A stretch of DNA of 64,000 nt from Phycisphaeraceae bacterium (GTDB lineage: Bacteria; Planctomycetota; Phycisphaerae; Phycisphaerales; SM1A02): the NCBI GenBank assembly GCA_015709595.1, contig CP054178.1, positions 744,001 through 808,000 of the forward strand, read 5' to 3'. The notes beneath the pieces are model-generated. The model made no database searches and was not told where the DNA came from. It worked only from the letters and a program-made list of their open reading frames with translations. Both the position numbers and the translations under genes were made by a program. Positions 1-64,000 of the stretch are shown piece after piece (the first letter of the stretch is position 1; the number at the start of each line of letters is the position of its first letter).

Positions 1-2977
1 CGCCGCACGCCGCGCTCCGGCGCTCCAAAGCGATCACCTGATCGACGAATCGACGAGCCAGGCCGGTTCCGCCCCATCGGATCAGTCGATCAATGGCTCG
101 AACCATTTCCGAAAGCGACTGATCTCCTTCCGGCGTTCCGCTCCACGCGCTGAGCGCATCGAGCGCCGACGCTCCCAGCGTGCGAAGTTCGCGGGCCAGG
201 CGTCGGCTGACGCCGCGCTCGGCGCGTCGGCTGAGGACGGCGCGGCGCAGCACGCGCGCCGGGGTCTCGGCGCCTCCGACCCGCACGCGCCACGATTCAC
301 GCGGGTTGACCGCGGCGCGGCGCCCCAGCGTGAACGCCTCGCGGCACCGCGCCCAGCCGCGCGATTCGATCGTCACAAGCGCTTCCTCCAGCGCGTCCAG
401 CCGCAGCGGAATGAGGCCCTTCTGGTAGGCGAACCCGAGCAGCACCAGGTCGGCCGGTCGATCCGTTCCGAAGACCGCGCGGGCCGCCGCCCCCGCCTCC
501 AGTTCGAACCGCTGATCGGGGGCGACGTGCCGGGCGACTCGCTGCAACGCCGCGCGGCTCGACTCGACCGCCTCACGGTCGGAAGGGTCCAGTCCTCCGG
601 ATGGATCCACGACGGCGCCGGTCACGGTGGGGTGGGCCACGCGCAGCCCGGCGCCGTCGCACGCCCACGCCGCCAGCCGGGCGTCCGCCCCAAGCAGCAC
701 GTCCGCCTCACCCCACGGGATCTGCGACGTCAGCGGAAGCGGCGCGCCTTCTTCATCGAACTGCGAAAACGTCACCTGGGCCCACGACCCCCGCCCCGGC
801 CCGGTGGAGGTGGGTTCAAAGGCGCAGCGCACGTGATACCCCTGCACGCGACCCGCCTCGGACAGCACCCTGGCCGCCACCCCCGGCGCTTCGCCCCGCG
901 TGCCCGCCAGGTGCATGGACCAGACGGGCTGACGCGCGTGAATCGGCTCCGGAATCGGCAGACGCTCACCGGCTCCCCGACCGGGCGCGGCGGGTGGACG
1001 CGTGCGCACCACGTCCACCATCTCCAGCATGGGACGAAGCCGGAAGCGGACCTCCGATCGCAGCCGGGGCGGCAACCGGTCGATGGCGTGCGTCACCCCG
1101 CCCCCGGTTGATTCGCCGTGGCGCGACAGCATCGGCTCGGGCTCCTCGCGCCGCGGTCGAACGTCGCACACCACGTCCGCGCGATGCACCAGGCGATCAA
1201 TGCGGCTGAAGCCCTGGCGATCGATGTCGGCCACCGTTTCCTCGACGTCGCGTCGGGCCCGGCGCGGGGCCTCTCCCGTTTCCACCACCACCACCGAGAC
1301 CCCGGTGTGCAGGCACGCTTCGTGGAGCAGCTCCCGCACCCGGGCGCGGTCCGACAGGTCGCCCGTGGTCGTCTCGACGCGCGAGGCGATCTCGGACGAA
1401 AGCGCCGATTGCACCACGCGCTCGATCATCGGCGCCTTGATGCGGGACTCGGTCGCCACCACGAAGAGCCAGGAGTCATCATCCATGGCCGCCTGCTGCA
1501 CCGCGGCGCGACCCAGTGAGATGAAGTCCCGCCCGGTCCACACCTCGGCGCGGATGGTGCGCGGCCCGGGGCGACCGACGCCCTCGATGACCAGCGAGGT
1601 CGGATCGAGCCCGCGCTCCTCCAGCGGCGCCCCGGTCGCCAGCCAGCGCGCCGCATCCGCCAGCATGGCGCGAAGCCGATCCATCGCACCGATCACGCCC
1701 GGCAACTCGCGCGATTCGGTCCGGGCGTCATCCCGCGCGCCCGTCTGCGAGGGGGCGACATCGCCCTCGGGAATCTCCTGCATCAATCGACTGGCCACGC
1801 GCCTCGTGGGCCGCACCGCGTGCAGCAGGTGAATCAGCCGCCTCGCCAGCACCGAGGCGGAGAGGGCGTCATCGGGGAGCAATCCCAGCGATGCGGCGAC
1901 TGATGAAGCCGCGCCGCCGGAACCGCCTCCGACCGCGGTCTCGGCGCCGCCCGCGGCGGATGGAAGCACGCGGCCCCAGATGGTTCCGGGGCGCAGCCCG
2001 CGTCGCCGCATGTCCTCGGTGATGGCCAGCATCTCCAACTCCGTCTCGCCCGGGCGCGATTCGAGCACGATGGCCCGCTCGCACCGATCGAGAAACCGTT
2101 CGATCAGCGCGTCATCCAGCGGATTGACCAGTCCGATCTCCAGCAGCGGAACCCGCCCGATCAACTGCAGCTCGTAGAGCAGGTGACGAACCGCTGGAGC
2201 AGTCGGACCGACCAGCACCAGCGCCGTCTCGACCCGCTCCCCGGGACTCGGAAGGTTGGCGACCCGGTTCACCTCCAGTCGGCGCGCCAGCCGCATCACG
2301 CCCTCGCCATCCAGGGCGCGCACGCGACGGCGTCGGCGACGCTGAAGCATCGCCTCCACCTCCGACGAGGTCACCACGCGGTTCGGGCCGCACGCGACCG
2401 TGTCCATGGACGTCAGGATGCTCCGGTGAACGATGACGCCCACGGGCTTCCCCCCCGCGCGGCTGAGCTGCAGCCCGGTCTCCACCGACGCGCGCAGCGC
2501 GCCCAGGTCGGACGGCTCCAGGCAGGGCAGGCCGGCATTGGAAAGCAGACGCCGCGGCGAAGGCCACGGATGCCGCCTCGGATCGTTCTCGACGCAGAGC
2601 ACCGCGCCGCCGTCCGACTCGAACGATCGGCGCAGTCCCGGCATGAGCGTGTTCATGGCCAGCGCCAGCTGCTCGTTGGGGACGCACGCCACCGCTCGCC
2701 GCCCGCCCCGCGCCGCATGGATGGCGAGCGTGACCGCCCGTCCCGCGTCGGCGGAGGGGTTCACGCGCGTCCCGTGTCGCCTGAGCAGGTCGTTGGACGC
2801 GGCATCCTCGACCGCGCGAAGGACGCTGTCGAACCACGAATCGGGCGGCCCCACCACCAGGTCAACGCCCGTGTCCGCCTCCAGGCAGGCCTTCAGCAGC
2901 GACTCGGCGGCGGACAGCAGCGCATACCCCTCATTCTGGGCCAGCACCCGGGGCGGAGTTGTGCCGCGCGTCGCCAT
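1..2977 (-). CDS. Indolepyruvate/2-oxoacid oxidoreductase-like fused protein, 3' end beyond window
   Basis: An uninterrupted minus-strand frame runs from the ATG at 2977 past the window edge, so at least 992 residues are visible and the C-terminus is missing. The N-terminal part resembles the pyrimidine-binding and transketolase C-terminal-like domains of IorA (NEGYALLSAAESLLKAC near residue 15; VLCVENDPRRHPW; VPLLEIGLVNPLDD). The later part resembles the IorB gamma domain (MHLAGTRGEAPGVAARVLSE; LLGFAYQKGLIPL). Family members oxidise arylpyruvates to acyl-CoA with ferredoxin as acceptor. I see no CxxCxxC clusters and no clear GDG thiamine motif, so the catalytic chemistry may be lost or altered. 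There is no clear ribosome binding site; TACAAT lies 8 nt before the ATG. It is transcribed divergently from the APH-type kinase. The family call is moderately sure; the function is not. Confidence 0.7.
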   Translation of the reverse strand, partial: MATRGTTPPRVLAQNEGYALLSAAESLLKACLEADTGVDLVVGPPDSWFDSVLRAVEDAASNDLLRRHGTRVNPSADAGRAVTLAIHAARGGRRAVACVPNEQLALAMNTLMPGLRRSFESDGGAVLCVENDPRRHPWPSPRRLLSNAGLPCLEPSDLGALRASVETGLQLSRAGGKPVGVIVHRSILTSMDTVACGPNRVVTSSEVEAMLQRRRRRRVRALDGEGVMRLARRLEVNRVANLPSPGERVETALVLVGPTAPAVRHLLYELQLIGRVPLLEIGLVNPLDDALIERFLDRCERAIVLESRPGETELEMLAITEDMRRRGLRPGTIWGRVLPSAAGGAETAVGGGSGGAASSVAASLGLLPDDALSASVLARRLIHLLHAVRPTRRVASRLMQEIPEGDVAPSQTGARDDARTESRELPGVIGAMDRLRAMLADAARWLATGAPLEERGLDPTSLVIEGVGRPGPRTIRAEVWTGRDFISLGRAAVQQAAMDDDSWLFVVATESRIKAPMIERVVQSALSSEIASRVETTTGDLSDRARVRELLHEACLHTGVSVVVVETGEAPRRARRDVEETVADIDRQGFSRIDRLVHRADVVCDVRPRREEPEPMLSRHGESTGGGVTHAIDRLPPRLRSEVRFRLRPMLEMVDVVRTRPPAAPGRGAGERLPIPEPIHARQPVWSMHLAGTRGEAPGVAARVLSEAGRVQGYHVRCAFEPTSTGPGRGSWAQVTFSQFDEEGAPLPLTSQIPWGEADVLLGADARLAAWACDGAGLRVAHPTVTGAVVDPSGGLDPSDREAVESSRAALQRVARHVAPDQRFELEAGAAARAVFGTDRPADLVLLGFAYQKGLIPLRLDALEEALVTIESRGWARCREAFTLGRRAAVNPRESWRVRVGGAETPARVLRRAVLSRRAERGVSRRLARELRTLGASALDALSAWSGTPEGDQSLSEMVRAIDRLIRWGGTGLARRFVDQVIALERRSAACG

Positions 2978-3015
2978 GCGGGCCGATTGTACGGGACTTC
3001 GATCTTCAAGCGTCC

Positions 3016-3044
3016 TTGAGCGGCCGTCCACCCGGTGGTATGCT
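3016..3044 (+). promoter_or_regulatory. Sigma-70-like promoter with start codon 6 nt after the -10 box
   Basis: TTGAGC (3016-3021), a 17-nt spacer, and TATGCT (3039-3044). The ATG of the small leader ORF begins at 3051, so transcription would start at or next to the start codon and give a leaderless mRNA. Predicted by eye. Confidence 0.55.
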
Positions 3045-3050
3045 GGCGGC

Positions 3051-3155
3051 ATGCGTGAGCGTTGCGGACGATTCGAGCACGGGCTGACCACCCGTCGCAC
3101 GATTCGGGTCGGCCTGATCCGATCGGCGCGCCGCATCGCGGGAGGCGCCCGGTGA
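3051..3155 (+). CDS. Small 34-residue leader ORF overlapping the APH-type kinase start
   Basis: A short arginine-rich ORF (begins MRERCGRFEH, ends RRIAGGAR) starts 6 nt after a good -10 box. Its TGA stop overlaps the GTG start of the next gene. The arrangement suggests leaderless translation of a small peptide with translational coupling to the kinase gene. No function can be assigned to the peptide, and it may serve only to deliver ribosomes. The GGAGG that serves the kinase start lies inside this ORF. Confidence 0.4.
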   Translation: MRERCGRFEHGLTTRRTIRVGLIRSARRIAGGAR

Positions 3156-4129
3156 GCGTCGCGTCGTCCGGTGAACGCGTCGATGCTCAATCCCTGGCCG
3201 CCTCGCTTGCCCCCGCATTGATCTCCGCCTGCGACGGGCGTCTGCGCGACCTGTCGTGGTTCCGCGCCGACTGGCAGCGGGGCGGGGCGGCGACCGCTCA
3301 CGCCGTCTTCGACCACGAGAAGCACGGGCCTTGCCCCGTGGTGGTGAAGATCCCGGTCGGCGACGCCGAACTCCGCTGGACGCAGCGACTCCAGACCGAC
3401 GATGGCGACCCCGTCGTGCCCCGGCTCTACGCCTCCGGCGACACGCTGGCGGGGCTGGACTTCGGGTGGATCGTCATCGAGCGCCTGCCGCACGGCCCGC
3501 TCGGGGCGCACTGGGATGACTCCGTGATTCCCCGCATCGCCCGCGCCGCCGCACGCTTTCACGCCGCCACGCGCGCCTACGCCATCGACCGCTGCCCCGC
3601 CCGCGAGGACTGGCACGGTCTGCTGGAGGCCGTCCGGAAGATCCTCCAGGACAACCCCCTGCCCGATCAGCAGCGGTGGATCGCCGCCATCAAGGCCGTT
3701 CAATCGCGGGCGACGTGGCTCGTCAACACCTGGAATGAGCGCTTCATCGACGGGTGGATTCACGGCGACCTCCACCCCGCCAACGCCATGTGCCGCGGCA
3801 CGGAGCCCGAGGCGCCGGTCACGTTGATCGACCTGGCCGAGGTGCGCCCCGGCCACTGGATCGAGGACGCCGTGTACCTGGAGCGTCTGCACTGGGCCAG
3901 GCCGGAGCGGCTCAAGGCCGCCAAGCCCCTGAAGGAGCTCGCCGCCGCCCGCCGCGAGTTGAACCTGCCCGTGGATGACGGGTACCAGCGCCTGGCCGCC
4001 GTCCGCCGGATTCTGCTGGCCTCCACCGCCCCCCGCTTCATGCGGACGGAGGGGCATCCGGCCCACCTGGCGGCCTGCCTGCAACGCATCGAATCCGGCC
4101 TGAGCGAACTCAAGGCCGCCGGCCTCTAG
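3152..4129 (+). CDS. APH/choline-kinase-type phosphotransferase
   Basis: A protein of 325 residues with the catalytic loop HGDLHPANAM near residue 204 (Brenner-type HxDxxxxN) and the metal-binding Asp in LIDLAEVRPGHW about 22 residues later. This is the layout of aminoglycoside phosphotransferases and related small-molecule kinases, which transfer phosphate from ATP to a hydroxyl group. The substrate cannot be told from sequence, and housekeeping small-molecule kinases are more likely here than drug resistance. The GTG start at 3152 is chosen because GGAGG lies 6 nt upstream; an in-frame start at 3062 would lie inside the leader ORF. It is followed on the same strand by a membrane-anchored protein gene 61 nt downstream. 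Confidence 0.8.
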   Translation: MSVASSGERVDAQSLAASLAPALISACDGRLRDLSWFRADWQRGGAATAHAVFDHEKHGPCPVVVKIPVGDAELRWTQRLQTDDGDPVVPRLYASGDTLAGLDFGWIVIERLPHGPLGAHWDDSVIPRIARAAARFHAATRAYAIDRCPAREDWHGLLEAVRKILQDNPLPDQQRWIAAIKAVQSRATWLVNTWNERFIDGWIHGDLHPANAMCRGTEPEAPVTLIDLAEVRPGHWIEDAVYLERLHWARPERLKAAKPLKELAAARRELNLPVDDGYQRLAAVRRILLASTAPRFMRTEGHPAHLAACLQRIESGLSELKAAGL

Positions 4130-4190
4130 CGGCATTGCCCCCGGTGACGCCCAACCCTACCATCCCCTTCCGCGACACGCAGGAAGCCCC

Positions 4191-4901
4191 ATGGACCGCG
4201 AACGGCTCAAAGAAGTTCAGCAGACCGACCTGACCGACAGCAAGGTCAATCAGGAATTCGTGGACTGGCTGCGCAACAAGGGCCCCACGTGGCTGCTGGG
4301 CATCCTGGTCGTGCTGGTCGCCTGGCTGGGATACGACCGCTACCAGCAGTGGCGTCAGGGCAGGCAGTCCGCCGCGTTCTTTGATCTCGAGTACGCCACC
4401 AAGGTCGAGAGTCTGGAGAACGTGGCCATCGATCACGCGGGCGTGGCGTCCGTTCCCGAACTGGCCCGGCTGCGCGCGGCGGACACCCACCTCACCGCCG
4501 CGGTCAACGCCCGCGATCCCGACGACGGGGCCATCACCCTGGACGCCGAGGGCGTCAGGAAGCACCTTGACAAGGCCGAGGCCCTCTTCCGCCAGGTGCT
4601 CGAATCGGTCGAGAACGACCCCAGGCGCCTCCTGTTCCGCCTGCAGGCGCTCTCCGGACTGGCGACCGTCGCGGAAAGCGCGGGCCGGTTCGACCAGGCG
4701 CGGCAGCGCTACGACGAGATCATCCGGCTCGCCGAGCCGGTGTATCCGCTCATGGCCTCGCAGATCAAGGCCCGCCGCGACTCGCTGGACGGGCTGAAGA
4801 ACGTCGCCGACCTGCCGGAGCGATCCAGCGTCCCCCGCCCATCACCCATCGACCCGCTGCTCCGCGACCTGCTCGACCGCGGCGGGTCCGACCCCTCGTG
4901 A
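4191..4901 (+). CDS. Membrane-anchored TPR-like protein (YfgM-like)
   Basis: A protein of 236 residues. After a charged N-terminus of about 32 residues comes one transmembrane segment (WLLGILVVLVAWLGY), followed by an Arg/Gln-rich stretch and a helical, alanine-rich periplasmic domain. The region around residues 125-200 (FRQVLESVENDP, LSGLATVAESAGRFDQARQRYDEII) has the spacing of tetratricopeptide repeats. The layout resembles YfgM/TPR_21 ancillary proteins that attend secretion or envelope assembly, but identity is not proven. Its stop overlaps the GTG start of the RluA-family gene by 4 nt, so the two are probably co-translated. Confidence 0.65.
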   Translation: MDRERLKEVQQTDLTDSKVNQEFVDWLRNKGPTWLLGILVVLVAWLGYDRYQQWRQGRQSAAFFDLEYATKVESLENVAIDHAGVASVPELARLRAADTHLTAAVNARDPDDGAITLDAEGVRKHLDKAEALFRQVLESVENDPRRLLFRLQALSGLATVAESAGRFDQARQRYDEIIRLAEPVYPLMASQIKARRDSLDGLKNVADLPERSSVPRPSPIDPLLRDLLDRGGSDPS

Positions 4902-6079
4902 CCACGCGGGACGTGGGGCCTGACGACGACGACATCTCGATCCTCGGCGCGGGCGGCAAGGTCGATCAGGAAGCCCTCTACCGCCTCTACGAAGCCCAGG
5001 AAGGCGAGGACGACGAGCCCATCCACCTGCGGCTCGTCCTGTCGCGCGACCTGAACAAGCGGCTGGACAAGTACCTCGTCGATCGCGTGCCCTTCCTCAG
5101 CCGCACCTCGCTCCAGCGCCTGATCCGCGAGAACGCCGTCACCGTCAACGGCCGCACGCCCAAGCCCTCCACCAACCTCCGCAAGGGCGACGAGGTCATC
5201 GTCGTCCTGCCCCCGCCGCCCAGCACCGAGATTCCCGCCGAGAACATCCCCATCGACATCCTCTACGAGGACGCCGACCTGCTCGTCCTCAACAAGCGCG
5301 CCGACCTCATCGTCCACCCCGCGCGCGGCAACAAGACCGGCACCCTCATCAACGCCGTGGCCTGGCACCTGCGGCAGACATCCGGCGGCTCCCTCTCATC
5401 TGTCGGCGAGGAGTTCGCCCGACCCGGCGTCGTCCACCGCCTCGACCGACACACCACCGGCGTCATGGTCATGGCCAAGACCGACACCGCCCACTGGCGG
5501 CTGGGCAAGCAGTTCGAGAACCGCACCACCGAGAAGCGCTACCTCGCGGTCGTCCACGGCCGCGTCGAGCCGCACGCCGATGTCATCGACCTGCCCCTGG
5601 GCAAGCACCCGACCATCCGCGAAAAGTACGCCGTGCGCTGGGACGAGACCGGCAAGCCCAGCACCACCATCTACCGCGTGCGCGAGGTGTACGATGACTT
5701 CACCCTCGTGGAGCTGGAGCTCAAGACCGGCCGCACCCACCAGATCCGCGTGCATCTCTCCCACCTGGGCTTCCCCATCGCCGGCGATGACATGTACGGC
5801 GGCCAACGACTCACCTGGGGCGATGTCGCCGGCGAAAGCCACCCCCGCGCCGCCGAGCCGCTGATGATGCGTCAGGCGCTCCACGCCGCCCTGCTCTCCT
5901 TCGTCCACCCCATCACCCACCAGCGCGTGACCTTCCAGGCGCCCCTGCCCGCCGACATGCGCGACTTCATCCACGCGCTCCGCGAACACCGCCGCCCCAG
6001 GCCGACGCGCGTGGCGGGGGCCACGATCGACCTTGACCTCGCCCTCGGCGGCCCCGCGCCGCGGCGGGAATCCGCCTGA
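4898..6079 (+). CDS. RluA-family 23S rRNA pseudouridine synthase
   Basis: A protein of 393 residues that isomerises uridine to pseudouridine in RNA. An S4 RNA-binding domain occupies roughly residues 48-110 (KRLDKYLVDRVPFLSRTSLQRLI, here with the usual RxxVTVNG). The catalytic domain follows with GVVHRLDRHTTGVMV near residue 180, which contains the catalytic Asp of the family HRLDxxTSG motif. TGRTHQIRVHLSHLGFPIAGD is also characteristic. It is longer than the roughly 320-residue RluD at both ends, with an acidic N-terminal extension. The GTG start overlaps the stop of the preceding gene (GTGA). The exact rRNA target (RluC- or RluD-type) is not determined. Confidence 0.9.
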   Translation: MTTRDVGPDDDDISILGAGGKVDQEALYRLYEAQEGEDDEPIHLRLVLSRDLNKRLDKYLVDRVPFLSRTSLQRLIRENAVTVNGRTPKPSTNLRKGDEVIVVLPPPPSTEIPAENIPIDILYEDADLLVLNKRADLIVHPARGNKTGTLINAVAWHLRQTSGGSLSSVGEEFARPGVVHRLDRHTTGVMVMAKTDTAHWRLGKQFENRTTEKRYLAVVHGRVEPHADVIDLPLGKHPTIREKYAVRWDETGKPSTTIYRVREVYDDFTLVELELKTGRTHQIRVHLSHLGFPIAGDDMYGGQRLTWGDVAGESHPRAAEPLMMRQALHAALLSFVHPITHQRVTFQAPLPADMRDFIHALREHRRPRPTRVAGATIDLDLALGGPAPRRESA

Positions 6080-6250
6080 TACGCCGGACCCCGCCCCGCG
6101 ACTCGCGCGGCTCCAAGTCGCCTCGCCAGCCCGACGACCGCGACACGGAAACGCCAGAATACCTTGAGGAGTCCGGGACGGGTTGTGTGGGTGAACCCAA
6201 GGCCGCTCGGAAATCGGCAACGTGTCACGAGAGCACACTGTGAGCACGCC

Positions 6251-7228
6251 ATGAGCACACCACCCATCAGTCGGTTGCACAAGGTCGATCTGCGCGAAGC
6301 ATGGAAGTCCGAATCCGGCGACTTCACGCCCTGGCTGGCCCGCCATGAGAACCTCGAACTTCTTGGCGAAGCAATCGGCATGGAACTCGAGTGCGATTCC
6401 ACGGAAAGCGGCGTCGGTCCCTACAAGGCGGACATCGTCTGCAAGGACCTGGCCAACGACAGCTGGGTGCTGATCGAGAATCAGCTGGAGCGCACCGATC
6501 ACACCCACCTCGGACAACTGCTGACCTACGCCGCGGGCCTGCACGCCGTGACGATCGTCTGGATCGCCGAGCGATTCACCGATGAACACCGCGCCGCGCT
6601 GGACTGGCTCAACGAGCACACCGACGACACGATCAACTTCTTCGGGCTCGAGGTGGAGCTCTGGCGGATCGACAACTCTCCGATGGCGCCGAAGTTCAAC
6701 ATCGTCAGCCAGCCCAACGACTGGTCGCGCGCGATTCAGCAGGCCGCCGCCGCCGCCGGGGGCGTCTCTGAACACAAGCAACTGCAACTGCGGTTCTGGA
6801 CGGCGTTCCGGGAGTTCATGGAGTCGAAGAAGAGCACCGTTCGATGCCAGAAACCCCGGCCCAGACATTGGATGGTTCACGCCGTCGGACGACCGGGCAT
6901 GCATCTGGCTTCCTGTGTTTCGATCTGGAACTCGATCACCGGGATCAAAGGCCCCGAGATTCGGGCTGAACTGGTCCTCAATGGCCCCGATGCCGAGCAG
7001 GAGTTCGCCGCGCTCCAGAAACAGCAGGACGCCATTCAGAAACAACTCGACTTCGAACTGGTCTGGCACGACCCGGAGGGCAAGCACAAGCGCCGCATCT
7101 ACACCCGCCGGGACATGGACTTTCTGGATGAATCGCGCTGGCCCGAGTGCTTCGACTGGCTCCATCAGCGCCTTGAGGCCCTGGACAGGTGCTTCAGGCC
7201 GCTGGTGAAGAATCTCAACACGGACTGA
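6251..7228 (+). CDS. DUF4268 domain-containing protein (PD-(D/E)XK-like)
   Basis: A protein of 325 residues starting MSTPPISRLHKVDLREAWK. The segment ending in GPYKADIVCKDLANDSWVLIENQLERTDHTHLGQLLTYAAGL has the D...(E)xQ arrangement of PD-(D/E)XK nuclease-like folds. The C-terminal half (ELQLRFWTAFREFM, later FDWLHQRLEALDRCF) matches the general look of DUF4268 proteins. These are often found near restriction or defence genes, although the neighbours here are ordinary chromosomal genes. Start 6251 is chosen because the homology begins there. The upstream Shine-Dalgarno sequence is weak. The catalytic role is inferred from fold resemblance only. Confidence 0.75.
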   Translation: MSTPPISRLHKVDLREAWKSESGDFTPWLARHENLELLGEAIGMELECDSTESGVGPYKADIVCKDLANDSWVLIENQLERTDHTHLGQLLTYAAGLHAVTIVWIAERFTDEHRAALDWLNEHTDDTINFFGLEVELWRIDNSPMAPKFNIVSQPNDWSRAIQQAAAAAGGVSEHKQLQLRFWTAFREFMESKKSTVRCQKPRPRHWMVHAVGRPGMHLASCVSIWNSITGIKGPEIRAELVLNGPDAEQEFAALQKQQDAIQKQLDFELVWHDPEGKHKRRIYTRRDMDFLDESRWPECFDWLHQRLEALDRCFRPLVKNLNTD

Positions 7229-7414
7229 GAACCACGGCTTCCAGTCGCTGCGTGACCGAGCATCGACTCAACCCGCAAGCGCATCGCTCGCCCGGCCCCT
7301 GTCCCCACCTCCCACCGCCCCGCCCCCGCACAACCCGCACCATCCGGCGGCGGCGCAGTCCGTGCGCCCGAACAACCCGCACAATCCCCACGGGCCGCGC
7401 ATCCGCCCACCGCT

Positions 7415-8275
7415 GATCCTGCAAAGTCCCGCTCTCCCCTTGCAAAGTCCCTGGCTCCCTTTGCAAAGTCCCGCGTTCCCTTTGCAAAGTCCCGCGTTCC
7501 CATTGCAACGTCCCCGCGCGCCACGACAAAGTCCCCGCGCGCCACGTTCAAGTCCCTCCTTCCCTTTGCAAAGTCCTTCCTTCCCTCGTTCAAGGGAAGC
7601 GTTCCCCCGTTCAAGGGAACGGCTCCCTCGTTCAAGGGAACGGCTCCCTTTGCAAAGTCCCGCTCTCCCCCGTTCAAGGGAAGCGTTCCCTTGTTCAAGG
7701 CGCGCGGGGACTTTACAAAGGCGCGCGGGGACTTTGCAAGATGGCGGCCCCCCCACGCCACGGCGCGGCCCCCCCACGCCACGGCGCGGCCCCCCCACGC
7801 CACGGCGCGGCCCCCCCACGCCACGGCGCGGCCCCCCCACCTGGCGGCGCGGGCCGACCGCTCCCTCACGGTCGCGGCTCGCTCACGGATGGTCGCGCCT
7901 CGCGCACGGATGGTCGCGGCTCACGCACGGATGGTCGCGGCTCGCTCACGGATGGTCGCGGCTCACGCACGGGTGGTCGCGCCTCGCGCACGGATGGTCG
8001 CGGCTCACGCACGGATGGTCGCGGCTCGCTCACGGATGGTCGCGGCTCACGCACGGGTGGTCGCGGCTCGCTCAGGGAGCGCCCCCTCTCACGCCACGGC
8101 GCGGGCCGACCGCTCCCTCACGGTCGCGGCTCACGCACGGATGGTCGCGGCTCGCTCAGGGAGCGCCCCCTCTCACGCCACGGCGCGGGCCGACCGCTCC
8201 CTCACGGTCGCGGCTCGCTCAGGGATGGTCGCGGCTCGCTCACGGATGGTCGCGGCTCACGCACGGAGCGCCCCG
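7415..8275 (+). repeat. Block of three 21-bp-periodic minisatellite families
   Basis: The 1.1-kb gap between the DUF4268 gene and mraY is filled by short tandem repeats. From about 7420 to 7740 units alternate around CTCCCTTTGCAAAGTCCC and TTCAAGGGAACGGCTCCC. From 7745 to 7840 there are about five copies of a C7-ACGCCACGGCGCGG unit. From about 7860 to 8270 there are some 15 copies built on GGTCGCGGCTCGCTCACGGA, interrupted twice by a 42-bp block. All three families share a 21-bp period, a multiple of three, so several frames stay open on both strands. I see no start with a ribosome binding site and no domain, and treat it as non-coding. GACCG-N8-CGGTC at 7860-7877 forms a small hairpin also seen at 32414-32431. 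Confidence 0.8.
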
Positions 8276-8358
8276 GTCGGCCTCGTGGCGGGGCGGGCCG
8301 GGGATCAGCGTCCCCGGGCTGTCGGCTGATGGCTGACCGCTGATGGCCGCCCACCCAT

Positions 8359-9531
8359 TCACCGCAGCTTGATCGACACCAGCGCGATCATGGAGCAGAT
8401 CACCCCCAGCACCCAGAAGCGGATGACGACCTGCTGTTCGCTCCAGCCGCCGAGGTGGAAGTGGTGGTGGATGGGCGAGACGCGGAAGATGCGTTTGCCG
8501 CCGGTGGCCTTGAAGCAGCCGACCTGCAGGATGACGCTGGCCATCTCCATGAAGAAGACGCCGCCGATGATGAGGAGCAGCACTTCCTGGCGGATGACCA
8601 CGGCGATGTAGGCCAGCAGCCCGCCCAGCGAGAGCGAGCCGGTGTCGCCCATGAACACCATGGCGGGCGAGCAGTTGAACCACAGGAAGCCCAGGCACGC
8701 CCCCGCCATGGCCCCGGTGAGGACCATCATCTCGCGTCCCTCGCGGATGTGGGGGACCAGCAGTCGCCCGGCGGCGTCGCTCGACCCGGCGATGTAGCAG
8801 AGCGCCATCATGGTGAACGCGGCGATGATGGTGATGCCGGTGGCCAGTCCGTCCATGCCGTCGGTCAGGTTGACGGCGTTGGAAGTGCCGGCGATCAGCA
8901 GCGTGACGATGAGCACGAACATGGGCAGGCCGAGGATGATGACGCCCGCCTCGAGCGTGAGGGTGTCCAGCCCGGGCACGTAGGTGCGCTGGAAGGGCAG
9001 CGTGAGCACGCGGGCTTCCGGCGGGCCTTCGCGCAGGTAGAGAAAGACGCCGACCAGCATGGCGATGCCGAGCTGAAAGAGCAGTTTCTCCCACGCGTAG
9101 AGCCCTTCGCGTGAGCCGGTGGACCGGCGGGCGGAGGTGAGTTTGAGCCAGTCATCCACCGCGCCGATCATGGCCATCCACAGGATGACGACGATGCCCA
9201 GCAGCACGTGGAAGTGGCGCAGGTCGGCCAGCAGCAGCACGGTGAAGAGGATCGCGCCGATGATGAGCAGCCCGCCCATGGTGGGCGTGTTGCGCTTGCC
9301 GGCCATGAGTTCGTTGAGCGACTTGTTGTAGAACTCGGGGGCGTCGCCGACCTTGAGTTTCACGAGCCGGCGGATGATGGGCTTGCCGAAGGCGAGCACG
9401 AAGGCGAAACTCACCACCACGGCGAAGAACGCGCGGAACTCGAGCTGGAACATCAGCGTGACCAGCGGCCCCAGCCCGATGGCGTCAAGCCAGTTCTGAA
9501 AATCCTGGTTCTGGAAGAGGTTGTAGAGCAT
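8359..9531 (-). CDS. mraY: Phospho-N-acetylmuramoyl-pentapeptide-transferase
   Basis: A polytopic membrane protein of 390 residues that transfers phospho-MurNAc-pentapeptide from UDP to undecaprenyl phosphate, giving lipid I. Family signatures are visible: KRNTPTMGGLLI, the aspartate-rich loop GAVDDWLKL, NAVNLTDGMDGLA, and FMGDTGSLSLGG followed by the histidine loop (HHHFHLGGWSE). About ten hydrophobic segments are present and the length is slightly above the usual 360. It is the last gene of the minus-strand cluster murE-murF-mraY, 27 nt after murF. This marks a classical peptidoglycan pathway, now accepted for many planctomycetes. Confidence 0.96.
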   Translation of the reverse strand: MLYNLFQNQDFQNWLDAIGLGPLVTLMFQLEFRAFFAVVVSFAFVLAFGKPIIRRLVKLKVGDAPEFYNKSLNELMAGKRNTPTMGGLLIIGAILFTVLLLADLRHFHVLLGIVVILWMAMIGAVDDWLKLTSARRSTGSREGLYAWEKLLFQLGIAMLVGVFLYLREGPPEARVLTLPFQRTYVPGLDTLTLEAGVIILGLPMFVLIVTLLIAGTSNAVNLTDGMDGLATGITIIAAFTMMALCYIAGSSDAAGRLLVPHIREGREMMVLTGAMAGACLGFLWFNCSPAMVFMGDTGSLSLGGLLAYIAVVIRQEVLLLIIGGVFFMEMASVILQVGCFKATGGKRIFRVSPIHHHFHLGGWSEQQVVIRFWVLGVICSMIALVSIKLR

Positions 9532-9558
9532 GGGGCGTCAGGCGGGGGGCGGAAGGCG

Positions 9559-10977
9559 TCACACGGCGGCCGGGGCGCTGAGGGCGGTTCGCGCCTCCAG
9601 CGCGGTCCTGAGGCGCTCCAGGCCGATGCGGCGCGAGCCCTTGAGCAGCACGGCGTCGCCGGGCCGGAGCGTTTCGACGAGGCGCGCCGCGGCGTCGGCG
9701 AGCGCGGGCAGCGAGGTGAATCGCTCGCCGCTCCAGCCGCTTCCCAGCCCGCGCCGGACATCCGCGGCGTGTTGACCGATGAAGCACACCCGCGCGATGG
9801 CGGTGTGCCGATCGAGGGCGGCGATGGCGCGGCCGATCTCCTCGTGGCAGGCGGTCGCCGCGTCGCCCAGCTCCAGCATGTCGCCGAGCACGAGGACGCG
9901 GCGGGTCGCGCCGCGCGAGAGCTCCACGAAGGCGTGCAGCGAGGCGAGCATGGACTCCGGGTTGGCGTTGTAGGCGTCGTTGATGAGGGTGACGCCGCCG
10001 AGGGTGGTGCGCTCCAGCCGCATGGGCGGGCCGTGGGCGGCGGCGAGGGCGGCGGCGATCGCGTCATCGCTGACGCCCAGGCGCCGGGCGGCGGCGATGG
10101 CCATCATGGCGTTGATCGCGTTGTGCCGGCCGGGGAGAAGCAGGTCGAAGCGCTCGCGCCCGTTGATCTCGAACCAGAATGGTCCGTCGCCGCCCCGGGC
10201 GGTCAGCCGCAGGTCGGCGGCGGCGTCCTCGCCCACCCACACGGCGCGCCCCCCCCGCAGGCGGGCGGCGAGGTCGGGCCAGGCGGAAGGCAGAATGGCC
10301 AGCCCCCCCGTGGGGCGGCGCAGGTGGTCGAGCAGGTCGCCCTTCTCGCGGAGCACGTGTTCGACCGAGCCGAGCCCGGCGAGATGGGCGCGGCCGATGC
10401 TGGTGATGATGGCGATGTCCGGCCGCGCGATGGCGGCGAGCGCGGCGATTTCGCCGGGGGCGTTGGTGCCGATTTCGAGCACGAGGAAGCGGTCGTGCGG
10501 CGAGGCCTCGAGGATCGAGAGGGGCACGCCGATGTCGTTGTTGAAGCTCTTCCTGGCGCAGGTGCCGGGCAGGGCGGCGCTCAGCATGGCGCCAAGCAGG
10601 TGCTTGGTGGTGGTCTTGCCCGCCGAGCCGGTGATGGCGATGACGGCGGCGCCGGTGAGCGTGTCGCGGTGGGCGGCGGCGAGGCGGCCCAGGGCGCGGC
10701 GGACGCTCTCCACCACCAGCACGGGGCGGCCGGGGGCGGTGTCGGCGGCGTCCGCACGCTCCACCACCGCCGCGACGGCCCCGTTGGCGAAGGCCTGGGC
10801 GAGGTGGTCGTGGCCGTCGTGCCGCTCGCCCCGGATGGCGAAGAACAGGCGGCGGGCGAGGTTGTCGCGCGAGTCGATGCCCACGCCTTCCGCGAGATCG
10901 CCGGGGGCGGGCGCCCGCAGCCAGCGGCCGGCGGTGATCCGGGCCAGTGAATCCGGCGACAGCACGTTCTTCATCAC
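9559..10977 (-). CDS. murF: UDP-MurNAc-tripeptide--D-Ala-D-Ala ligase
   Basis: A Mur ligase of 472 residues that adds D-alanyl-D-alanine to UDP-MurNAc-tripeptide in the cytoplasm. The ATP loop ITGSAGKTTTKH lies near residue 115, the middle domain contains NDIGVPLSILEA and EIGTNAPGEIAALA, and the C-terminal domain contains NDAYNANPESM and LGDMLELG, all typical of MurF. The start is GTG at 10977 or the adjacent ATG at 10974, with GGAG upstream. It sits 24 nt after murE and 27 nt before mraY, so the three genes are probably one transcript. Confidence 0.95.
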   Translation of the reverse strand: MMKNVLSPDSLARITAGRWLRAPAPGDLAEGVGIDSRDNLARRLFFAIRGERHDGHDHLAQAFANGAVAAVVERADAADTAPGRPVLVVESVRRALGRLAAAHRDTLTGAAVIAITGSAGKTTTKHLLGAMLSAALPGTCARKSFNNDIGVPLSILEASPHDRFLVLEIGTNAPGEIAALAAIARPDIAIITSIGRAHLAGLGSVEHVLREKGDLLDHLRRPTGGLAILPSAWPDLAARLRGGRAVWVGEDAAADLRLTARGGDGPFWFEINGRERFDLLLPGRHNAINAMMAIAAARRLGVSDDAIAAALAAAHGPPMRLERTTLGGVTLINDAYNANPESMLASLHAFVELSRGATRRVLVLGDMLELGDAATACHEEIGRAIAALDRHTAIARVCFIGQHAADVRRGLGSGWSGERFTSLPALADAAARLVETLRPGDAVLLKGSRRIGLERLRTALEARTALSAPAAV

Positions 10978-11001
10978 GTCACCATGCTCCCACGCGGCGC
11001 T

Positions 11002-12510
11002 TCATGGCGTCACCATGCTCCCGAGGCGCTCGTTGAGCGCGGCCCGCGCCACCAGCCGGTCGTCGAAGGGGTGCTTCACCGCGCCGATGATCTGGTAGTC
11101 CTCGTGCCCCTTGCCGGCGATGACGATCACGTCGCCGTCCTCGGCGCGGAGGACGGCGTGGTGGATCGCCTCGCGCCGATCGACGATCGGCTCGACGCGG
11201 TCGCCCGCGTCGGCGGGCACGCCGGTGAGGATCTCCCGCACGATCGAGTCGGGCGGCTCGGTGCGCGGGTTGTCGCTGGTGACGACGACGCGATCGGCCA
11301 GCGCGCAGGCCACGCGGGCCATGCGCGGCCTTTTCGTACGGTCTCGGTCGCCGCCGCAGCCGAAGACGACCCAGAGTTTCGCGCCCTCGGGCACGATGGG
11401 GCGCACCGCGGTGAGCACCTTGTCGAGGGCGTCATCGGTGTGGGCGTAATCCACGAGCACGGTGAGGGGCTCATCGGCGCGGCTGACGGGCTGAAGCCGC
11501 CCGGGGGGGGCCGCGGCGGATGACAGCCCCAGCGCGATGGCCTCGGCGTCCGCGCCCGCCACGTGGGCGATGGCGGCCGCCAGCAGGGCGTTGGCCACGT
11601 TGTGGCGTCCGATGAGCGGCAGCCGCACATCGACCGCCCCCCACGGCCCGTGGAACGCCACGTGGGTTTCGCTGGCGTCCATGGAGAAGATGGTGGCGCC
11701 GGCTTCGCCGCCCGGCGTCTGCAGCCCGCAGCGCAGCACGCGGGCCGGGCTGCGTGCGATCATCTCATCCGCGCGGGGGTCATCGGCGTTCACCACGGCG
11801 ACGGCCTGCGCGTCGAGCATGGTGAAGAGCCGCGATTTGGCGGCGGCGTAGGCGTCCATCGTGCCGTGATAGTCGAGGTGGTCGCCGGTGAGGTTGGTGA
11901 AGGCGCCCACGACGAATCGCAGCCCCGCCACCCGGCCCTGATCGAGGGAGTGGCTGGAGACCTCCATGACCGCCGCGCGGCAGCCGTGCTCGACCATCCG
12001 CGCCAGCGTGGCGCTGAGTTCAATGGCGGGCGGGGTGGTGAGCGAGGCGGGGCGGCGCTCGCGCCCGTCGTCGATCTCCACCGTGCCGAACAGGCCGCAC
12101 TTGAGGCCGCCGACGCTCAGCAGATGCCGCACCAGCCACGCGGTGGTCGTCTTGCCCTTGGTGCCGGTGACGCCGATGAGGGCCAGTTTCCGGCTCGGCT
12201 CGCCGTGGAAGCGCTCGGCCAGCACGGGGAGCACGGCGTCGGGATCATCGGTTTCCAGCACGAGGGCGCGGCCGCCGGCGCCATCGGGCGGAACCTCAAC
12301 GCCGGCGGCGACCAGCACCGCGCCGGCCCCCTTGTCGAGGGCGTCGGCGAGAAAGGCCGCCCCATCGCGGGCGCGACCTCTGCGGGCGACGAAGAGCCCT
12401 CCGGGAACGACCTGGCGGCTGTCGTCCGCCACGGAGACGACGGGCGTGCCGGCGTCCCCGCGTCGAACGCGGATGGGCAGGTCGTGAATCAGTCCCGCGA
12501 TGGTCATCAT
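11002..12510 (-). CDS. murE: UDP-MurNAc-L-Ala-D-Glu--meso-diaminopimelate ligase
   Basis: A Mur ligase of 502 residues that adds the third stem-peptide residue. GVTGTKGKTTTAWL is the ATP-binding loop (near residue 115), and NLTGDHLDYHGTMDAYAAAK and VDYAHTDDALDKVL are family signatures. TSDNPRTEPPDSI contains the DNPR motif associated with meso-diaminopimelate rather than lysine. The start is placed at the first of two tandem ATGs (12510, MMTIAGL); an in-frame ATG at 12546 adds 12 residues without family similarity. It is the first gene of the murE-murF-mraY run. Confidence 0.95.
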   Translation of the reverse strand: MMTIAGLIHDLPIRVRRGDAGTPVVSVADDSRQVVPGGLFVARRGRARDGAAFLADALDKGAGAVLVAAGVEVPPDGAGGRALVLETDDPDAVLPVLAERFHGEPSRKLALIGVTGTKGKTTTAWLVRHLLSVGGLKCGLFGTVEIDDGRERRPASLTTPPAIELSATLARMVEHGCRAAVMEVSSHSLDQGRVAGLRFVVGAFTNLTGDHLDYHGTMDAYAAAKSRLFTMLDAQAVAVVNADDPRADEMIARSPARVLRCGLQTPGGEAGATIFSMDASETHVAFHGPWGAVDVRLPLIGRHNVANALLAAAIAHVAGADAEAIALGLSSAAAPPGRLQPVSRADEPLTVLVDYAHTDDALDKVLTAVRPIVPEGAKLWVVFGCGGDRDRTKRPRMARVACALADRVVVTSDNPRTEPPDSIVREILTGVPADAGDRVEPIVDRREAIHHAVLRAEDGDVIVIAGKGHEDYQIIGAVKHPFDDRLVARAALNERLGSMVTP

Positions 12511-12624
12511 GGAACAGCGCGCTCCGATACACCCCGAGGCGTCCACAGACGCCGGCGGTTCTGAAGGATATCGGAGTGAGTCGCGGCGCGAGGCGAAAAA
12601 CGGATCGACCGCGGCGCGGCACCA

Positions 12625-13749
12625 TCACGGCAGCACCAGCATTGCATCGCCGTAGGAGTAGAACCGGTAGCCGCGCTCGATCGCCTCGGCGTAAAGCGAC
12701 TTGAGCCGATCCAGTCCGACCATGGCGCCGACCAGCAGCAGCAGGGTCGAACGGGGCAGGTGGAAGTTCGTCATCAGGCCGTCCACCAGGCGGAATGCGT
12801 AACCCGGCGCGATCATCAGACGGGTCGCGCCCGCGACCACGTCGGCATCCCGCGACGGGGGCTCGAGCTCGACGCACGGGTCGCCTCCAGCCGCCGACTC
12901 CAGGGCCCGCACGGCGGTGGTGCCGACGGCGATGGCGCGCCCCCCCGCCGCCCGCACGCGGGCGATCCCCTCCAGCGTGGCTCGCGGCACGCTGAACCAT
13001 TCCCGGTGCATGGGGTGATCCTCCACGCGCTCGGTGGACACCGGCTGGAACGTGCCGGCGCCCACGTGCAGCGTGACGCTCAGCCGCGTCACGCCCTGAC
13101 GCGACAGCGCCGTCAGCAGGTCGGGCGTGAAGTGCAGCCCCGCGGTCGGCGCGGCGACGCTCCGACGCTTGGACATCTCGGCGTAGACGGTCTGATACCA
13201 CGCCCGGTCTCGATCGTCCCCGATGGCGGACCCGGGAACCGATCCGTCCACCCCGCCGGATGCTCGCGCCCGCAGAATGTACGGCGGGAGCGGCGTCATG
13301 CCCACCCGGTCAAGCACGCCCTCGGTCGGAAGGTCGGAGGAGAGCTCGGCTGTCCACACGGCTCCATCGCGGGCCGACAGGGTCAGTTGGTGAGTGGTCG
13401 CCTCGCCGCGGCGCGGGTCGATCAGGGCGAGGCGCAGTCCCTGCCGGAGGCGTCCGTTGCTTCGGAGCATGAGCGACCATGACCCCGGAGCCGCCTCGCC
13501 GAGGAAGAGGCCCTCGACGCGCCCGCCGCTGTCCAGTCGCACCGCCAGCAGTCGCGCGGGCAGCACCGACGTATCGTTGACCACCAGCGCATCGCGCCCC
13601 AGCAGGGAAGGCAGATCACGCACCCGGACGTGCTCGACGGCGTCGGACTGACGCCGATACACCAGCAGGCGAGCCGCGTCGCGCGGCTCCACGGGCCGCG
13701 TGGCGATCCGCTCCGGCGGCAGGTGGTAGTCCAGTTCCTCAAGTCGCAT
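12625..13749 (-). CDS. queA: tRNA preQ1(34) S-adenosylmethionine ribosyltransferase-isomerase
   Basis: A protein of 374 residues that transfers and isomerises the ribosyl moiety of SAM onto preQ1 at tRNA position 34, forming epoxyqueuosine. Motifs include the N-terminal DYHLPPERIATRPVEPRDAARLL, VVNDTSVLPARL, and VAAPTAGLHFTPDLL followed by VTLHVGAGTFQPV, which form the substrate site of the family. MTNFHLPRSTLLLLVGA is also conserved. Length is normal. It lies upstream of, and on the same strand as, murE (114 nt gap), and downstream of tRNA-Thr. Confidence 0.95.
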   Translation of the reverse strand: MRLEELDYHLPPERIATRPVEPRDAARLLVYRRQSDAVEHVRVRDLPSLLGRDALVVNDTSVLPARLLAVRLDSGGRVEGLFLGEAAPGSWSLMLRSNGRLRQGLRLALIDPRRGEATTHQLTLSARDGAVWTAELSSDLPTEGVLDRVGMTPLPPYILRARASGGVDGSVPGSAIGDDRDRAWYQTVYAEMSKRRSVAAPTAGLHFTPDLLTALSRQGVTRLSVTLHVGAGTFQPVSTERVEDHPMHREWFSVPRATLEGIARVRAAGGRAIAVGTTAVRALESAAGGDPCVELEPPSRDADVVAGATRLMIAPGYAFRLVDGLMTNFHLPRSTLLLLVGAMVGLDRLKSLYAEAIERGYRFYSYGDAMLVLP

Positions 13750-13864
13750 GAACGATTGGGACGCGGGATCACGGCATGAGCCGGCGGCAGGCCATGCTCG
13801 GACGCCACCCGGTCGGTGCGAACGTGGCCGGCGGAGGCCGAGACGCCGGAACCCCCGCGCGGAA

Positions 13865-13937
13865 AGCCACCCACGGGACTCGAACCCGTGACCTGCGCTT
13901 TACGAAAGCGCCGCTCTACCGGCTGAGCTAGGGTGGC
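13865..13937 (-). tRNA. tRNA-Thr(CGT)
   Basis: A full cloverleaf can be drawn on the minus strand: acceptor GCCACCC/GGGTGGC, D arm GCTC/GAGC, anticodon stem GCGCT/AGCGC with loop TTCGTAA (anticodon CGT), and T arm ACGGG-TTCGAGT-CCCGT. The discriminator is T and no CCA is encoded. Confidence 0.93.
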
Positions 13938-14097
13938 GAAGGGCAGAAGCGTATTCATGGCTCCGGGAATGGACAACGCCGGGGAGCGACGAAAGAAAAC
14001 GCGGAGACCGGCGGAAGCCGATCTCCGCGATGGAATGCCGCCTCAGCCGTCCCCTGAGGTTCTCCCATCCCAGGGACGCGAGACGCCCTTGCACCAA

Positions 14098-16233
14098 TCA
14101 GTTCACGACGACGCGCACCACGTTCTCCGCCGACAGGTTGAGCGCGCCATGCACGCGGGCGGCGGCCTCGCCGACGTCTCCGCCCGACCTGACGAGCTCG
14201 ACAAGACGGTTCAGGTGGCGTTCTTCGGCCCGGTTGCCGTGACGCTTGGCGGAATCCGCCACGCGGTTGAGCAGCTCCACCTGGTCGCGATCGGAGGCCG
14301 TGAGAGCGGCGTCGAACAAGGCCCGCTGGGCCGAGTCGCTGCCGATGTAGGCCAGCACGTCCGCCACCTGATGCTTGAGGGTGCCGGTGCGGGCGCCCAG
14401 GGCCTCGATGAGGGAGGTTTCGGCGTCGGCGATGTTGAAGACCTGGCTGTTGGAGATGGCGATGTTGCGGAGCGTGACGATGGACTCGATGGCGTAGACC
14501 ATGGCGTCGGCCTCGCTCATGCGCCCGCCGGAGCCGCGCAGCATGACCTCGTCCAGCAGGTTGCCGAAGGCGGCCTCATCCATCGACGCCACGCGCACGA
14601 GAATGCGGGGGTCGTTGGAGTAGGTCATCTGCAGGCCGTCGTGCTCCTGCGTGGTGGTGAGCATCAGAACGGGAGCCACCGAGGTCTTGGTCAGGGCGCG
14701 CAGGGCGTTCATGGCGGCGACGGCGTTCTCGGCGTTGTGACGAACCACCACCACGTCCACGCCAGGCGCGCTGGCGACAGGCGCCGCGGTGTCAGCCAGC
14801 GTGGGGCCGTGGGCCACCACGGTGTAGCCGTGGGCCTCGAGCCAGTTGGCGTAGAGGCGCTGATCCTCGGCGTTGTCGGCGATGACGAGGGCGTAGGTCG
14901 TATCCGCCGCCCGGATGGCCGAGGCGAGCAGGGGCACCACGCCGAAGTCGCCCGCGAAGCCGGTGGTCGGCAGGGCCTTGCCCAGGGCGATGGCCGCGTC
15001 GTAGCGCACGCGCCGGTCGGGGTATTGCAGGGCCTCGATCAGCGGGCGTCGCGTGGCGCCGGCCGACCACAGGTTGCCCGCGCCGGCGGTCTTGGACAGC
15101 GCCGCCACCGCGTCGCGGATCAGGGCCGTGTCCGTCTTGTCGATGGCCAGCGCCAGCACGTCCTGCAGGACGGCCGGGCCGGCGCCCATGGCGTAGAACG
15201 CGGGGCTGTACTTGCTGGAGCCGAATGGGGATGGGTCGGTCTCGCCATCCGGCAGGTCGTTCTCGCGCTTCAGGTTGGCGGCGATGAAGGTGGCCAGTGC
15301 GGCTCCGTTGCTGGAATCCAGCTGAAGCGCCTTCTTGGACAGCCGCATCGCCATCACCTCGCCGAAAATGGGCGTGGGCACGGGGAGCGGGACCAGTCCG
15401 GCGAAGGAGTCGAATGACCAGAGATTGTTGGTGGCCTCGTTGGGGTAGGCGGTCAATGAGGCGGCCTCATCGAAGTAGCGTCGCCCCAGGGCCGCGTACT
15501 GCCCGCTGAGCGACCCGGCCCCCGCGCCGCACTGCGCCGCGGCGCGGGACGCCGCCTCCCGCGACGCCGCGGAAGCGTTGGGATCAGTCGCCAGTTCGGC
15601 CAGGTAGGGGCCGGCGGCGGTGTGGCGGATGCGACCCAGCACGTCGCAGATCTTCACCTGCGTCTGCGCATCCAGCTTGGCCAGCGCCTCGCTCAGCGGA
15701 ATCACGGCGAAGCGGCTGAGCTTCACCAGCAGATCGAGCGAGCGCTGGCGGATCTCCGGCTCGGTCCCGTCCGTCACCTGCTTGAGCAGCTGGGGCACGG
15801 CGAACTCGCCCGCCTCGATCAGGCGCTCCTCGGCCATGGTGCGCTGACGCAGCGTGCCCTTGAGCATGCCGATCGCCTCGGCGATGCGGTCGGGGTTGCG
15901 GGCCAGATTCTTCTCGCCGGCGTCGAGGCGGCTCTCCAGCTCGGCCACGATGTCGCGCAGCCCGGAGACCCCCCGGCCGCGCATCAGCGCCGCGTCCAGA
16001 CGGTCACGCGACATGGTCTCGCGCACGAGATCGGACAACTGGGCGTCCGTGATACCCGACTTGAGCAGACGCTCCAGGTGCGACTTCGCCAGATCGGGCT
16101 TCGCAATCATCGTGTAATGCACGAAGTCGCGAAGATCCTGCGCGTTGTCCAACGCCAGAACCGTCGCGCACGGAAGAGCCGAGGCAAGGACAGCCGAGGC
16201 AATGGCGAGCCGCGTGCGATGCGAGAAACTCAT
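14098..16233 (-). CDS. Secreted HEAT-like repeat protein with receiver-like insert
   Basis: A protein of 711 residues starting MSFSHRTRLAIASAVLASALPCATVLA, a clear signal peptide. The first half has helical repeats resembling HEAT/armadillo units (LLKQVTDGTEPEIRQRSLDLLVKLS; CDVLGRIRHTAAGPYLAELA; ALQYPDRRVRYDAAIALGKALP). Around residues 440-560 lies a segment resembling a degenerate response-regulator receiver (ALVIADNAEDQRLYANWLEAHGY, then VDVVVVRHN and APVLMLTTTQEHD). A receiver in a secreted protein would be odd, so it is probably a structural relic. The start at 16233 is preferred because the signal peptide begins there and AGGA precedes it; a 40-residue longer frame exists. Function unknown. 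Confidence 0.75.
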   Translation of the reverse strand: MSFSHRTRLAIASAVLASALPCATVLALDNAQDLRDFVHYTMIAKPDLAKSHLERLLKSGITDAQLSDLVRETMSRDRLDAALMRGRGVSGLRDIVAELESRLDAGEKNLARNPDRIAEAIGMLKGTLRQRTMAEERLIEAGEFAVPQLLKQVTDGTEPEIRQRSLDLLVKLSRFAVIPLSEALAKLDAQTQVKICDVLGRIRHTAAGPYLAELATDPNASAASREAASRAAAQCGAGAGSLSGQYAALGRRYFDEAASLTAYPNEATNNLWSFDSFAGLVPLPVPTPIFGEVMAMRLSKKALQLDSSNGAALATFIAANLKRENDLPDGETDPSPFGSSKYSPAFYAMGAGPAVLQDVLALAIDKTDTALIRDAVAALSKTAGAGNLWSAGATRRPLIEALQYPDRRVRYDAAIALGKALPTTGFAGDFGVVPLLASAIRAADTTYALVIADNAEDQRLYANWLEAHGYTVVAHGPTLADTAAPVASAPGVDVVVVRHNAENAVAAMNALRALTKTSVAPVLMLTTTQEHDGLQMTYSNDPRILVRVASMDEAAFGNLLDEVMLRGSGGRMSEADAMVYAIESIVTLRNIAISNSQVFNIADAETSLIEALGARTGTLKHQVADVLAYIGSDSAQRALFDAALTASDRDQVELLNRVADSAKRHGNRAEERHLNRLVELVRSGGDVGEAAARVHGALNLSAENVVRVVVN

Positions 16234-16524
16234 GTTGATCCTGCTCCTGCGAACGAGGGTTCCGCGACGGGCGGACAGCCGACGACGGTCGGCGCGAACG
16301 GGTCGATGCGACAGCGACACCCCCCGCCGCCCATCGCTGGCGACTTCGGACAAGCCCGAATCTATCCGAATCCCCCCGGCCTGTCAATGAAGTTGAGCCG
16401 TGAAGCGAAGTCACTTTTCAAGCCAACTCCCGCCGCCTGAGGCCAAAGGCGCTCCCTGCCCCTTGCGATGCCGACCTGCCGGCGATACACTCACCCCGGC
16501 TCGGGTGTCCGATCACATCCAGGC

Positions 16525-16747
16525 GTCTGCCGGCCTGCCCGGCACGCCCTGGACGGATGAAAAGGGAAGGCGGTGAAACTCCGCCGCGGACGCGCCGCCG
16601 TAACGGGACTGGCCCGCTTCACCCCTCTTGACGGGTGTCGCCGGGTCGAAAACCTCCCCATGACGCCACTGCCCGCCCCGCAACGGGGTCGGTGGGAAGG
16701 CGGGAGAGGTCATACCCGAAGCCGGAAGACCTGCCCGAGCCGACACC
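16525..16747 (+). ncRNA. Cobalamin riboswitch
   Basis: The conserved elements occur in order: GGGAA-GGC-GGTGAAACTCC (16564-16582), GCGGAC-GCGCCGCC-GTAACGG, then the B12-box region GACGCCACTGCC (from about 16660), and GGTGGGAAGGCGGGAGAGGT followed by CCCGAAGCCGGAAGACCTGCC near 16715-16735. These match the cobalamin riboswitch core (GCCACTG, GAAGCCGGAAGACCTGCC). It lies about 150 nt upstream of a secreted-protein gene and, on the same strand, a pseudopilin gene. The boundaries are approximate. Confidence 0.9.
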
Positions 16748-16899
16748 GTCGCCCGCGCGAGATCGGGCGCCACCGTGGCGGTTCCGGCCTGCTCCCACCG
16801 GCTTGCTCCCCTCGTTGTGCGCTTCGCTCGGGCTTGTCCCGTTCGGCCTCGGGAGCCGTCCTGCGCGAATCAGGGCGAAACAAAGGAAGGACGCTGGTT

Positions 16900-17730
16900 A
16901 TGCGGACCTTGTTCTGCGCGCTTGGTGCTGTCGCTCCGTTCATCATTCTCCTGCCGCACGCGCCTCGGGCTGTCGCCAGCCCGTGCGGCGACGACCCCTT
17001 CGCCGACGTGGTCGTCTCGTTCGATGCCGGCCAGGGCGGCGCCAAGGGATACGACAACCCCTTCACCACGCTCGGCTCGCCAGAACGTTTCACCGGCGAA
17101 GGGCTGTTCCCTGTCGTCGTCAGCCCCTTCAGTCCGCCGTTCGGGCAGGATGAGATCGTCTCGATCGGAGCAGGCGGACACCTGACCGTCCGCTTCAACA
17201 CCCCTGTGCGCAACAGTCCCGGCAACCCCTGGGGCATTGACCTGCTCATCTTCGGCAACACCGGCTTCATCGACAGCAACTGGCCCAACGGCGTCGTCGG
17301 CGGACTGTTCGGCAACGACGGCGGCGTCATCGAAGTCAGCCGGAATGGCAAGACATGGTTCCGCGTGCCCAATGTGACCGCCGACAACATGTTCCCGACC
17401 CTGGGCTACCTTGACAGCGGACCCTATGACGATCAGCCGGGAACGCTGCCGACCGACTTCACCCGGCCCGTTGATCCGGCCCTGACGCTCAACGACTTCA
17501 TGGGACGCTCCTACGCCGAGGTGCTGGCCCTCTACGACGGCTCGGGCGGGGGCACGGGCATCGACCTCGATTCGGTCGGCCTGAACTGGATCCGCTACGT
17601 CCGCGTGCTCAACGAGGGAACGGACAGCATCGAGATCGACGCCTTCGCCGACGTGCGCGCGATCCCCGCGCCCGGCGCGGCGGTCCTGATCCTGCTCGGC
17701 CTGCCGCGGCGGCGACGGCGCACGCAGTAA
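16900..17730 (+). CDS. Secreted PAPGA-tailed protein under cobalamin riboswitch
   Basis: A protein of 276 residues with a signal peptide (hydrophobic ALGAVAPFIILLPHAPRAVA, mature protein starting near SPCGDDPF). The body is beta-rich with glycine and aspartate (GAGGHLTVRFNTP, GIDLLIFGNTGFID). The C-terminus has IPAPGAAVLILLGL followed by RRRR, a variant of the PEP-CTERM/PAPGA sorting tail common in planctomycete exported proteins. Because a cobalamin riboswitch precedes it, it may bind corrinoids at the cell surface; this is inference. ATG 16900 is preceded by AAAGGAAGG. The body gives no enzyme signature. Confidence 0.75.
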   Translation: MRTLFCALGAVAPFIILLPHAPRAVASPCGDDPFADVVVSFDAGQGGAKGYDNPFTTLGSPERFTGEGLFPVVVSPFSPPFGQDEIVSIGAGGHLTVRFNTPVRNSPGNPWGIDLLIFGNTGFIDSNWPNGVVGGLFGNDGGVIEVSRNGKTWFRVPNVTADNMFPTLGYLDSGPYDDQPGTLPTDFTRPVDPALTLNDFMGRSYAEVLALYDGSGGGTGIDLDSVGLNWIRYVRVLNEGTDSIEIDAFADVRAIPAPGAAVLILLGLPRRRRRTQ

Positions 17731-17839
17731 ACGGTGAAGAGGTCACTCACCGCAGAGGCGCGGAGCACGCAGAGACGAAGACGGGAATCAGAGCAAATGG
17801 CGTCGGAACCGGCAACCTGGCCGCGGACGAGGACGAACC

Positions 17840-18742
17840 ATGCGAATCACACGACGATCGGTGACTGACAACCCATCCTCGAAACCGGTGATCAGGCATG
17901 GCGTCGCCGATCCGCTGACCTGCCGCTCATGCTCTTGGACTTCCGTTGTCCCACTGCGGACGGCGCGTCTCTGCGGTGAATCCTCCTCCCTCGGGTTCAC
18001 GCTCCTGGAACTCCTCGTCGTCATCGGCATCGTGGCGCTGCTGTTCGGCCTGCTCCTGCCGGCGCTCAGCAGCGCGGGCGGAGCAAGCCGGTCGCTCACC
18101 TGTCAGTCGAACCTGCGGCAGCTCCACGCCGCGGCGGAGATGTACGCCAACCGCAGCGACGGGCGCTACCCCGTCGCGGTACGCTACGAAAACCGCGAAG
18201 AGTTCACCACCATCGCATGGGACTTCGAGCAGACGCGGCGCGGCGTGATCTCGCCCGGCGTGCTGTGGAAGGGCGTCATCGACGTGGGCGAGATCCATCA
18301 GTGCCCCGACTGCCACCTCGACAGCACCTTCGGGGCCGATCCGTACACCGGGTACAACTACAACACGACCTACATCGCGGGCGAGGCCACGTTTCCCAAC
18401 CTCGGATGGGCGCGGGTGCGCCCCGGCGTGCCCCGCGGCGCCTGGCGCAAGACGGAGACCACCGCTGTCTTCGGCGACGGGGCGTGGAAACAGGGCGCCA
18501 ACAAGTTCATGCGCGCCCCCGGCAACACCGTCGAGGGATCGCTTCAGGCCTGCTACGCGGGCGGACAGGCCTTCCGACACTCCGGCGGGCGGACCAACGT
18601 CGTTTACCTCGATGGTCACATCGGCAGCACCTCGACCCCCTTTCGCGGACGCTTCGCCACCGAAACCCTGCTGCGCGACGTCATGGACTTCCCAAAGAAC
18701 GGCTTTCTGTCGGACGACGACTCGGCGTATGACCCCAGGTAG
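17840..18742 (+). CDS. Type II secretion/prepilin-like protein with N-terminal methylation motif
   Basis: A protein of up to 300 residues. [25 protein letters not shown] is a prepilin cleavage/methylation motif, as in type II pseudopilins and planctomycete DUF1559-type proteins. The C-terminal half has the [17 protein letters not shown] motif typical of that group, and the cysteines CPDC are visible. The leader from ATG 17840 is 50 residues, unusually long; GTG 17888 would shorten it. The leader DNA around 17950-17985 carries the CTCTGCGGTGAA pattern that mirrors CACCGCAGAGGCGCGGAG at 17750, suggesting that a repeat supplied part of the leader. It is probably co-regulated with the riboswitch gene 109 nt upstream. 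Confidence 0.8.
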
Positions 18743-18748
18743 CGGTGT

Positions 18749-18767
18749 CGCAGGCGTCCCGCCTGCG
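18749..18767. repeat. CGCAGGCG-TCC-CGCCTGCG hairpin repeat, copy 1
   Basis: An 8-bp perfect inverted repeat with a TCC loop. Related copies occur at 21259-21277 (CGCGGGCG-TCT-CGCCTGCG), 22773-22791 inside ahcY, 31852-31870 inside the DUF4185-like gene, and three tandem copies at 38246-38310. Confidence 0.85.
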
Positions 18768-19009
18768 CATCGGCCGAACGCGCTACCCCACGTTCGCCCT
18801 GTTGATAACCTGACCATCACGCCCAAACCCCCCGGTTTCAGCGTGGAATCCCGGGTGTTCCAGGTCGTGTGCGGCCTGCCCGGGCTTGAGTCACGGACCG
18901 ACCCGCATACAGTCCACGCGACCCATCCGCCCCTTCGAGCGGTCCGTCATCGGGCCGCCACGCTGCTTGCATCCGCCTCCCGACCATAACCCACCCGCAG
19001 AGGCCACCC

Positions 19010-21199
19010 ATGGTGCAGACCCGCATCAACGGCACGACCCACGTGAAGGAAGTCCCATTCATGAACGGCAACGGGCCCAACGGCAAGGAGACGACCTCCG
19101 ATCTCTTCGGCCGCGACACGTTCTCGGGCCGCGTCATGCGCGCCCGACTGCCCGGCAGCGTGTACAAGGCGCTGCAGAAGACCATCACGCAGGGGCTTCC
19201 GCTCGATGCCGAACTTGCCGAGACCGTGGCCAACGCCATGAAGGACTGGGCCATCGAGAACGGCGCCACGCATTACACCCACTGGTTCCAGCCGCTGACT
19301 GGCCTGACAGCGGAGAAGCACGACTCGTTCTACAAGCCGGACGGCAACGGCAACGCCGTCGCCGAGTTCTCCGGGCGCGAACTCATCCAGGGCGAGCCGG
19401 ACGCGTCGAGTTTCCCCTCGGGGGGCATCCGCGAGACCTTCGAGGCCCGCGGGTACACCGCGTGGGATCCCACCAGCCCGGCCTTCCTGCTGCGCGGTCC
19501 GTCCGGCTCGACGCTGTGCATCCCCACCGCCTTCGCGTCGTGGACGGGCGAGGCGCTGGACAAGAAAATCCCGCTCCTGCGCTCGATGGACGCCGTCAGC
19601 CACCACGCCCTGCGCGTCCTGCGGATCTTCGGCACGCACCACGGCGTGTCGCGCGTCACCGCCACCGTGGGCTGCGAGCAGGAGTACTTCCTGATCGACA
19701 AGAAATTTTACAACGAGCGGCTGGACCTGCGCGTGTGCGGACGCACGCTCATCGGCGCCAAGCCGCCCAAGGGTCAGTCGCTGGAGGATCACTACTTCGG
19801 CTCCATCCCCGACCGCGTGCTGGGCTACATGCAGGAGGTGGAGAAGCGGCTCTACGCCCTGGGCGTGCCCGTCAAGACCCGCCACAACGAGGTGGCGCCG
19901 GGTCAGTACGAGATCGCTCCCATCTTCGAGGACGCCAACATCGCCACCGACCACCAGATGCTCACTATGCACGTGCTGCGAAGCACGGCGGACGAGTTCG
20001 GGCTGGTCTGCCTGCTGCACGAGAAGCCCTTCGCCGGCGTCAACGGCTCGGGCAAGCACAATAACTGGTCCATCGCCACCGACACGGGCGTCAACCTGCT
20101 CGACCCGCAGGACGAAACGCACACCAACATCCAGTTCCTGGTCTTCCTGGCGGCGGTGATGCGGGCCGTCGATCGTCACGCCGACCTGCTGCGGGCCGCC
20201 ATCGCCAGTCCCGGGAATGACCACCGGCTGGGCGCCAACGAGGCCCCGCCCGCCATCATCTCCATCTACCTGGGCGACATGCTGTCCGACATCCTGGCGC
20301 AGGTGGAGAAGGGCGACCCGCGCAAGACCAAGCGAGGGGGCAACCTCGACCTGGGCGCCCGCACCCTGCCCCAGATCCCCCGCCACTCGGGCGACCGCAA
20401 CCGCACCAGCCCCTTCGCCTTCACGGGCAACAAGTTCGAGTTCCGCGCCGTGGGCTCCAGCGCGCCTGTGGCATGGCCCATCACGGTGCTCAACACCATC
20501 ATCGCCGAGTCGCTCGATTCCATCGCCACGGAGCTGGAAAACCGCGTCGGCAGGAATCCGACCCCGGAGAAGGTCCACGCCGCCGCCAAGCAGTACCTGC
20601 GCGAACTGGTCAAGGAGCACAAGCGCATCGTCTTCGACGGCGACAACTACTCGGAGAAGTGGCACGCCGAAGCCGCCAAGCGCGGGCTGCCCAACCTGAA
20701 GACGACGCCGGACGCGCTGGCCGCCCTGCGCGACCCCAAGGCGCAGCATCTCTTCGAGCACTACAGGGTGCTGAACAAGCGCGAGCTGCATGCACGCACC
20801 GACATCGCCTACGAGCGCTACAACAAGGTGTTGTCGATCGAGGCCAAGACCCTCTGCACCATGCTGCGGACGGAAGTGCTGCCCGCCGCCCTGCGCTACG
20901 AATCGGAGATCGCCGACGCCGTGGCCAGCAAGAAACTCGCCGAGCGCAGCGCCCGCTCGGAAGAGGAACTGCTGGATGAAGTCAGCGGCCTGATCGCAGA
21001 CCTGCGGGACGCCATCAGGCAGGTCGAAGCCGCCGAAGCCAGGCACGCGGCCAACGTGGTCAAGCACGCCGAGCACATCCGCGACCATCTCGTGCCCGCC
21101 ATGGTGAAGGCACGCGAGGCATCGGATCGGCTCGAAGCCCACATCCCCCGCGACCTCTGGCCCCTGCCCACCTACGACGAGATGCTGTTTGTGAAGTGA
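19010..21199 (+). CDS. glnN: Glutamine synthetase type III
   Basis: A protein of 729 residues, the length of GSIII, which makes glutamine from glutamate, ammonia and ATP. Family signatures are [57 protein letters not shown] (ammonia/ATP site) and [16 protein letters not shown] 19010 has AGAGG 6 nt upstream; an in-frame ATG at 19061 preceded by GAAGGAAG is equally plausible and would remove 17 residues. The gene stands alone, with no regulatory partner seen next to it. Confidence 0.95.
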
Positions 21200-21701
21200 A
21201 TGCCGCGGAGGCGTTCGCTACCGGGCATCAGGCAGCAATGGGTGCGGCGCGCCCGGGGCGCGGGCGTCTCGCCTGCGGTCGTCTGACCCGCCTCAACGGA
21301 GGCGAAAACAGTGCGAGACCGGCGAGGGCGAATGATCTCAACTGGGCCGTCCGCCAGCCATGCGACAGTCTCCCTCGCCCCGTTTCCTACCCGCCGCCGG
21401 GTGAAAGAACCGCCCGTTGGCCAACACCCCCGCCACCTCGGAGCGTCCCGACACATTGGTGACGTACCGGCCGGGCGCCTCGCCCACCGGCCCCTCAGGA
21501 GACGACCCGCGCGGTTGCCCGTGCGGGTCGCCCTTCTCCCTCTCCGATGAGGCCGCCGCGAGTGAATGGCCTGACCATCGCATCGCCGGGATATTTCATC
21601 CCGCAGCCATTGACGTTCCGCGATGGCTCGACCAGCGATTCGTGAAATTCTCGCGCGAACTCATCACGGATGGAAGCCGTGACGCCCACGAGGAACCGGC
21701 G
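21200..21701. other. 502-nt intergenic stretch with one hairpin repeat
   Basis: No convincing gene is visible between the GSIII and ahcY stops, which converge here. CGCGGGCG-TCT-CGCCTGCG at 21259-21277 belongs to the hairpin repeat family. The rest has no domain-coding frame that I can support. Confidence 0.6.
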
Positions 21702-23385
<1,684 letters not shown>

Positions 23386-23463
23386 GGTTCTTGCCGTCCC
23401 GGCATCGTGTTCGATGGCGCATGAGAAGAACGCACGGCATCACCCGTGCGGACGCCGCGACAT

Positions 23464-25734
23464 TCACGGGCCGTCATCACCCGTCACCGCCAGTTCAGCG
23501 TTGCGACGGTTCTGCTCGGCCCGCATCGCCTCACGCGTCAGGTCCATCAGCCGCTGGTGCGTGCCCACCGCCTCGGGCGCGTCGAGCGGCATGCCCGCAG
23601 GGGGCTCGCGGCGCACGTACGACCCATCCGGGTGCATGTCCCACGCCTGCCTCTGGTCCGTCAGGCAGACGAGCAGCGTCTCCATGAGCTTGGTGCGCAA
23701 AGCGCGTGGCTCGACGGGGGCGGCGGCCTCGACGCGCGTGTGCAGATTGCGGTACATCCAGTCCGCTGAGCCGATGTAGAAGTCGCCTTCCAGCGGGTCG
23801 TCCTTGCCGTTGCGGAACCAGAAGATGCGGCTGTGCTCGAGGAATCGCCCGATGACCGAGATGACCCGGATGTTGTCGCTCATGCCCCTGACGCACGGGC
23901 GCAGCGTGCAGAAGCCGCGTACGATGAGGTCGATGACGACGCCCTCGCCGCTGGCGCGGTAGAGGGCCTCGATGACCTCGCGGTCCTGGAGCTGATTCAT
24001 CTTGGCGATGATGCGTCCCCCGACGCCCGATCGCTGATGCTCGATCTCGCGTTCGATCAGCCGCAGAAACTGCCTCTTCATCGAGTGCGGCGCCACCAGC
24101 AGCTTGCGGTAGCCCTGGTGCATCGACCGGCCCGTCATGAAGTTGAACAGGTCGATCACGTCCTCGCAGATGACGGGATCGCAGGTGAGCAGCCCGAAGT
24201 CGTCGTAGAGCCGCGCGGTGCGCGAGTGGTAGTTGCCCGTGCCGATGTGGGCGTAGGTGCGCAGCGTCCTTCCCTCGCGCCTCACGACCATGGCGATCTT
24301 GGTGTGAGTCTTGAGCCCCACGACGCCGTACGCCACATGGACGCCGGCGTCCTCGAGCCGCCGGGCCCATTCGATGTTGCGCTCCTCGTCGAACCGGGCC
24401 CGCAGCTCCACCAGCACCGCCACCTGCTTGCCCTTCTCGGCGGCGCGGATCAGTTCATGCACGAACGGGCTGTCGCCGCTGGTTCGGTACAGGGCCTGCT
24501 TGATGCAGATGACGCTGGGGTCGCTGGCCGCCTCCTCGATGAACCGCTCCACGCTGGCGTCGAACGACTCGTACGGGTGATGCAGCAGGATGTCGCCCTC
24601 GCGGATCGCGGAGAAGATGTCGCGATCACGGGCCGCCAGCCGGGGCGGAATGACCGGGGTCCACGGCGCGAAATGATGCTCCGGCAGGTCGAGGTCGGCG
24701 ATCTCGTTGAGCGTGCCGTAGTTGAACAGACCCTTGGACTCGTAGATGTCGTCCGGGCCGATCTCCAGTTCCTCGCACAGGAAGTCGAGCAGTTCGCGGG
24801 GCGGCTTGCGCCCGATCTGCAGACGCACCACGCGGGCGAAGCGGCGCTCGCGCAGCTGATTGCGGATCTGGTCGAGCAGGTCGGCGGCGTCCTCGTCATC
24901 CCCTTCCACGTCCGCGTTGCGCGTCACGCGGAAGGGCAGCACGCTGAGAATCTCCATGCCGGGGAAGAGCTCGGCCAGGTTGTTCTCGATCACGTCACGC
25001 AGCAGCACGAAGCGGCTCGTCCCCTCCAGCCGGTACCACTGGTTCACCGCCTCGGGCACTTTCACGCGGGCGAAGAGCTGCTCGGCGTCGCCCGGACGGC
25101 GCAGCATCACGCCCAGCGAGACGCTCAGATTCGAGATGAACGGAAAGCGATGCCCTTTGTCCACCGCCAGCGGAGTGAGAATGGGAAACACCTGCTGCTG
25201 GAACCAGCGGTCGAGTTCACGGCGCTCCTTCTCCGTGGCGTCCTTGTAGGCGATGAGCTGGATGCCCGCCCCCTCCAGGGCCGGGAGAATCTGCTTGCGG
25301 TAGCAGCGGGCCTGCTTGTCGATCATCGGCAGCACGCGCTGTCGGATGGCGTCAAGAATCGCCTTGGGACTGTCGCCCTCGTACGACAGGATCTGCACGC
25401 CTGAGGCCACCTGCCGCCGCAGACCGCCCACGCGCTTCATGAAGAACTCGTCGAGGTTGCTGGAGAAGATGGCGAGAAAGCGCACCCGCTCCAGCAACGG
25501 CAGACGCTCGTCCATCGCCTGCGCCAGCACGCGCTCGTTGAACTCCAGCCACTGAACCTCGCGGTTGAGGAATCGCGGCCCGCCCTCGGCCAGCGTCGCG
25601 CCCTCGGGCGCGACCGCCGCCCGTTCGATGGGCCGTCCATCGCCGGTCAGTCGCTCCGCGTGGGCGTCCGGCGAAGCGGCGTCCGCGCGGACGCCGTTCA
25701 CCGCCGACAGGGGTGTCTGATCGATGGGGGACAT
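23464..25734 (-). CDS. ppk: Polyphosphate kinase 1
   Basis: A protein of 756 residues that polymerises the gamma-phosphate of ATP into polyphosphate. After a 50-residue non-conserved extension come FLNREVQWLEFNERVLAQA and FFMKRVGGLRRQ (N domain), DILLHHPYESFDASVERFIEEA and IKQALYRTSGDSPFVHELIRAAEKGKQVAVLVELRARFDEERNI (active-site region). THTKIAMVVRREG and YAHIGTGNYHSRTARLYDDFGLLT follow, with the catalytic HKD-type histidines. YIGSADWMYRNLHTRVEA closes the C2 domain. Length fits the family. GGGAGAG precedes ATG 25734. It is divergent from the desaturase gene. Confidence 0.95.
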   Translation of the reverse strand: MSPIDQTPLSAVNGVRADAASPDAHAERLTGDGRPIERAAVAPEGATLAEGGPRFLNREVQWLEFNERVLAQAMDERLPLLERVRFLAIFSSNLDEFFMKRVGGLRRQVASGVQILSYEGDSPKAILDAIRQRVLPMIDKQARCYRKQILPALEGAGIQLIAYKDATEKERRELDRWFQQQVFPILTPLAVDKGHRFPFISNLSVSLGVMLRRPGDAEQLFARVKVPEAVNQWYRLEGTSRFVLLRDVIENNLAELFPGMEILSVLPFRVTRNADVEGDDEDAADLLDQIRNQLRERRFARVVRLQIGRKPPRELLDFLCEELEIGPDDIYESKGLFNYGTLNEIADLDLPEHHFAPWTPVIPPRLAARDRDIFSAIREGDILLHHPYESFDASVERFIEEAASDPSVICIKQALYRTSGDSPFVHELIRAAEKGKQVAVLVELRARFDEERNIEWARRLEDAGVHVAYGVVGLKTHTKIAMVVRREGRTLRTYAHIGTGNYHSRTARLYDDFGLLTCDPVICEDVIDLFNFMTGRSMHQGYRKLLVAPHSMKRQFLRLIEREIEHQRSGVGGRIIAKMNQLQDREVIEALYRASGEGVVIDLIVRGFCTLRPCVRGMSDNIRVISVIGRFLEHSRIFWFRNGKDDPLEGDFYIGSADWMYRNLHTRVEAAAPVEPRALRTKLMETLLVCLTDQRQAWDMHPDGSYVRREPPAGMPLDAPEAVGTHQRLMDLTREAMRAEQNRRNAELAVTGDDGP

Positions 25735-25984
25735 GGCTCTCCCTTCATCGAAACTTTAGACCCGGCAGTCAAGGCGGCCCGCCTTGCGGCGCTCAGATCG
25801 CGCAAAAACAGCGCGATGGCGACGCACGATGCGTCGGGAGATCCGCGATGCCGGGATGTCGTGCGCCGCGGACCGCCTACCATCGTGGCGGCATTCCCCG
25901 GTGTCCGGCAGCGGGCGGCGTCGAGGATTCCTCACTCCCGACGACCCCACCATCTTCTCGGCGTCACGCTGACCGGGAACCTTC

Positions 25985-27148
25985 ATGAATCAGACGGCCG
26001 CGGCAACGATTTCACCATCCCCAACTCCCGCTCACTCCAGCGCCCTCAAGTTCACCGGCCCCAACGCCTTTCAGGTCGAACTGCGCCGGCGCGTGGATGA
26101 GTATTTCACACGCACCGGACGTCCGCGGCGCGACTGCCCGCAGATGTACCTCAAGACCTTCATCCTGGCCGGACTTTTTGTCCTGTCGTACGTGATGCTG
26201 GTCTTCTTCGCCACCGCGTGGTGGCAGGCGCTGCCGCTGGCGATCCTGCTGGGATTCGTGACCGCGGGAATCGGACTGAACGTCCAGCACGACGGCGGGC
26301 ACGAGGCCTACTCCAGCTGCGGATGGATCAACCGGCTCGCGGCCATGACGCTTGACCTGATCGGCGGCAGCTCGTACCTGTGGCACTACCAGCATGGCGT
26401 GCTGCATCACACCTACGTCAACATCACGGGGCATGACTCGGACATCGACCTGGGATTCCTCGGGCGCGTCACACCCCACCAGAAGCGACTGACGTTTCAT
26501 CGCTGGCAGCACTTCTACATCTGGCCGCTCTACGGGCTGATGGCTCTCCGCTGGCAGCTCTTCGGCGACTATGTGGACGTGATCCGCGGTCGCGTGGGTG
26601 ATCACCGCATCCCGCGTCCGCGCGGCTGGGATCTGGTCATCTTCCTGGGCGGCAAGGTGTTCTTCCTGACCCTGGCGCTTGGCGTTCCGATGATCTTCCA
26701 CCCGTGGTGGGTGGTGCTGATCTACTACGGCGCGGCGGGCATGGTGGTGGGCATCACGCTCAGCGTGGTCTTTCAACTGGCCCACACCGTGGAAGAGGCC
26801 GCGTTCGTCGTGCCCAACGACGCCAACCGCATCGAAAACGCCTGGGCGATCCACCAGGTGGAGAGCACGGTGGACTTCGCGCGCCGCAGCCGCCTCGCGT
26901 CGTGGCTGCTGGGCGGGCTGAACTACCAGATCGAGCACCACCTGCTGCCCCGCATCTGCCACGTGAACTTCCCCGCGCTGGCCCCGATCGTGGAGCAGAC
27001 CTGCCGCGACTTCGGCGTGCGCTATTCCGAGCACCCGACGTTCATGGCGGGGGTTCGGTCGCATTACCGCTGGCTGCGCGAGATGGGTCGATCGGACTCG
27101 CCAACGCCGGTGCCGGTACCGGCGGTGGAGCGGATGCGCGGGCATTGA
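25985..27148 (+). CDS. Membrane fatty acid desaturase
   Basis: A protein of 387 residues that inserts a double bond into an acyl chain using a di-iron centre. The three histidine boxes are visible: HDGGHEAYSS (near residue 100), HYQHGVLHHTYVN (near 137) and GGLNYQIEHHLLPRICH (near 315). Four or more hydrophobic segments lie between them (LSYVMLVFFATAWWQALPLAIL; WDLVIFLGGKVFFLTLALGVP). The pattern fits the linoleoyl-CoA/front-end-like bacterial group. No ferredoxin or cytochrome b5 domain is fused. Regiospecificity cannot be read from the sequence. The Shine-Dalgarno sequence is weak. Confidence 0.9.
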   Translation: MNQTAAATISPSPTPAHSSALKFTGPNAFQVELRRRVDEYFTRTGRPRRDCPQMYLKTFILAGLFVLSYVMLVFFATAWWQALPLAILLGFVTAGIGLNVQHDGGHEAYSSCGWINRLAAMTLDLIGGSSYLWHYQHGVLHHTYVNITGHDSDIDLGFLGRVTPHQKRLTFHRWQHFYIWPLYGLMALRWQLFGDYVDVIRGRVGDHRIPRPRGWDLVIFLGGKVFFLTLALGVPMIFHPWWVVLIYYGAAGMVVGITLSVVFQLAHTVEEAAFVVPNDANRIENAWAIHQVESTVDFARRSRLASWLLGGLNYQIEHHLLPRICHVNFPALAPIVEQTCRDFGVRYSEHPTFMAGVRSHYRWLREMGRSDSPTPVPVPAVERMRGH

Positions 27149-27257
27149 GCGACCGAAGCGAGGGTATCGTACTATCAGCAGTACCGAGCGCGAACCGTGC
27201 GCCGTGCTTCTTGCACGAATCGATTGCGTGCGCTCTCGCTCTCCTTCAGGAACCCCC

Positions 27258-28619
<1,362 letters not shown>

Positions 28620-28641
28620 GCCGCTCGATGACCGCCGTGAT

Positions 28642-28926
28642 TCAGTTCATCCGCTGATGCACCACGATCAGGTGGTAGCCGAACTGCGTCTTGACGGGAT
28701 CGGACACCTGGCCGATCGGCAGGTCGCTGAAGATGACCTTGTCGAACTCAGCCACCATGCGTCCCTTGGCGAAGGTGCCGAGCGAACCGCCCTCGCGACC
28801 GGACGGGCACTTCGAATGCTTCTTCGCCAGTTCCGCGAAGTCCGCGCCGCTCTCGATCTGCGTCTTGAGTTCCTGGGCCCTCGCCTGATCCGGAACGAGA
28901 ATGTGGCTGGCGCGGGCGGATGGCAT
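28642..28926 (-). CDS. ppiC: Parvulin-type peptidyl-prolyl isomerase
   Basis: A 94-residue single-domain parvulin, the size of E. coli PpiC, which catalyses cis-trans isomerisation of prolyl bonds in the cytoplasm. The full domain is visible: ASHILVPDQARAQELKTQIE, FAELAKKHSKCPSGREGGSLG, KGRMVAEFDKVIF, and VKTQFGYHLIVVHQR at the C-terminus. No signal peptide is present. The start is placed at 28926 (MPSARASHIL); an in-frame ATG at 28953 adds nine proline-rich residues. Confidence 0.93.
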   Translation of the reverse strand: MPSARASHILVPDQARAQELKTQIESGADFAELAKKHSKCPSGREGGSLGTFAKGRMVAEFDKVIFSDLPIGQVSDPVKTQFGYHLIVVHQRMN

Positions 28927-29151
28927 GGGGGGCCTTTCGGGAAGAAGGGGCATCGCACTGGGCCAAGCATGATATTGAGGCCGATCGCCACAGTCGAAGC
29001 CGCGGTGCTGGAGTTATAGGACTATCGACGAGTTCCAAGCCGCGAAATCACTCTCACACGTTCCACTTTCCGCTGGCGGTCCATGCATCCTGTCGTACAA
29101 TGTGCAAACACGGCTGGCGACCCGCCGGCTCGAACCAGAAAGAGGAGAGAA

Positions 29152-29919
29152 ATGATGGATCTTCGTCTCACGACCTGCGCCGTCGTCGGCTTGGCGTCAC
29201 TGACTTCCGGCAGCGCGTTGGCTCAGAGCAGCGCGCTCTACGTCACCGACGGCGACAGCCAGCGCCTGGCCATCGCGCAAAACGGCAACGCCACCATCAA
29301 GACCACGTATGTCCGCGGGTACCCGATCGTGGTGCGCAACACGGTCTGGATCGGCGACTACAGCGCCAGCATTCCCGCCCGCGAGTACGACCTCGCCGGG
29401 AACGCCACCGGCAACACGTCCGCCTACACCGCGCGCAACGCGGTGGATGCCGGAACGGACGGCGTGAACAACTACATGCTGGGCAACGCCTTCAGCGGCA
29501 ACGCCACCGTGTGGCGAACTGACGGCCAGTTCGGCAATCAGGTGGCGCTGTTTTCCGTGCAGGGTTCAGACCTTGTCGGAATCACGTACGACATGAACAG
29601 CAACACCCTGTGGATCTCAGACAACACCAACATTTACAACTACACCACCGGCGGCCAGCTGCTCAGTTCGTTCGCGCACGGGCGCGGGCGCGGCTGCCTG
29701 GCGTGGGAGCCCAGCACCGACACCCTCTGGTACGTGAACAACGGCTCCAACAACATCCACCAGTTCACCAAGACCGGCACGTTCCTTCAAACGGTGGTGG
29801 TGAACGGTCTGGCCTCGAACAACTGGGGCGCCGAGTTCCAGATGGCCATTCCCGCCCCCGGCGCGCTGGCGATGCTCGGTCTCGCCGGGCTGGTTTCGGC
29901 CCGTCGTCGTCGTCGCTGA
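29152..29919 (+). CDS. Secreted PAPGA-tailed beta-propeller-like protein
   Basis: A protein of 255 residues with a signal peptide (LTTCAVVGLASLTSGSALA, cleavage near AQS). The mature protein has short repeated beta units with asparagine and tryptophan (GITYDMNSNTLWISDNTN; CLAWEPSTDTLWYVNNGSNN), resembling a small propeller. The C-terminus carries IPAPGALAMLGLAGL followed by VSARRRRR, a PEP-CTERM-like exosortase tail. AGGAG sits 5 nt before ATG 29152, confirming the start over an in-frame upstream codon. A strong hairpin follows the stop. Function unknown. Confidence 0.8.
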   Translation: MMDLRLTTCAVVGLASLTSGSALAQSSALYVTDGDSQRLAIAQNGNATIKTTYVRGYPIVVRNTVWIGDYSASIPAREYDLAGNATGNTSAYTARNAVDAGTDGVNNYMLGNAFSGNATVWRTDGQFGNQVALFSVQGSDLVGITYDMNSNTLWISDNTNIYNYTTGGQLLSSFAHGRGRGCLAWEPSTDTLWYVNNGSNNIHQFTKTGTFLQTVVVNGLASNNWGAEFQMAIPAPGALAMLGLAGLVSARRRRR

Positions 29920-29948
29920 GCGGCTGGTTCAACCTGACGCTGCGTTGC

Positions 29949-29975
29949 AGCGCCCCGTTCATGGAACGGGGCGCT
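29949..29975 (+). terminator. Rho-independent-like terminator
   Basis: AGCGCCCCGTTC-ATG-GAACGGGGCGCT, a perfect 12-bp stem with a 3-nt loop about 30 nt after the stop of the PAPGA-tailed gene, followed by GTCTTGC. The T-tract is weak. It also lies past the 3' end of the convergent transporter gene. Confidence 0.6.
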
Positions 29976-30010
29976 GTCTTGCGCTCCGATCAGCGCGTGC
30001 CACGCGCCTC

Positions 30011-31000
30011 TCACCTTGACGCCCCGCTCCGCCTCATCGAATCCACGCTGAACACCGCCAGCGCGGCCCAGATGAATCCGAAGGTGATCACGCGACGCGC
30101 GTCCAGCGCCTCACCCAGGAACCCCACCGCCATCACCAGTTGCATGCTCGGCGCGATGTACTGCAGAAACCCGATGGTCGTGAGCGTCAGCCGCCTGGCC
30201 GCCGCCACGAACCACAGCAGCGGCAGCGCGGTGATGACCCCCGCCGTCATCAGCAGCCCGGTCGTGCCCACGGACGGCGGACCATCGCCGCTCATCAGCC
30301 CGCGGATGATGAGCAGCATCGCCGGCCCCATCAGCATGGTCGTCTCCACGAACAGCCCGATCATCGGGCCGACGCGCACCGTCTTGCGCAGCAAGCCGTA
30401 GAGCGCGAAGGACACCGCCAGCGTGAGCGCGATCCACGGCAGCCCGCCCGCGCCGGTCGCCGCCACGCCCACGCCGATCGTCGCCAGGGCGACGCTCACC
30501 CACTGCCACGGTCGCAGCCGCTCGCGCAGCAGCGTCCAGCCCAGCAGCACGGTGATCAGCGGGTTGATGTAGTACCCCAGACTGGCCTGCACCACGCGTC
30601 CCGTCTCCACGGAGTAGATGAACACGAACCAGTTGACCGAGATCAACCCCGCCGAGATCGCCAGCCAGCCCAGCGTGCGCCGGTCGCGCAGCACGGCGGC
30701 GACCTCGCTCCACCGTCGCTGCGCCAGCAGGATCAGCCCGAGAAACACCACGCTCCACACGATGCGGTGACACAGCACCGTCAGCGCGGGCACGTGCGTG
30801 AGCAGGTGAAAGTACAGCGGCGCCACGCCCCACCAGCCGTACGCCCCCAGACCGTAAAGCAGTCCGACGCGGGCTTCGCGCCGGGCGTGCGCCGCCTCGT
30901 CCGCCTCACCAACGCCGCCGCCCGGGAAGGCGACCGGCGACGGCGTTGCGGATGGTGCGTCAACGGAAGCGGATGCGGGAGCGCCCGGAGCGGTGGACAC
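30011..31000 (-). CDS. rarD: RarD-type EamA-family transporter
   Basis: An inner-membrane permease of 329 residues with about ten hydrophobic segments in two EamA halves. GLLYGLGAYGWWGVAPLYFHLLTHVPALTVLCHRIVWS, VNWFVFIYSVETGRVVQASLGYYINPLITVLLG and LQYIAPSMQLVMAV are characteristic of RarD (chloramphenicol-sensitive protein) relatives; the substrate is unknown. The first 45 residues are Ala/Pro/Ser-rich. The start GTG 31000 lies 6 nt after TATCCT, a leaderless-like arrangement without a Shine-Dalgarno sequence. It diverges from the DUF4185-like gene. Confidence 0.88.
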   Translation of the reverse strand: MSTAPGAPASASVDAPSATPSPVAFPGGGVGEADEAAHARREARVGLLYGLGAYGWWGVAPLYFHLLTHVPALTVLCHRIVWSVVFLGLILLAQRRWSEVAAVLRDRRTLGWLAISAGLISVNWFVFIYSVETGRVVQASLGYYINPLITVLLGWTLLRERLRPWQWVSVALATIGVGVAATGAGGLPWIALTLAVSFALYGLLRKTVRVGPMIGLFVETTMLMGPAMLLIIRGLMSGDGPPSVGTTGLLMTAGVITALPLLWFVAAARRLTLTTIGFLQYIAPSMQLVMAVGFLGEALDARRVITFGFIWAALAVFSVDSMRRSGASR

Positions 31001-31075
31001 GGGCCAAGGATACGCCGGTATCCGGCGCCGACCAGCGCGCCGCGCCGGCAACCTGCTCCCGCCATATCGTTCATC

Positions 31076-32392
31076 ATGCCGCTCCGCATGTCGAAACGAA
31101 ACCGAGGCGCGGCGATGATTCTGGCCGCCCTCGCCGCGATGGTCGTGCGCACACCATCGGATGATCGCGTCGCGAATGATCCGGCGTGGGACGCGATCTT
31201 CACCCGCGAAAGCGGCTGGAACGCGGGCGACATCGGGCACTCCATCGACCTGGGCGACGGGCGCACGCTCTGGCTCTTCGGCGACTCGATCTTCGGCCCG
31301 GTGCGAGAAGGCGCGCGGGTCGGCGGCGAATCGAAGTTCACGCGCGGCGCGGTGGGCTGGCACACCACGCCCGAAGGTGGCGAGCCGCCGGCCTCGATCG
31401 ATTTCGCCCCGCCGGAACCGTGGGGCGATCTCCCCCCTGCCGGATGGGCCGCGCCGCAGCCGGGATTGTGGCCCGAGGGCACGTGGTACTGGCTGATGGG
31501 GGATGCCGCGATCGTGCCGGCACTGGACGCGCCGGATCAGCGCCCGGCGCCGGACACACCCGTGCCTGACGACCCGGCGCCGGGGGCGCGGCTCATCCTC
31601 TTCGCCACCGCCGTCGGACCGAGCGGCAACCCGGACGGCATGTGGAACTTCCGACGCGTGGGCGGCGTGATCATCACGATTGACAACCCCGCGGATCCGC
31701 CCACCGCGTGGCGCGCGACGCAGCGCATCAACCCGATCGTTCAATCCCAGCCGATGCATGGTGAGCCGAAGCGCGCCAGCGACGACTGGGGCGCGGCGAT
31801 CATCCCCGCGCACCGTGGCGCAACCGTCCCGCCTGGGGCCGAAGATAGTGTCGCAGGCGTCCCGTCCGCGATCGACTTCTACATCTTCGGCGTCCGCTCC
31901 CTTGAGAACGGGGACCGGGGGCTGCTCGTCGCCCGATCGTCCGCCGCCACGCTCGGCCTGCCCGAATCCTGGTCGTTCTTCGACGGTTCGGTCTGGTCCG
32001 ATGATCCGAAGTCCGCGGCGCCCGTGCTGCAAGGCATTCCCGACGAGTTCACGATCCAATGGCTGGAGCGCGAGGGCCGTCGCGACCTGATGCTGATCCA
32101 CAGCGAACCGATGCTGGGTCGGCGCATCATGGCGCGAGCCGCCCCCGCGCCGACCGGCCCTTGGTCAGAGCCGAAGCCCATCTTCGAGGTGCCCGACCCG
32201 GCCCGTGACGGGCGGCTGCTGACCTACGCCGCCAAGGGGCACATCCACCTGTCGCGCCCGGGCGAGGTGCTCGTGTCGTACGTGATCAACTCGACGGACT
32301 TCGGGCAGATCTTCCGCGATGCATCGCTCTATCGCCCACGCTTCATCCGGGTTCCGCACGCCATGCTGCCGACGCCGCCGGGTTTGGAGTGA
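31076..32392 (+). CDS. DUF4185/DUF5005-like secreted protein with repeat-derived segment
   Basis: A protein of 438 residues with a short hydrophobic N-terminus (RGAAMILAALAAMVV). The body resembles DUF4185-type five-bladed glycosidase-like proteins: WNAGDIGHSIDLGDGRTLWLFGDSIFG, KGHIHLSRPGEVLVSYVINSTDFGQIF, YRPRFIRV. At residues about 247-265 two in-frame copies of the CGCAGGCG/CGCCTGCG repeat (31815-31870, one degenerate) encode GATVPPGAEDSVAGVPSA. The enzymatic role is unproven. There is no clear Shine-Dalgarno sequence; TATCGT lies 5 nt upstream of the ATG. Confidence 0.7.
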   Translation: MPLRMSKRNRGAAMILAALAAMVVRTPSDDRVANDPAWDAIFTRESGWNAGDIGHSIDLGDGRTLWLFGDSIFGPVREGARVGGESKFTRGAVGWHTTPEGGEPPASIDFAPPEPWGDLPPAGWAAPQPGLWPEGTWYWLMGDAAIVPALDAPDQRPAPDTPVPDDPAPGARLILFATAVGPSGNPDGMWNFRRVGGVIITIDNPADPPTAWRATQRINPIVQSQPMHGEPKRASDDWGAAIIPAHRGATVPPGAEDSVAGVPSAIDFYIFGVRSLENGDRGLLVARSSAATLGLPESWSFFDGSVWSDDPKSAAPVLQGIPDEFTIQWLEREGRRDLMLIHSEPMLGRRIMARAAPAPTGPWSEPKPIFEVPDPARDGRLLTYAAKGHIHLSRPGEVLVSYVINSTDFGQIFRDASLYRPRFIRVPHAMLPTPPGLE

Positions 32393-32413
32393 TCGTCGCC
32401 CCTCCGCCACCGG

Positions 32414-32431
32414 GACCGCTCCGTGACGGTC
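32414..32431. repeat. GACCG-N8-CGGTC hairpin, dispersed copy
   Basis: GACCGCTCCGTGACGGTC, followed by GCGGC, closely matches the GACCGCTCCCTCACGGTC units at 7860-7877 and about 8110 and 8195. It lies just after the stop of the DUF4185-like gene in a 239-nt gap otherwise without recognisable features. Confidence 0.6.
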
Positions 32432-32631
32432 GCGGCGCTACGCGAAACCACCGTCTTTCACGAGATGAATTCGCCGAACAATCCCCCGGCGTCATCGGTT
32501 CTACGATGTGACAGGCGCCGGGCTGCGGCGGAAATGCAACCCGTGTAACCCGGACTGGCGAAACGCATCCAACCACCCGGCCCGAGCGATCTACCATCCG
32601 GATGGTTCACTCGATCGAAAGGCGGGACGAC

Positions 32632-33942
32632 ATGATGATGCAATCAAGCCCTTCGCGCCGCGGATGGGCGTCGGCGGCGCTTCTGGCGACCGCTTGGCTG
32701 CTGCTGGGCGGATGCCAGCCGGATTCATCCAGCACCGCGACTTCGACCAGCGCCGCCAACGACCGCATCTCGCTTGCGTCGCTGTCCGATTCACCCACCG
32801 GATCACCTCAGGACAAACCCGGCTCCACGGGCGGTCCGGGCCAATCAGACAAGCCCGGCGGGGCGGCGTCCGCCGGCGGCGGCACTGGAGGCAAGGTTCC
32901 CATGGTCAGCGTGCGCGTCTTCAACGAGCAGGGTGAACTGGTCGGCCCCATCCGCATGCCGATGGTCGTCAAGACCGACGCGGAGTGGCGGGCCCAGCTC
33001 ACCGACGAGCAGTACCGCATCACGCGCAACGCCGGGACCGAGCGCCCCTTCTGCGGCACGCTGCTCGACAACAAGAAGGAGGGCGTGTACACCTGCATCT
33101 GCTGCAAGCTGCCGCTGTTCTCCAGCGCGGCCAAGTTCAACTCTGGCACCGGCTGGCCCAGCTTCTTTCAGCCGATCGCCAAGGAAAACGTGGCGGAGAA
33201 GCCCGATCACAGCTACGGGATGATCCGAACCGAGATCAACTGCGCCCGTTGCGACGGGCACCTCGGTCACGTGTTCGAGGACGGCCCGCGACCGACTGGT
33301 CTGCGCTACTGCCTCAACTCCGAATCGCTGGCGTTCACCCCCATCGAGGACGTGAAGACCCTTGCTGATCCCGCGGCCAAGCTGCCCGTGCTGGCCGAGG
33401 CGGTCTTCGCTGGCGGCTGCTTCTGGTGCGTGGAGGCGGTGTTCGAGGAGCTCGACGGCGTCGTCGAAGCCGTCTCGGGCTACGCGGGGGGCACGGCACA
33501 GACCGCCAACTACAAGGCGGTGAGCACCGGAAGGACGGGCCACGCCGAAGTGGTGAAGATCATCTACGATCCGTCGAAGATCGCCTTCGAGGATCTGCTG
33601 CGCGTCCACTTCGCCACCCACGACCCCACCACGCTCAACCGCCAGGGCAACGATCATGGTCCGCAGTACCGCAGCGCGATCTTCTACGCCAGCGAGCAGG
33701 AGAAGCAGCTCGCCAAGGCGTTCATCGACGACCTGACGGAGCAGAAGGTCTTCGACCGACCCATCGTGACCACGCTGGAGCCGCTCACCAGGTTCTTCCC
33801 CGCCGAGGCGTACCACCAGAACTACGTCTGCGAGAATCCCATGCAGGGTTACGTGCGGGCCATCGCGCTGCCCAAGGTGGAGAAGGTGCGCAAGCAATTC
33901 AAGGACATGCTCAAGGAGCAGTCGCCGCTGGAGAAGAAGTGA
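32632..33942 (+). CDS. MsrB-MsrA fusion lipoprotein, methionine sulfoxide reductase
   Basis: A protein of 436 residues that reduces both methionine-sulfoxide epimers. The N-terminus has a lipobox ([10 protein letters not shown]), so it is probably anchored on the periplasmic side. After a Ser/Gly-rich linker comes MsrB (about residues 110-245) with zinc cysteines CICC and [15 protein letters not shown] and the catalytic RYCLNS. MsrA (about 257-425) follows with [27 protein letters not shown] and [12 protein letters not shown]. The B-A order with a lipoprotein signal is less common than A-B fusions. ATG 32632 is preceded by AAAGG; an in-frame ATG at 32602 would bury the signal peptide. Confidence 0.93.
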
Positions 33943-33971
33943 GCGGCTGATGGCGCCGCCACGCCGACCAT

Positions 33972-36900
33972 CTATTCGCCGCGCAGTCGCTTCTTGATCT
34001 TCAGCAGGTCGCGCATCGTGCCGGGCGCCTCATCATCACCCCGCTCCGGCTCCGCATGACCGCCGGACCGTGCTTCGCCCTGACGCCGCGCATGACCGGA
34101 CGTGGGCGCGGCCTGGGCCGCGGAGTCCGATGTTCCGCCATCCCGTCGCCCCGCCAGTTGATCCAGCGCGGCTTCACGGCGCGCCTGCTGCGAAGCGGCG
34201 TCCGTTCCCTGCTCTCTCGCGCGCTGCGCCAGCACTTCCTCGCGCGTGCGCAGCCGCGAATCGCCGGTGAGCTTGGAGAACGCCGCGCCTTCCCGCTCCA
34301 CGGTCTGCTCCACCTCGCGCCCGCGCTCCTTGAGCGAGGCGAGCGTGGTCCGCACTTCGCGCGTGCGTTCGCGGGGGTGACGCACCCGGGCGACCGCGGC
34401 GGAGATCGCCCGCGCGATGGTGTCGCGGTCCCACGCCAGTCGCCTGGCCGTCACATCCAGCAGCACCAGCCCCAGCAACAGCCAGAGGAGTTCACGCCAC
34501 ACCGGCAGCAGCGAGACGCTGGGTGGAAGGCCCTCGCGGTCGAAGAGGTCGGCTCCGCGCGGGTCGGCGGCTTCGAGAAGCCGCCCGCCGGTTTCGTCGG
34601 CGACGCGGCGCAGGAGGTCGATGTTGGATCGGTATCGCCGATACTCCACGCCCGTGGCCTGACTGGCGGCGCCGATGATGGGGGCCAGGGCCTCCTGCCC
34701 CCGGCGCGGCATGAGCGCGATCACCGAGTGCCCGCTCTGCGGCGCATCGATGGCGGCGGCATAGCGGCCGGGCGCCACCTGCCTCAGGCGAATCTCACGC
34801 GAGCGACCGTCCGGCCCATACACGGTTCCGGTGACGACGAGCTGGTCCATGCCCATCCGGCTTGCCGAGGTGGCGTCAAGGGTGATGGTGAGCCGCCCGT
34901 CGTCGATTCGCGCGTCGAACTCGAACTCGCGGCTGAGCGGCGAGCGCGTCACCAGCCGCGTGAGTTGCGCCCAGAATGACTCCGCCTCGCTCCAGCCGAC
35001 CCAGTCGCGCGACCACTCGCCATGCGCGTCGCTGGCGAAGGCGGCCACACGCCCCAGCCCCGCCTGCCAATGCGTGAGCAGCGGCTCTTCCTCCGGCGTC
35101 ACCATCTCCACGGTGACGCGCGGATCTTCGCGGAAACTCGTCAGCACCAGCCCGTGCAGGGCCGGCGCGCGGTCCATCCCCTGCGTGAGCGCCGCGCCGG
35201 GACCGACCACCACGGGCTGGAAGGTCGCTTCCTTGATGAGCGGGCGGTTCACCACGCGGACCGAATCCACCATCACCGCGGGCAGCGTGTTGGGATTGAG
35301 CACGGGGTAGAACTGCCCGCCGCCGATCGTCGCCATGTCGCGCAGCAGGCCGTGGTCGGCGTCGTCCCCCACCGCGATGGTGGAGAGCGAAATGCCCTCC
35401 GCCGACAGTTCGGCGGCGAGCGCCCGCAGATCCTCGGGCATTTCCGACTGCCCGTCGGTGAGCAGCACGATGTACTTGCGCCGCACGTTGGCGGTGCGCA
35501 GCATGTCCTGGGCGCGGCGAAGGGCGGGACCGATGTGCGTTCCGCCGCCGGGCGAGATGCTGCGCACGCGTTCCGCCGTCTCGCGCGGGTTGGTGTTGGG
35601 CCCGAGCGGCACGCGCGTCTGCGAGAAGGAGTCGAACACCACCACGCCCACCTGCGAGTCGGGCTGCAGTGACTCGATGGCCCACGCGGTGCCCTCGTTG
35701 GCGATCTCCTGCTGGCTGCGCCGTGCGCCCGCCACGGGGCGCGCCATCGAACCAGACTTGTCCAGCACGATGACCAGGGCCGCCTCCGTCAGCCGCAGCG
35801 ACCTGGGCAGATCCAGTTCGACGGGCAGGATGGCCTCGACGGGCGTCCCGTTCCAGCCGCCCGCGCCGAAGGCGTTCTCGCCGCCCAGCATGATGAGACC
35901 CGTGCCGAAGTCGTTGACGGAGCGGGCGATGGTTTCCTGCACCGGCGGGTCGATCTCCCACGCGCCCACGTTCTGCAGAATGATGACGTCGTACGCCTGC
36001 AGCGTCAGCATCTCGCGCGGGACGCGGCCCGGAGAAACGACTTCCAAGGGAATCGACGCCTCCCGCAGCGCGGCCTCGAACGGGTCGGGCTCCCCCACCG
36101 CGCTGCCTCGCACCAGCAGCGCGGCCCCGGTGCCGGGGCTGGCGATGAACGCCTCGGCCCGGTTGTTCTCCGGCAGCAGGTCGGCGGCGTCATCCGGCTC
36201 GAAAACCGCCTCGAAGCGGTTGATCGGCGTATCACCCAGCGCCGCGGCCAGGGTGTGGACGCTGGTGCCCGCGGGAACATCCACCCGGCGTCGGAACTCG
36301 TCCTCATCCGGCGACAGATCGACGATCGCTCCCTCGCGACGCAGCGTGATCCAGCCGGTCGCGGGCTGGAGCGATTCGATGACGACCCGTAAGGGCACGA
36401 TCTGCCCGGGGCGTCCCGCGGAAGGCGCCTCCACGCGCGCGATCTGCGTGTCGCTTTCCACGCGGTAGGCGAGCGGCAGCACGTCGATGGGCACGCCGAG
36501 GAGACGTGACGGATTCACGCGCATCAACCGATCATTCAGGGCGGCGGGCGCGCCGGACGCCGCCGCCCCACCCGATCCGAACCCCGCGCCCGCCATGCCC
36601 GCCGCCTCGCGCGCCGCGGCCAGGGCGTCGCCCGCGGTTTCGTTGCCGTCGGTGGCCAGCACGAGACGCCGCCCCGTGTTGGGCGGAAACATCGCCATGG
36701 CGAGCCGGATCGCCTCGGCGATGTTGGTCCCCTCGATCATGGCCAGGTCGATGTCCTCGTCCGGCCAGCTGCCTCGTGTGGGCGTGGCGACCACCGCGGC
36801 CCGCCCGTCAAAGACGACCATGCCAAAGCGGTCATCCGGCCGCTTGTCGCGCGTGGCCTCGCGGAACCACCAGCGCAACTGACTGATGGCTCCGCGCCCC

Positions 36901-37172
36901 GCCTGCTCCGGTGCATCCGGCAGCGAGGCGAAGCGCCGCACGCTGCCGCTGATGTCCAGCACGCCGATCACCGTGAGGTCATCATGCGATCGCTCGACGC
37001 GAGGCGACGCCAGCAGACCCGCCAGCAGCAGCACCACCGCCGCCCGCAGCAGCAGGATGGTGGCCTTGCGCAGACCTTCCGCCGCGCGCAGCGCCCGCCA
37101 GCCGATCCACGCGAGCGGCAGGGCGAGCAGCCCCAGCAGGAGCAGTTCGGGATGGTCGAAGCGGATGGGCAT
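33972..37172 (-). CDS. BatA/VWA/glutamine-amidotransferase-like membrane protein
   Basis: A large protein of 1066 residues. The N-terminus has two hydrophobic segments (LLLLGLLALPLAWIGWRAL; ATILLLRAAVVLLLAGLLA) like BatA. VLDISGSVRR begins a first VWA-like domain (about 70-200). A GATase1-like region follows (about 345-455: YDVIILQNVGAWEIDPPV, GLIMLGGENAFGAGGW). A second VWA domain starts near 466 with a full MIDAS (VLDKSGSMARP, then GGGTHIGPALRRA, VLLTDGQSE). Another transmembrane segment (LLWLLLGLVLLDV) precedes a charged coiled C-terminus. Planctomycete genomes have many such proteins. It is probably an envelope chaperone or sensor; the role is unknown. It converges with msrBA. Confidence 0.85.
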   Translation of the reverse strand: MPIRFDHPELLLLGLLALPLAWIGWRALRAAEGLRKATILLLRAAVVLLLAGLLASPRVERSHDDLTVIGVLDISGSVRRFASLPDAPEQAGRGAISQLRWWFREATRDKRPDDRFGMVVFDGRAAVVATPTRGSWPDEDIDLAMIEGTNIAEAIRLAMAMFPPNTGRRLVLATDGNETAGDALAAAREAAGMAGAGFGSGGAAASGAPAALNDRLMRVNPSRLLGVPIDVLPLAYRVESDTQIARVEAPSAGRPGQIVPLRVVIESLQPATGWITLRREGAIVDLSPDEDEFRRRVDVPAGTSVHTLAAALGDTPINRFEAVFEPDDAADLLPENNRAEAFIASPGTGAALLVRGSAVGEPDPFEAALREASIPLEVVSPGRVPREMLTLQAYDVIILQNVGAWEIDPPVQETIARSVNDFGTGLIMLGGENAFGAGGWNGTPVEAILPVELDLPRSLRLTEAALVIVLDKSGSMARPVAGARRSQQEIANEGTAWAIESLQPDSQVGVVVFDSFSQTRVPLGPNTNPRETAERVRSISPGGGTHIGPALRRAQDMLRTANVRRKYIVLLTDGQSEMPEDLRALAAELSAEGISLSTIAVGDDADHGLLRDMATIGGGQFYPVLNPNTLPAVMVDSVRVVNRPLIKEATFQPVVVGPGAALTQGMDRAPALHGLVLTSFREDPRVTVEMVTPEEEPLLTHWQAGLGRVAAFASDAHGEWSRDWVGWSEAESFWAQLTRLVTRSPLSREFEFDARIDDGRLTITLDATSASRMGMDQLVVTGTVYGPDGRSREIRLRQVAPGRYAAAIDAPQSGHSVIALMPRRGQEALAPIIGAASQATGVEYRRYRSNIDLLRRVADETGGRLLEAADPRGADLFDREGLPPSVSLLPVWRELLWLLLGLVLLDVTARRLAWDRDTIARAISAAVARVRHPRERTREVRTTLASLKERGREVEQTVEREGAAFSKLTGDSRLRTREEVLAQRAREQGTDAASQQARREAALDQLAGRRDGGTSDSAAQAAPTSGHARRQGEARSGGHAEPERGDDEAPGTMRDLLKIKKRLRGE

Positions 37173-37300
37173 GGGCGACCGGGCGGCGACATGGGACGAC
37201 GAAACATGACGCCGCCATGATGTACGGTAGCGTGGCTTGCCCGATGCGAGCGATCACGGCGAATCATGGTCGAGTCATCGACGACTGCTATTCTCTCGGC

Positions 37301-38176
37301 ATGGCTACGTCACCCGCACGCGATACTCCCACCCGCCGCCTCCGCCAACTGCTCGCCTCCGGCACGGTGCTCTGCCCGGGCGCGTTCACCGCGCTGGTGG
37401 CCCGGGCCGTAGCCCGCGCGGGGTTTGACGCCGTGTACATCTCCGGCGGGGCCACCGCCAACACCGCGGGCTACCCCGACATCGGGCTGATCACGCTCAC
37501 GGAGATGTGCCGCACCATCCGCGAGATCAGCCAGGCGTCGGGTCTGCCCGTCATCGCGGACGCCGACACCGGGTATGGCGAGGTCGAGATGGTCATCCGC
37601 ACCGTCATCGAGTACGAGCGACACGGCGCGGCGGGTCTGCACATCGAGGATCAGGTGTTCCCCAAGCGCTGCGGCCACCTCGACGGCAAAGCCCTCATCC
37701 CCATGAACGACATGGTGGAGAAGGTGCGCGCCGCCGCCGCGCATCGACGCGACCCGGACTTCCTCATCATCGCGCGCACGGATGCGCGAAGCGTCACCGG
37801 CTTCGATGACGCCGTGACGCGGGCCAACGCCTACCGCGCCGCCGGGGCGGACATGATCTTCCCCGAAGGGCTGGAGAGCGAAGCCGAGTTCGCCCGCTTC
37901 GCCCAGCAATCGCCGGGCCTGCTGCTGGCCAACATGACGGAGTTCGGCAAGACGCCGCTGATCCCCGCCGCCCGGTTTAACGAACTGGGCTACCGGTTGG
38001 TGATCTTCCCGTTGTCGATGCAGCGCGTGGCGATGGGCGCGGTGACACGCGCGCTGGAAGCGCTGAAGCGCGACGGCTCGGTGGAATCGCTGCTCGGGCA
38101 GATGCAGACGCGCAAGGAGTTGTACGACCTGCTGGGGTACACGCCGGGGCGGGAGTGGGAGTTTCCGAAGGGGTGA
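37301..38176 (+). CDS. prpB: 2-methylisocitrate lyase/PEP mutase-family lyase
   Basis: A TIM-barrel lyase of 291 residues. PGAFTALVARAVARAGFDAVYISGGATAN, IADADTGYG (near residue 86) and EDQVFPKRCGHLDGK (near 117-131) are the hallmarks of PrpB, which cleaves 2-methylisocitrate to pyruvate and succinate in propionate oxidation. No prpC or prpD is adjacent, so a related carboxy-PEP mutase-type activity cannot be excluded. ATG 37301 lies 6 nt after TATTCT (TGCTATTCT extended -10) with no Shine-Dalgarno sequence, suggesting a leaderless mRNA. An in-frame GTG/ATG upstream adds 28 residues without family similarity. Confidence 0.85.
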   Translation: MATSPARDTPTRRLRQLLASGTVLCPGAFTALVARAVARAGFDAVYISGGATANTAGYPDIGLITLTEMCRTIREISQASGLPVIADADTGYGEVEMVIRTVIEYERHGAAGLHIEDQVFPKRCGHLDGKALIPMNDMVEKVRAAAAHRRDPDFLIIARTDARSVTGFDDAVTRANAYRAAGADMIFPEGLESEAEFARFAQQSPGLLLANMTEFGKTPLIPAARFNELGYRLVIFPLSMQRVAMGAVTRALEALKRDGSVESLLGQMQTRKELYDLLGYTPGREWEFPKG

Positions 38177-38245
38177 GGGGTCAGGGGTTCTCACCGCCGA
38201 GTCGCAGAGGGCGCGGAGGAAGGTTGGGCGGCGCTGGCTGAGTGG

Positions 38246-38310
38246 CGCGGGCGTCCCGCCTGCGGTGGCGCTGGCGTCCCGCGTGCGGTGGCGCTGGCGT
38301 TTCGCCTGTG
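38246..38310. repeat. Three tandem 23-bp copies of the CGCnGGCG hairpin repeat
   Basis: CGCGGGCG-TCC-CGCCTGCG (38246), CGCTGGCG-TCC-CGCGTGCG (38269) and CGCTGGCG-TTT-CGCCTGTG (38292), spaced exactly 23 bp and joined by GTGG. Confidence 0.85.
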
Positions 38311-38378
38311 ATCGCTTGACCACATCAAGTTCCATGAGGGATCGGGAAAGCGAAGGCGGCGGGTGGCAGGGCTTCGGC

Positions 38379-38408
38379 TTTCCCACAGTTTTCCACAACT
38401 TGTCCACA
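38379..38408 (+). promoter_or_regulatory. Three phased DnaA-box-like nonamers
   Basis: TTTCCCACA (38379), TTTTCCACA (38389) and TTGTCCACA (38400) each differ by one base from TTATCCACA and start 10 and 11 nt apart, about one helical turn. Weaker TTGTCC motifs follow near 38425, 38466 and 38478. No dnaA or dnaN is in the window. Confidence 0.5.
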
Positions 38409-38834
38409 TCCTCGAACTCTCAGTTTGTCCTCAGACAGGCCGTCGGTTATAGGATCGATGTGAGGATTGTCTCAGGAGTTGTCCATGTCCATCGTGGGGC
38501 TGTTCACCAGTGGGTGGTTGGTTCGAGACTCGGTCGGGGAGTTCACCCGACCTCCGCGAACTCGCGGGGGTCGATTGGTTTACAGCCCGGGCGGCAAAGC
38601 CGGCCTCGCCCCGACCGCGCCGAACCCGCGGAGAATCCGGGGATTCCGAGCCGCCGCCGATCGCGGCCGCGCTCTCGGTTCCGAAACCGAATCTCGGGGT
38701 TCGAGCGGAACCGTCACGGTTCCTCTCGGGCCACCGAGCGCAACCCCTCTCGGACTCTCGCGCTCTCTGGTTGACACCTCGCGTGAGGTTAACAGCAGGG
38801 TTCCTCTCGGGGGCCCACAAGCGTCGCCTCGAGC
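38409..38834. other. Intergenic stretch upstream of the ATPase/TIR-like gene
   Basis: A 426-nt stretch rich in short CTCGGGG/TTCGGAACC-like motifs. GGTTCCTCTCGGG recurs in variant form near 38717 and 38800, and CCTCGCGTGAGG near 38780 is a small inverted repeat next to TTGACA and GTTAAC. Frames are open but no protein domain or ribosome binding site supports a gene. Confidence 0.5.
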
Positions 38835-41117
38835 ATGAGGACCATGTACCCTTTAGCAATCGGAAGGTTCTCCCCAGAGCGCTCAATGATGGAGTCAACG
38901 GCGTCCAGCTTGGGCTACCGCGACGGCGAAGGGATTCCCGATTCACGCATCCGGGAGGTCTTTCGACAACCTCCGGAGATTCCTCCGGCATTCAACCGAA
39001 GTGCACTCTTGGTCGGGCCGCATGGGGCCGGCAAGACAGTGTTGTTCCGCTTCCACAAGGTCGTCCACGACGAGGCCGGTGGCACGGCACTTCACATCAA
39101 CCTCGTTCAAGACACCGCTAGCATCTCCCAGCGCGACGGCATCGGCCCCTGGACCGTTGATATCCCATCAGATCTTCAGAGGCAGATCGCAGGAAAGACC
39201 TCCTCGCTGCTGGCCATCTCCATAGCGGAGCGATTGTCTCTCAAAAAGCGACTGAAGATCCCGCCAACTTGGCTAGACACTTGCCTACCGCCATCTCTGA
39301 CTAGTTCGTCTCAATCCGGCTCCGACAACCTTGCAGCACTGCAGCATCAGGTCACACGCGCGCCTCTCCGCGTGTTCGACAGCGTGTTCGACACTCGACC
39401 CCTCGGCTTGTTCCTCGCGCGGCTTGCTGGTGAACTTGAGAGGGCTGGCGCGCCACTTCTTCTACTCTTTGATCGAGCGGATCTTGTCACGGCGCCGGCG
39501 CTGTTCCCCGTTCTTGATCTTCTGAACCAGACGTTCCATTATCGAGCGCTCCTCGCGACGCGACCCGGCCACCCCTCGCGCCCATTCGTGCAGCCGACTT
39601 TCGGCGGCGCTCCGGGCGATCACTACGACGTCTGGCAGTTGGGCTCTCATCCGAGGTCGCCGGAATGGGCAGCTTTCGCGCGTGCCGCGCTCGAGGCGCA
39701 GTTTGGAGACCCCTATGCGGCCCTTCCGAGCTCTCATGTCGATGCGATCCTCGCCTTCTCGGGAGGGTCGTGCCGCAATGCTGTCGAGCTCGTCGCAAAC
39801 CTCGTCGCGTCAAGCCGCACGGGCGATGGCGAGCTGTTGGATGCGCTCGATGCAAAACACCGCAACGAGAACAACCGCGTCCGAACTGCGCTTATGCACC
39901 ACGGGCTCGACTACAGCTCGACGCTCTCGATGATCAGACGTAGAGTCCAGGAGGAGAGTGGTGCTCCATGCGCACGTCCCGTACTGCACGTGGATCGTCA
40001 GGTTCCTGCCACGCTCTGGGCCGCTGCCACAAGCGCCGACGCCTTCTTTGACGATGCGCTGCGAACAGGGGCGCTGAATGTTGCGGAGCCGCAGGAGTGG
40101 CTACCCGGCGCCCGCCCCTCTGCATTCGAAGTGCCAATCTCACTACTGTGGACGAAGAAGCATGGACTTGACAGCATGCTTGACCTTCGGGAAGTCCCGA
40201 TTCACATGAAGGAAAGGGAGCTTCTCACGGTTTCGGTTCGCGCAACCTCGCCTCCGCGAGTATTCACGGCCTATCGAATGAACATCGACGCCAGCCGCGA
40301 GTTCCGTGGCTACTTCCAGTCTCGCGTAAGCCGACACCCAGAGCTGCACAACATCATTGTTCTTGACGGGCGTGGCGTACCCGCCGGAGCGGATTGGGCG
40401 TCTGTCATCCGAAAGCGCATCCGCAATAGCAACCTAGTCGTCGCTGACATGACCGGTTTGCGCGGCGACGTCGTCTTCGAAGTTGGCTTCGCGTTTGGAC
40501 TCCGCAAGGTGCTGGTTCCGGTGATTCTCGGTAAGGGGCAAATCAAGGAGCTCCCAGCGTGGCTGCGATCTCGCCAGATCATTCCTTGTCAGGAGTCGCA
40601 GGATCTTGACACGCTTGTGTCTACCGTCCACAGCTATCTCCTAAACCCGTCACTGGCGCCACAGGCCAAACCGAGCCGCCCCTCGCCAGGTCTTGCGATC
40701 TGGTATCCGGCAGCAGACTGGTCTGCAGAGATCCAAGAACAGTTCCGTTTTGCGGCGAGCCAAGAGTCACTCAACGCGGAGCGCATCACGCCGGACACCC
40801 CAGATTCGATAGTGATTAAGCAAGCTACGAGTGCATCCCTGCTGGGTGTCGGGCTTGATGGAACTACGTCAGACGCGTTGGTGCATTACCTGTGTGGAGC
40901 AATCGTCGCCGCTCCACGTGCTGGCCAGGGTGGGACGCTGACCCGGCGCATTCTCATTGCCACGCGCAATGGTTCCGATCCGAGCGAACTGGTAGCCGAG
41001 AGCCTCGCGAACTGTCAGGAAGTCAGCCTCTTGAAGGATGCGGCCAGCGTGCGTCATCACGTGCAGCAGTTTGGTCGTCAGTACCGGCAATGGCGCGATC
41101 GGAGGAAGCGTAAATGA
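38835..41117 (+). CDS. P-loop ATPase fused to TIR/deoxyribosyltransferase-like domain; putative defence protein
   Basis: A protein of 760 residues; ATG 38844 is an alternative start. Walker A is LLVGPHGAGKT (about 58-68) and Walker B LLLLFDRAD ends near 215, giving a STAND/AAA-like NTPase. After a middle region (about 270-470), residues about 505-590 contain NIIVLDGRGVP, NLVVADMTGLRGDVVFEVGFAFG and RKVLVPVILG. This is the pattern of nucleoside 2-deoxyribosyltransferase- or TIR-like folds, with a candidate catalytic Glu in VFEVG. The last 160 residues are unrecognised and end basic. Codon use is less GC-rich than in the neighbours, suggesting transfer. The stop overlaps the next ATG (ATGA). 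ATPase sensor plus NAD/nucleotide-acting effector is the logic of several anti-phage systems; the exact system is not recognised. Confidence 0.6.
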   Translation: MRTMYPLAIGRFSPERSMMESTASSLGYRDGEGIPDSRIREVFRQPPEIPPAFNRSALLVGPHGAGKTVLFRFHKVVHDEAGGTALHINLVQDTASISQRDGIGPWTVDIPSDLQRQIAGKTSSLLAISIAERLSLKKRLKIPPTWLDTCLPPSLTSSSQSGSDNLAALQHQVTRAPLRVFDSVFDTRPLGLFLARLAGELERAGAPLLLLFDRADLVTAPALFPVLDLLNQTFHYRALLATRPGHPSRPFVQPTFGGAPGDHYDVWQLGSHPRSPEWAAFARAALEAQFGDPYAALPSSHVDAILAFSGGSCRNAVELVANLVASSRTGDGELLDALDAKHRNENNRVRTALMHHGLDYSSTLSMIRRRVQEESGAPCARPVLHVDRQVPATLWAAATSADAFFDDALRTGALNVAEPQEWLPGARPSAFEVPISLLWTKKHGLDSMLDLREVPIHMKERELLTVSVRATSPPRVFTAYRMNIDASREFRGYFQSRVSRHPELHNIIVLDGRGVPAGADWASVIRKRIRNSNLVVADMTGLRGDVVFEVGFAFGLRKVLVPVILGKGQIKELPAWLRSRQIIPCQESQDLDTLVSTVHSYLLNPSLAPQAKPSRPSPGLAIWYPAADWSAEIQEQFRFAASQESLNAERITPDTPDSIVIKQATSASLLGVGLDGTTSDALVHYLCGAIVAAPRAGQGGTLTRRILIATRNGSDPSELVAESLANCQEVSLLKDAASVRHHVQQFGRQYRQWRDRRKRK

Positions 41118-42169
41118 CCCGACAGGGCATTAAACCAAGTGAGCCCCTTCTTGCGAGTGTGACGCGCGCCGGAATCGGCACATGGGTAGGGGCGATCAGC
41201 TTTGAGGAGCGATGTCTGGGATCGCTCGAACACCTCGTGCAGACCGGTAGCCGCGTCAGGCGCGTCGTCGCGTTGGACTATTCGACGACAACAGCGCCCG
41301 GCGGCGAAGGAGAAGAGCGCCGAGAGCTTCATTGGGGCAGAATGCGAGAACTTGCTAGTGGCCTCCATGCAGAGGAGTGCGTTCGGAGGCCGGTGAATCC
41401 ATACTCGTTTGCGGACATCGTAGATGCCCTCGAAGCAGAGGCCGGGGCTCTAGCGACGCGACAGGTGCCGCTGATTCTTGACATTACATGCCTTACCAAG
41501 ATTCATGCGGTGGCTGCGGGAGTCTGTCTTGCGAACCTCGATAAGGCTGAACGCAACTGGTTATCTGCGTATACGAGCCCACGCAGCTTCTGCGACCTGA
41601 CTAGCATGGATCGCCGGTTCGGCTGGCGAGACATCCTGATCGTCCCCCTAGTCGAAGGTGCGCGACTATACAACGAAGCCTCAGGTAGAGGGCTCATTGT
41701 CTTGGGCCACGAACAGGATCGGCTTGTCGTCGCGCTCCGGGAGATGCAGCCAGGCGGTGGCACGATCATTCTCCCGTGGGAGCCAACTCGACCGGATCTG
41801 CGGTATGTCATGGAACGCAACAACCGATATGTAGTGCGGGAACTGGCACCGCATACGGTGGCAGGGTGGCGGAAGAAGCAAGTGCAGCTGGGCGATGTTG
41901 GAGCGCTTCAGCTCAGTGTTGAGGCTGAGGTGAACTTGGCGCGAGAGAAGCAAGCACCGGTTGTCCTGTTTCCCATGGGTCCGAAGCTCATGGTCTTGTG
42001 GTCCGCTCGGGTGATCGCCGACGCCTATGCCTCCGGAGGATGGGTTGTGTATCCGGTTCCGGGGGGATACGACCCCGACTACAGCGAGGGCATCGAGAGG
42101 ACAATCTGGATGGCCCCGAGCTGGACGCATGCGCTCAGTCTCGCCGCAGCAGCGGCCGCAACATTCTGA
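41114..42169 (+). CDS. Unrecognised protein coupled to the ATPase/TIR-like gene
   Basis: A protein of 351 residues starting 4 nt before the end of the preceding gene, so the two are almost certainly translated together. Noticeable segments are GTWVGAISFEERCLGSLEHL (about 22-41), RVVALDYSTT, VPLILDITCLTKIHAVAAGVC (about 118-138) and PVVLFPMGPKLMVLWSARVIADA (about 276-298). The alternation of beta strands ending in small residues with helices suggests a Rossmann-like fold in two halves. No known domain can be named with confidence. Acquired-looking codon use matches its partner. It could be a ligand-sensing or regulatory partner of the fused ATPase. Confidence 0.6.
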   Translation: MTRQGIKPSEPLLASVTRAGIGTWVGAISFEERCLGSLEHLVQTGSRVRRVVALDYSTTTAPGGEGEERRELHWGRMRELASGLHAEECVRRPVNPYSFADIVDALEAEAGALATRQVPLILDITCLTKIHAVAAGVCLANLDKAERNWLSAYTSPRSFCDLTSMDRRFGWRDILIVPLVEGARLYNEASGRGLIVLGHEQDRLVVALREMQPGGGTIILPWEPTRPDLRYVMERNNRYVVRELAPHTVAGWRKKQVQLGDVGALQLSVEAEVNLAREKQAPVVLFPMGPKLMVLWSARVIADAYASGGWVVYPVPGGYDPDYSEGIERTIWMAPSWTHALSLAAAAAATF

Positions 42170-42252
42170 TGCCCGTGGCCAGAGGCGTGTCGCTGGCGCC
42201 CTTCCAAGGTGTCGCGCAACTCTGGACTCCCACCGCGTAGGTATCCAGTAGG

Positions 42253-42275
42253 CGGCTGCGGTTAACAGCCGCAGC
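42253..42275. other. Hairpin after the ATPase/TIR-like operon
   Basis: GCTGCGG-TTAACAG-CCGCAGC can form a 7-bp stem 80 nt after the second gene. There is no T-tract, so termination is only a possibility. Confidence 0.3.
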
Positions 42276-42339
42276 ATCCCGACCCGTCGTCACCGACAAC
42301 GGATGGTCGCGCGTTCAACGCCTCCGCAAGGAGTCCGCG

Positions 42340-42546
42340 ATGTCACTGCGCCTTGATCCCACCGACCCCGCGAGCATGTCTGCCGCCGAGCGCCGCAACG
42401 AGGTCGCGAGCATCTTTGCCCGCGGCATCCTCCGCCTACACGGGCGTGTGGCGAGCATCGACGACGTGGGAGAAATCGTGGAGAACTTGCAGCGCACATG
42501 CCTTGATCTTCCACCCGAGTCACGCCCTGATCCGACCACTGGTTAA
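42340..42546 (+). CDS. Small hypothetical protein of a DUF2924/recombinase-type cassette
   Basis: A protein of 68 residues (MSLRLDPTDPASMSAAERR..., ILRLHGRVASIDDVGE) with AAGGAG 6 nt before the ATG. Small proteins with this layout often precede DUF2924 and a large serine recombinase in mobile elements. It is followed 45 nt later by a DUF2924 gene. No recombinase is found downstream. Confidence 0.6.
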   Translation: MSLRLDPTDPASMSAAERRNEVASIFARGILRLHGRVASIDDVGEIVENLQRTCLDLPPESRPDPTTG

Positions 42547-42591
42547 CGGCGAGAGACGCAGCGATGCCGGAGCCAGGGAAAGGAGCGGTGC

Positions 42592-42894
42592 GTGACGTTG
42601 AACGTCGGAAAGTTGATGAGCCAGCTCGGGCGCATGACGGTGACGGAACTGCGGCGGAAGTACGCCGAGGTGTTCGGCGAGGAGACGCCCTCCTATCACA
42701 AGGCATACCTCGTTCGCCGGATCGCGTGGCGCGTGCAGGCCAACACCGAGGGCGATCTCGCGGAGCGGGCGCAGCGGCTCCGCGAGCGGGCACTCGAGAT
42801 CGCGGACGACGCCGACCTGCGGACGCAAGCATCCGGTCCGGCGCGGCCGCCGGCCCGGCGCTCCTTGCGGCGCATGACACACGCCTCCCAATAA
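42592..42894 (+). CDS. DUF2924 domain-containing protein
   Basis: A protein of 100 residues starting at GTG 42592 with AAAGGAG 6 nt upstream. MTVTELRRKYAEVFGEETPSYHKAYLVRRIAWRVQANTEGDL is the typical DUF2924 core. In other genomes the gene sits directly upstream of a site-specific serine recombinase. Here the following 300 nt hold none, so the cassette looks incomplete. Function unknown. Confidence 0.8.
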   Translation: MTLNVGKLMSQLGRMTVTELRRKYAEVFGEETPSYHKAYLVRRIAWRVQANTEGDLAERAQRLRERALEIADDADLRTQASGPARPPARRSLRRMTHASQ

Positions 42895-43205
42895 AAACAC
42901 CCCCGACCGCCATGCTCTCTCTCCTCAATCAGACAGAGCGGCCAGGGGCGTGGTGGAACGCCCGGCTCAGATCGGGCGTCCGCGGCACGCCGCGCCCGCG
43001 GCTCATCACGCGGGCGCGGCGTATCCGGCGACACAGGCGGCAACGTCCGTCCAACTGACCCCTGGGAGTGGGCGAGGAAGTGACGCCCCGCTCACGCGCG
43101 GACAGGATGTCCGCGCTCCCCCGGTAACGGTTGTCCGCGCTCCCCCGGTACAGGTTGTCCGCGCTCCGCCGGTCCTCAAGGGTGGGGTCGGCTCGGGCGT
43201 CATCA
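42895..43205. repeat. Intergenic region with three 24-bp tandem repeats
   Basis: The stretch between DUF2924 and the next gene holds three copies of a 24-bp unit GGTTGTCCGCGCTCCCCCGG+TAMM at 43105-43128, 43129-43152 and 43153-43176. No gene is supported in the remainder. Confidence 0.7.
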
Positions 43206-43532
43206 TCACCGGGTGCGGCGGACCGCCGCCACGCGGATGGCCCGCATGACCGCGCGGCCCTCGCGGATGTGCAGTGTGCCGCGCACGCGGGCGTGGTCGC
43301 CCCGCTGCAGGTCGGCCAGTTCCGCCGGCTCGCCATTGAGGGTGATGCGTGTGCGCTCGCCCACCACCACGCGGACGAACCGCTCCGGCCCGACGCGCAG
43401 GATGAAGCCGCCCTCGCCCACCTGGGTGATGACGCCCCCGATCGTCACCGGGTCGGACGCCGCCCGGGCCGCCGGAGCCACGAACGCCGTCAACAGCAGG
43501 GCCAGCACGCCGATCGTCAACAGTTGTCTCAT
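43206..43532 (-). CDS. Small exported OB-like (DUF5666-type) protein
   Basis: A protein of 108 residues with a signal peptide (LLTIGVLALLLTAFVAPAARA). The mature part (VTIGGVITQVGEGGFILRV, RFVRVVVGERTRITLNGEPAELADLQRGDHARVRGTL) has the five-strand beta pattern of DUF5666/NfeD-like OB domains. AAGGAG sits 6 nt before the ATG. It is divergent from the metal-efflux operon and may be a periplasmic binding protein, but no ligand can be named. Confidence 0.7.
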   Translation of the reverse strand: MRQLLTIGVLALLLTAFVAPAARAASDPVTIGGVITQVGEGGFILRVGPERFVRVVVGERTRITLNGEPAELADLQRGDHARVRGTLHIREGRAVMRAIRVAAVRRTR

Positions 43533-43940
43533 GGTTGCTCTCCTTCTTTTCTCTCGCTCAGATTGTCTCGCTCAGAGTTCGCGGACTCAGCCAGTTCAGC
43601 CGTCAGGCACGGTCCACACAACCGAACCCGGGCGCGACCGCGGGGGTTCAACGAAGAGGGATTCACAGTATTGCATCGTCCGGAGAAGCGATTCACCCAG
43701 TCACCGCTGCATGGATGTCGCCGCCAATCCTGACGACGCTGTTCGCCAGCGCAGCGTGGTCACGGACCATCCAGAAGCCGTTGGTGGCCGAGGAATGCGT
43801 CGATCACAGAGCGTCGATGCGCGCGGACGCCATCGCCAAGTGAACCGATCCACACACGACGACCGGCGAGCCCGACAAGCCGCTTGACCCGCACAATGCA
43901 AGGGTGCTTCAATCGGAGCGTTCGGCCGACCTGACGCCCG
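43533..43940. other. 408-nt intergenic stretch upstream of the efflux operon
   Basis: Two copies of TCTCGCTCAGA lie near 43552-43575. I see no confident promoter, operator or gene, though this is where the efflux operon promoter should lie. Confidence 0.4.
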
Positions 43941-44393
43941 ATGCTCACCCTCCTCCTCGCCAACCTGATCCGGGCCGTGCTGCTGGTGCGGCTGCTGCTC
44001 TGCCCGTTCCCCGCGGGCGTGGAGCTGTGCGTGGCCGAGGAGCATGGCTGGTTCGACGTGCTGACAGGCGACCCCCGGGCCGGGCATACGCACCATCACG
44101 GGGACGGGTGCGCGCCTGACTGCGACGGCTGCCACCATCATCATCACGGCGACGACGCCCACGGCCCGTGCTCGGATATTCCACTGTCGGACGCCGAACA
44201 ACGTGTTGTCGCCGGGGCGCGGGCGGTGGATGTCATCGCCCTTGATGACGCCGCTCCGGCGCCCGCGTGGGCATCGACCCTGGCGGCGTGGACCGTCGTT
44301 CCCGAGGCGATGCTCGAGCCGCCGCGCCGCCAGCCGCCGCGCCCCCCGGGCGCCACGACGCGGATGATTCGAACCACGGTGCTTCGACTGTAA
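43941..44393 (+). CDS. His-rich small membrane/exported protein of the metal efflux operon
   Basis: A protein of 150 residues with a hydrophobic N-terminus (MLTLLLANLIRAVLLVRLLLC) and a metal-binding cluster THHHGDGCAPDCDGCHHHHHGDDAH (about residues 50-74). It precedes a CzcB-type adaptor and CzcA-type pump. A role in metal binding or sensing is likely (zinc, cobalt, cadmium or copper). No known family is recognised. Confidence 0.6.
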   Translation: MLTLLLANLIRAVLLVRLLLCPFPAGVELCVAEEHGWFDVLTGDPRAGHTHHHGDGCAPDCDGCHHHHHGDDAHGPCSDIPLSDAEQRVVAGARAVDVIALDDAAPAPAWASTLAAWTVVPEAMLEPPRRQPPRPPGATTRMIRTTVLRL

Positions 44394-44554
44394 GCCCGCC
44401 CGAGCGCCTGTCGCCCGCGCGGCGTCGGTTCAGCGGCGCTGCGCGCATCGCGCGGCCTGTTTCATCCTTACTCACGGTGCTCTCGCATGACGGCGACGCC
44501 TGATGCGCCGTTCTCCCGCGATTCAGGGCCTCTGGATGATCTGAGGACTTCTCC

Positions 44555-46006
44555 ATGTTTCGAGTGATTCTCATCGGACTCGCCGTGGCTCTCATGAGCA
44601 TGAGCGCCTGTCGCCGGAACGCGCCGCAGGAAGGGCGAGCTTCTTCTGACGCCCCTGCTGCTCCCTCCAACCGCGTGGACATTCCCGCGATGGTGCGCCA
44701 GAACCTGGGCATCACGTTCGCCAGAGTAGAACGGCGCGTCGTGTCGCGAACACTCCGCGTGCCGGGTCGCTTCGAACTGCTGCCCACCGCGCGGCGGGAG
44801 TACGTGGCGGCGATTCCCGGCCGGGTTGAGCTGCTCGTCAGCCAGTTCGATCGTGTCGAGGCGGGCACGCCGCTCTACCGCATCGACTCCCCCCGCTGGC
44901 GCGAGATGCAGCGTGAGCTGGCCGACGCTGAAGCCGCGCTGCGTCTGGCGCAGGCGGCGGCGGACAGCATTGACCCGTTGCTGGAGGCCCATGAGGCGCA
45001 TCATGCCGAGATTGAAAAGGCGGTCGAGTTATGGAGCGCCCGCGTCGAGGCGCTGGAGCGGCTGCGGGCCGCCGGAGGCGCCCGGGGTGACGAGGTGTCC
45101 GCGGCGCTGGCGTCGCTGGCCGCCGCCCGATCCGACCTCGCCGAGACGCTGGAGAAGGAGGCGGAGCTGGACGCCAGGCGCAAGGTGTCGGCCGCCGCGC
45201 TTGACGCCGCGAACATGCGGCTGGTCTTTCTGCATGAAGCCGCCGCCACGATGACCGGCCTTTCCGCCGCCGAGCTTCGGGCGCTGTCGCCGTCCGGGCG
45301 GAACGACGAACCGCGCCCGCGATGGGCGACGCTCGACTCCATCGAAGTGCGGTCGCTCGCGCCCGGCGTCATCGAGCGTCTGGACGTGGTGTCAGGCGGC
45401 GTGGTGAACGAACACGCTCCCGTGCTTTCGATCGTGCAGCCGGAGCAGGTGCGCTTCCGCGCGGTGGGGCTGCAGAGCGACCTGCCGCGACTGACGGATG
45501 GCCAGCCCGCCACCGTGGTTCCGGCGCAGGAGCGCGTGCCCGGTCTGCGCAGCGACGCCCACGGTGGGGTCGTCACGGGAACGCTCACGATCGCGCCGAC
45601 CGCCGATCCCGAGCGGCGCACCGTGGACCTGATTCTCACGCCCAGGACAGGCACGCCTCTGGCGGATGGGCCTTCCTGGGTCCGGGCCGGGGTCGCGGCA
45701 TTCCTCGAGATCGTGACCCAGGGAAGCGGCGGTGAGGAACTGGCGATTCCCCTGCGATGCATCGTGCGCGACGGCACGCAGGCCATCATCTTCCGCCGCG
45801 ACCCGGCCAACCCGGACAAGGTCATCCGCATGGAGGCGGACCTGGGGGTGGATGACGGACGCTGGGTGGTCATCCAGAGCGGCGTCGCCCAGGGCAACGA
45901 AGTGGTGCTGGACGGCGCGTACCAGCTGATGGTGGCCACCAGCGGCAACATCACCAGGGGCGGTCACTTCCACGCCGACGGAACCTTCCACGAGGGAGAC
46001 GACTGA
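44555..46006 (+). CDS. RND efflux periplasmic adaptor lipoprotein (CzcB/CusB-like)
   Basis: A protein of 483 residues with a lipobox-like N-terminus (ALMSMSAC). It has the membrane-fusion layout: RTLRVPGRFELLPTARREYVAAIPGRVELLVSQFDRVEAGTPLYRID is the biotinyl/barrel-sandwich half, followed by a long alpha-helical hairpin (about residues 115-235). The second half is VRSLAPGVIERLDVVSGGVVNEHAPVLSI, and the C-terminal domain contains VDDGRWVVIQSGVAQGNEVVLDGAYQL. The partner pump follows 64 nt downstream. The metal substrate is inferred from the His-rich neighbours. Confidence 0.88.
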   Translation: MFRVILIGLAVALMSMSACRRNAPQEGRASSDAPAAPSNRVDIPAMVRQNLGITFARVERRVVSRTLRVPGRFELLPTARREYVAAIPGRVELLVSQFDRVEAGTPLYRIDSPRWREMQRELADAEAALRLAQAAADSIDPLLEAHEAHHAEIEKAVELWSARVEALERLRAAGGARGDEVSAALASLAAARSDLAETLEKEAELDARRKVSAAALDAANMRLVFLHEAAATMTGLSAAELRALSPSGRNDEPRPRWATLDSIEVRSLAPGVIERLDVVSGGVVNEHAPVLSIVQPEQVRFRAVGLQSDLPRLTDGQPATVVPAQERVPGLRSDAHGGVVTGTLTIAPTADPERRTVDLILTPRTGTPLADGPSWVRAGVAAFLEIVTQGSGGEELAIPLRCIVRDGTQAIIFRRDPANPDKVIRMEADLGVDDGRWVVIQSGVAQGNEVVLDGAYQLMVATSGNITRGGHFHADGTFHEGDD

Positions 46007-46069
46007 GCGAGCACGCTCGCGCGTACGACGTTCGGGCCTTCATCCATCGCGCAGTTCCGGAAGACGAAC

Positions 46070-49000
46070 ATGCTCAGGCACCTGATTTCATTCTCACTCA
46101 AACAGTCATCGCTGGTGCTGCTGGTCGCCGCCGCGATGCTGATCTACACGGTGATCCGGCTGCCCTCGATGCCGGTGGACGTGTTCCCCGAGCTCAACGC
46201 GCCCACGGTGGTGATCCTGACCGAAGCCGGCGGTCTGGCCGCGGACGAGGTGGAGCAGTACGTCACGTTCCCCCTGGAGTCGGCGGTGAACGGACTGCCG
46301 GGCGTGCGCCGCGTGCGTTCGGCCTCGGCCATCTCGCTTTCTCTCGTGTGGGTCGAGTTCGACTGGGGCACCGACATCTACCGGGCCCGTCAACTGGTGG
46401 GCGAGCGCATGGCGAGCGCGGCGGACGCCCTGCCGCCCGGCGTCGAACCGGTGATGACGCCGATCACCAGCATCACCGGCGAGATCATGCTGCTGGCCGT
46501 CTCCTCGCCCGACCGGAGCGTGAGCGACCTGGACCTGCGGGCCTACGCCGAGTTCGATCTGCGCAACAAGCTGCTGGCGATCCCGGGCGTGTCGCAGGTG
46601 TCGGCCATCGGCGGCGAACTGCCCGAGTACCAGATCAACGTGCGTCAGGACCACCTGTCGCTCTACGGATTGACCATCGCGGACGTCGCCGAGGCCGCCC
46701 GCAAGGCCCACAGCACGGCCAGCGCGGGCTACCTGACCGACGTGGATCGAGCCGAGATGCCGATGCGTCAGGCCGCCCGCGTCACCGGTGTGCGCGACAT
46801 CGCTTCGACCATCGTGACCATGAAGGACGGACTTCCCATCACCATCGGCGAGGTCGCCGAGGTGACGCTGGGCGGGGCGCCCAAGCGCGGCACCGCGGCC
46901 AATCAGGGCGTGCCCGCGGTGGTGCTGACCATCCAGAAGTCGCCCGGCGTCAACACCCTCATGCTGACCAGGCGGATCGACGACGCCCTGGCGCAGATCG
47001 AACAATCCGCCCCCAAGGGCGTCTTCATCAACAAGGAGGTCTTCCGCCAGAGCCACTTCATCCAGCGCTCGGTGGACAACGTGACCAGGGTGCTCATCGA
47101 GGCCACGGTCATCGTAACGGTGATCCTGATTCTCTTCCTGCTCAACGTGCGGACGACGATCATCACGCTCACCGCGCTTCCGCTTTCGCTGGCCGCCACC
47201 CTGCTGGCCATGGACTGGCTGGGGCAGACCCTCAACGTGATGACGCTGGGAGGCCTGGCGGTGGCGATCGGCGTGCTGGTGGATGACGCGATCATCGACG
47301 TGGAGAACGTCCATCGACGCCTTCGTGAGAACGCCGCGTTGCCGAAGGACGCGAGGCAAGGCGTCGTGGAGACGATCTTCCGCGCCAGCAACGAGATCCG
47401 CCCGGCCATGGTGTTCGCCACGGTCATCATCGTGATCGTCTTCATCCCGCTCCTGTTCCTGGAAGGCATTGAGGGACGCTTTTTCGCGCCGCTGGCGGCG
47501 ACGTACATGGTCTCGATCCTGGCCTCGCTGGTGGTCGCCCTGACGGTAACGCCCGCGATGTGCAAACTGCTGCTCCGCGGTGGAGCGGCCGCGGGACGCG
47601 CGAAGGCGGAACAAGAGCATGCTCACGGCGACGGCTTCCTGGTCCGCTGGCTCAAGCGGCGATACGAGCCGTCGCTGCGATGGTCGCTGAGGCATCGCGC
47701 GTTTGTGCTGGGCGCCGCGCTGGTCGCCACCATCGCATCACTGGCGCTGGCGCGCACGTTCGGCACCACGTTTCTGCCCGAGTTCCGCGAAGGGTCGCTC
47801 ACGGTGTTCGTCTCATCGCCGCCCGGCACCTCCCTGGCCGAGAGCGACCGCGCCGCCATGGGAATCGAGCAGCGACTCATGGCGCTCGACGGCGTGCTCA
47901 GCGTCACGCGCCGCACCGGGCGCGCCGAACGCGACGAGCACGCCGAACCGGTGAGCAACAGCGAGATCGACATCATGCTCCGTCCCGGCGCCGACTACGC
48001 CGCCGTGCGACGGGGCGTCGCGGCCATCGCCCAGGCCGTCCCCGGCGTGACAGTGCAGATCGGCCAGCCCATCGAGCACCGACTGTCGCACATCCTTTCG
48101 GGTACGCCGGCGGCCATCGCCATCAACGTGTACGGCGAGGACCTGCCCACGCTGCGCGCCCTGGCGCGACGGATTGAGAACGAGCTGCGGACCATCCCCG
48201 GAGCGCGCGACGTGACCGCCAACCGCGAAGTCATGGTGACCAGCGTGCCCATTCGCTATCGGCACCAGGAACTTGCCGCCGCCGGACTGACGCCCGCGGA
48301 CGCCGCCGAGCAGGTGCGGATGGCGCTGTACGGCGAGGAAGTCGCCCAGGTCAATCAGGGCGTGCGACGCTACTCGATGGTGGTGCGGCTCGACGCCGGC
48401 GAGCGCGAGCGAATCGAACAGGTGCAGGATCTGCTGCTGCGAGGAACGGCGGAGGACAACAAGCCCGGTCCCACCGTCCGCCTGCGCGACGTGGCTGACG
48501 TCGGTCCTGAGAAGACGCCCAACATCATCGCCCGCGAGAACGGGCAGCGCAAGGCCGTCATCTCCTGCAACGTCGCCGATGGGTACAACCTCGGCGACCT
48601 CGTCGAGCAGGTGAAGCAGCGCGTCGAGCCCATCGTGCATCGCGAGGGCTACCTCGTCGAGTTCGGCGGGCAGTTCGAGGCCCAGCAGTCGGCCAGCCGA
48701 ACGCTGCTGGTCGCAGGCGTGGGCATCGCGATCGTCATGCTCATGCTGCTTCAGCTTTCCACGGGGTCGCTCCGAGTCGCGGCGCTGGTGATGGTCAACC
48801 TGCCCCTGGCGACCATCGGCGGCATCGCGGCGATCTTCATCACCGACTCGCTGATGCATGCCGGACTGGTGCGAAACACGCTCGCCCTGTTCGGGCTTGG
48901 CGCGTCGGTGTACCAGCCGCCCGTGCTGTCGATCGCCGGCATGGTTGGTTTCATCACGCTCTTCGGCATCGCGGTGCGAAACGGCATCCTGCTCGTCAAC

Positions 49001-49285
49001 CACTACAGGCATCTGGCGGACGGGGGCGCGCCGATCGGCGAGGCGATCGTGCAGGGCTCGATGGAGCGGCTGTCGCCGATCCTGATGACCGCGCTCTGCG
49101 CCGCGCTGGGTCTGCTTCCGCTCGCCCTCGCCGCCGGCCAGCCCGGCAGCGAACTGCTCGCCCCCCTCGCCGTGGTCGTGCTCGGCGGACTGATCACCTC
49201 CACGCTTCTCAATCTCATCGTCGTTCCCGCGGGCTACGCGCTGCTGATGAGCGCCGTGAAGCCCGACACTCGTACATCCTCATGA
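46070..49285 (+). CDS. CzcA/CusA-family RND metal efflux pump
   Basis: A protein of 1071 residues, the standard HME-RND size. The N-terminal transmembrane helix (SLVLLVAAAMLIYTVIRLPSMPVDVFPEL) is followed by APTVVILTEAGGLAADEVEQYVTFPLE, a family signature. DDAIIDVENVHRRL is the conserved TM4 region with charged residues expected in proton translocation, and 11-12 membrane segments fall in two repeats. PPVLSIAGMVGFITLFGIAVRNGILLVNHYRHL marks the second half. It forms a tripartite pump with the adaptor; an outer-membrane channel gene is not present nearby. Confidence 0.93.
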   Translation: MLRHLISFSLKQSSLVLLVAAAMLIYTVIRLPSMPVDVFPELNAPTVVILTEAGGLAADEVEQYVTFPLESAVNGLPGVRRVRSASAISLSLVWVEFDWGTDIYRARQLVGERMASAADALPPGVEPVMTPITSITGEIMLLAVSSPDRSVSDLDLRAYAEFDLRNKLLAIPGVSQVSAIGGELPEYQINVRQDHLSLYGLTIADVAEAARKAHSTASAGYLTDVDRAEMPMRQAARVTGVRDIASTIVTMKDGLPITIGEVAEVTLGGAPKRGTAANQGVPAVVLTIQKSPGVNTLMLTRRIDDALAQIEQSAPKGVFINKEVFRQSHFIQRSVDNVTRVLIEATVIVTVILILFLLNVRTTIITLTALPLSLAATLLAMDWLGQTLNVMTLGGLAVAIGVLVDDAIIDVENVHRRLRENAALPKDARQGVVETIFRASNEIRPAMVFATVIIVIVFIPLLFLEGIEGRFFAPLAATYMVSILASLVVALTVTPAMCKLLLRGGAAAGRAKAEQEHAHGDGFLVRWLKRRYEPSLRWSLRHRAFVLGAALVATIASLALARTFGTTFLPEFREGSLTVFVSSPPGTSLAESDRAAMGIEQRLMALDGVLSVTRRTGRAERDEHAEPVSNSEIDIMLRPGADYAAVRRGVAAIAQAVPGVTVQIGQPIEHRLSHILSGTPAAIAINVYGEDLPTLRALARRIENELRTIPGARDVTANREVMVTSVPIRYRHQELAAAGLTPADAAEQVRMALYGEEVAQVNQGVRRYSMVVRLDAGERERIEQVQDLLLRGTAEDNKPGPTVRLRDVADVGPEKTPNIIARENGQRKAVISCNVADGYNLGDLVEQVKQRVEPIVHREGYLVEFGGQFEAQQSASRTLLVAGVGIAIVMLMLLQLSTGSLRVAALVMVNLPLATIGGIAAIFITDSLMHAGLVRNTLALFGLGASVYQPPVLSIAGMVGFITLFGIAVRNGILLVNHYRHLADGGAPIGEAIVQGSMERLSPILMTALCAALGLLPLALAAGQPGSELLAPLAVVVLGGLITSTLLNLIVVPAGYALLMSAVKPDTRTSS

Positions 49286-49351
49286 CCGCAACTGCATCGG
49301 AAGACCGCGATCAACATCGACCAGTAACCCGTTGACTCAAGGAGACGCAAT

Positions 49352-49855
49352 ATGTCCACGCTTCGACACACCACGCTTGCCGCACTCCTCGTCGTGCCGC
49401 TCACGATCCTCGGCTGCAATGGGAACGGCCACGACGACCACGACGGTCACGACCATGGCGCCGTCACAACCGGAGGGCGAGGGGACACCAACGCTCAGCA
49501 CGACGGACACCATGGCGCGCCCGTGGCGCTGGGCACGACCGCCATCGGCCCGTTCGAGGTGCGCGCATCGCGCGACGAAGGCCGACTCACCCCCGGCGGC
49601 GATGCGCCCATCGACGCCTGGCTGACCGGCGACCTGACTCAGGTGGCGGCCGTGCGATTCTGGATCGGCGTCCAGGACGCGACCGGCTCCGTCAAGGCCC
49701 GCGCCGACATCGAGACCCCCGACCAGCCCAACCACTGGCACACGCACGTCGAACTGCCCAGCCCGATGCCCGACGAGGCGCGGCTGTGGGTCGAAATCGA
49801 ACTGAAGAGCGGCGAAAAGGTCACCGGCTCGTTCCCGCTCAACCCAACCGGCTGA
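49352..49855 (+). CDS. His-rich lipoprotein of the metal efflux operon
   Basis: A protein of 167 residues with a lipobox (LLVVPLTILGC) followed by HDDHDGHDHG and HDGHHG, a probable periplasmic metal-binding segment. The C-terminal domain (about 60-167) is beta-rich (VRFWIGVQDATGSVKARADIE; NHWHTHVELPSPMP), with an HWHTH motif that could also bind metal. It lies 66 nt after the RND pump and ends 36 nt before the left attachment repeat of the integrative element. Function is inferred from context. Confidence 0.7.
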   Translation: MSTLRHTTLAALLVVPLTILGCNGNGHDDHDGHDHGAVTTGGRGDTNAQHDGHHGAPVALGTTAIGPFEVRASRDEGRLTPGGDAPIDAWLTGDLTQVAAVRFWIGVQDATGSVKARADIETPDQPNHWHTHVELPSPMPDEARLWVEIELKSGEKVTGSFPLNPTG

Positions 49856-49890
49856 CGACGGCGGCCCGGACCAATCCCGTGGCGCGTTCG

Positions 49891-49922
49891 CAACGGGAGT
49901 GGATGGGAATCGAACCCACCCG
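49891..49922. repeat. Left 32-bp attachment repeat (selC 3'-end copy)
   Basis: Begins CAACGGGAGTGGATGGGAAT and ends CGAACCCACCCG. It is identical to 59963-59994, where the same bases form the 3' end of tRNA-Sec. Here no tRNA continues beyond the repeat (AAAACCGCATTGG follows), which marks the far end of an integrated element. Confidence 0.92.
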
Positions 49923-50123
49923 AAAACCGCATTGGCGCCATCGCCAAGCGGGGTCGTGCATGAAACGCGCTCACACAATGCGGCGAACGCGCCGCACGAT
50001 GAGCGCCTCATCCGCGTCATCGACGCCTGGCCGACCCTGCCGGACGCACTCAAGGCCGCCGTTCTGGCGGTGGTTGCCTCCGCTGCAAGCACCGACACGC
50101 CACCGCAAGGGGGTGCGGCGTGA
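49923..50123 (+). other. Orphan integrase C-terminal exon-like segment at the left end
   Basis: An open frame continues from the attachment repeat (GTG 49899 in the same frame as the integrase at the right end) to a TGA at 50121. Its 66 residues beyond the repeat end in ERLIRVIDAWPTLPDALKAAVLAVVASA, an amphipathic helix of the kind found at the C-terminus of planctomycete tyrosine integrases. It lacks its own ribosome binding site. When the element is circular, the frame would be continuous with the integrase. Confidence 0.65.
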
Positions 50124-50366
50124 GGCGGGCAACCGGGGTGGCCCGGGAACGGAGCGACGCTTCATCCGCTGGCCTGTTCGATCACGAGCCCCTCGACGGC
50201 GTCGGCCCGTCGTCGTGGGCTCCCGTCCCCGCGCAGCCCAGCACTCGTAGGGGGGGAGTAGAGGGGGTTTCAGGGGGAGAGGAGGTCGCATCTCCCCCTG
50301 ACTCATTGGTCCGACCTTCCTCATCCCCGCCCGCACCATGGGCGACGGCAGCACGCGGCGATCACC

Positions 50367-50391
50367 ACACGGGCGGAACTTCCGCCCGTGT
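50367..50391. promoter_or_regulatory. 25-bp perfect palindrome upstream of rep
   Basis: ACACGGGCGGAA-C-TTCCGCCCGTGT, 12-bp arms with a single-base centre, 8 nt before the chosen rep start. It could be a double-strand origin hairpin for the Rep protein, an operator, or a terminator; there is no T-tract. Confidence 0.6.
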
Positions 50392-50398
50392 TCGTTTG

Positions 50399-51556
50399 AT
50401 GCCAGCTCGCGCCCCATCGCGCACGACCGCGACAGCATGTGACGGACGATGCAGGGTGTCCGACCGGCGGGGCGAGGGCGGCGCAGCCGCCCCGCCCGCC
50501 GGTAGACTTGATCTGAGGGCAATAAACGGAAGTGGTGATGATGACCGGCTCGTCATCATCGGCTGCCGCTGCCGGATGTGGAACTGCCCGCATTGCGGCC
50601 CGGGGTACTGGGCGCGTGTCGGCGATCGCGTGAAGCCGCACCTGGCCATGTTCCATCGTCCGCGTCTGCTCACGCTGACCATCAACCGAAAGCATTTCCC
50701 TTCGGGTGAGGCGGCGTTCGAGTACATCAAGGCCAACGGGCTGATTCGTCGCCTGCTGCGGCTGATGGGGTTCCGGAAAGGGCTCTCGGTGTTGTCGTTC
50801 CATCCGAAGGCGCCGGAATGGCCGCACTGGCACATTCTCATCGACGTGGCGGATGTCGGATTCGTCGAGCTCAAACGAATGTGGCGCCTCTGGCGCGACA
50901 AGTGGGGCGTCGGCGGTTTCGACCTTCAGGTGAAGCGGCGACGGGGCGACGCGCTGCAGGCAGCCAGGTACGCGCTGCGTTACTGCCAGCACCAGGCGGG
51001 CACGCAGGTCGAGTGGGTTGAACGCCGCACGCGCCTGCCGCGGGCCTTCGAGGCCTACGGCGAGTTGCGAAGCGCGATGCGGCCGCGGTCACCTCTCAAC
51101 CTCGACGACATGCCAGGCGTGGACGCCGGCGAGCATGCGCCGCGCGAACCCGTCGAAACCTCCTGTCCGATGCCTGAAGCTCCCGCGTCGCCTGAGCGGG
51201 CGGCCAGGCGGCGAGTCATGCGAACCGTGGCGGAACGCCTGACCGACTGCCGCAAGGGTGCTGTGGTCCTCCGCCGTCGCACGTGGCGCGGCTGCGGCCC
51301 CTCGTACACCTTCATCGGCCAGCTGCCCATCACGCCAGAGCGGCTCGCCCTGGCGGACAAGCTCGGCGAAGTCCGCACGGTCACCCTCGCCCGTCACGTC
51401 CGCCAGCTCGTCAATGGGGCGACGGTCCTCGACATCTCGGTGCCCATTCACGATGAGAAGGCCAAAGACCTCTACGGCCGGCTTCTCTCCATGGCGAACG
51501 CCATCGCGGATGCGGATCGGGCGATGGAGCGGACGCGATGCGATGTGCCGTTCTGA
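50399..51556 (+). CDS. Rolling-circle-type replication initiator
   Basis: A protein of 385 residues from ATG 50399; the longer frame from 50120 is low-complexity and probably not translated. CRCRMWNCPHCGPGYWARVGD (about 56-75) is a cysteine/zinc-like motif typical of plasmid and phage Rep proteins. WPHWHILIDV places His143 and His145 in an HUH-like metal motif, and YALRYCQHQ (Tyr191, Tyr195) fits the catalytic tyrosine motif. It would nick DNA at an origin and begin rolling-circle replication of the excised element. The C-terminal 190 residues are unrecognised. It is transcribed toward the CRISPR array, 49 nt away. Confidence 0.75.
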   Translation: MPARAPSRTTATACDGRCRVSDRRGEGGAAAPPAGRLDLRAINGSGDDDRLVIIGCRCRMWNCPHCGPGYWARVGDRVKPHLAMFHRPRLLTLTINRKHFPSGEAAFEYIKANGLIRRLLRLMGFRKGLSVLSFHPKAPEWPHWHILIDVADVGFVELKRMWRLWRDKWGVGGFDLQVKRRRGDALQAARYALRYCQHQAGTQVEWVERRTRLPRAFEAYGELRSAMRPRSPLNLDDMPGVDAGEHAPREPVETSCPMPEAPASPERAARRRVMRTVAERLTDCRKGAVVLRRRTWRGCGPSYTFIGQLPITPERLALADKLGEVRTVTLARHVRQLVNGATVLDISVPIHDEKAKDLYGRLLSMANAIADADRAMERTRCDVPF

Positions 51557-51605
51557 AGGCGAACAGTCGTGACCCCCACCCACCGCCCGGTATGGTATCT
51601 CTCTC

Positions 51606-52427
51606 GTCGCGGATTGGTCGCGGGCTGAGATCAGGTACACTATGACGGGGCCGGTGTGATCGGTACCGTCGGTCGCGGATTGGTCGCGGGCTGAGATCAG
51701 GTACACTAGGGGGCCCGCCGCGACGGCAGCGTACTCGGTCGCGGATTGGTCGCGGGCTGAGATCAGGTACACTTCAATCAGTGCGCCGATCACGACCACC
51801 CAGTCGCGGATTGGTCGCGGGCTGAGATCAGGTACACTTAGCAGTCGGTGGCAGACTTGCCGATACCAGTCGCGGATTGGTCGCGGGCTGAGATCAGGTA
51901 CACTTGGTACAACGCCAAAGCCGCACCGCACATGTCGCGGATTGGTCGCGGGCTGAGATCAGGTACACTGTCAAGAAGACGGGCGGGCGATCGGTGACGT
52001 CGCGGATTGGTCGCGGGCTGAGATCAGGTACACTCGAGGCGGTCCGGGCTGTCATCAACGACGTGTCGCGGATTGGTCGCGGGCTGAGATCAGGTACACT
52101 TCTCTGGATGCCATGATTGCCTCCGGACAGTCGCGGATTGGTCGCGGGCTGAGATCAGGTACACTTCCAGCACGCACGATTCCTTCACGACATTGTCGCG
52201 GATTGGTCGCGGGCTGAGATCAGGTACACTGCGGAATCGGTTGACCCCATCCTCGAACTTGTCGCGGATTGGTCGCGGGCTGAGATCAGGTACACTCGTA
52301 CCACTCATCGGGAATCTTCCAGCCCCGTCGCGGATTGGTCGCGGGCTGAGATCAGGTACACTCCAGCAAGACACAGCCGGCGCTTCCGCCTGTCGCGGAT
52401 TGGTCGCGGGCTGAGATCAGGTACACT
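51606..52427 (+). CRISPR. Type II-C CRISPR array, 13 repeats and 12 spacers
   Basis: Thirteen identical 36-nt repeats beginning GTCGCGGATTGGTCGCGGGC and ending TGAGATCAGGTACACT, with spacers of 29 or 30 nt (repeat starts 51606, 51672, 51738, 51803, 51869, 51934, 51999, 52065, 52130, 52195, 52261, 52327, 52392). No degenerate terminal repeat is seen. Matching to the tracrRNA shows that crRNAs are read on the plus strand, toward the cas genes, as in Neisseria. Each repeat contains TTGGTC and TACACT separated by 16 nt, so each may start its own transcript about 7 nt into the following spacer. Confidence 0.98.
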
Positions 52428-52476
52428 ACCTCGCGCCCAACCGACTGCCAGAAAAGGAGTTACCCAGGAAACACCG

Positions 52477-52806
52477 CTAGAAAAGTTCCAGCTGCTTCGG
52501 GGCCTGTTCGGGGGCGGTGCGCCGTTTTCCCCAGAAAACACGCATCCGCTCGAACTGCTTGTCCGTGATTGTGATGATGCGGACCTCGCCGTCCGGCGGG
52601 ATGTGTTTCTGCACCCGCTGGATGTGGACATCGGCGTTCTCCTCACTGGCGCAGTGGCGGATATACACTGAAAACTGCATCTTGGCGAAGCCGTCCTGCA
52701 GCAGGAACTTCCGAAACAGGGCGTACTGGCGGCGGGCCGCCTTGGTATCCACCGGAAGATCGAACATCGTCACAACCCACATGCAGCGGTACCCACTGAC
52801 GATCAT
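52477..52806 (-). CDS. cas2: CRISPR-associated endonuclease Cas2
   Basis: A protein of 109 residues. GYRCMWVVTMFDLPVDTKAARRQYALFRKFLLQDGFAKMQFSVYIRHC has the Cas2 ferredoxin-like start with the conserved Asp in MFDLP. The C-terminus (VRIITITDKQFERMRVFWGKRR) is typical of type II-C Cas2. With Cas1 it forms the spacer integrase. ATG 52806 overlaps the cas1 stop (ATGA), so the two are co-translated. It ends 50 nt from the array. Confidence 0.96.
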   Translation of the reverse strand: MIVSGYRCMWVVTMFDLPVDTKAARRQYALFRKFLLQDGFAKMQFSVYIRHCASEENADVHIQRVQKHIPPDGEVRIITITDKQFERMRVFWGKRRTAPEQAPKQLELF

Positions 52807-53789
52807 GGCGCCTCGCCCCCCTCGATCGGCGGCAGCATCGGCACGCATAGCCCGTCCGTCACGTCACGGAGGCACTTGAGGAACGACACGACCATTCGCT
52901 GGACGGCGACCATGAGCGGTCCGGTTTCACCCCCCGTGGCGACCGGCTCACCCAGCACCTGCAGGATGCCCGCCTTGGTGGGCTGGTTGAGTTCGCGGCG
53001 GGCGTGGATCACATACAACTGACGGACCCGGCGATCGACGATCGGCCGCAGCGGCTCCACCAGGTCATCCGCCAGGCAGAAGGGGTTGGAGCGGCTGGAG
53101 TGGTGGATGCCGATGGCGGGCAGCAGCCCGGCCCCGATGATCGCCCGCGCCACGCTGGCCCGCAATACCGCGTAGCCGTAGTTCAGCATCACGTTGAGCG
53201 GGTCGGTCCCGTCAGGGTCGCGCCGGAATCGTTGGGCGTCCATCCCCGTCGGCTGACACTTCTCCGTCTTGCGGGCGACGCCCTCGATCGCCTCCGCCGC
53301 CAGCCAGGCGGACCAGTAGACCTTGGCCGCCTGGGCCTCCATGTTGGTCGGGTCGCCCGAGCGCACGTCGCGGGCCATTTCCAACAGGCGCGAGCGCGTA
53401 TCACCACGCGGGAGATTCCCGGCCTGGGCGCGAATCTTGGCCTGCACGATCTGCCGCCAGAGTTGCTTTCGCAACGGACGGGAGACGCCCAGCTGGTCGT
53501 TGATTCGCCAGACGACCTCGTTGTGATCCGCCAGCGGCAGCAGCACCGCCGCGGGCAGGTGATCCCGGCCGCACACCACGAGAACGCCGCCATGCTCCGC
53601 GATGCGAGCCAGGGCATGATGCGAATAGGTGCACTGGCTGTGATCGACCACCAGGATGCCCAGGTCTTCACAGGGGATCGAGCTTGTCCCGACGCCCTCG
53701 GGGACATCGTGCGGCTGGATGAGCAACTGGTCGAGGCGAACCGACAGGTGGGCTGGCTTCTGGGAAATCTCAACGGTGCGCTTGATCAT
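52803..53789 (-). CDS. cas1: CRISPR-associated integrase Cas1 (type II)
   Basis: A protein of 328 residues that catalyses spacer acquisition with Cas2. MIKRTVEISQKPAHLSVR starts the N-terminal beta domain. NVMLNYGYAVLRASVARAIIGAGLLPAIGIHHSSRSNPFCLADDLVEPLRPIVDR carries the conserved Glu/His/Asp-type metal site region (the His in GIHH and the Asp in LADDLVE). It lies 86 nt after cas9. ATG 53789 is chosen because an in-frame start 15 residues upstream adds only a basic leader not seen in the family. Confidence 0.97.
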   Translation of the reverse strand: MIKRTVEISQKPAHLSVRLDQLLIQPHDVPEGVGTSSIPCEDLGILVVDHSQCTYSHHALARIAEHGGVLVVCGRDHLPAAVLLPLADHNEVVWRINDQLGVSRPLRKQLWRQIVQAKIRAQAGNLPRGDTRSRLLEMARDVRSGDPTNMEAQAAKVYWSAWLAAEAIEGVARKTEKCQPTGMDAQRFRRDPDGTDPLNVMLNYGYAVLRASVARAIIGAGLLPAIGIHHSSRSNPFCLADDLVEPLRPIVDRRVRQLYVIHARRELNQPTKAGILQVLGEPVATGGETGPLMVAVQRMVVSFLKCLRDVTDGLCVPMLPPIEGGEAP

Positions 53790-53875
53790 GACCGACCCCC
53801 GGAACCGCGCGCGACAGCCGCACTGGCGCGTCATCGGCGACTGGCGAGGCGGACTTGAGCGAGTTCAGGTGCGGA

Positions 53876-56800
53876 TCAATCGTTGGCCCATCGAATGCGG
53901 CCTATTGGATCGACGATGATCTTTCGACCCTTGAGACTCGAGGGGGTCTTACCTTCATCATCACGTTGTGCAGATTGCCGGGCATCTCGGGCATCTACAA
54001 TGTGAACTCGCTTCTGCGTGGAGACCAGCGTCGAGACGATGACAGGTCGAACCGAGCCGCGGAACTCGGCAAGGAGCATGTCCCCCGGAGAAAGTGACAT
54101 GATGAACTTGGCGTCAGGTCGCTCCGGATGAACACGACTGATAATCGGCTCTCCTTCGCGCTTCCGCCTCACCGCTTCGAGCAAGGTGACGTACACAGCA
54201 TCGCGACGAATCTTCGCGCGTTCATCCTGATACTCGAAAATACACGCGTGATGAAGTCGTCCGGGCTTCACGCACGCGCTGCCGCCACGAATCGGCTGGA
54301 TCGTTAGATCGCGGCGGATCAGACGAACCTTCTTGATCGGAACGCCCGACTTCATCTTCAGCGGTTCCTGCCACACTTCTTTCGGGATCGTTTGTCCCTT
54401 GATCCTCTCCGAGAATCGCTCCACGCGAGACTTGACCAGTGCTCGAATCGACTCATCGCGAATATCGTCGATCATGGATACCGTCAGCGACTCGATCGGT
54501 TTCCTTACTGCAAATTCACCAGATTGGGACGTCGGTCCATAGATAGTTTCTTCGTGAAGCGCCCCCTTGACTCGTCTGCGGGGTCGGTGGGAGACATTGA
54601 TCGCGTTTACTGCCGCCTCGACATCCGTCCGGAAGTTCTCCCACGGCTCATCAAGCACTTCGCCCGTGGTCTCTGTTCCGCCCTGACGCCGAACCCGTGC
54701 CAGATTCTGCAGCCGTGAACGATCCGTCAAAGCGACGACGATGGCATCGACCGCATGATGCCGGTGATCGTCTCGATTCTTGAGATCAAGGTCATCGTGA
54801 CGAAGAACCGAGTTCAAGCCCCAATGGCGCCGAAGCTCCGCCGTGTGTACGCCGTTGATGCAGAGAATCTCGGTTCCAAGACACTCAAGGTACTGATGCA
54901 CCTGTGTGGTGATGTACGTCGTGTCCACGAACTGACGGGCGAAGAACGAATCCAGCGATACCTCACGATCACGAAACCGGCGGGCCTTCGGGTAAGGCAG
55001 GCGGTTCGATCGCTGCAGAATGGATTCGTACTTCGCGGGGTTGCTTTCTGCAAGCCACTCATGCGGGGTGCGATCTCTCTTTTCTGCGTTCTCCCTCCGG
55101 AAGCACAGCACTCGATTCATCATCGAGTTGTCGAGCGAACGGGAGTAGGGCAGGATGTGGTCCACGTCCACTTCCCCGCCGAAGAGTTGCGCCTGGCTGA
55201 TCGGGCGACCGGAGTAAATGCACTCCCGATGCTGCTCGGTCCAAAGAAGGTACCGTTCGATCGATTCGCGGGTGACGGGAACATGCCATTCTCGCAGACG
55301 CTCGGCCGCCTCATCCCTTCGCGCTTCGTTCTCACGCATCTCGCGAGTCTTCCGGGCTCTGGTCGCCTCGCTTCCCTTGGCTTCCCTGGCCAACTCGAGT
55401 CGGATTCGATTCGGCCTTCCGTACTCGCGGATGATGGCGTTGACGACCTTCCGAACTTCGTGCAGCGCGGCACGGACGATTGGATTGGTGATCTCCGGCG
55501 GTTCGGGCAGCCAGTCGCACTGGTTGATGACGCGCTGGTCGGGTCTGAGATAACCCGCTTCGGAAAGCGCTGACGGCGTGCCGTCTTTGGTCATCAGCAA
55601 TAGCCCACGCTCCAAGTGCGGCAGGAGTTGCTCGATCGCAGTGACGCACAATGAGCTGTATCCCTTCGACTCCTTTCCTTCAAGATCGGTGTCGAGGAGT
55701 TCCTCCGCCGCCTCCTCGCTCAGTCCCCACTCTGTCACTGCCCGGTGTCGAACGACCTCCTCGGTCGCGTGAAGTAGTGTCCGAACGATGCGGTTCTTCT
55801 CGTCCTCAGTTCGATCATGCCACGCCTTTCCAAAGAGCGACTTGGCGCTGAGGATTGCATCGGTGGGCATGCCGAGCAGTTTGGAGCGATCACCTCGTTC
55901 CAGGTTGAACCGAATGGACTCGGGCCAATCGAGTTTCTTGCTGAACATCTTCCGGATCTGGTCAAAGGTCCGTTCCTTCGCGACCCGGAGATACTCGATC
56001 AAGAGCGCCCGCTCATGGCTTTCGAGGGCTCGCTCCTCACCTGTGGTGGTATCAAGAATGCGGAGATTATTCACCTCCTGGAGCAGTCGGAATCGTTGCG
56101 CGGCACGATCGGCCCTCGGACACCTCTTCTCACGCGGATGGAGTTCGCATCGCCCGATCACAGACTTGGGCCAGTACATCGGCCGCTGGAAAAAGATGAT
56201 GCCGTGGAGGCCGAATCGCTGAAGGAGTGATCGCCCTTTGCGTGCTGGCGGGTCGGGCTCCTTCGGAAAGCTCTGTCTGCCTGCATCGCCGTACTTCAGT
56301 TGATCGGTCAGCAGTTGTGGGTGATGGACATGCTGACGATCCCAAAGCAGATCGAACTCCCTCTCGTACATGTCGCGACGGGTGTGGTGGCCCCGCACGC
56401 GCTCACGGGGGTTTCCGGCGCGAATAGAGGCGAAATGCTGGCCAAGGGTTTCGTGTCCTGCCTCCTCGATGCTGGCTGCGAGCGAACTGATCTCGTTGAG
56501 GAGCTCTGAGGTTTCCTTCCTGCGCTTTCGATCCTCCCGGCGATTGGACAAGAACCCACGACGCTGATTCAGGTGGATGAGAATGCGACCGAACTCGAAC
56601 GGCACCAGCGCCTCAGTGAGCGCACGTCGGCGGAGCACATACGGATCGAGCGCATCGAGACGCCCCTGCTCAGCGGGCTCGGCTGGGTACAGCCCCGCTT
56701 CGACAAGGGCCGCCCGTAACGCCTTCTTTCTGCGGGCTCGGCGGGCGATCTGGCGGCGCATCCCGCGGGCGATGCGACGCTGTTCGTTCTTGGGATGCTC

Positions 56801-56938
56801 CGCTCCCTGCTGGTCGCGATCAACCCCCTCAGGAAAGACGCGAACCCCGGTGGCGACGATCCTGCCTTCTTCCTCATCGACCAACGCCCAGCCGATGGAC
56901 GTGGGACCGAGGTCGAGGCCAAGTGTCATCGTGGACAT
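53876..56938 (-). CDS. cas9: Type II-C Cas9 RNA-guided endonuclease
   Basis: A protein of 1020 residues, small as in II-C. RuvC-I is MTLGLDLGPTSIGWALVD with Asp9. An arginine-rich bridge helix follows (about 54-80, RRIARGMRRQIARRARRKK). RuvC-II is RIRLELAREA with Glu515. The HNH domain has VDHILPYSRSLDNSMMNRVLCFRRENAEKRDRTP with His594 and the downstream Asn. RuvC-III is DHRHHAVDAIVVAL with His727/His728 and Asp731. All nuclease residues appear intact, so it should be active. GGGGAAACCC precedes the ATG. It is the first protein gene after the tRNA and a strong promoter. No csn2 or cas4 is present, supporting II-C. The recognised PAM is unknown. Confidence 0.98.
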   Translation of the reverse strand: MSTMTLGLDLGPTSIGWALVDEEEGRIVATGVRVFPEGVDRDQQGAEHPKNEQRRIARGMRRQIARRARRKKALRAALVEAGLYPAEPAEQGRLDALDPYVLRRRALTEALVPFEFGRILIHLNQRRGFLSNRREDRKRRKETSELLNEISSLAASIEEAGHETLGQHFASIRAGNPRERVRGHHTRRDMYEREFDLLWDRQHVHHPQLLTDQLKYGDAGRQSFPKEPDPPARKGRSLLQRFGLHGIIFFQRPMYWPKSVIGRCELHPREKRCPRADRAAQRFRLLQEVNNLRILDTTTGEERALESHERALLIEYLRVAKERTFDQIRKMFSKKLDWPESIRFNLERGDRSKLLGMPTDAILSAKSLFGKAWHDRTEDEKNRIVRTLLHATEEVVRHRAVTEWGLSEEAAEELLDTDLEGKESKGYSSLCVTAIEQLLPHLERGLLLMTKDGTPSALSEAGYLRPDQRVINQCDWLPEPPEITNPIVRAALHEVRKVVNAIIREYGRPNRIRLELAREAKGSEATRARKTREMRENEARRDEAAERLREWHVPVTRESIERYLLWTEQHRECIYSGRPISQAQLFGGEVDVDHILPYSRSLDNSMMNRVLCFRRENAEKRDRTPHEWLAESNPAKYESILQRSNRLPYPKARRFRDREVSLDSFFARQFVDTTYITTQVHQYLECLGTEILCINGVHTAELRRHWGLNSVLRHDDLDLKNRDDHRHHAVDAIVVALTDRSRLQNLARVRRQGGTETTGEVLDEPWENFRTDVEAAVNAINVSHRPRRRVKGALHEETIYGPTSQSGEFAVRKPIESLTVSMIDDIRDESIRALVKSRVERFSERIKGQTIPKEVWQEPLKMKSGVPIKKVRLIRRDLTIQPIRGGSACVKPGRLHHACIFEYQDERAKIRRDAVYVTLLEAVRRKREGEPIISRVHPERPDAKFIMSLSPGDMLLAEFRGSVRPVIVSTLVSTQKRVHIVDARDARQSAQRDDEGKTPSSLKGRKIIVDPIGRIRWAND

Positions 56939-56993
56939 GGGTTTCCCCTTTTGGGTTGGACGTCTCGTGAATCAGACGATATCCTTCCGTTAA

Positions 56994-57081
56994 TGCGGAT
57001 GGCGGGACTCGAACCCGCAAAAACCTTTGGGAGGTAAGCGGTTTTGGAAACCGCCGCGTTTTCCAGTTTCGCCACACCCGC
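56994..57081 (-). tRNA. Type II (long variable arm) Leu-like tRNA with anticodon CCA
   Basis: An 88-nt cloverleaf: acceptor GCGGGTG/CATCCGC, short D arm GCG/CGC with GG in the loop, anticodon stem GCGGT/ACCGC with loop TTCCAAA (anticodon CCA, reading UGG), long variable arm about TTACCTCCCAAAGGTTTTT, and T arm GCGGG-TTCGAGT-CCCGC. The D region (TGGCGAAACTGGAAAACGC), the long arm and the A73 discriminator are leucine-type features, yet the anticodon is that of tryptophan. No CCA is encoded. It lies between the predicted promoter and cas9. Confidence 0.75.
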
Positions 57082-57123
57082 ATCCATGCTGCGGAGCCCG
57101 ATGGGCTTCGCAGTGGCGAGCTG

Positions 57124-57151
57124 ATTTTACCCTCCACGGCTTGCCTGTCAA
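57124..57151 (-). promoter_or_regulatory. Predicted promoter of the tRNA-cas9-cas1-cas2 operon
   Basis: Minus strand TTGACA (57151-57146), a 16-nt spacer GGCAAGCCGTGGAGGG, and TAAAAT (57129-57124). The tRNA begins about 42 nt after the -10 box. The first 12 nt of the spacer (57145-57134) are identical to the 12 nt directly preceding the degenerate repeat at 57249. Confidence 0.7.
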
Positions 57152-57218
57152 CGACATGCCTGTTATTCTTCGTCATGGCCCTATGGCCTGAATCACGCCC
57201 AGCGCCGACGATGTCGCA

Positions 57219-57284
57219 ACGAAACGACGAGTCGACGGCAAGCCGTGGGTCGCGGATTGGTCGGGGGCTGAGATCGGGTGCTAT
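57219..57284 (+). ncRNA. Candidate autoregulatory guide RNA (solitary degenerate CRISPR repeat plus guide)
   Basis: 57249-57284 is a degenerate copy of the array repeat (begins GTCGCGGATTGGTCGGGGGC, ends GAGATCGGGTGCTAT), same strand as the array repeats. The 30 nt before it occupy the place of a spacer and end in GGCAAGCCGTGG (57237-57248), an exact match to the cas9 promoter spacer on the opposite strand. A weak promoter TTGCCT-N17-TATTCT (57142-57147, 57165-57170 approximately) could drive it. It resembles scaRNA or the long tracrRNA in concept; unproven. Confidence 0.5.
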
Positions 57285-57321
57285 CTGCTTGCGATCGAAT
57301 CCTGTGTCCTTGAGCTTCGCA

Positions 57322-57349
57322 TTGACGGGAGGTGTGCATCGGGGATAAT
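57322..57349 (+). promoter_or_regulatory. tracrRNA promoter
   Basis: TTGACG (57322-57327), a 16-nt spacer, GATAAT (57344-57349). The expected start, about 57355, coincides with the first base of the anti-repeat. Confidence 0.75.
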
Positions 57350-57354
57350 GCAAA

Positions 57355-57463
57355 GTACCTGTTCTCAGCCCGCGAATGCTTTTCGCGACAAGAAGAAACA
57401 TTCGCAGGCAACAGCCCTACGGGGCTGCCGACCGCAATGCCTAACGGCAGGGCGGTCTTTTTC
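57355..57463 (+). ncRNA. tracrRNA
   Basis: About 109 nt. The anti-repeat GTACCTGTTCTCAGCCCGCG (from 57355) matches the reverse complement of the array repeat at all but one of the first 21 positions. TTTTCGCGAC further on pairs with the repeat 5' end, leaving a bulge. After an A-rich linker come a hairpin around CAGCCC-TAC-GGGGCTG (57412-57427) and a terminator stem ACCGC..TGCC-TAAC-GGCA..GCGGT (57431-57456) followed by CTTTTTCTT. It pairs with crRNA for Cas9 loading. Confidence 0.88.
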
Positions 57464-57542
57464 TTGGAAGCATCTGGTGGTCAGGGCAGCAACTCCCCCT
57501 TGTTCGCCCGGCATTTCCACTGCATCGGGATGGGCTACACTG

Positions 57543-57731
57543 ATGAAAGTCAAGGATGCGATTCGACTCATCGAGCAGGAGGGCTGGCGGCTGCATCGGA
57601 CGCGGGGCAGCCATCATCAGTTCAAACACCCGACGCGGCCGGGCAAGGTCACGGTGCCCGGCAACCTGAACGATGATCTGTCGCCGGGGACATGGAACAG
57701 CATCCGCAAGCAGGCGGGACTCGCCAGGTGA
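57543..57731 (+). CDS. hicA: HicA-type toxin (mRNA interferase)
   Basis: A protein of 62 residues with the dsRBD-like HicA fold: MKVKDAIRLIEQEGWRLHRTRGSHHQFKHP contains the catalytic His in GSHHQF, then TRPGKVTVPGN and WNSIRKQAGL. HicA cleaves mRNA. It precedes hicB by 5 nt. On a mobile element the pair is likely to act as an addiction module. The start is the only ATG that fits family length. Confidence 0.93.
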   Translation: MKVKDAIRLIEQEGWRLHRTRGSHHQFKHPTRPGKVTVPGNLNDDLSPGTWNSIRKQAGLAR

Positions 57732-57736
57732 TCGCC

Positions 57737-57970
57737 ATGAAGAAGCACGAGTTGACCTATGCCGTCGTGATCGAGAATGCGGGGGCGAACTTCAGCGCCT
57801 ACGTGCCGGACCTTCCCGGCTGCGTGTCCACCGGCAGGACGGTCGATGAGACCCTGCGGAACATCCGGGAGGCGATCGAGTTCCACCTGGAAGGGCTCCT
57901 GGAGGATGGCGACCCGATCCCGAGGCCGACCGCGATCGGACGTGAAGTTCACATTCAGATCGCGGCCTGA
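57737..57970 (+). CDS. hicB: HicB-type antitoxin
   Basis: A protein of 77 residues (MKKHELTYAVVIENAGANFSAYVPDLPGCVSTGRTVDE, REAIEFHLEGLLEDGDPIPRP), the RNase H-like HicB partner that neutralises HicA. No C-terminal DNA-binding domain is present, so autoregulation may depend on another protein such as the ribbon-helix-helix protein encoded downstream. It starts 5 nt after hicA. Confidence 0.93.
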   Translation: MKKHELTYAVVIENAGANFSAYVPDLPGCVSTGRTVDETLRNIREAIEFHLEGLLEDGDPIPRPTAIGREVHIQIAA

Positions 57971-58028
57971 GCCGCCACGGCCCGTCGCCTGTCCGGCTGG
58001 CTCACCGGTTCTGGCCTGAAGAGACGAC

Positions 58029-58058
58029 TTGACACAATGGTATGATATGGTGTATGCT
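58029..58058 (+). promoter_or_regulatory. Promoter with TGGTATG-type direct repeats before the RHH gene
   Basis: TTGACA (58029-58034), an 18-nt spacer and TATGCT (58053-58058). The spacer and start carry TGGTATGATA, TGGTGTATGC and TGGTAGC in tandem, a plausible ribbon-helix-helix operator. ATG follows 9 nt after the -10 box. Confidence 0.6.
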
Positions 58059-58067
58059 GGTAGCACC

Positions 58068-58430
58068 ATGGCCCGAAAGACCGCCATCAACATCACCATC
58101 GACGCCGATCTCCTCAAGCGGATCGACGATGCCGCGGACAAGCGCGGCGACTCGCGCTCCGCGATCATCGAGCGGTTCTGCCGCAATGAGATCGGACAGG
58201 AGGAGGAGTTCCTCCACGAACTCGAAAGTCCGGTCTTCCGGGCCATCTATGACGCCATGTCGAAGCGTCCCGAGATCATCCGCGCAATCTCGGCGGTGAT
58301 GGGCGAGCATATCGACCTGACTGCGGCGAGGGCCAAGGCGGAGCGGCTGCGTGAACAGACGCGGCGAGGCAAGGCGAGGCAGCACAACAAGGGCGGCGAA
58401 GCGGATGGCGTTCATCCGAAGCCCGCCTGA
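58068..58430 (+). CDS. Ribbon-helix-helix DNA-binding protein
   Basis: A protein of 120 residues. TAINITIDADLLKRIDDAADKRGDSRSAIIERFCR is a CopG/Arc-type ribbon-helix-helix domain (residues 4-38). The middle is helical (FRAIYDAMSKRPEIIRAISAVM) and the C-terminus is basic and disordered-looking. Direct repeats overlap its promoter, so it probably represses itself and perhaps the xis-int genes that follow. It could be the switch that controls excision of the element. Confidence 0.85.
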   Translation: MARKTAINITIDADLLKRIDDAADKRGDSRSAIIERFCRNEIGQEEEFLHELESPVFRAIYDAMSKRPEIIRAISAVMGEHIDLTAARAKAERLREQTRRGKARQHNKGGEADGVHPKPA

Positions 58431-58459
58431 TTCTCATTCGTATTTTCTGGTGATTCGTC

Positions 58460-58660
58460 ATGGACGACAGACCACATCTTGATCTTCTTCTTTCCGTGCG
58501 ACAGGTGGCGAAGTCATTGGGTATCTGCGCCCGGGGGGTATGGCGGCTGGTTGCGCAGTGCAAGTTTTCGAAGCCGGTCTACGTCGGTCGGTGCGCGCGA
58601 TGGCCGCAATCCGAGGTCACGGCGTACATCGAGCGATTGAAGGAGGAGCGTCGATCATGA
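58460..58660 (+). CDS. Excisionase-like helix-turn-helix protein
   Basis: A protein of 66 residues: LLSVRQVAKSLGICARGVWRLVAQCKFSKPVYVGRCARWPQSEVTAYIERL matches the AlpA/HTH_17 pattern of MerR-like winged helices in recombination directionality factors. It would bend DNA at the attachment site and favour excision by the integrase. Its TGA overlaps the integrase ATG (ATGA), so the two are co-translated. Confidence 0.85.
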   Translation: MDDRPHLDLLLSVRQVAKSLGICARGVWRLVAQCKFSKPVYVGRCARWPQSEVTAYIERLKEERRS

Positions 58661-60027
58661 TCGAGTACGTCTACGTTCCCAGGCGGCGCGGCAAGCGGGC
58701 GTCGAGATCGCGTGAGAACTACCGCGGTCGATTCAAGCTGCCCGGCATGGTGAAGCTGGATGACGTCGCGCTGCATACGACGGATCGGCGGATCGCCGAG
58801 GCCCGTCTGCGGGAGATCGTGGTCGAGAAAGAACGCGAGCTGGCGGGCATTCTCGCCCCCAGAGTCCAACGCGATGCCGCCGCACGTCCGCTGGTGGATC
58901 ACCTGGATGACTTCATCGCGGACGTGAAGGCGCGCAGGCGCTCGAAGGAGTACTTCGAGCCCGTCAAGTGGCGCATCCGGCGGCTGATGAAGGAGTGCGG
59001 CTGGTCTCTGCTTCGGGATGTCTCGGCCGAGTCCTTCATCGCCTGGCGAAGCCGCCAGGGCGACACGATGAGCGCCAAGACCCTCAACGAGTACCTGAGC
59101 GCGGCGCGTGGGCTTCTTGGTTGGCTGCACCGACAGGGGAAGATCGCGGGCAATCCGTTGACGTCGGTCGAGCGGGTTCAGACCGCGGGACGTGAGCGCC
59201 GGAAACGTCGCGCCCTGACGGTGGATGAATGCGTGCGGCTGCTCGCCGTGGCTGGCCCCCGTCGCACGGCATACCTGGCGGCGCTTGTGACCGGCCTGCG
59301 CCGGAGCGAGTTGGAGGCGCTGGAGTGGGGCGATGTGCATCTGGACTCGCCGTCGCCATTCCTCGATGTCCGTGCATCGACGACGAAGAACGCCAGGCGG
59401 GCGGCCATCGCCATTCGCGATGATCTGGCGGAAGCGCTGCGAGCCATCAGGCCCGCCGATGCCGCTTCGTCCGATCGTGTATTCCCGCGCGGCGTGCCTT
59501 CCGTGGCGGAACTGCACGCCGACTGCACGGCGGCGGAGATTCCGATTCAGGATGGTGATCGGGGGTCGGTGGATTTCCACGCCTTGCGCCACACCTTCGG
59601 CACGAACCTGAGCCGGGCCAAGGTCGGACCTCGGGTGGCGATGGCCGCCATGCGTCACAGCGACATGAAGCTGACGATGCGGACGTACACCGATGCCGAC
59701 CTGCTGCCGGTGACGGATGCAATCGAGCGGCTGCCTCGGTTCGACGCGATGATCGATTCGGAGCTGCGGGCAACCGGGACGGACGGGGCTGACGCGCCCG
59801 AAATGCGCTCACAAATGCGCTCACTTCCGAGGGTCGCGGGTGGTCGTTGGATGTCGCCGACTGACGCTGACGCTTCACTGTCGAACAGCGCGAAAGTGCC
59901 TGAAAACAGGCACCAAACGCACGCGAAGTCATCGAGTGACGCGATCCGTCACAACGCCCCGTCAACGGGAGTGGATGGGAATCGAACCCACCCGGGACCG
60001 GCTGAACCAGCCCCACACCGGGTTTGA
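58657..60027 (+). CDS. Tyrosine integrase reading through its attachment site
   Basis: A protein of 456 residues in the integrated state. The N-terminal SAM-like core-binding region is at about 85-190. Catalytic residues are Arg215 (GLRRSEL), His308 and Arg311 (HALRHTF), His334 (RHSDMKLT) and Tyr344 (TYTDADL), followed by an unusually long tail of over 110 residues. The frame enters the 32-bp repeat at residues 436-446 and the last 10 residues are encoded by host selC sequence, antisense to the tRNA. In the circular form residue 446 would continue into the 66-residue segment at 49923-50123, giving 512 residues. It is preceded by the excisionase-like gene with AGGAGGAG before the ATG. Confidence 0.93.
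   Translation: MIEYVYVPRRRGKRASRSRENYRGRFKLPGMVKLDDVALHTTDRRIAEARLREIVVEKERELAGILAPRVQRDAAARPLVDHLDDFIADVKARRRSKEYFEPVKWRIRRLMKECGWSLLRDVSAESFIAWRSRQGDTMSAKTLNEYLSAARGLLGWLHRQGKIAGNPLTSVERVQTAGRERRKRRALTVDECVRLLAVAGPRRTAYLAALVTGLRRSELEALEWGDVHLDSPSPFLDVRASTTKNARRAAIAIRDDLAEALRAIRPADAASSDRVFPRGVPSVAELHADCTAAEIPIQDGDRGSVDFHALRHTFGTNLSRAKVGPRVAMAAMRHSDMKLTMRTYTDADLLPVTDAIERLPRFDAMIDSELRATGTDGADAPEMRSQMRSLPRVAGGRWMSPTDADASLSNSAKVPENRHQTHAKSSSDAIRHNAPSTGVDGNRTHPGPAEPAPHRV
59963..59994. repeat. Right 32-bp attachment repeat within selC
   Basis: Identical to 49891-49922. It covers the T-arm 3' half and acceptor 3' strand of tRNA-Sec plus 3 nt beyond, the usual site used by tyrosine integrases. Confidence 0.92.
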
Positions 60028-60062
60028 AGCCCGTGGCCGCCACCAGGCGTGCTGACACTCCC
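59966..60062 (-). tRNA. selC: tRNA-Sec(TCA)
   Basis: A 97-nt minus-strand gene with acceptor GGGAGTG/CACTCCC, anticodon loop CTTCAAA in the stem GGG/CCC (anticodon TCA), long variable arm, T loop TTCGATT and discriminator G. Its presence implies selenocysteine use in this organism. The gene remains intact although the element is inserted at its 3' end. Confidence 0.9.
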
Positions 60063-60333
60063 GCGGAGAGTGTAGCGGAATGGTTTCAAACCGTGGGATG
60101 CTGGTCACGCCGCGTTCCAACGGCTGACGCCATCCGGTACCATGTCGTCGCGCGACGCCCGGGACGCAGAGACTGGCGGCGTCGCCCGTCGATGGACCGC
60201 TTCGCCGGCATTCCGAGGGTGAAGCTGGTTCTTGGGTCTCGAATCGACTTCTCTGTCAGTGATGACGCACCGGCGCCTGCGTGCCAACCCATCTCCACAG
60301 CGATTTCTTCCAACCACCCACAAGGAGCCGCAC

Positions 60334-61050
60334 ATGCCCGCCATGACCCTCGAAGCCCGCATCGATCGCCTGGAGCGCCAGAATCGTTCCCTCAGAGCCG
60401 GTCTCGGCGTGGCGGGGTTGGCCTTGCTGGTCGGCGGGCTGCTGGGTCTTGCCCGCCAGCCGCAGCCGGCGCCGGATGTGATCAAGGCCAGGGCGTTCCA
60501 CCTGGTGAGAGAGGATGGCACGATCCTGCTGAAGCTCGAAGACACCTACGGCCGCAACGAGGGAGTCTCCGGCACCATCACTGTGTTCAACGGCAAGGAG
60601 AACCCGGTCTTTCGGGTCGGGGCCACACCCGGCGGGCATGGCACCGCCAAGACCTTCAACCGCGACGGCGGAATGATCATCAACCTTACCGCCACCGCGG
60701 ACGGCGAGGGCTATCTGGCCACGGTCAACGGCAAGGATGAGGAACTGGTCGCTCTGGGCGTGGCCGAGGGCGGCGAAGGCGTCGTCACCACCTACAACGG
60801 CGAAGGAAAGGAACTCGCCGAGATCGGCGTCTCGACCGGGGGTCACGGGCTCTTCAAGACCATGAACAAGGACGGCAAGACGATCGTGCGTCTGGGCGTC
60901 ACCACCGGCGGGTTTGGTCTGCTCACGACCTTCAACGACAACGAAAAGGAACTGGTCAAGCTGGGCGTCACCGAGAACGGCGAGGGCCAGGTCGAGGTCT
61001 TCGACCCCGTGGGTATGAAGAAGACGAAGCGGATCAACGCGGGGGACTGA
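60334..61050 (+). CDS. Membrane-anchored glycine-rich beta-repeat protein
   Basis: A protein of 238 residues with AAGGAG 6 nt before the ATG. A short coiled N-terminus (EARIDRLERQNRSLRAG) precedes one transmembrane segment (GVAGLALLVGGLLGLA). The rest is a run of about seven similar 20-22-residue beta units with the pattern TGGxGxxxTxNxxGKExxxLGVT, likely a small beta-helix or beta-roll. No catalytic motif is visible. Similar proteins occur in planctomycetes; the function is unknown. It lies just outside the integrative element. Confidence 0.7.
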   Translation: MPAMTLEARIDRLERQNRSLRAGLGVAGLALLVGGLLGLARQPQPAPDVIKARAFHLVREDGTILLKLEDTYGRNEGVSGTITVFNGKENPVFRVGATPGGHGTAKTFNRDGGMIINLTATADGEGYLATVNGKDEELVALGVAEGGEGVVTTYNGEGKELAEIGVSTGGHGLFKTMNKDGKTIVRLGVTTGGFGLLTTFNDNEKELVKLGVTENGEGQVEVFDPVGMKKTKRINAGD

Positions 61051-61143
61051 GCCATTTCCGGCGGCCATGTCGCCCTGTTCACCTGAGGTTCGAATGAGCG
61101 GATTGCGGTGTGCGCGGCCGCCATCGTGCGGTATGCTGTAAGC

Positions 61144-63999
61144 GTGAGACGCACGCTTCATTTCATCACGTTGGGCAGCGCGGCCGCGCTGGCTCTCGGG
61201 TTCGGATTGGCGGTCGCGCCGGCAGGTTCGCCCGGGGAGAGCCGCGACGGTGGCTGGTGGTCGTATCGACCGCTCACCCGGCCGGACGTGCCCACTGTCA
61301 ACGATGACGCCTGGGTCGCCAACCCCATCGACGCGTTCATTCTGTCGCGGATCGAGCAGCAGGGCCTGTCACCCGCGGCTGAGGCGGACAAGGTCACCCT
61401 CATTCGCCGGGCGTACTACGACCTGCTGGGTCTGCCGCCGACGCCGGAGGAAGTGGCCGCCTTCGTGGCGGACGATGCACCGGACGCATGGGAGCGACTC
61501 ATCGACCGGCTGCTTGAGTCGCCTCATTACGGCGAAAAGTGGGGACGTCACTGGCTCGACATCGTGCGCTACGCCGAGACGGATTCCTTCGAACGCGACC
61601 GGCCCAAGCCCATGGCGTGGAAGTACCGCGACTACGTGGTGCGGGCCTTCAACTCCGACAAGCCGTATGACCGCTTCATCATCGAGCAGCTCGCGGGCGA
61701 TGAACTGCCCGACGCCACCGTGGACACCCTGACCGCCACCGGGTACTACCGGCTGGGTATCTGGGACGATGAGCCCACGGACGTCAAGCAGGCGCAGTAC
61801 GACGACCTCGATGGCGTCATCTCCACCACGGCGCAGGCGATGCTGGGCATGACCATCGGCTGCGCCCGCTGCCACGATCACAAGAAAGATCCGATCCCCC
61901 AGCGCGACTACTACCGCTTCCTGGCGTTCTTCGAGAACATCAAGCCGTACAAGGTCAACCCCGGCAACAGCGTGAACCCGGAGAACTACCTGCGCAGCGT
62001 GCCGGTGGACCTGGGCAGTTCGGAGTTTCACCATCGACTGGTGGACTACGCGCAGCGGCGCGATCGGCTGGTGTCGCGGCTGGAGGAGATTCGCGCCAAC
62101 ACGCTGGCCGCGGAGGCGAAGAGCCCTCACCCCGGGCATCTCCCAGGTGGAGCGGGCGACGCCGCGGCTGGTCCCGTCGTTCATCTTTCGTTTGATGAGA
62201 CAGACGATGCCCGATTCCGCCATGCCATGACGGCCATGCAGGCGGAGATGCGGGGTACCGCAGTCGCCGCCGATGGTCGCCACGGAGCAGCGCGAACGTT
62301 TGACGGGCGGCGCGATTTCATCCGCATCGTCCGTCCGGTGCAGGATGACTTCACCATCGCCTTCTGGCTGCGCACCACCGGCACGGGACCGGGCGGCAAT
62401 GACTATCGCTGGTTCCTCGGCGCGGGGCTGGTGGATGGCGAGGTGCGCGGCATCGTGCGCGACTTCGGCGTCTCGTATCACTCCGATGGGCGCATCACCG
62501 CGGGAACGGGCGAGCCGGAGACGTTCATTCATTCCCCGCCCGGCTACAACGACGGGCTGTGGCATCACGTGGCCTTCACGCGCGAGCGTTCGAGCGGCCT
62601 GATCCGGCTGTTCGTGGACGGCGAGCCGGTGGCGCAGGCGAAGGGCTCGACCAGGCCGCTTGACGCCCCGGCGCATCTCGACATCGGACGCATGATGCCG
62701 GGCTACAACCACTTCCGGGGCGATCTGGACGATGTGCGCCTCTATGCGCGGGCGCTCAGCGAGCACGAGATCCTGTCGCTGACGTACGGCGAGGGGTTCT
62801 CTCCCGCCTTCGCCGATCGCGTTCGAGCCGCCCTGGGCGAGGAGGAGCACCGCCGCTACCAGGAAGTGCTGACCGACCTGCGCGGGCTGCGCAAGCCGGT
62901 GCGAGAGACGACCGAGGTGCTCTGCGTCATGGAGCAGGGGGCGAACCCGCCCGATTCATTCGTGCGTCAGCGCGGCAACGTGCATTCGATCGGCGAGAAG
63001 GTCACGCCCGGCTACCCGTCGATCCTCGGCTTCCCCGACCCCCCTACTCCCCCCGCGACATCCTCCACCGCCGCCCCCCCGCGTCCCATCGATACGCGGC
63101 CCGACAGCGCGGAAACATCAGGCCGCCGCCTGACCCTGGCGCGGTGGATCGCCAGCCCGGAAAACCCGCTCACGGCCCGCGTGATGGCCAACCGGCTGTG
63201 GCAGCATCACTTCGGCCGGGGCATCGTGCGCACGCCCAACGACTTCGGGCGGCTGGGTGAGGCGCCCACGCACCCGGAGCTCCTCGACTGGCTGGCGAGC
63301 GAGTTCACCGCCCGCCAGTGGTCGATCAAGTCGATGCACCGGCTCATCATGACGTCAAGCGCCTACCGCATGTCGTCGCGCGGCGACGCAAGGGCGATTG
63401 AAGCCGACCCCGAGAACAACCTCTTCACGCGCTTCAACATGCGGCGGCTGACCGCGGAGGAACTGCGCGACTCGGTGCTGGCGATGAGCGGCACGCTCAA
63501 CCTCGAAATGGGCGGCCCCAGCGTTTACCCGCCCATGCCGCGCGAGGTGCTCCAGACGGCCTCGCGCCCCGACCAGGCGTGGGGACGCTCCGATCCGCGG
63601 CAGGCCGCCCGGCGCACCATCTACATCCACATCAAGCGATCGCTGCTCATGCCGCTGCTCGTCAGCTTCGATATGGCGGATACCGACAACTCCTGCGACG
63701 TGCGATTCGTCACGACACAGCCCACGCAGGCGCTCACCCTGCTCAACGGCGAGTTCATGCAGGAGCAGGCGGAACTGTTCGCCCGGCGGCTGGAGCGCGA
63801 GGCGGGCGGAGACCACGCCGCGCAGATCCGTCACGCCTTCCGGCTGCTCACCAGCCGCGACCCGCACCCGGATGATCTGCGCGAATGCCTGTCGCTGCTT
63901 GACGAACTGCAGACGGTCGATGCCCAGACACCCGAGCAGGCGATGAAGTATCTCGCCCTGATGCTGCTGAACCTGAACGAGTTCGTGTACCTGGACTAG
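61144..63999 (+). CDS. DUF1549-LamG-DUF1553 planctomycete protein
   Basis: A protein of 951 residues. After a signal peptide (AAALALGFGLAVAPAG), DUF1549 (PSCyt2) spans about residues 45-260, with the CxxCH-type motif CARCHDHK near residue 240. A LamG jelly-roll inserts at about 345-525 (VHLSFDETDDARF; LWHHVAFTRERSSGLIRLFVDGEPV). DUF1553 (PSD1) runs from about 663 to the end (NPLTARVMANRLWQHHFGRGIVRTPNDFG; TQPTQALTLLNGEFM). Such proteins are a planctomycete hallmark, often near sulfatases, with an uncertain role in carbohydrate use. There is no fused cytochrome c domain. GTG 61144 is 6 nt after TATGCT; the longer frame from 61108 lies upstream of that promoter. Confidence 0.9.
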   Translation: MRRTLHFITLGSAAALALGFGLAVAPAGSPGESRDGGWWSYRPLTRPDVPTVNDDAWVANPIDAFILSRIEQQGLSPAAEADKVTLIRRAYYDLLGLPPTPEEVAAFVADDAPDAWERLIDRLLESPHYGEKWGRHWLDIVRYAETDSFERDRPKPMAWKYRDYVVRAFNSDKPYDRFIIEQLAGDELPDATVDTLTATGYYRLGIWDDEPTDVKQAQYDDLDGVISTTAQAMLGMTIGCARCHDHKKDPIPQRDYYRFLAFFENIKPYKVNPGNSVNPENYLRSVPVDLGSSEFHHRLVDYAQRRDRLVSRLEEIRANTLAAEAKSPHPGHLPGGAGDAAAGPVVHLSFDETDDARFRHAMTAMQAEMRGTAVAADGRHGAARTFDGRRDFIRIVRPVQDDFTIAFWLRTTGTGPGGNDYRWFLGAGLVDGEVRGIVRDFGVSYHSDGRITAGTGEPETFIHSPPGYNDGLWHHVAFTRERSSGLIRLFVDGEPVAQAKGSTRPLDAPAHLDIGRMMPGYNHFRGDLDDVRLYARALSEHEILSLTYGEGFSPAFADRVRAALGEEEHRRYQEVLTDLRGLRKPVRETTEVLCVMEQGANPPDSFVRQRGNVHSIGEKVTPGYPSILGFPDPPTPPATSSTAAPPRPIDTRPDSAETSGRRLTLARWIASPENPLTARVMANRLWQHHFGRGIVRTPNDFGRLGEAPTHPELLDWLASEFTARQWSIKSMHRLIMTSSAYRMSSRGDARAIEADPENNLFTRFNMRRLTAEELRDSVLAMSGTLNLEMGGPSVYPPMPREVLQTASRPDQAWGRSDPRQAARRTIYIHIKRSLLMPLLVSFDMADTDNSCDVRFVTTQPTQALTLLNGEFMQEQAELFARRLEREAGGDHAAQIRHAFRLLTSRDPHPDDLRECLSLLDELQTVDAQTPEQAMKYLALMLLNLNEFVYLD

Positions 64000-64000
64000 G

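What the first reader, a model, noticed from the sequence alone, without database searches (positions are those of the whole stretch)
57134..57284. Degenerate repeat with a 12-nt guide matching the cas9 promoter
A solitary degenerate CRISPR repeat (57249-57284) lies upstream of the tracrRNA gene. The 12 nt at the seed position (57237-57248, GGCAAGCCGTGG) are identical to the minus strand directly after the -35 box of the predicted tRNA-cas9 promoter (57145-57134). Outside the seed the match decays (an imperfect GTYGAC extension with one inserted base). Short seed matches bind but do not cleave, as known for S. pyogenes long tracrRNA and Francisella scaRNA. This suggests that Cas9 represses its own operon by a guide with a different architecture: a separate crRNA-like RNA paired to ordinary tracrRNA. 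The flank on the PAM side reads AGGGTAAA.
Basis: partly seen in the sequence, partly recalled or inferred. Interest (0 to 1): 0.92.

Follow-up and report, generated by a model that had tools for sequence, protein, structure and literature searches.

The report
Cas9 guide muzzling a mismatched tRNA
Beside a bacterial cas9 gene lies a leftover CRISPR repeat whose short guide matches the switch for cas9 and for an odd tRNA that joins one amino acid's body to another's codon; different guide-and-cargo pairs in the same place in other bacteria suggest that Cas9 keeps a poison gene, and sometimes itself, switched off.

Summary
The 12 nt before the degenerate repeat (57237-57248) equal the minus strand after the -35 box of the tRNA/cas9 promoter; the window holds no other copy.

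Among 112 Cas9 loci with at least 250 nt upstream, 13 (scattered over the Cas9 tree) carry an ectopic repeat beside cas9. Guide sequences differ between loci. In 11 of 12 loci tested, the guide matches its own upstream region better than any of the 11 other guides. All 13 targets share a PAM-like flank (N-R-R, mostly A, then T/A).

The cargo changes the interpretation: a tRNA-like gene in 7 of 13 loci, a small ORF in 2, unidentified in 2, cas9 alone in 2. The window's tRNA has a tRNA-Leu body (A73) with a Trp anticodon (CCA), although the genome has a normal tRNA-Trp. Two others have Ala bodies (G3:U70) with Arg or Ile anticodons. LeuRS and AlaRS ignore the anticodon, so these look like missense-tRNA toxins.

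Best reading: a Cas9 (type II-C) counterpart of CreTA/CreR. In the window one promoter probably drives both the toxin-like tRNA and cas9. Repression and toxicity are inferred, not measured.

The parts
57225..57248 (+). Guide (24 nt counted back from the psi-repeat); seed GGCAAGCCGTGG at 57237-57248
   Evidence: Sequence; swapped-guide control
57249..57284 (+). Ectopic degenerate CRISPR repeat (psi-repeat), 31/36 to the array repeat
   Evidence: can pair with the anti-repeat
57134..57145 (-). Target of the guide seed, between -35 and -10 of the tRNA/cas9 promoter
57126..57133 (-). PAM-side flank AGGGTAAA; fits the flank shared by 13 loci (purine at positions 2 and 3, T/A at 5), but has G where 9 of 13 have A at position 4
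57124..57151 (-). Promoter-like sequence TTGACA-16-TAAAAT driving the tRNA-like gene and probably cas9
   Evidence: 11 of 12 consensus positions; no minus-strand terminator found between the tRNA and cas9
57084..57116 (-). Leader hairpin directly 5' of the tRNA-like gene (-17.6 kcal/mol)
   Evidence: a hairpin is present in 7 of 7 tRNA-like loci, but common in host tRNA leaders too
56994..57081 (-). tRNA-like gene: tRNA-Leu body (A73, long variable arm) with anticodon CCA (Trp); candidate missense-tRNA toxin
   Evidence: RF00005 55.9 bits; ARAGORN CCA; body nearest to host tRNA-Leu; 7 of 7 fetched same-family hits are tRNA-Leu(CAA)
53876..56938 (-). cas9 (1020 aa, type II-C arrangement)
   Evidence: Pfam HNH_4, RuvC_III, Cas9_a
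52803..53834 (-). cas1
   Evidence: Pfam Cas_Cas1
52477..52848 (-). cas2
   Evidence: Pfam CRISPR_Cas2
51606..52427 (+). CRISPR array, 13 identical 36-nt repeats, 29-30 nt spacers
57322..57349 (+). Promoter-like sequence of tracrRNA, TTGACG-16-GATAAT, between psi-repeat and anti-repeat
   Evidence: 10 of 12
57354..57470 (+). tracrRNA (anti-repeat from 57354, terminator hairpin and T-run near 57430-57465); ends approximate
57141..57169 (+). Weak candidate promoter of the guide RNA (TTGCCT-17-TATTCT, 8 of 12), divergent from and overlapping the target
   Evidence: weak

Best explanation
A Cas9-dependent, guide-controlled module that works like CreTA and CreR. The psi-repeat RNA pairs with ordinary tracrRNA and loads Cas9. 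Its short seed match (12 nt in the window) is enough for binding but too short for cutting, and Cas9 sits on the promoter. In the window that promoter transcribes a chimeric tRNA (Leu body, Trp anticodon) and then cas9. While Cas9 is plentiful both are off. If Cas9 is lost, inhibited by an anti-CRISPR, or titrated by many crRNAs, both are released: Cas9 is rebuilt, and the tRNA (charged with leucine because LeuRS ignores the anticodon) puts Leu at Trp codons and slows or kills the cell. Shown here: guide-target co-variation, shared PAM-like flank, repeated presence of the module at the same site, mismatch of tRNA body and anticodon. Inferred: guide transcription, binding and repression, charging and toxicity.
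For: Ectopic repeat: scores are bimodal, 12 of 100 loci at 27-34/36 and the other 88 at most 22/36 on that strand; a 13th (L195, about one nt shorter, other strand) was seen by eye and in gapped scans of 112 loci, which gave no further one. Co-variation: own guide beats all 11 swapped guides in 11 of 12 loci; own exact seeds 12, 9, 12, 11, 7, 8, 13, 5, 12, 5, 10, 5 against a maximum of 7 in 132 swapped pairs. L195 matches over 14 nt. Flanks: purines at positions 2 and 3 in 13 of 13 (10 of 10 with exact seed of 7 or more; background 0.256 per site, P about 1e-6). Target at or next to a promoter-like sequence (8 of 12 consensus or better) in 10 of 13 (7 of 13 at 9 or better). Repeated gain or loss: 13 psi rows need 11 label changes on an 86-row Cas9 tree, at least 10 forced. 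Block behaviour: L166 has guide, target and tRNA as a block of about 360 nt absent from sisters L162 and L164 between near-identical tracr and cas9. tRNA link: ARAGORN tRNA within 700 nt upstream in 5 of 13 psi loci (7 counting L156 and L163) against 2 of 99 others, both an ordinary tRNA-Gly beyond tracr. Missense identity: 7 of 7 have A73 and a 7-pair acceptor stem with ends chosen by hand; bodies Leu (window, L125) and Ala with G3:U70 (L137, L166), G3:U70 also in L156; anticodons of the first four Trp, Ser, Arg, Ile. G3:U70 with A73 occurs only in the 3 Ala of 46 host tRNAs; the 5 Leu have A73, the 4 Ser G73. The host has a normal tRNA-Trp. In a S. pyogenes Cas9 system a crRNA with 11 nt of promoter match plus the short tracrRNA gave low Pcas reporter signal (PMC11417352, passage).
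Against: No expression, binding or toxicity data. L166's match is weak (7 nt exact; a swapped guide scores higher). L168 has a mismatch at seed position 5. L161 and L158 match only with an indel near the PAM side and as direct repeats close to the guide; their cargo is unidentified. No promoter-like sequence was called at the target in L156, L166 and L161. Body scores put L156 and L163 nearest to Tyr (L163 level with a Leu) and L168 nearest to Cys, just ahead of Leu, among the window host's tRNAs; the anticodons of L156 and L163 are uncertain. Two loci (L149, L138) have no cargo but cas9. No protospacer was found to test the PAM. The window's guide promoter is weak (8 of 12). The leader hairpin is not specific: 12 of 30 host tRNAs have one at least as stable as the weakest of the seven.
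Confidence: 0.67

Rival explanations
1. Pure cas9 autorepression (as in CreR or S. pyogenes tracr-L). The guide sets the Cas9 level and the tRNA-like gene is a bystander or a processing signal for the cas9 mRNA.
For: One promoter-like sequence precedes tRNA and cas9 in the window with no terminator found between. L149 and L138 target cas9's own promoter with 13 and 10 nt and have no cargo. A read-through RNA from psi-repeat to tracrRNA could fold as a single guide.
Against: Seven loci with different tRNA-like genes in the same place, with a foreign anticodon in the four whose body is clearly assigned. In L137 a 19-pair terminator-like hairpin lies between tRNA and cas9; in L128 a small ORF lies between. 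A processing signal would not need an altered anticodon. L195's psi-repeat is on the strand opposite to tracrRNA.
Confidence: 0.23
2. The tRNA is an ordinary or decayed tRNA gene left by integration of a mobile element at a tRNA site, and cas9 happens to be downstream.
For: An integrase (58540-60027) and a tRNA-Sec lie nearby.
Against: The nearest host tRNAs differ in the anticodon; tRNA-like genes of different loci are of different kinds; the window's acceptor, D, anticodon and T arms are intact; tRNA and guide go together.
Confidence: 0.06
3. The 12-nt match is chance, or a binding site of a protein repressor that occurs twice.
For: The 12-mer contains the near-palindrome GGCNNGCC (by eye).
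Against: Shuffle expectation 0.04 per 64 kb. Relatives have different sequences that still match their own upstream region. In the loci with an exact seed the match abuts the repeat at the seed end.
Confidence: 0.02

Closest known systems
CreTA (CRISPR-regulated toxin-antitoxin RNA pair, type I; PMC8501985 and PMC9458426, passages read; a type I-F case in PMC10097628, abstract start in a search listing only)
   Same: Ectopic degenerate repeat, spacer-like sequence with partial match to the promoter of a small RNA gene, varied cargo.
   Different: Effector is Cas9 with tracrRNA, not Cascade. The cargo is a tRNA-like RNA with a swapped anticodon, not a mini-ORF that sequesters a rare tRNA.
CreR (cas-regulating RNA, types I-B, I-E, V-A; PMC13131331 and PMC12737573, passages read)
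   Same: crRNA-like RNA with partial match to the cas promoter; L149 and L138 fit this closely.
   Different: Type II-C; most of the 13 loci have an extra gene or sequence between target and cas9.
tracr-L of S. pyogenes (type II-A; PMC11417352, passages read)
   Same: Short (11 nt) match directs Cas9 to repress Pcas.
   Different: tracr-L is a long form of tracrRNA acting as single guide; here a separate repeat-bearing RNA is likely, and tracrRNA has its own promoter-like sequence.
Francisella scaRNA (type II-B; described in passages of PMC9458426 and PMC13431127)
   Same: RNA with degenerate repeat, tracrRNA-dependent, short complementarity, Cas9 represses transcription.
   Different: Target there is a lipoprotein operon, not the cas promoter or a toxin-like gene.
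CrePA (PMC12737573, passages)
   Same: crRNA-like antitoxin silences a protein gene; compare L128 and L195.
   Different: CreP typically has a KilA-N domain; L128's ORF is YjzC-like and L195's has no Pfam match.
scaRNA of N. meningitidis (type II-C; PMC13431127, passages)
   Same: Non-canonical RNA bound by a II-C Cas9.
   Different: Acts on an mRNA post-transcriptionally.

Membership tests
CreTA | Degenerate repeat outside the array | tested here: met
CreTA | Spacer-like sequence partly complementary to the promoter of an adjacent toxin gene | tested here: inconclusive
   Promoter match met; that the gene is a toxin is inferred only
CreTA | Effector is type I Cascade | tested here: not met
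   The locus encodes Cas9, Cas1 and Cas2
CreTA | Toxic RNA with a mini-ORF of rare codons | tested here: not met
   Cargo is tRNA-like. Described toxins differ among themselves, so this may be too narrow a definition
CreTA | Cargo toxic when the effector is lost | not testable with these tools
   Bench test needed
CreR | crRNA-like RNA with partial match to the promoter of its own cas genes | tested here: met
   Window (promoter shared with tRNA), L149, L138; the RNA itself was not seen
CreR | Autorepression shown by derepression on effector loss | not testable with these tools
   No expression data
tracr-L natural single guide | Guide is a 5' extension of tracrRNA | tested here: inconclusive
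   Same strand, about 70 nt apart in the window, but tracrRNA has its own promoter-like sequence; excluded in L195
Type II-C CRISPR-Cas | cas9-cas1-cas2 only, no csn2 or cas4 | tested here: met
   cas9, cas1 and cas2 are adjacent; no Csn2 or Cas4 among the 8 window proteins scanned, neighbours included
Missense tRNA | Identity elements of a synthetase that ignores the anticodon plus a foreign anticodon | tested here: met
   Window, L125, L137, L166 clear; L156 G3:U70 with uncertain anticodon; L168 and L163 uncertain. The role of the elements is recalled knowledge
Missense tRNA | Charged and decoding in vivo | not testable with these tools
   Needs aminoacylation and proteomics

The most novel reading that the evidence does not exclude
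Type II CRISPR-Cas has its own addiction modules: Cas9 with a crRNA-like antitoxin RNA silences missense-tRNA toxins, Leu or Ala tRNA bodies re-coded to another codon. When Cas9 fails, the cell mistranslates its own proteome. Because cas9 can share the promoter, the same event that releases the toxin also remakes Cas9. The module is exchangeable between loci, with varied toxins.
Probability: 0.55. Interest if true: 0.96.

Novelty: new variant of a known kind. Interest (0 to 1): 0.91.

Why it matters
A December 2025 review (PMC12737573, passage) says that CreTA has so far been clarified only in type I-B and asks whether similar mechanisms exist in other CRISPR types. This would be a Cas9 case, with guides, targets and cargo that can be tested at once. 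A toxin that acts as a missense tRNA is something I did not see described in the capped listings of four searches. It would also give a natural PAM read-out for an uncharacterised Cas9 clade, and a reason why Cas9 loci persist and how they might answer anti-CRISPR proteins.

Tried and rejected
Rejected: chance match; repressor binding site (sequence changes from locus to locus while the match stays); other genomic targets of the seed (three further 12-mers lie inside long open frames); a known RNA family as cargo in L161 and L158 (no Rfam match for L161, only a chance-level microRNA hit for L158). Led nowhere: protospacers for the PAM (3'-terminal 20-21 nt of three of the window's spacers in viral contigs; 1002 spacers against all DNA fetched by then); Cas9 relatives in viral contigs (7 loci: 4 long hits at 30-31 % identity and 3 short ones; none of the 4 long ones showed the module, though the repeats used were from planctomycetes and kin); phage records (one at 26 % identity). 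The leader hairpin was considered as a signature but host tRNAs often have one. The upstream region of the nearest Cas9 (L124, 62 %) is cut off by the contig end, so the closest comparison is missing.

Dropped rows and controls: 3 of 103 loci had under 60 nt upstream and were skipped; 112 of 120 had at least 250 nt. The printed output was cut in the middle; one search repeated the gapped scan compactly with a stricter repeat start and listed 11 of the 13 (L138 and L168 fall below its start criterion, L125 appears shifted) and no new one. The 112 rows hold at least two duplicate pairs between collections (L142/L204, L198/L211). The tree used 86 rows (identity at least 36 %, at least 550 aa). 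L195 was found after the swapped-guide control and is not in it. The PAM probability assumes independent sites, although promoters are A+T-rich; two of the 13 flanks (L161, L158) rest on gapped matches. The genome scan kept the best 80 of 401 relatives, so counts describe this sample only.

Full report
WHERE IT IS. The window is part of a one-contig genome of 3.84 Mb, 99 % complete. The locus is type II-C: cas9, cas1, cas2 and an array of 13 identical repeats.

THE OBSERVATION. The psi-repeat is 31/36 identical to the array repeat. The seed match is exact over 12 nt, lies directly after TTGACA of a promoter-like sequence that scores 11 of 12, and is the only such pair in the window; shuffles expect 0.04 matches. 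By duplex energy the psi-repeat can pair with the anti-repeat almost as well as an array repeat (-52.5 against -55.7 kcal/mol).

RELATIVES. I collected Cas9 loci from whole-genome searches, one scan of 84,980 named genomes (best 80 of 401) and viral contigs. In the first 103 loci (100 with at least 60 nt upstream) the best antisense match to the locus's repeat (or, without an array, to the pooled repeats) within 1.5 kb upstream of cas9 is bimodal: 12 loci at 27-34/36, the other 88 at most 22/36. L195, with the psi-repeat on the cas9 strand, was seen and in the gapped scans of 112 loci, which gave no further one. The 13 are scattered over the Cas9 tree: 11 label changes for 13 rows, at least 10 forced by well-supported branches; 82 of 500 shuffles were as low. 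The module has therefore been gained or lost many times.

CO-VARIATION. The guides have different sequences, yet nearly all find a partner between themselves and their own cas9. Against the other loci's guides as control, the own guide scores best in 11 of 12 loci; the exact seed reaches 9-13 nt in 7 of 12 and at most 7 nt in 132 swapped pairs. L195 adds a 14-nt seed. Exceptions, told plainly: L166 (7 nt exact, 9 of 10, loses to a swapped guide), L168 (one seed mismatch), L161 and L158 (scores 20 and 14.5, but with a one-base indel near the PAM side and as direct repeats close to the guide). By eye, one-base indels also interrupt the extended match in the window, L125 and L163; this might keep an active Cas9 from cutting (inference). 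The PAM-side flanks agree: purine at positions 2 and 3 in 13 of 13, A at position 4 in 9 of 13, T or A at position 5 in 13 of 13. The window's array repeats start GTCG after each spacer, so the array lacks this flank.

POSITION OF THE TARGET. A promoter-like sequence in the cas9 direction (8 of 12 consensus or better) overlaps or adjoins the target in 10 of 13 loci, 7 of them at 9 or better; none was called in L156, L166 and L161. In the window, L149 and L138 the target lies between -35 and -10; in L125 it covers -10, in L128 it covers -35, in L137 and L163 it lies just upstream of -35, and in L168 near the start site.

WHAT LIES BEHIND IT. Seven loci (window, L125, L137, L156, L163, L166, L168) have a tRNA-like gene between target and cas9. 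ARAGORN calls five of them; five pass Rfam's tRNA threshold; L163 scores 21.3 bits against 29, and L156 matches the tRNA-like mascRNA model below threshold. Among 99 loci without psi-repeat ARAGORN finds a tRNA within 700 nt upstream in only two, an ordinary tRNA-Gly outside tracrRNA. L128 has a small YjzC-like ORF and L195 a 49-aa ORF without a Pfam match; L161 and L158 have unidentified sequence; L149 and L138 have only cas9. L166 against its close sisters L162 and L164 shows guide, target and tRNA as one block of about 360 nt between near-identical tracrRNA and cas9. A second comparison, L163 with the less close L173 and L174, is of the same kind but less clean.

WHY THE tRNA LOOKS LIKE A TOXIN. 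The window's tRNA-like gene fits the tRNA model with all arms paired. Its body is nearest to the host's tRNA-Leu, and the seven same-family hits that were fetched are all tRNA-Leu(CAA). Its anticodon is CCA (Trp), and the host has a separate, normal tRNA-Trp. L125 has a Leu-like body with a Ser anticodon; L137 and L166 have Ala-like bodies with G3:U70 and anticodons for Arg and Ile. L156 has G3:U70, but its body as a whole is not nearest to Ala and its anticodon is uncertain. L168 is class II with an Asp anticodon; its body scores nearest to Cys, just ahead of Leu. L163 is not assigned. All seven have A73, with ends chosen by hand. Among 46 host tRNAs G3:U70 with A73 marks only the three tRNA-Ala; the five Leu have A73 and the four Ser G73. 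Established knowledge (recalled): AlaRS reads G3:U70 and LeuRS reads A73 and the body, and neither reads the anticodon, so these are bodies that would still be charged after an anticodon swap. That is what a missense tRNA needs, and mistranslation is a plausible poison.

MECHANISM. Guide RNA and tracrRNA load Cas9; Cas9 binds the promoter through the short seed and blocks transcription. An engineered crRNA with 11 matching nt plus the short tracrRNA gave equally low Pcas reporter signal with two versions of the S. pyogenes Cas9 (PMC11417352, passage), which supports the dual-RNA architecture. In the window no terminator or second promoter was found between tRNA and cas9, so both are probably repressed together; in L137 a strong terminator-like hairpin separates them. 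Loss or inhibition of Cas9 would release cargo and, where shared, cas9. Candidate divergent promoters of the guide lie at or beside the target in some loci (strong in L125 and L166, weak in the window), so the guide may also be self-limiting (speculative).

KNOWN SYSTEMS. It works like CreTA (described for type I) and CreR (described for types I-B, I-E and V-A) (PMC8501985, PMC9458426, PMC12737573, PMC13131331; passages), and it uses Cas9 like tracr-L and Francisella scaRNA. It is not filed as CreTA, because the effector and the toxin type differ. The listings of searches showed no type II CreTA, no such tRNA toxin and no report of this planctomycete module; the listings were capped and the library holds open-licence papers only, so this is not proof of absence.

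VERDICT. The larger finding is that Cas9 loci, mostly of planctomycetes, repeatedly carry a guide-marked cargo that in just over half of the cases (7 of 13) is tRNA-like, and in the clear cases a re-coded tRNA. Expression, repression and toxicity remain to be shown.

Noticed in passing
57543-57970: A HicA/HicB toxin-antitoxin pair lies directly beyond the tracrRNA gene (Pfam); a ribbon-helix-helix ORF follows at 58029-58430.
   Followed up: partly
L138, L149, L158, L161, upstream of cas9: HicA-like ORFs (L138, L149, L158; above the Pfam cut-off) and HicB-like ORFs (L161 below the cut-off; L158 without Pfam match, only by eye) sit between tracrRNA and the psi-guide, so toxin-antitoxin genes gather at this spot.
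   Followed up: partly
58540-60062: A tRNA-Sec gene (59966-60062, minus) overlaps the 3' end of a phage-type integrase ORF (58540-60027), a possible attachment site of the island.
   Followed up: no
L195, 269-119 nt upstream of cas9: A 49-aa ORF with a hydrophobic N-terminus (by eye) is the apparent cargo behind a site with a 14-nt guide match; it has no Pfam match.
   Followed up: partly
L128, 308-86 nt upstream of cas9: A 73-aa YjzC-like ORF (Pfam PF14168) is the apparent cargo, followed by a terminator-like hairpin (by eye).
   Followed up: partly
L139: Anti-repeats at two places upstream of cas9 (about -816 and -103) and an ectopic repeat near the far end of the array (+6803); this sister of L138 and L149 has no psi-guide near cas9.
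   Followed up: no
51606-52427: The 3' part of each array repeat resembles a promoter (TTGGTC, 16 nt, TACACT, by eye), as recalled for self-transcribing II-C repeats; in the psi-repeat this end is degraded.
   Followed up: no
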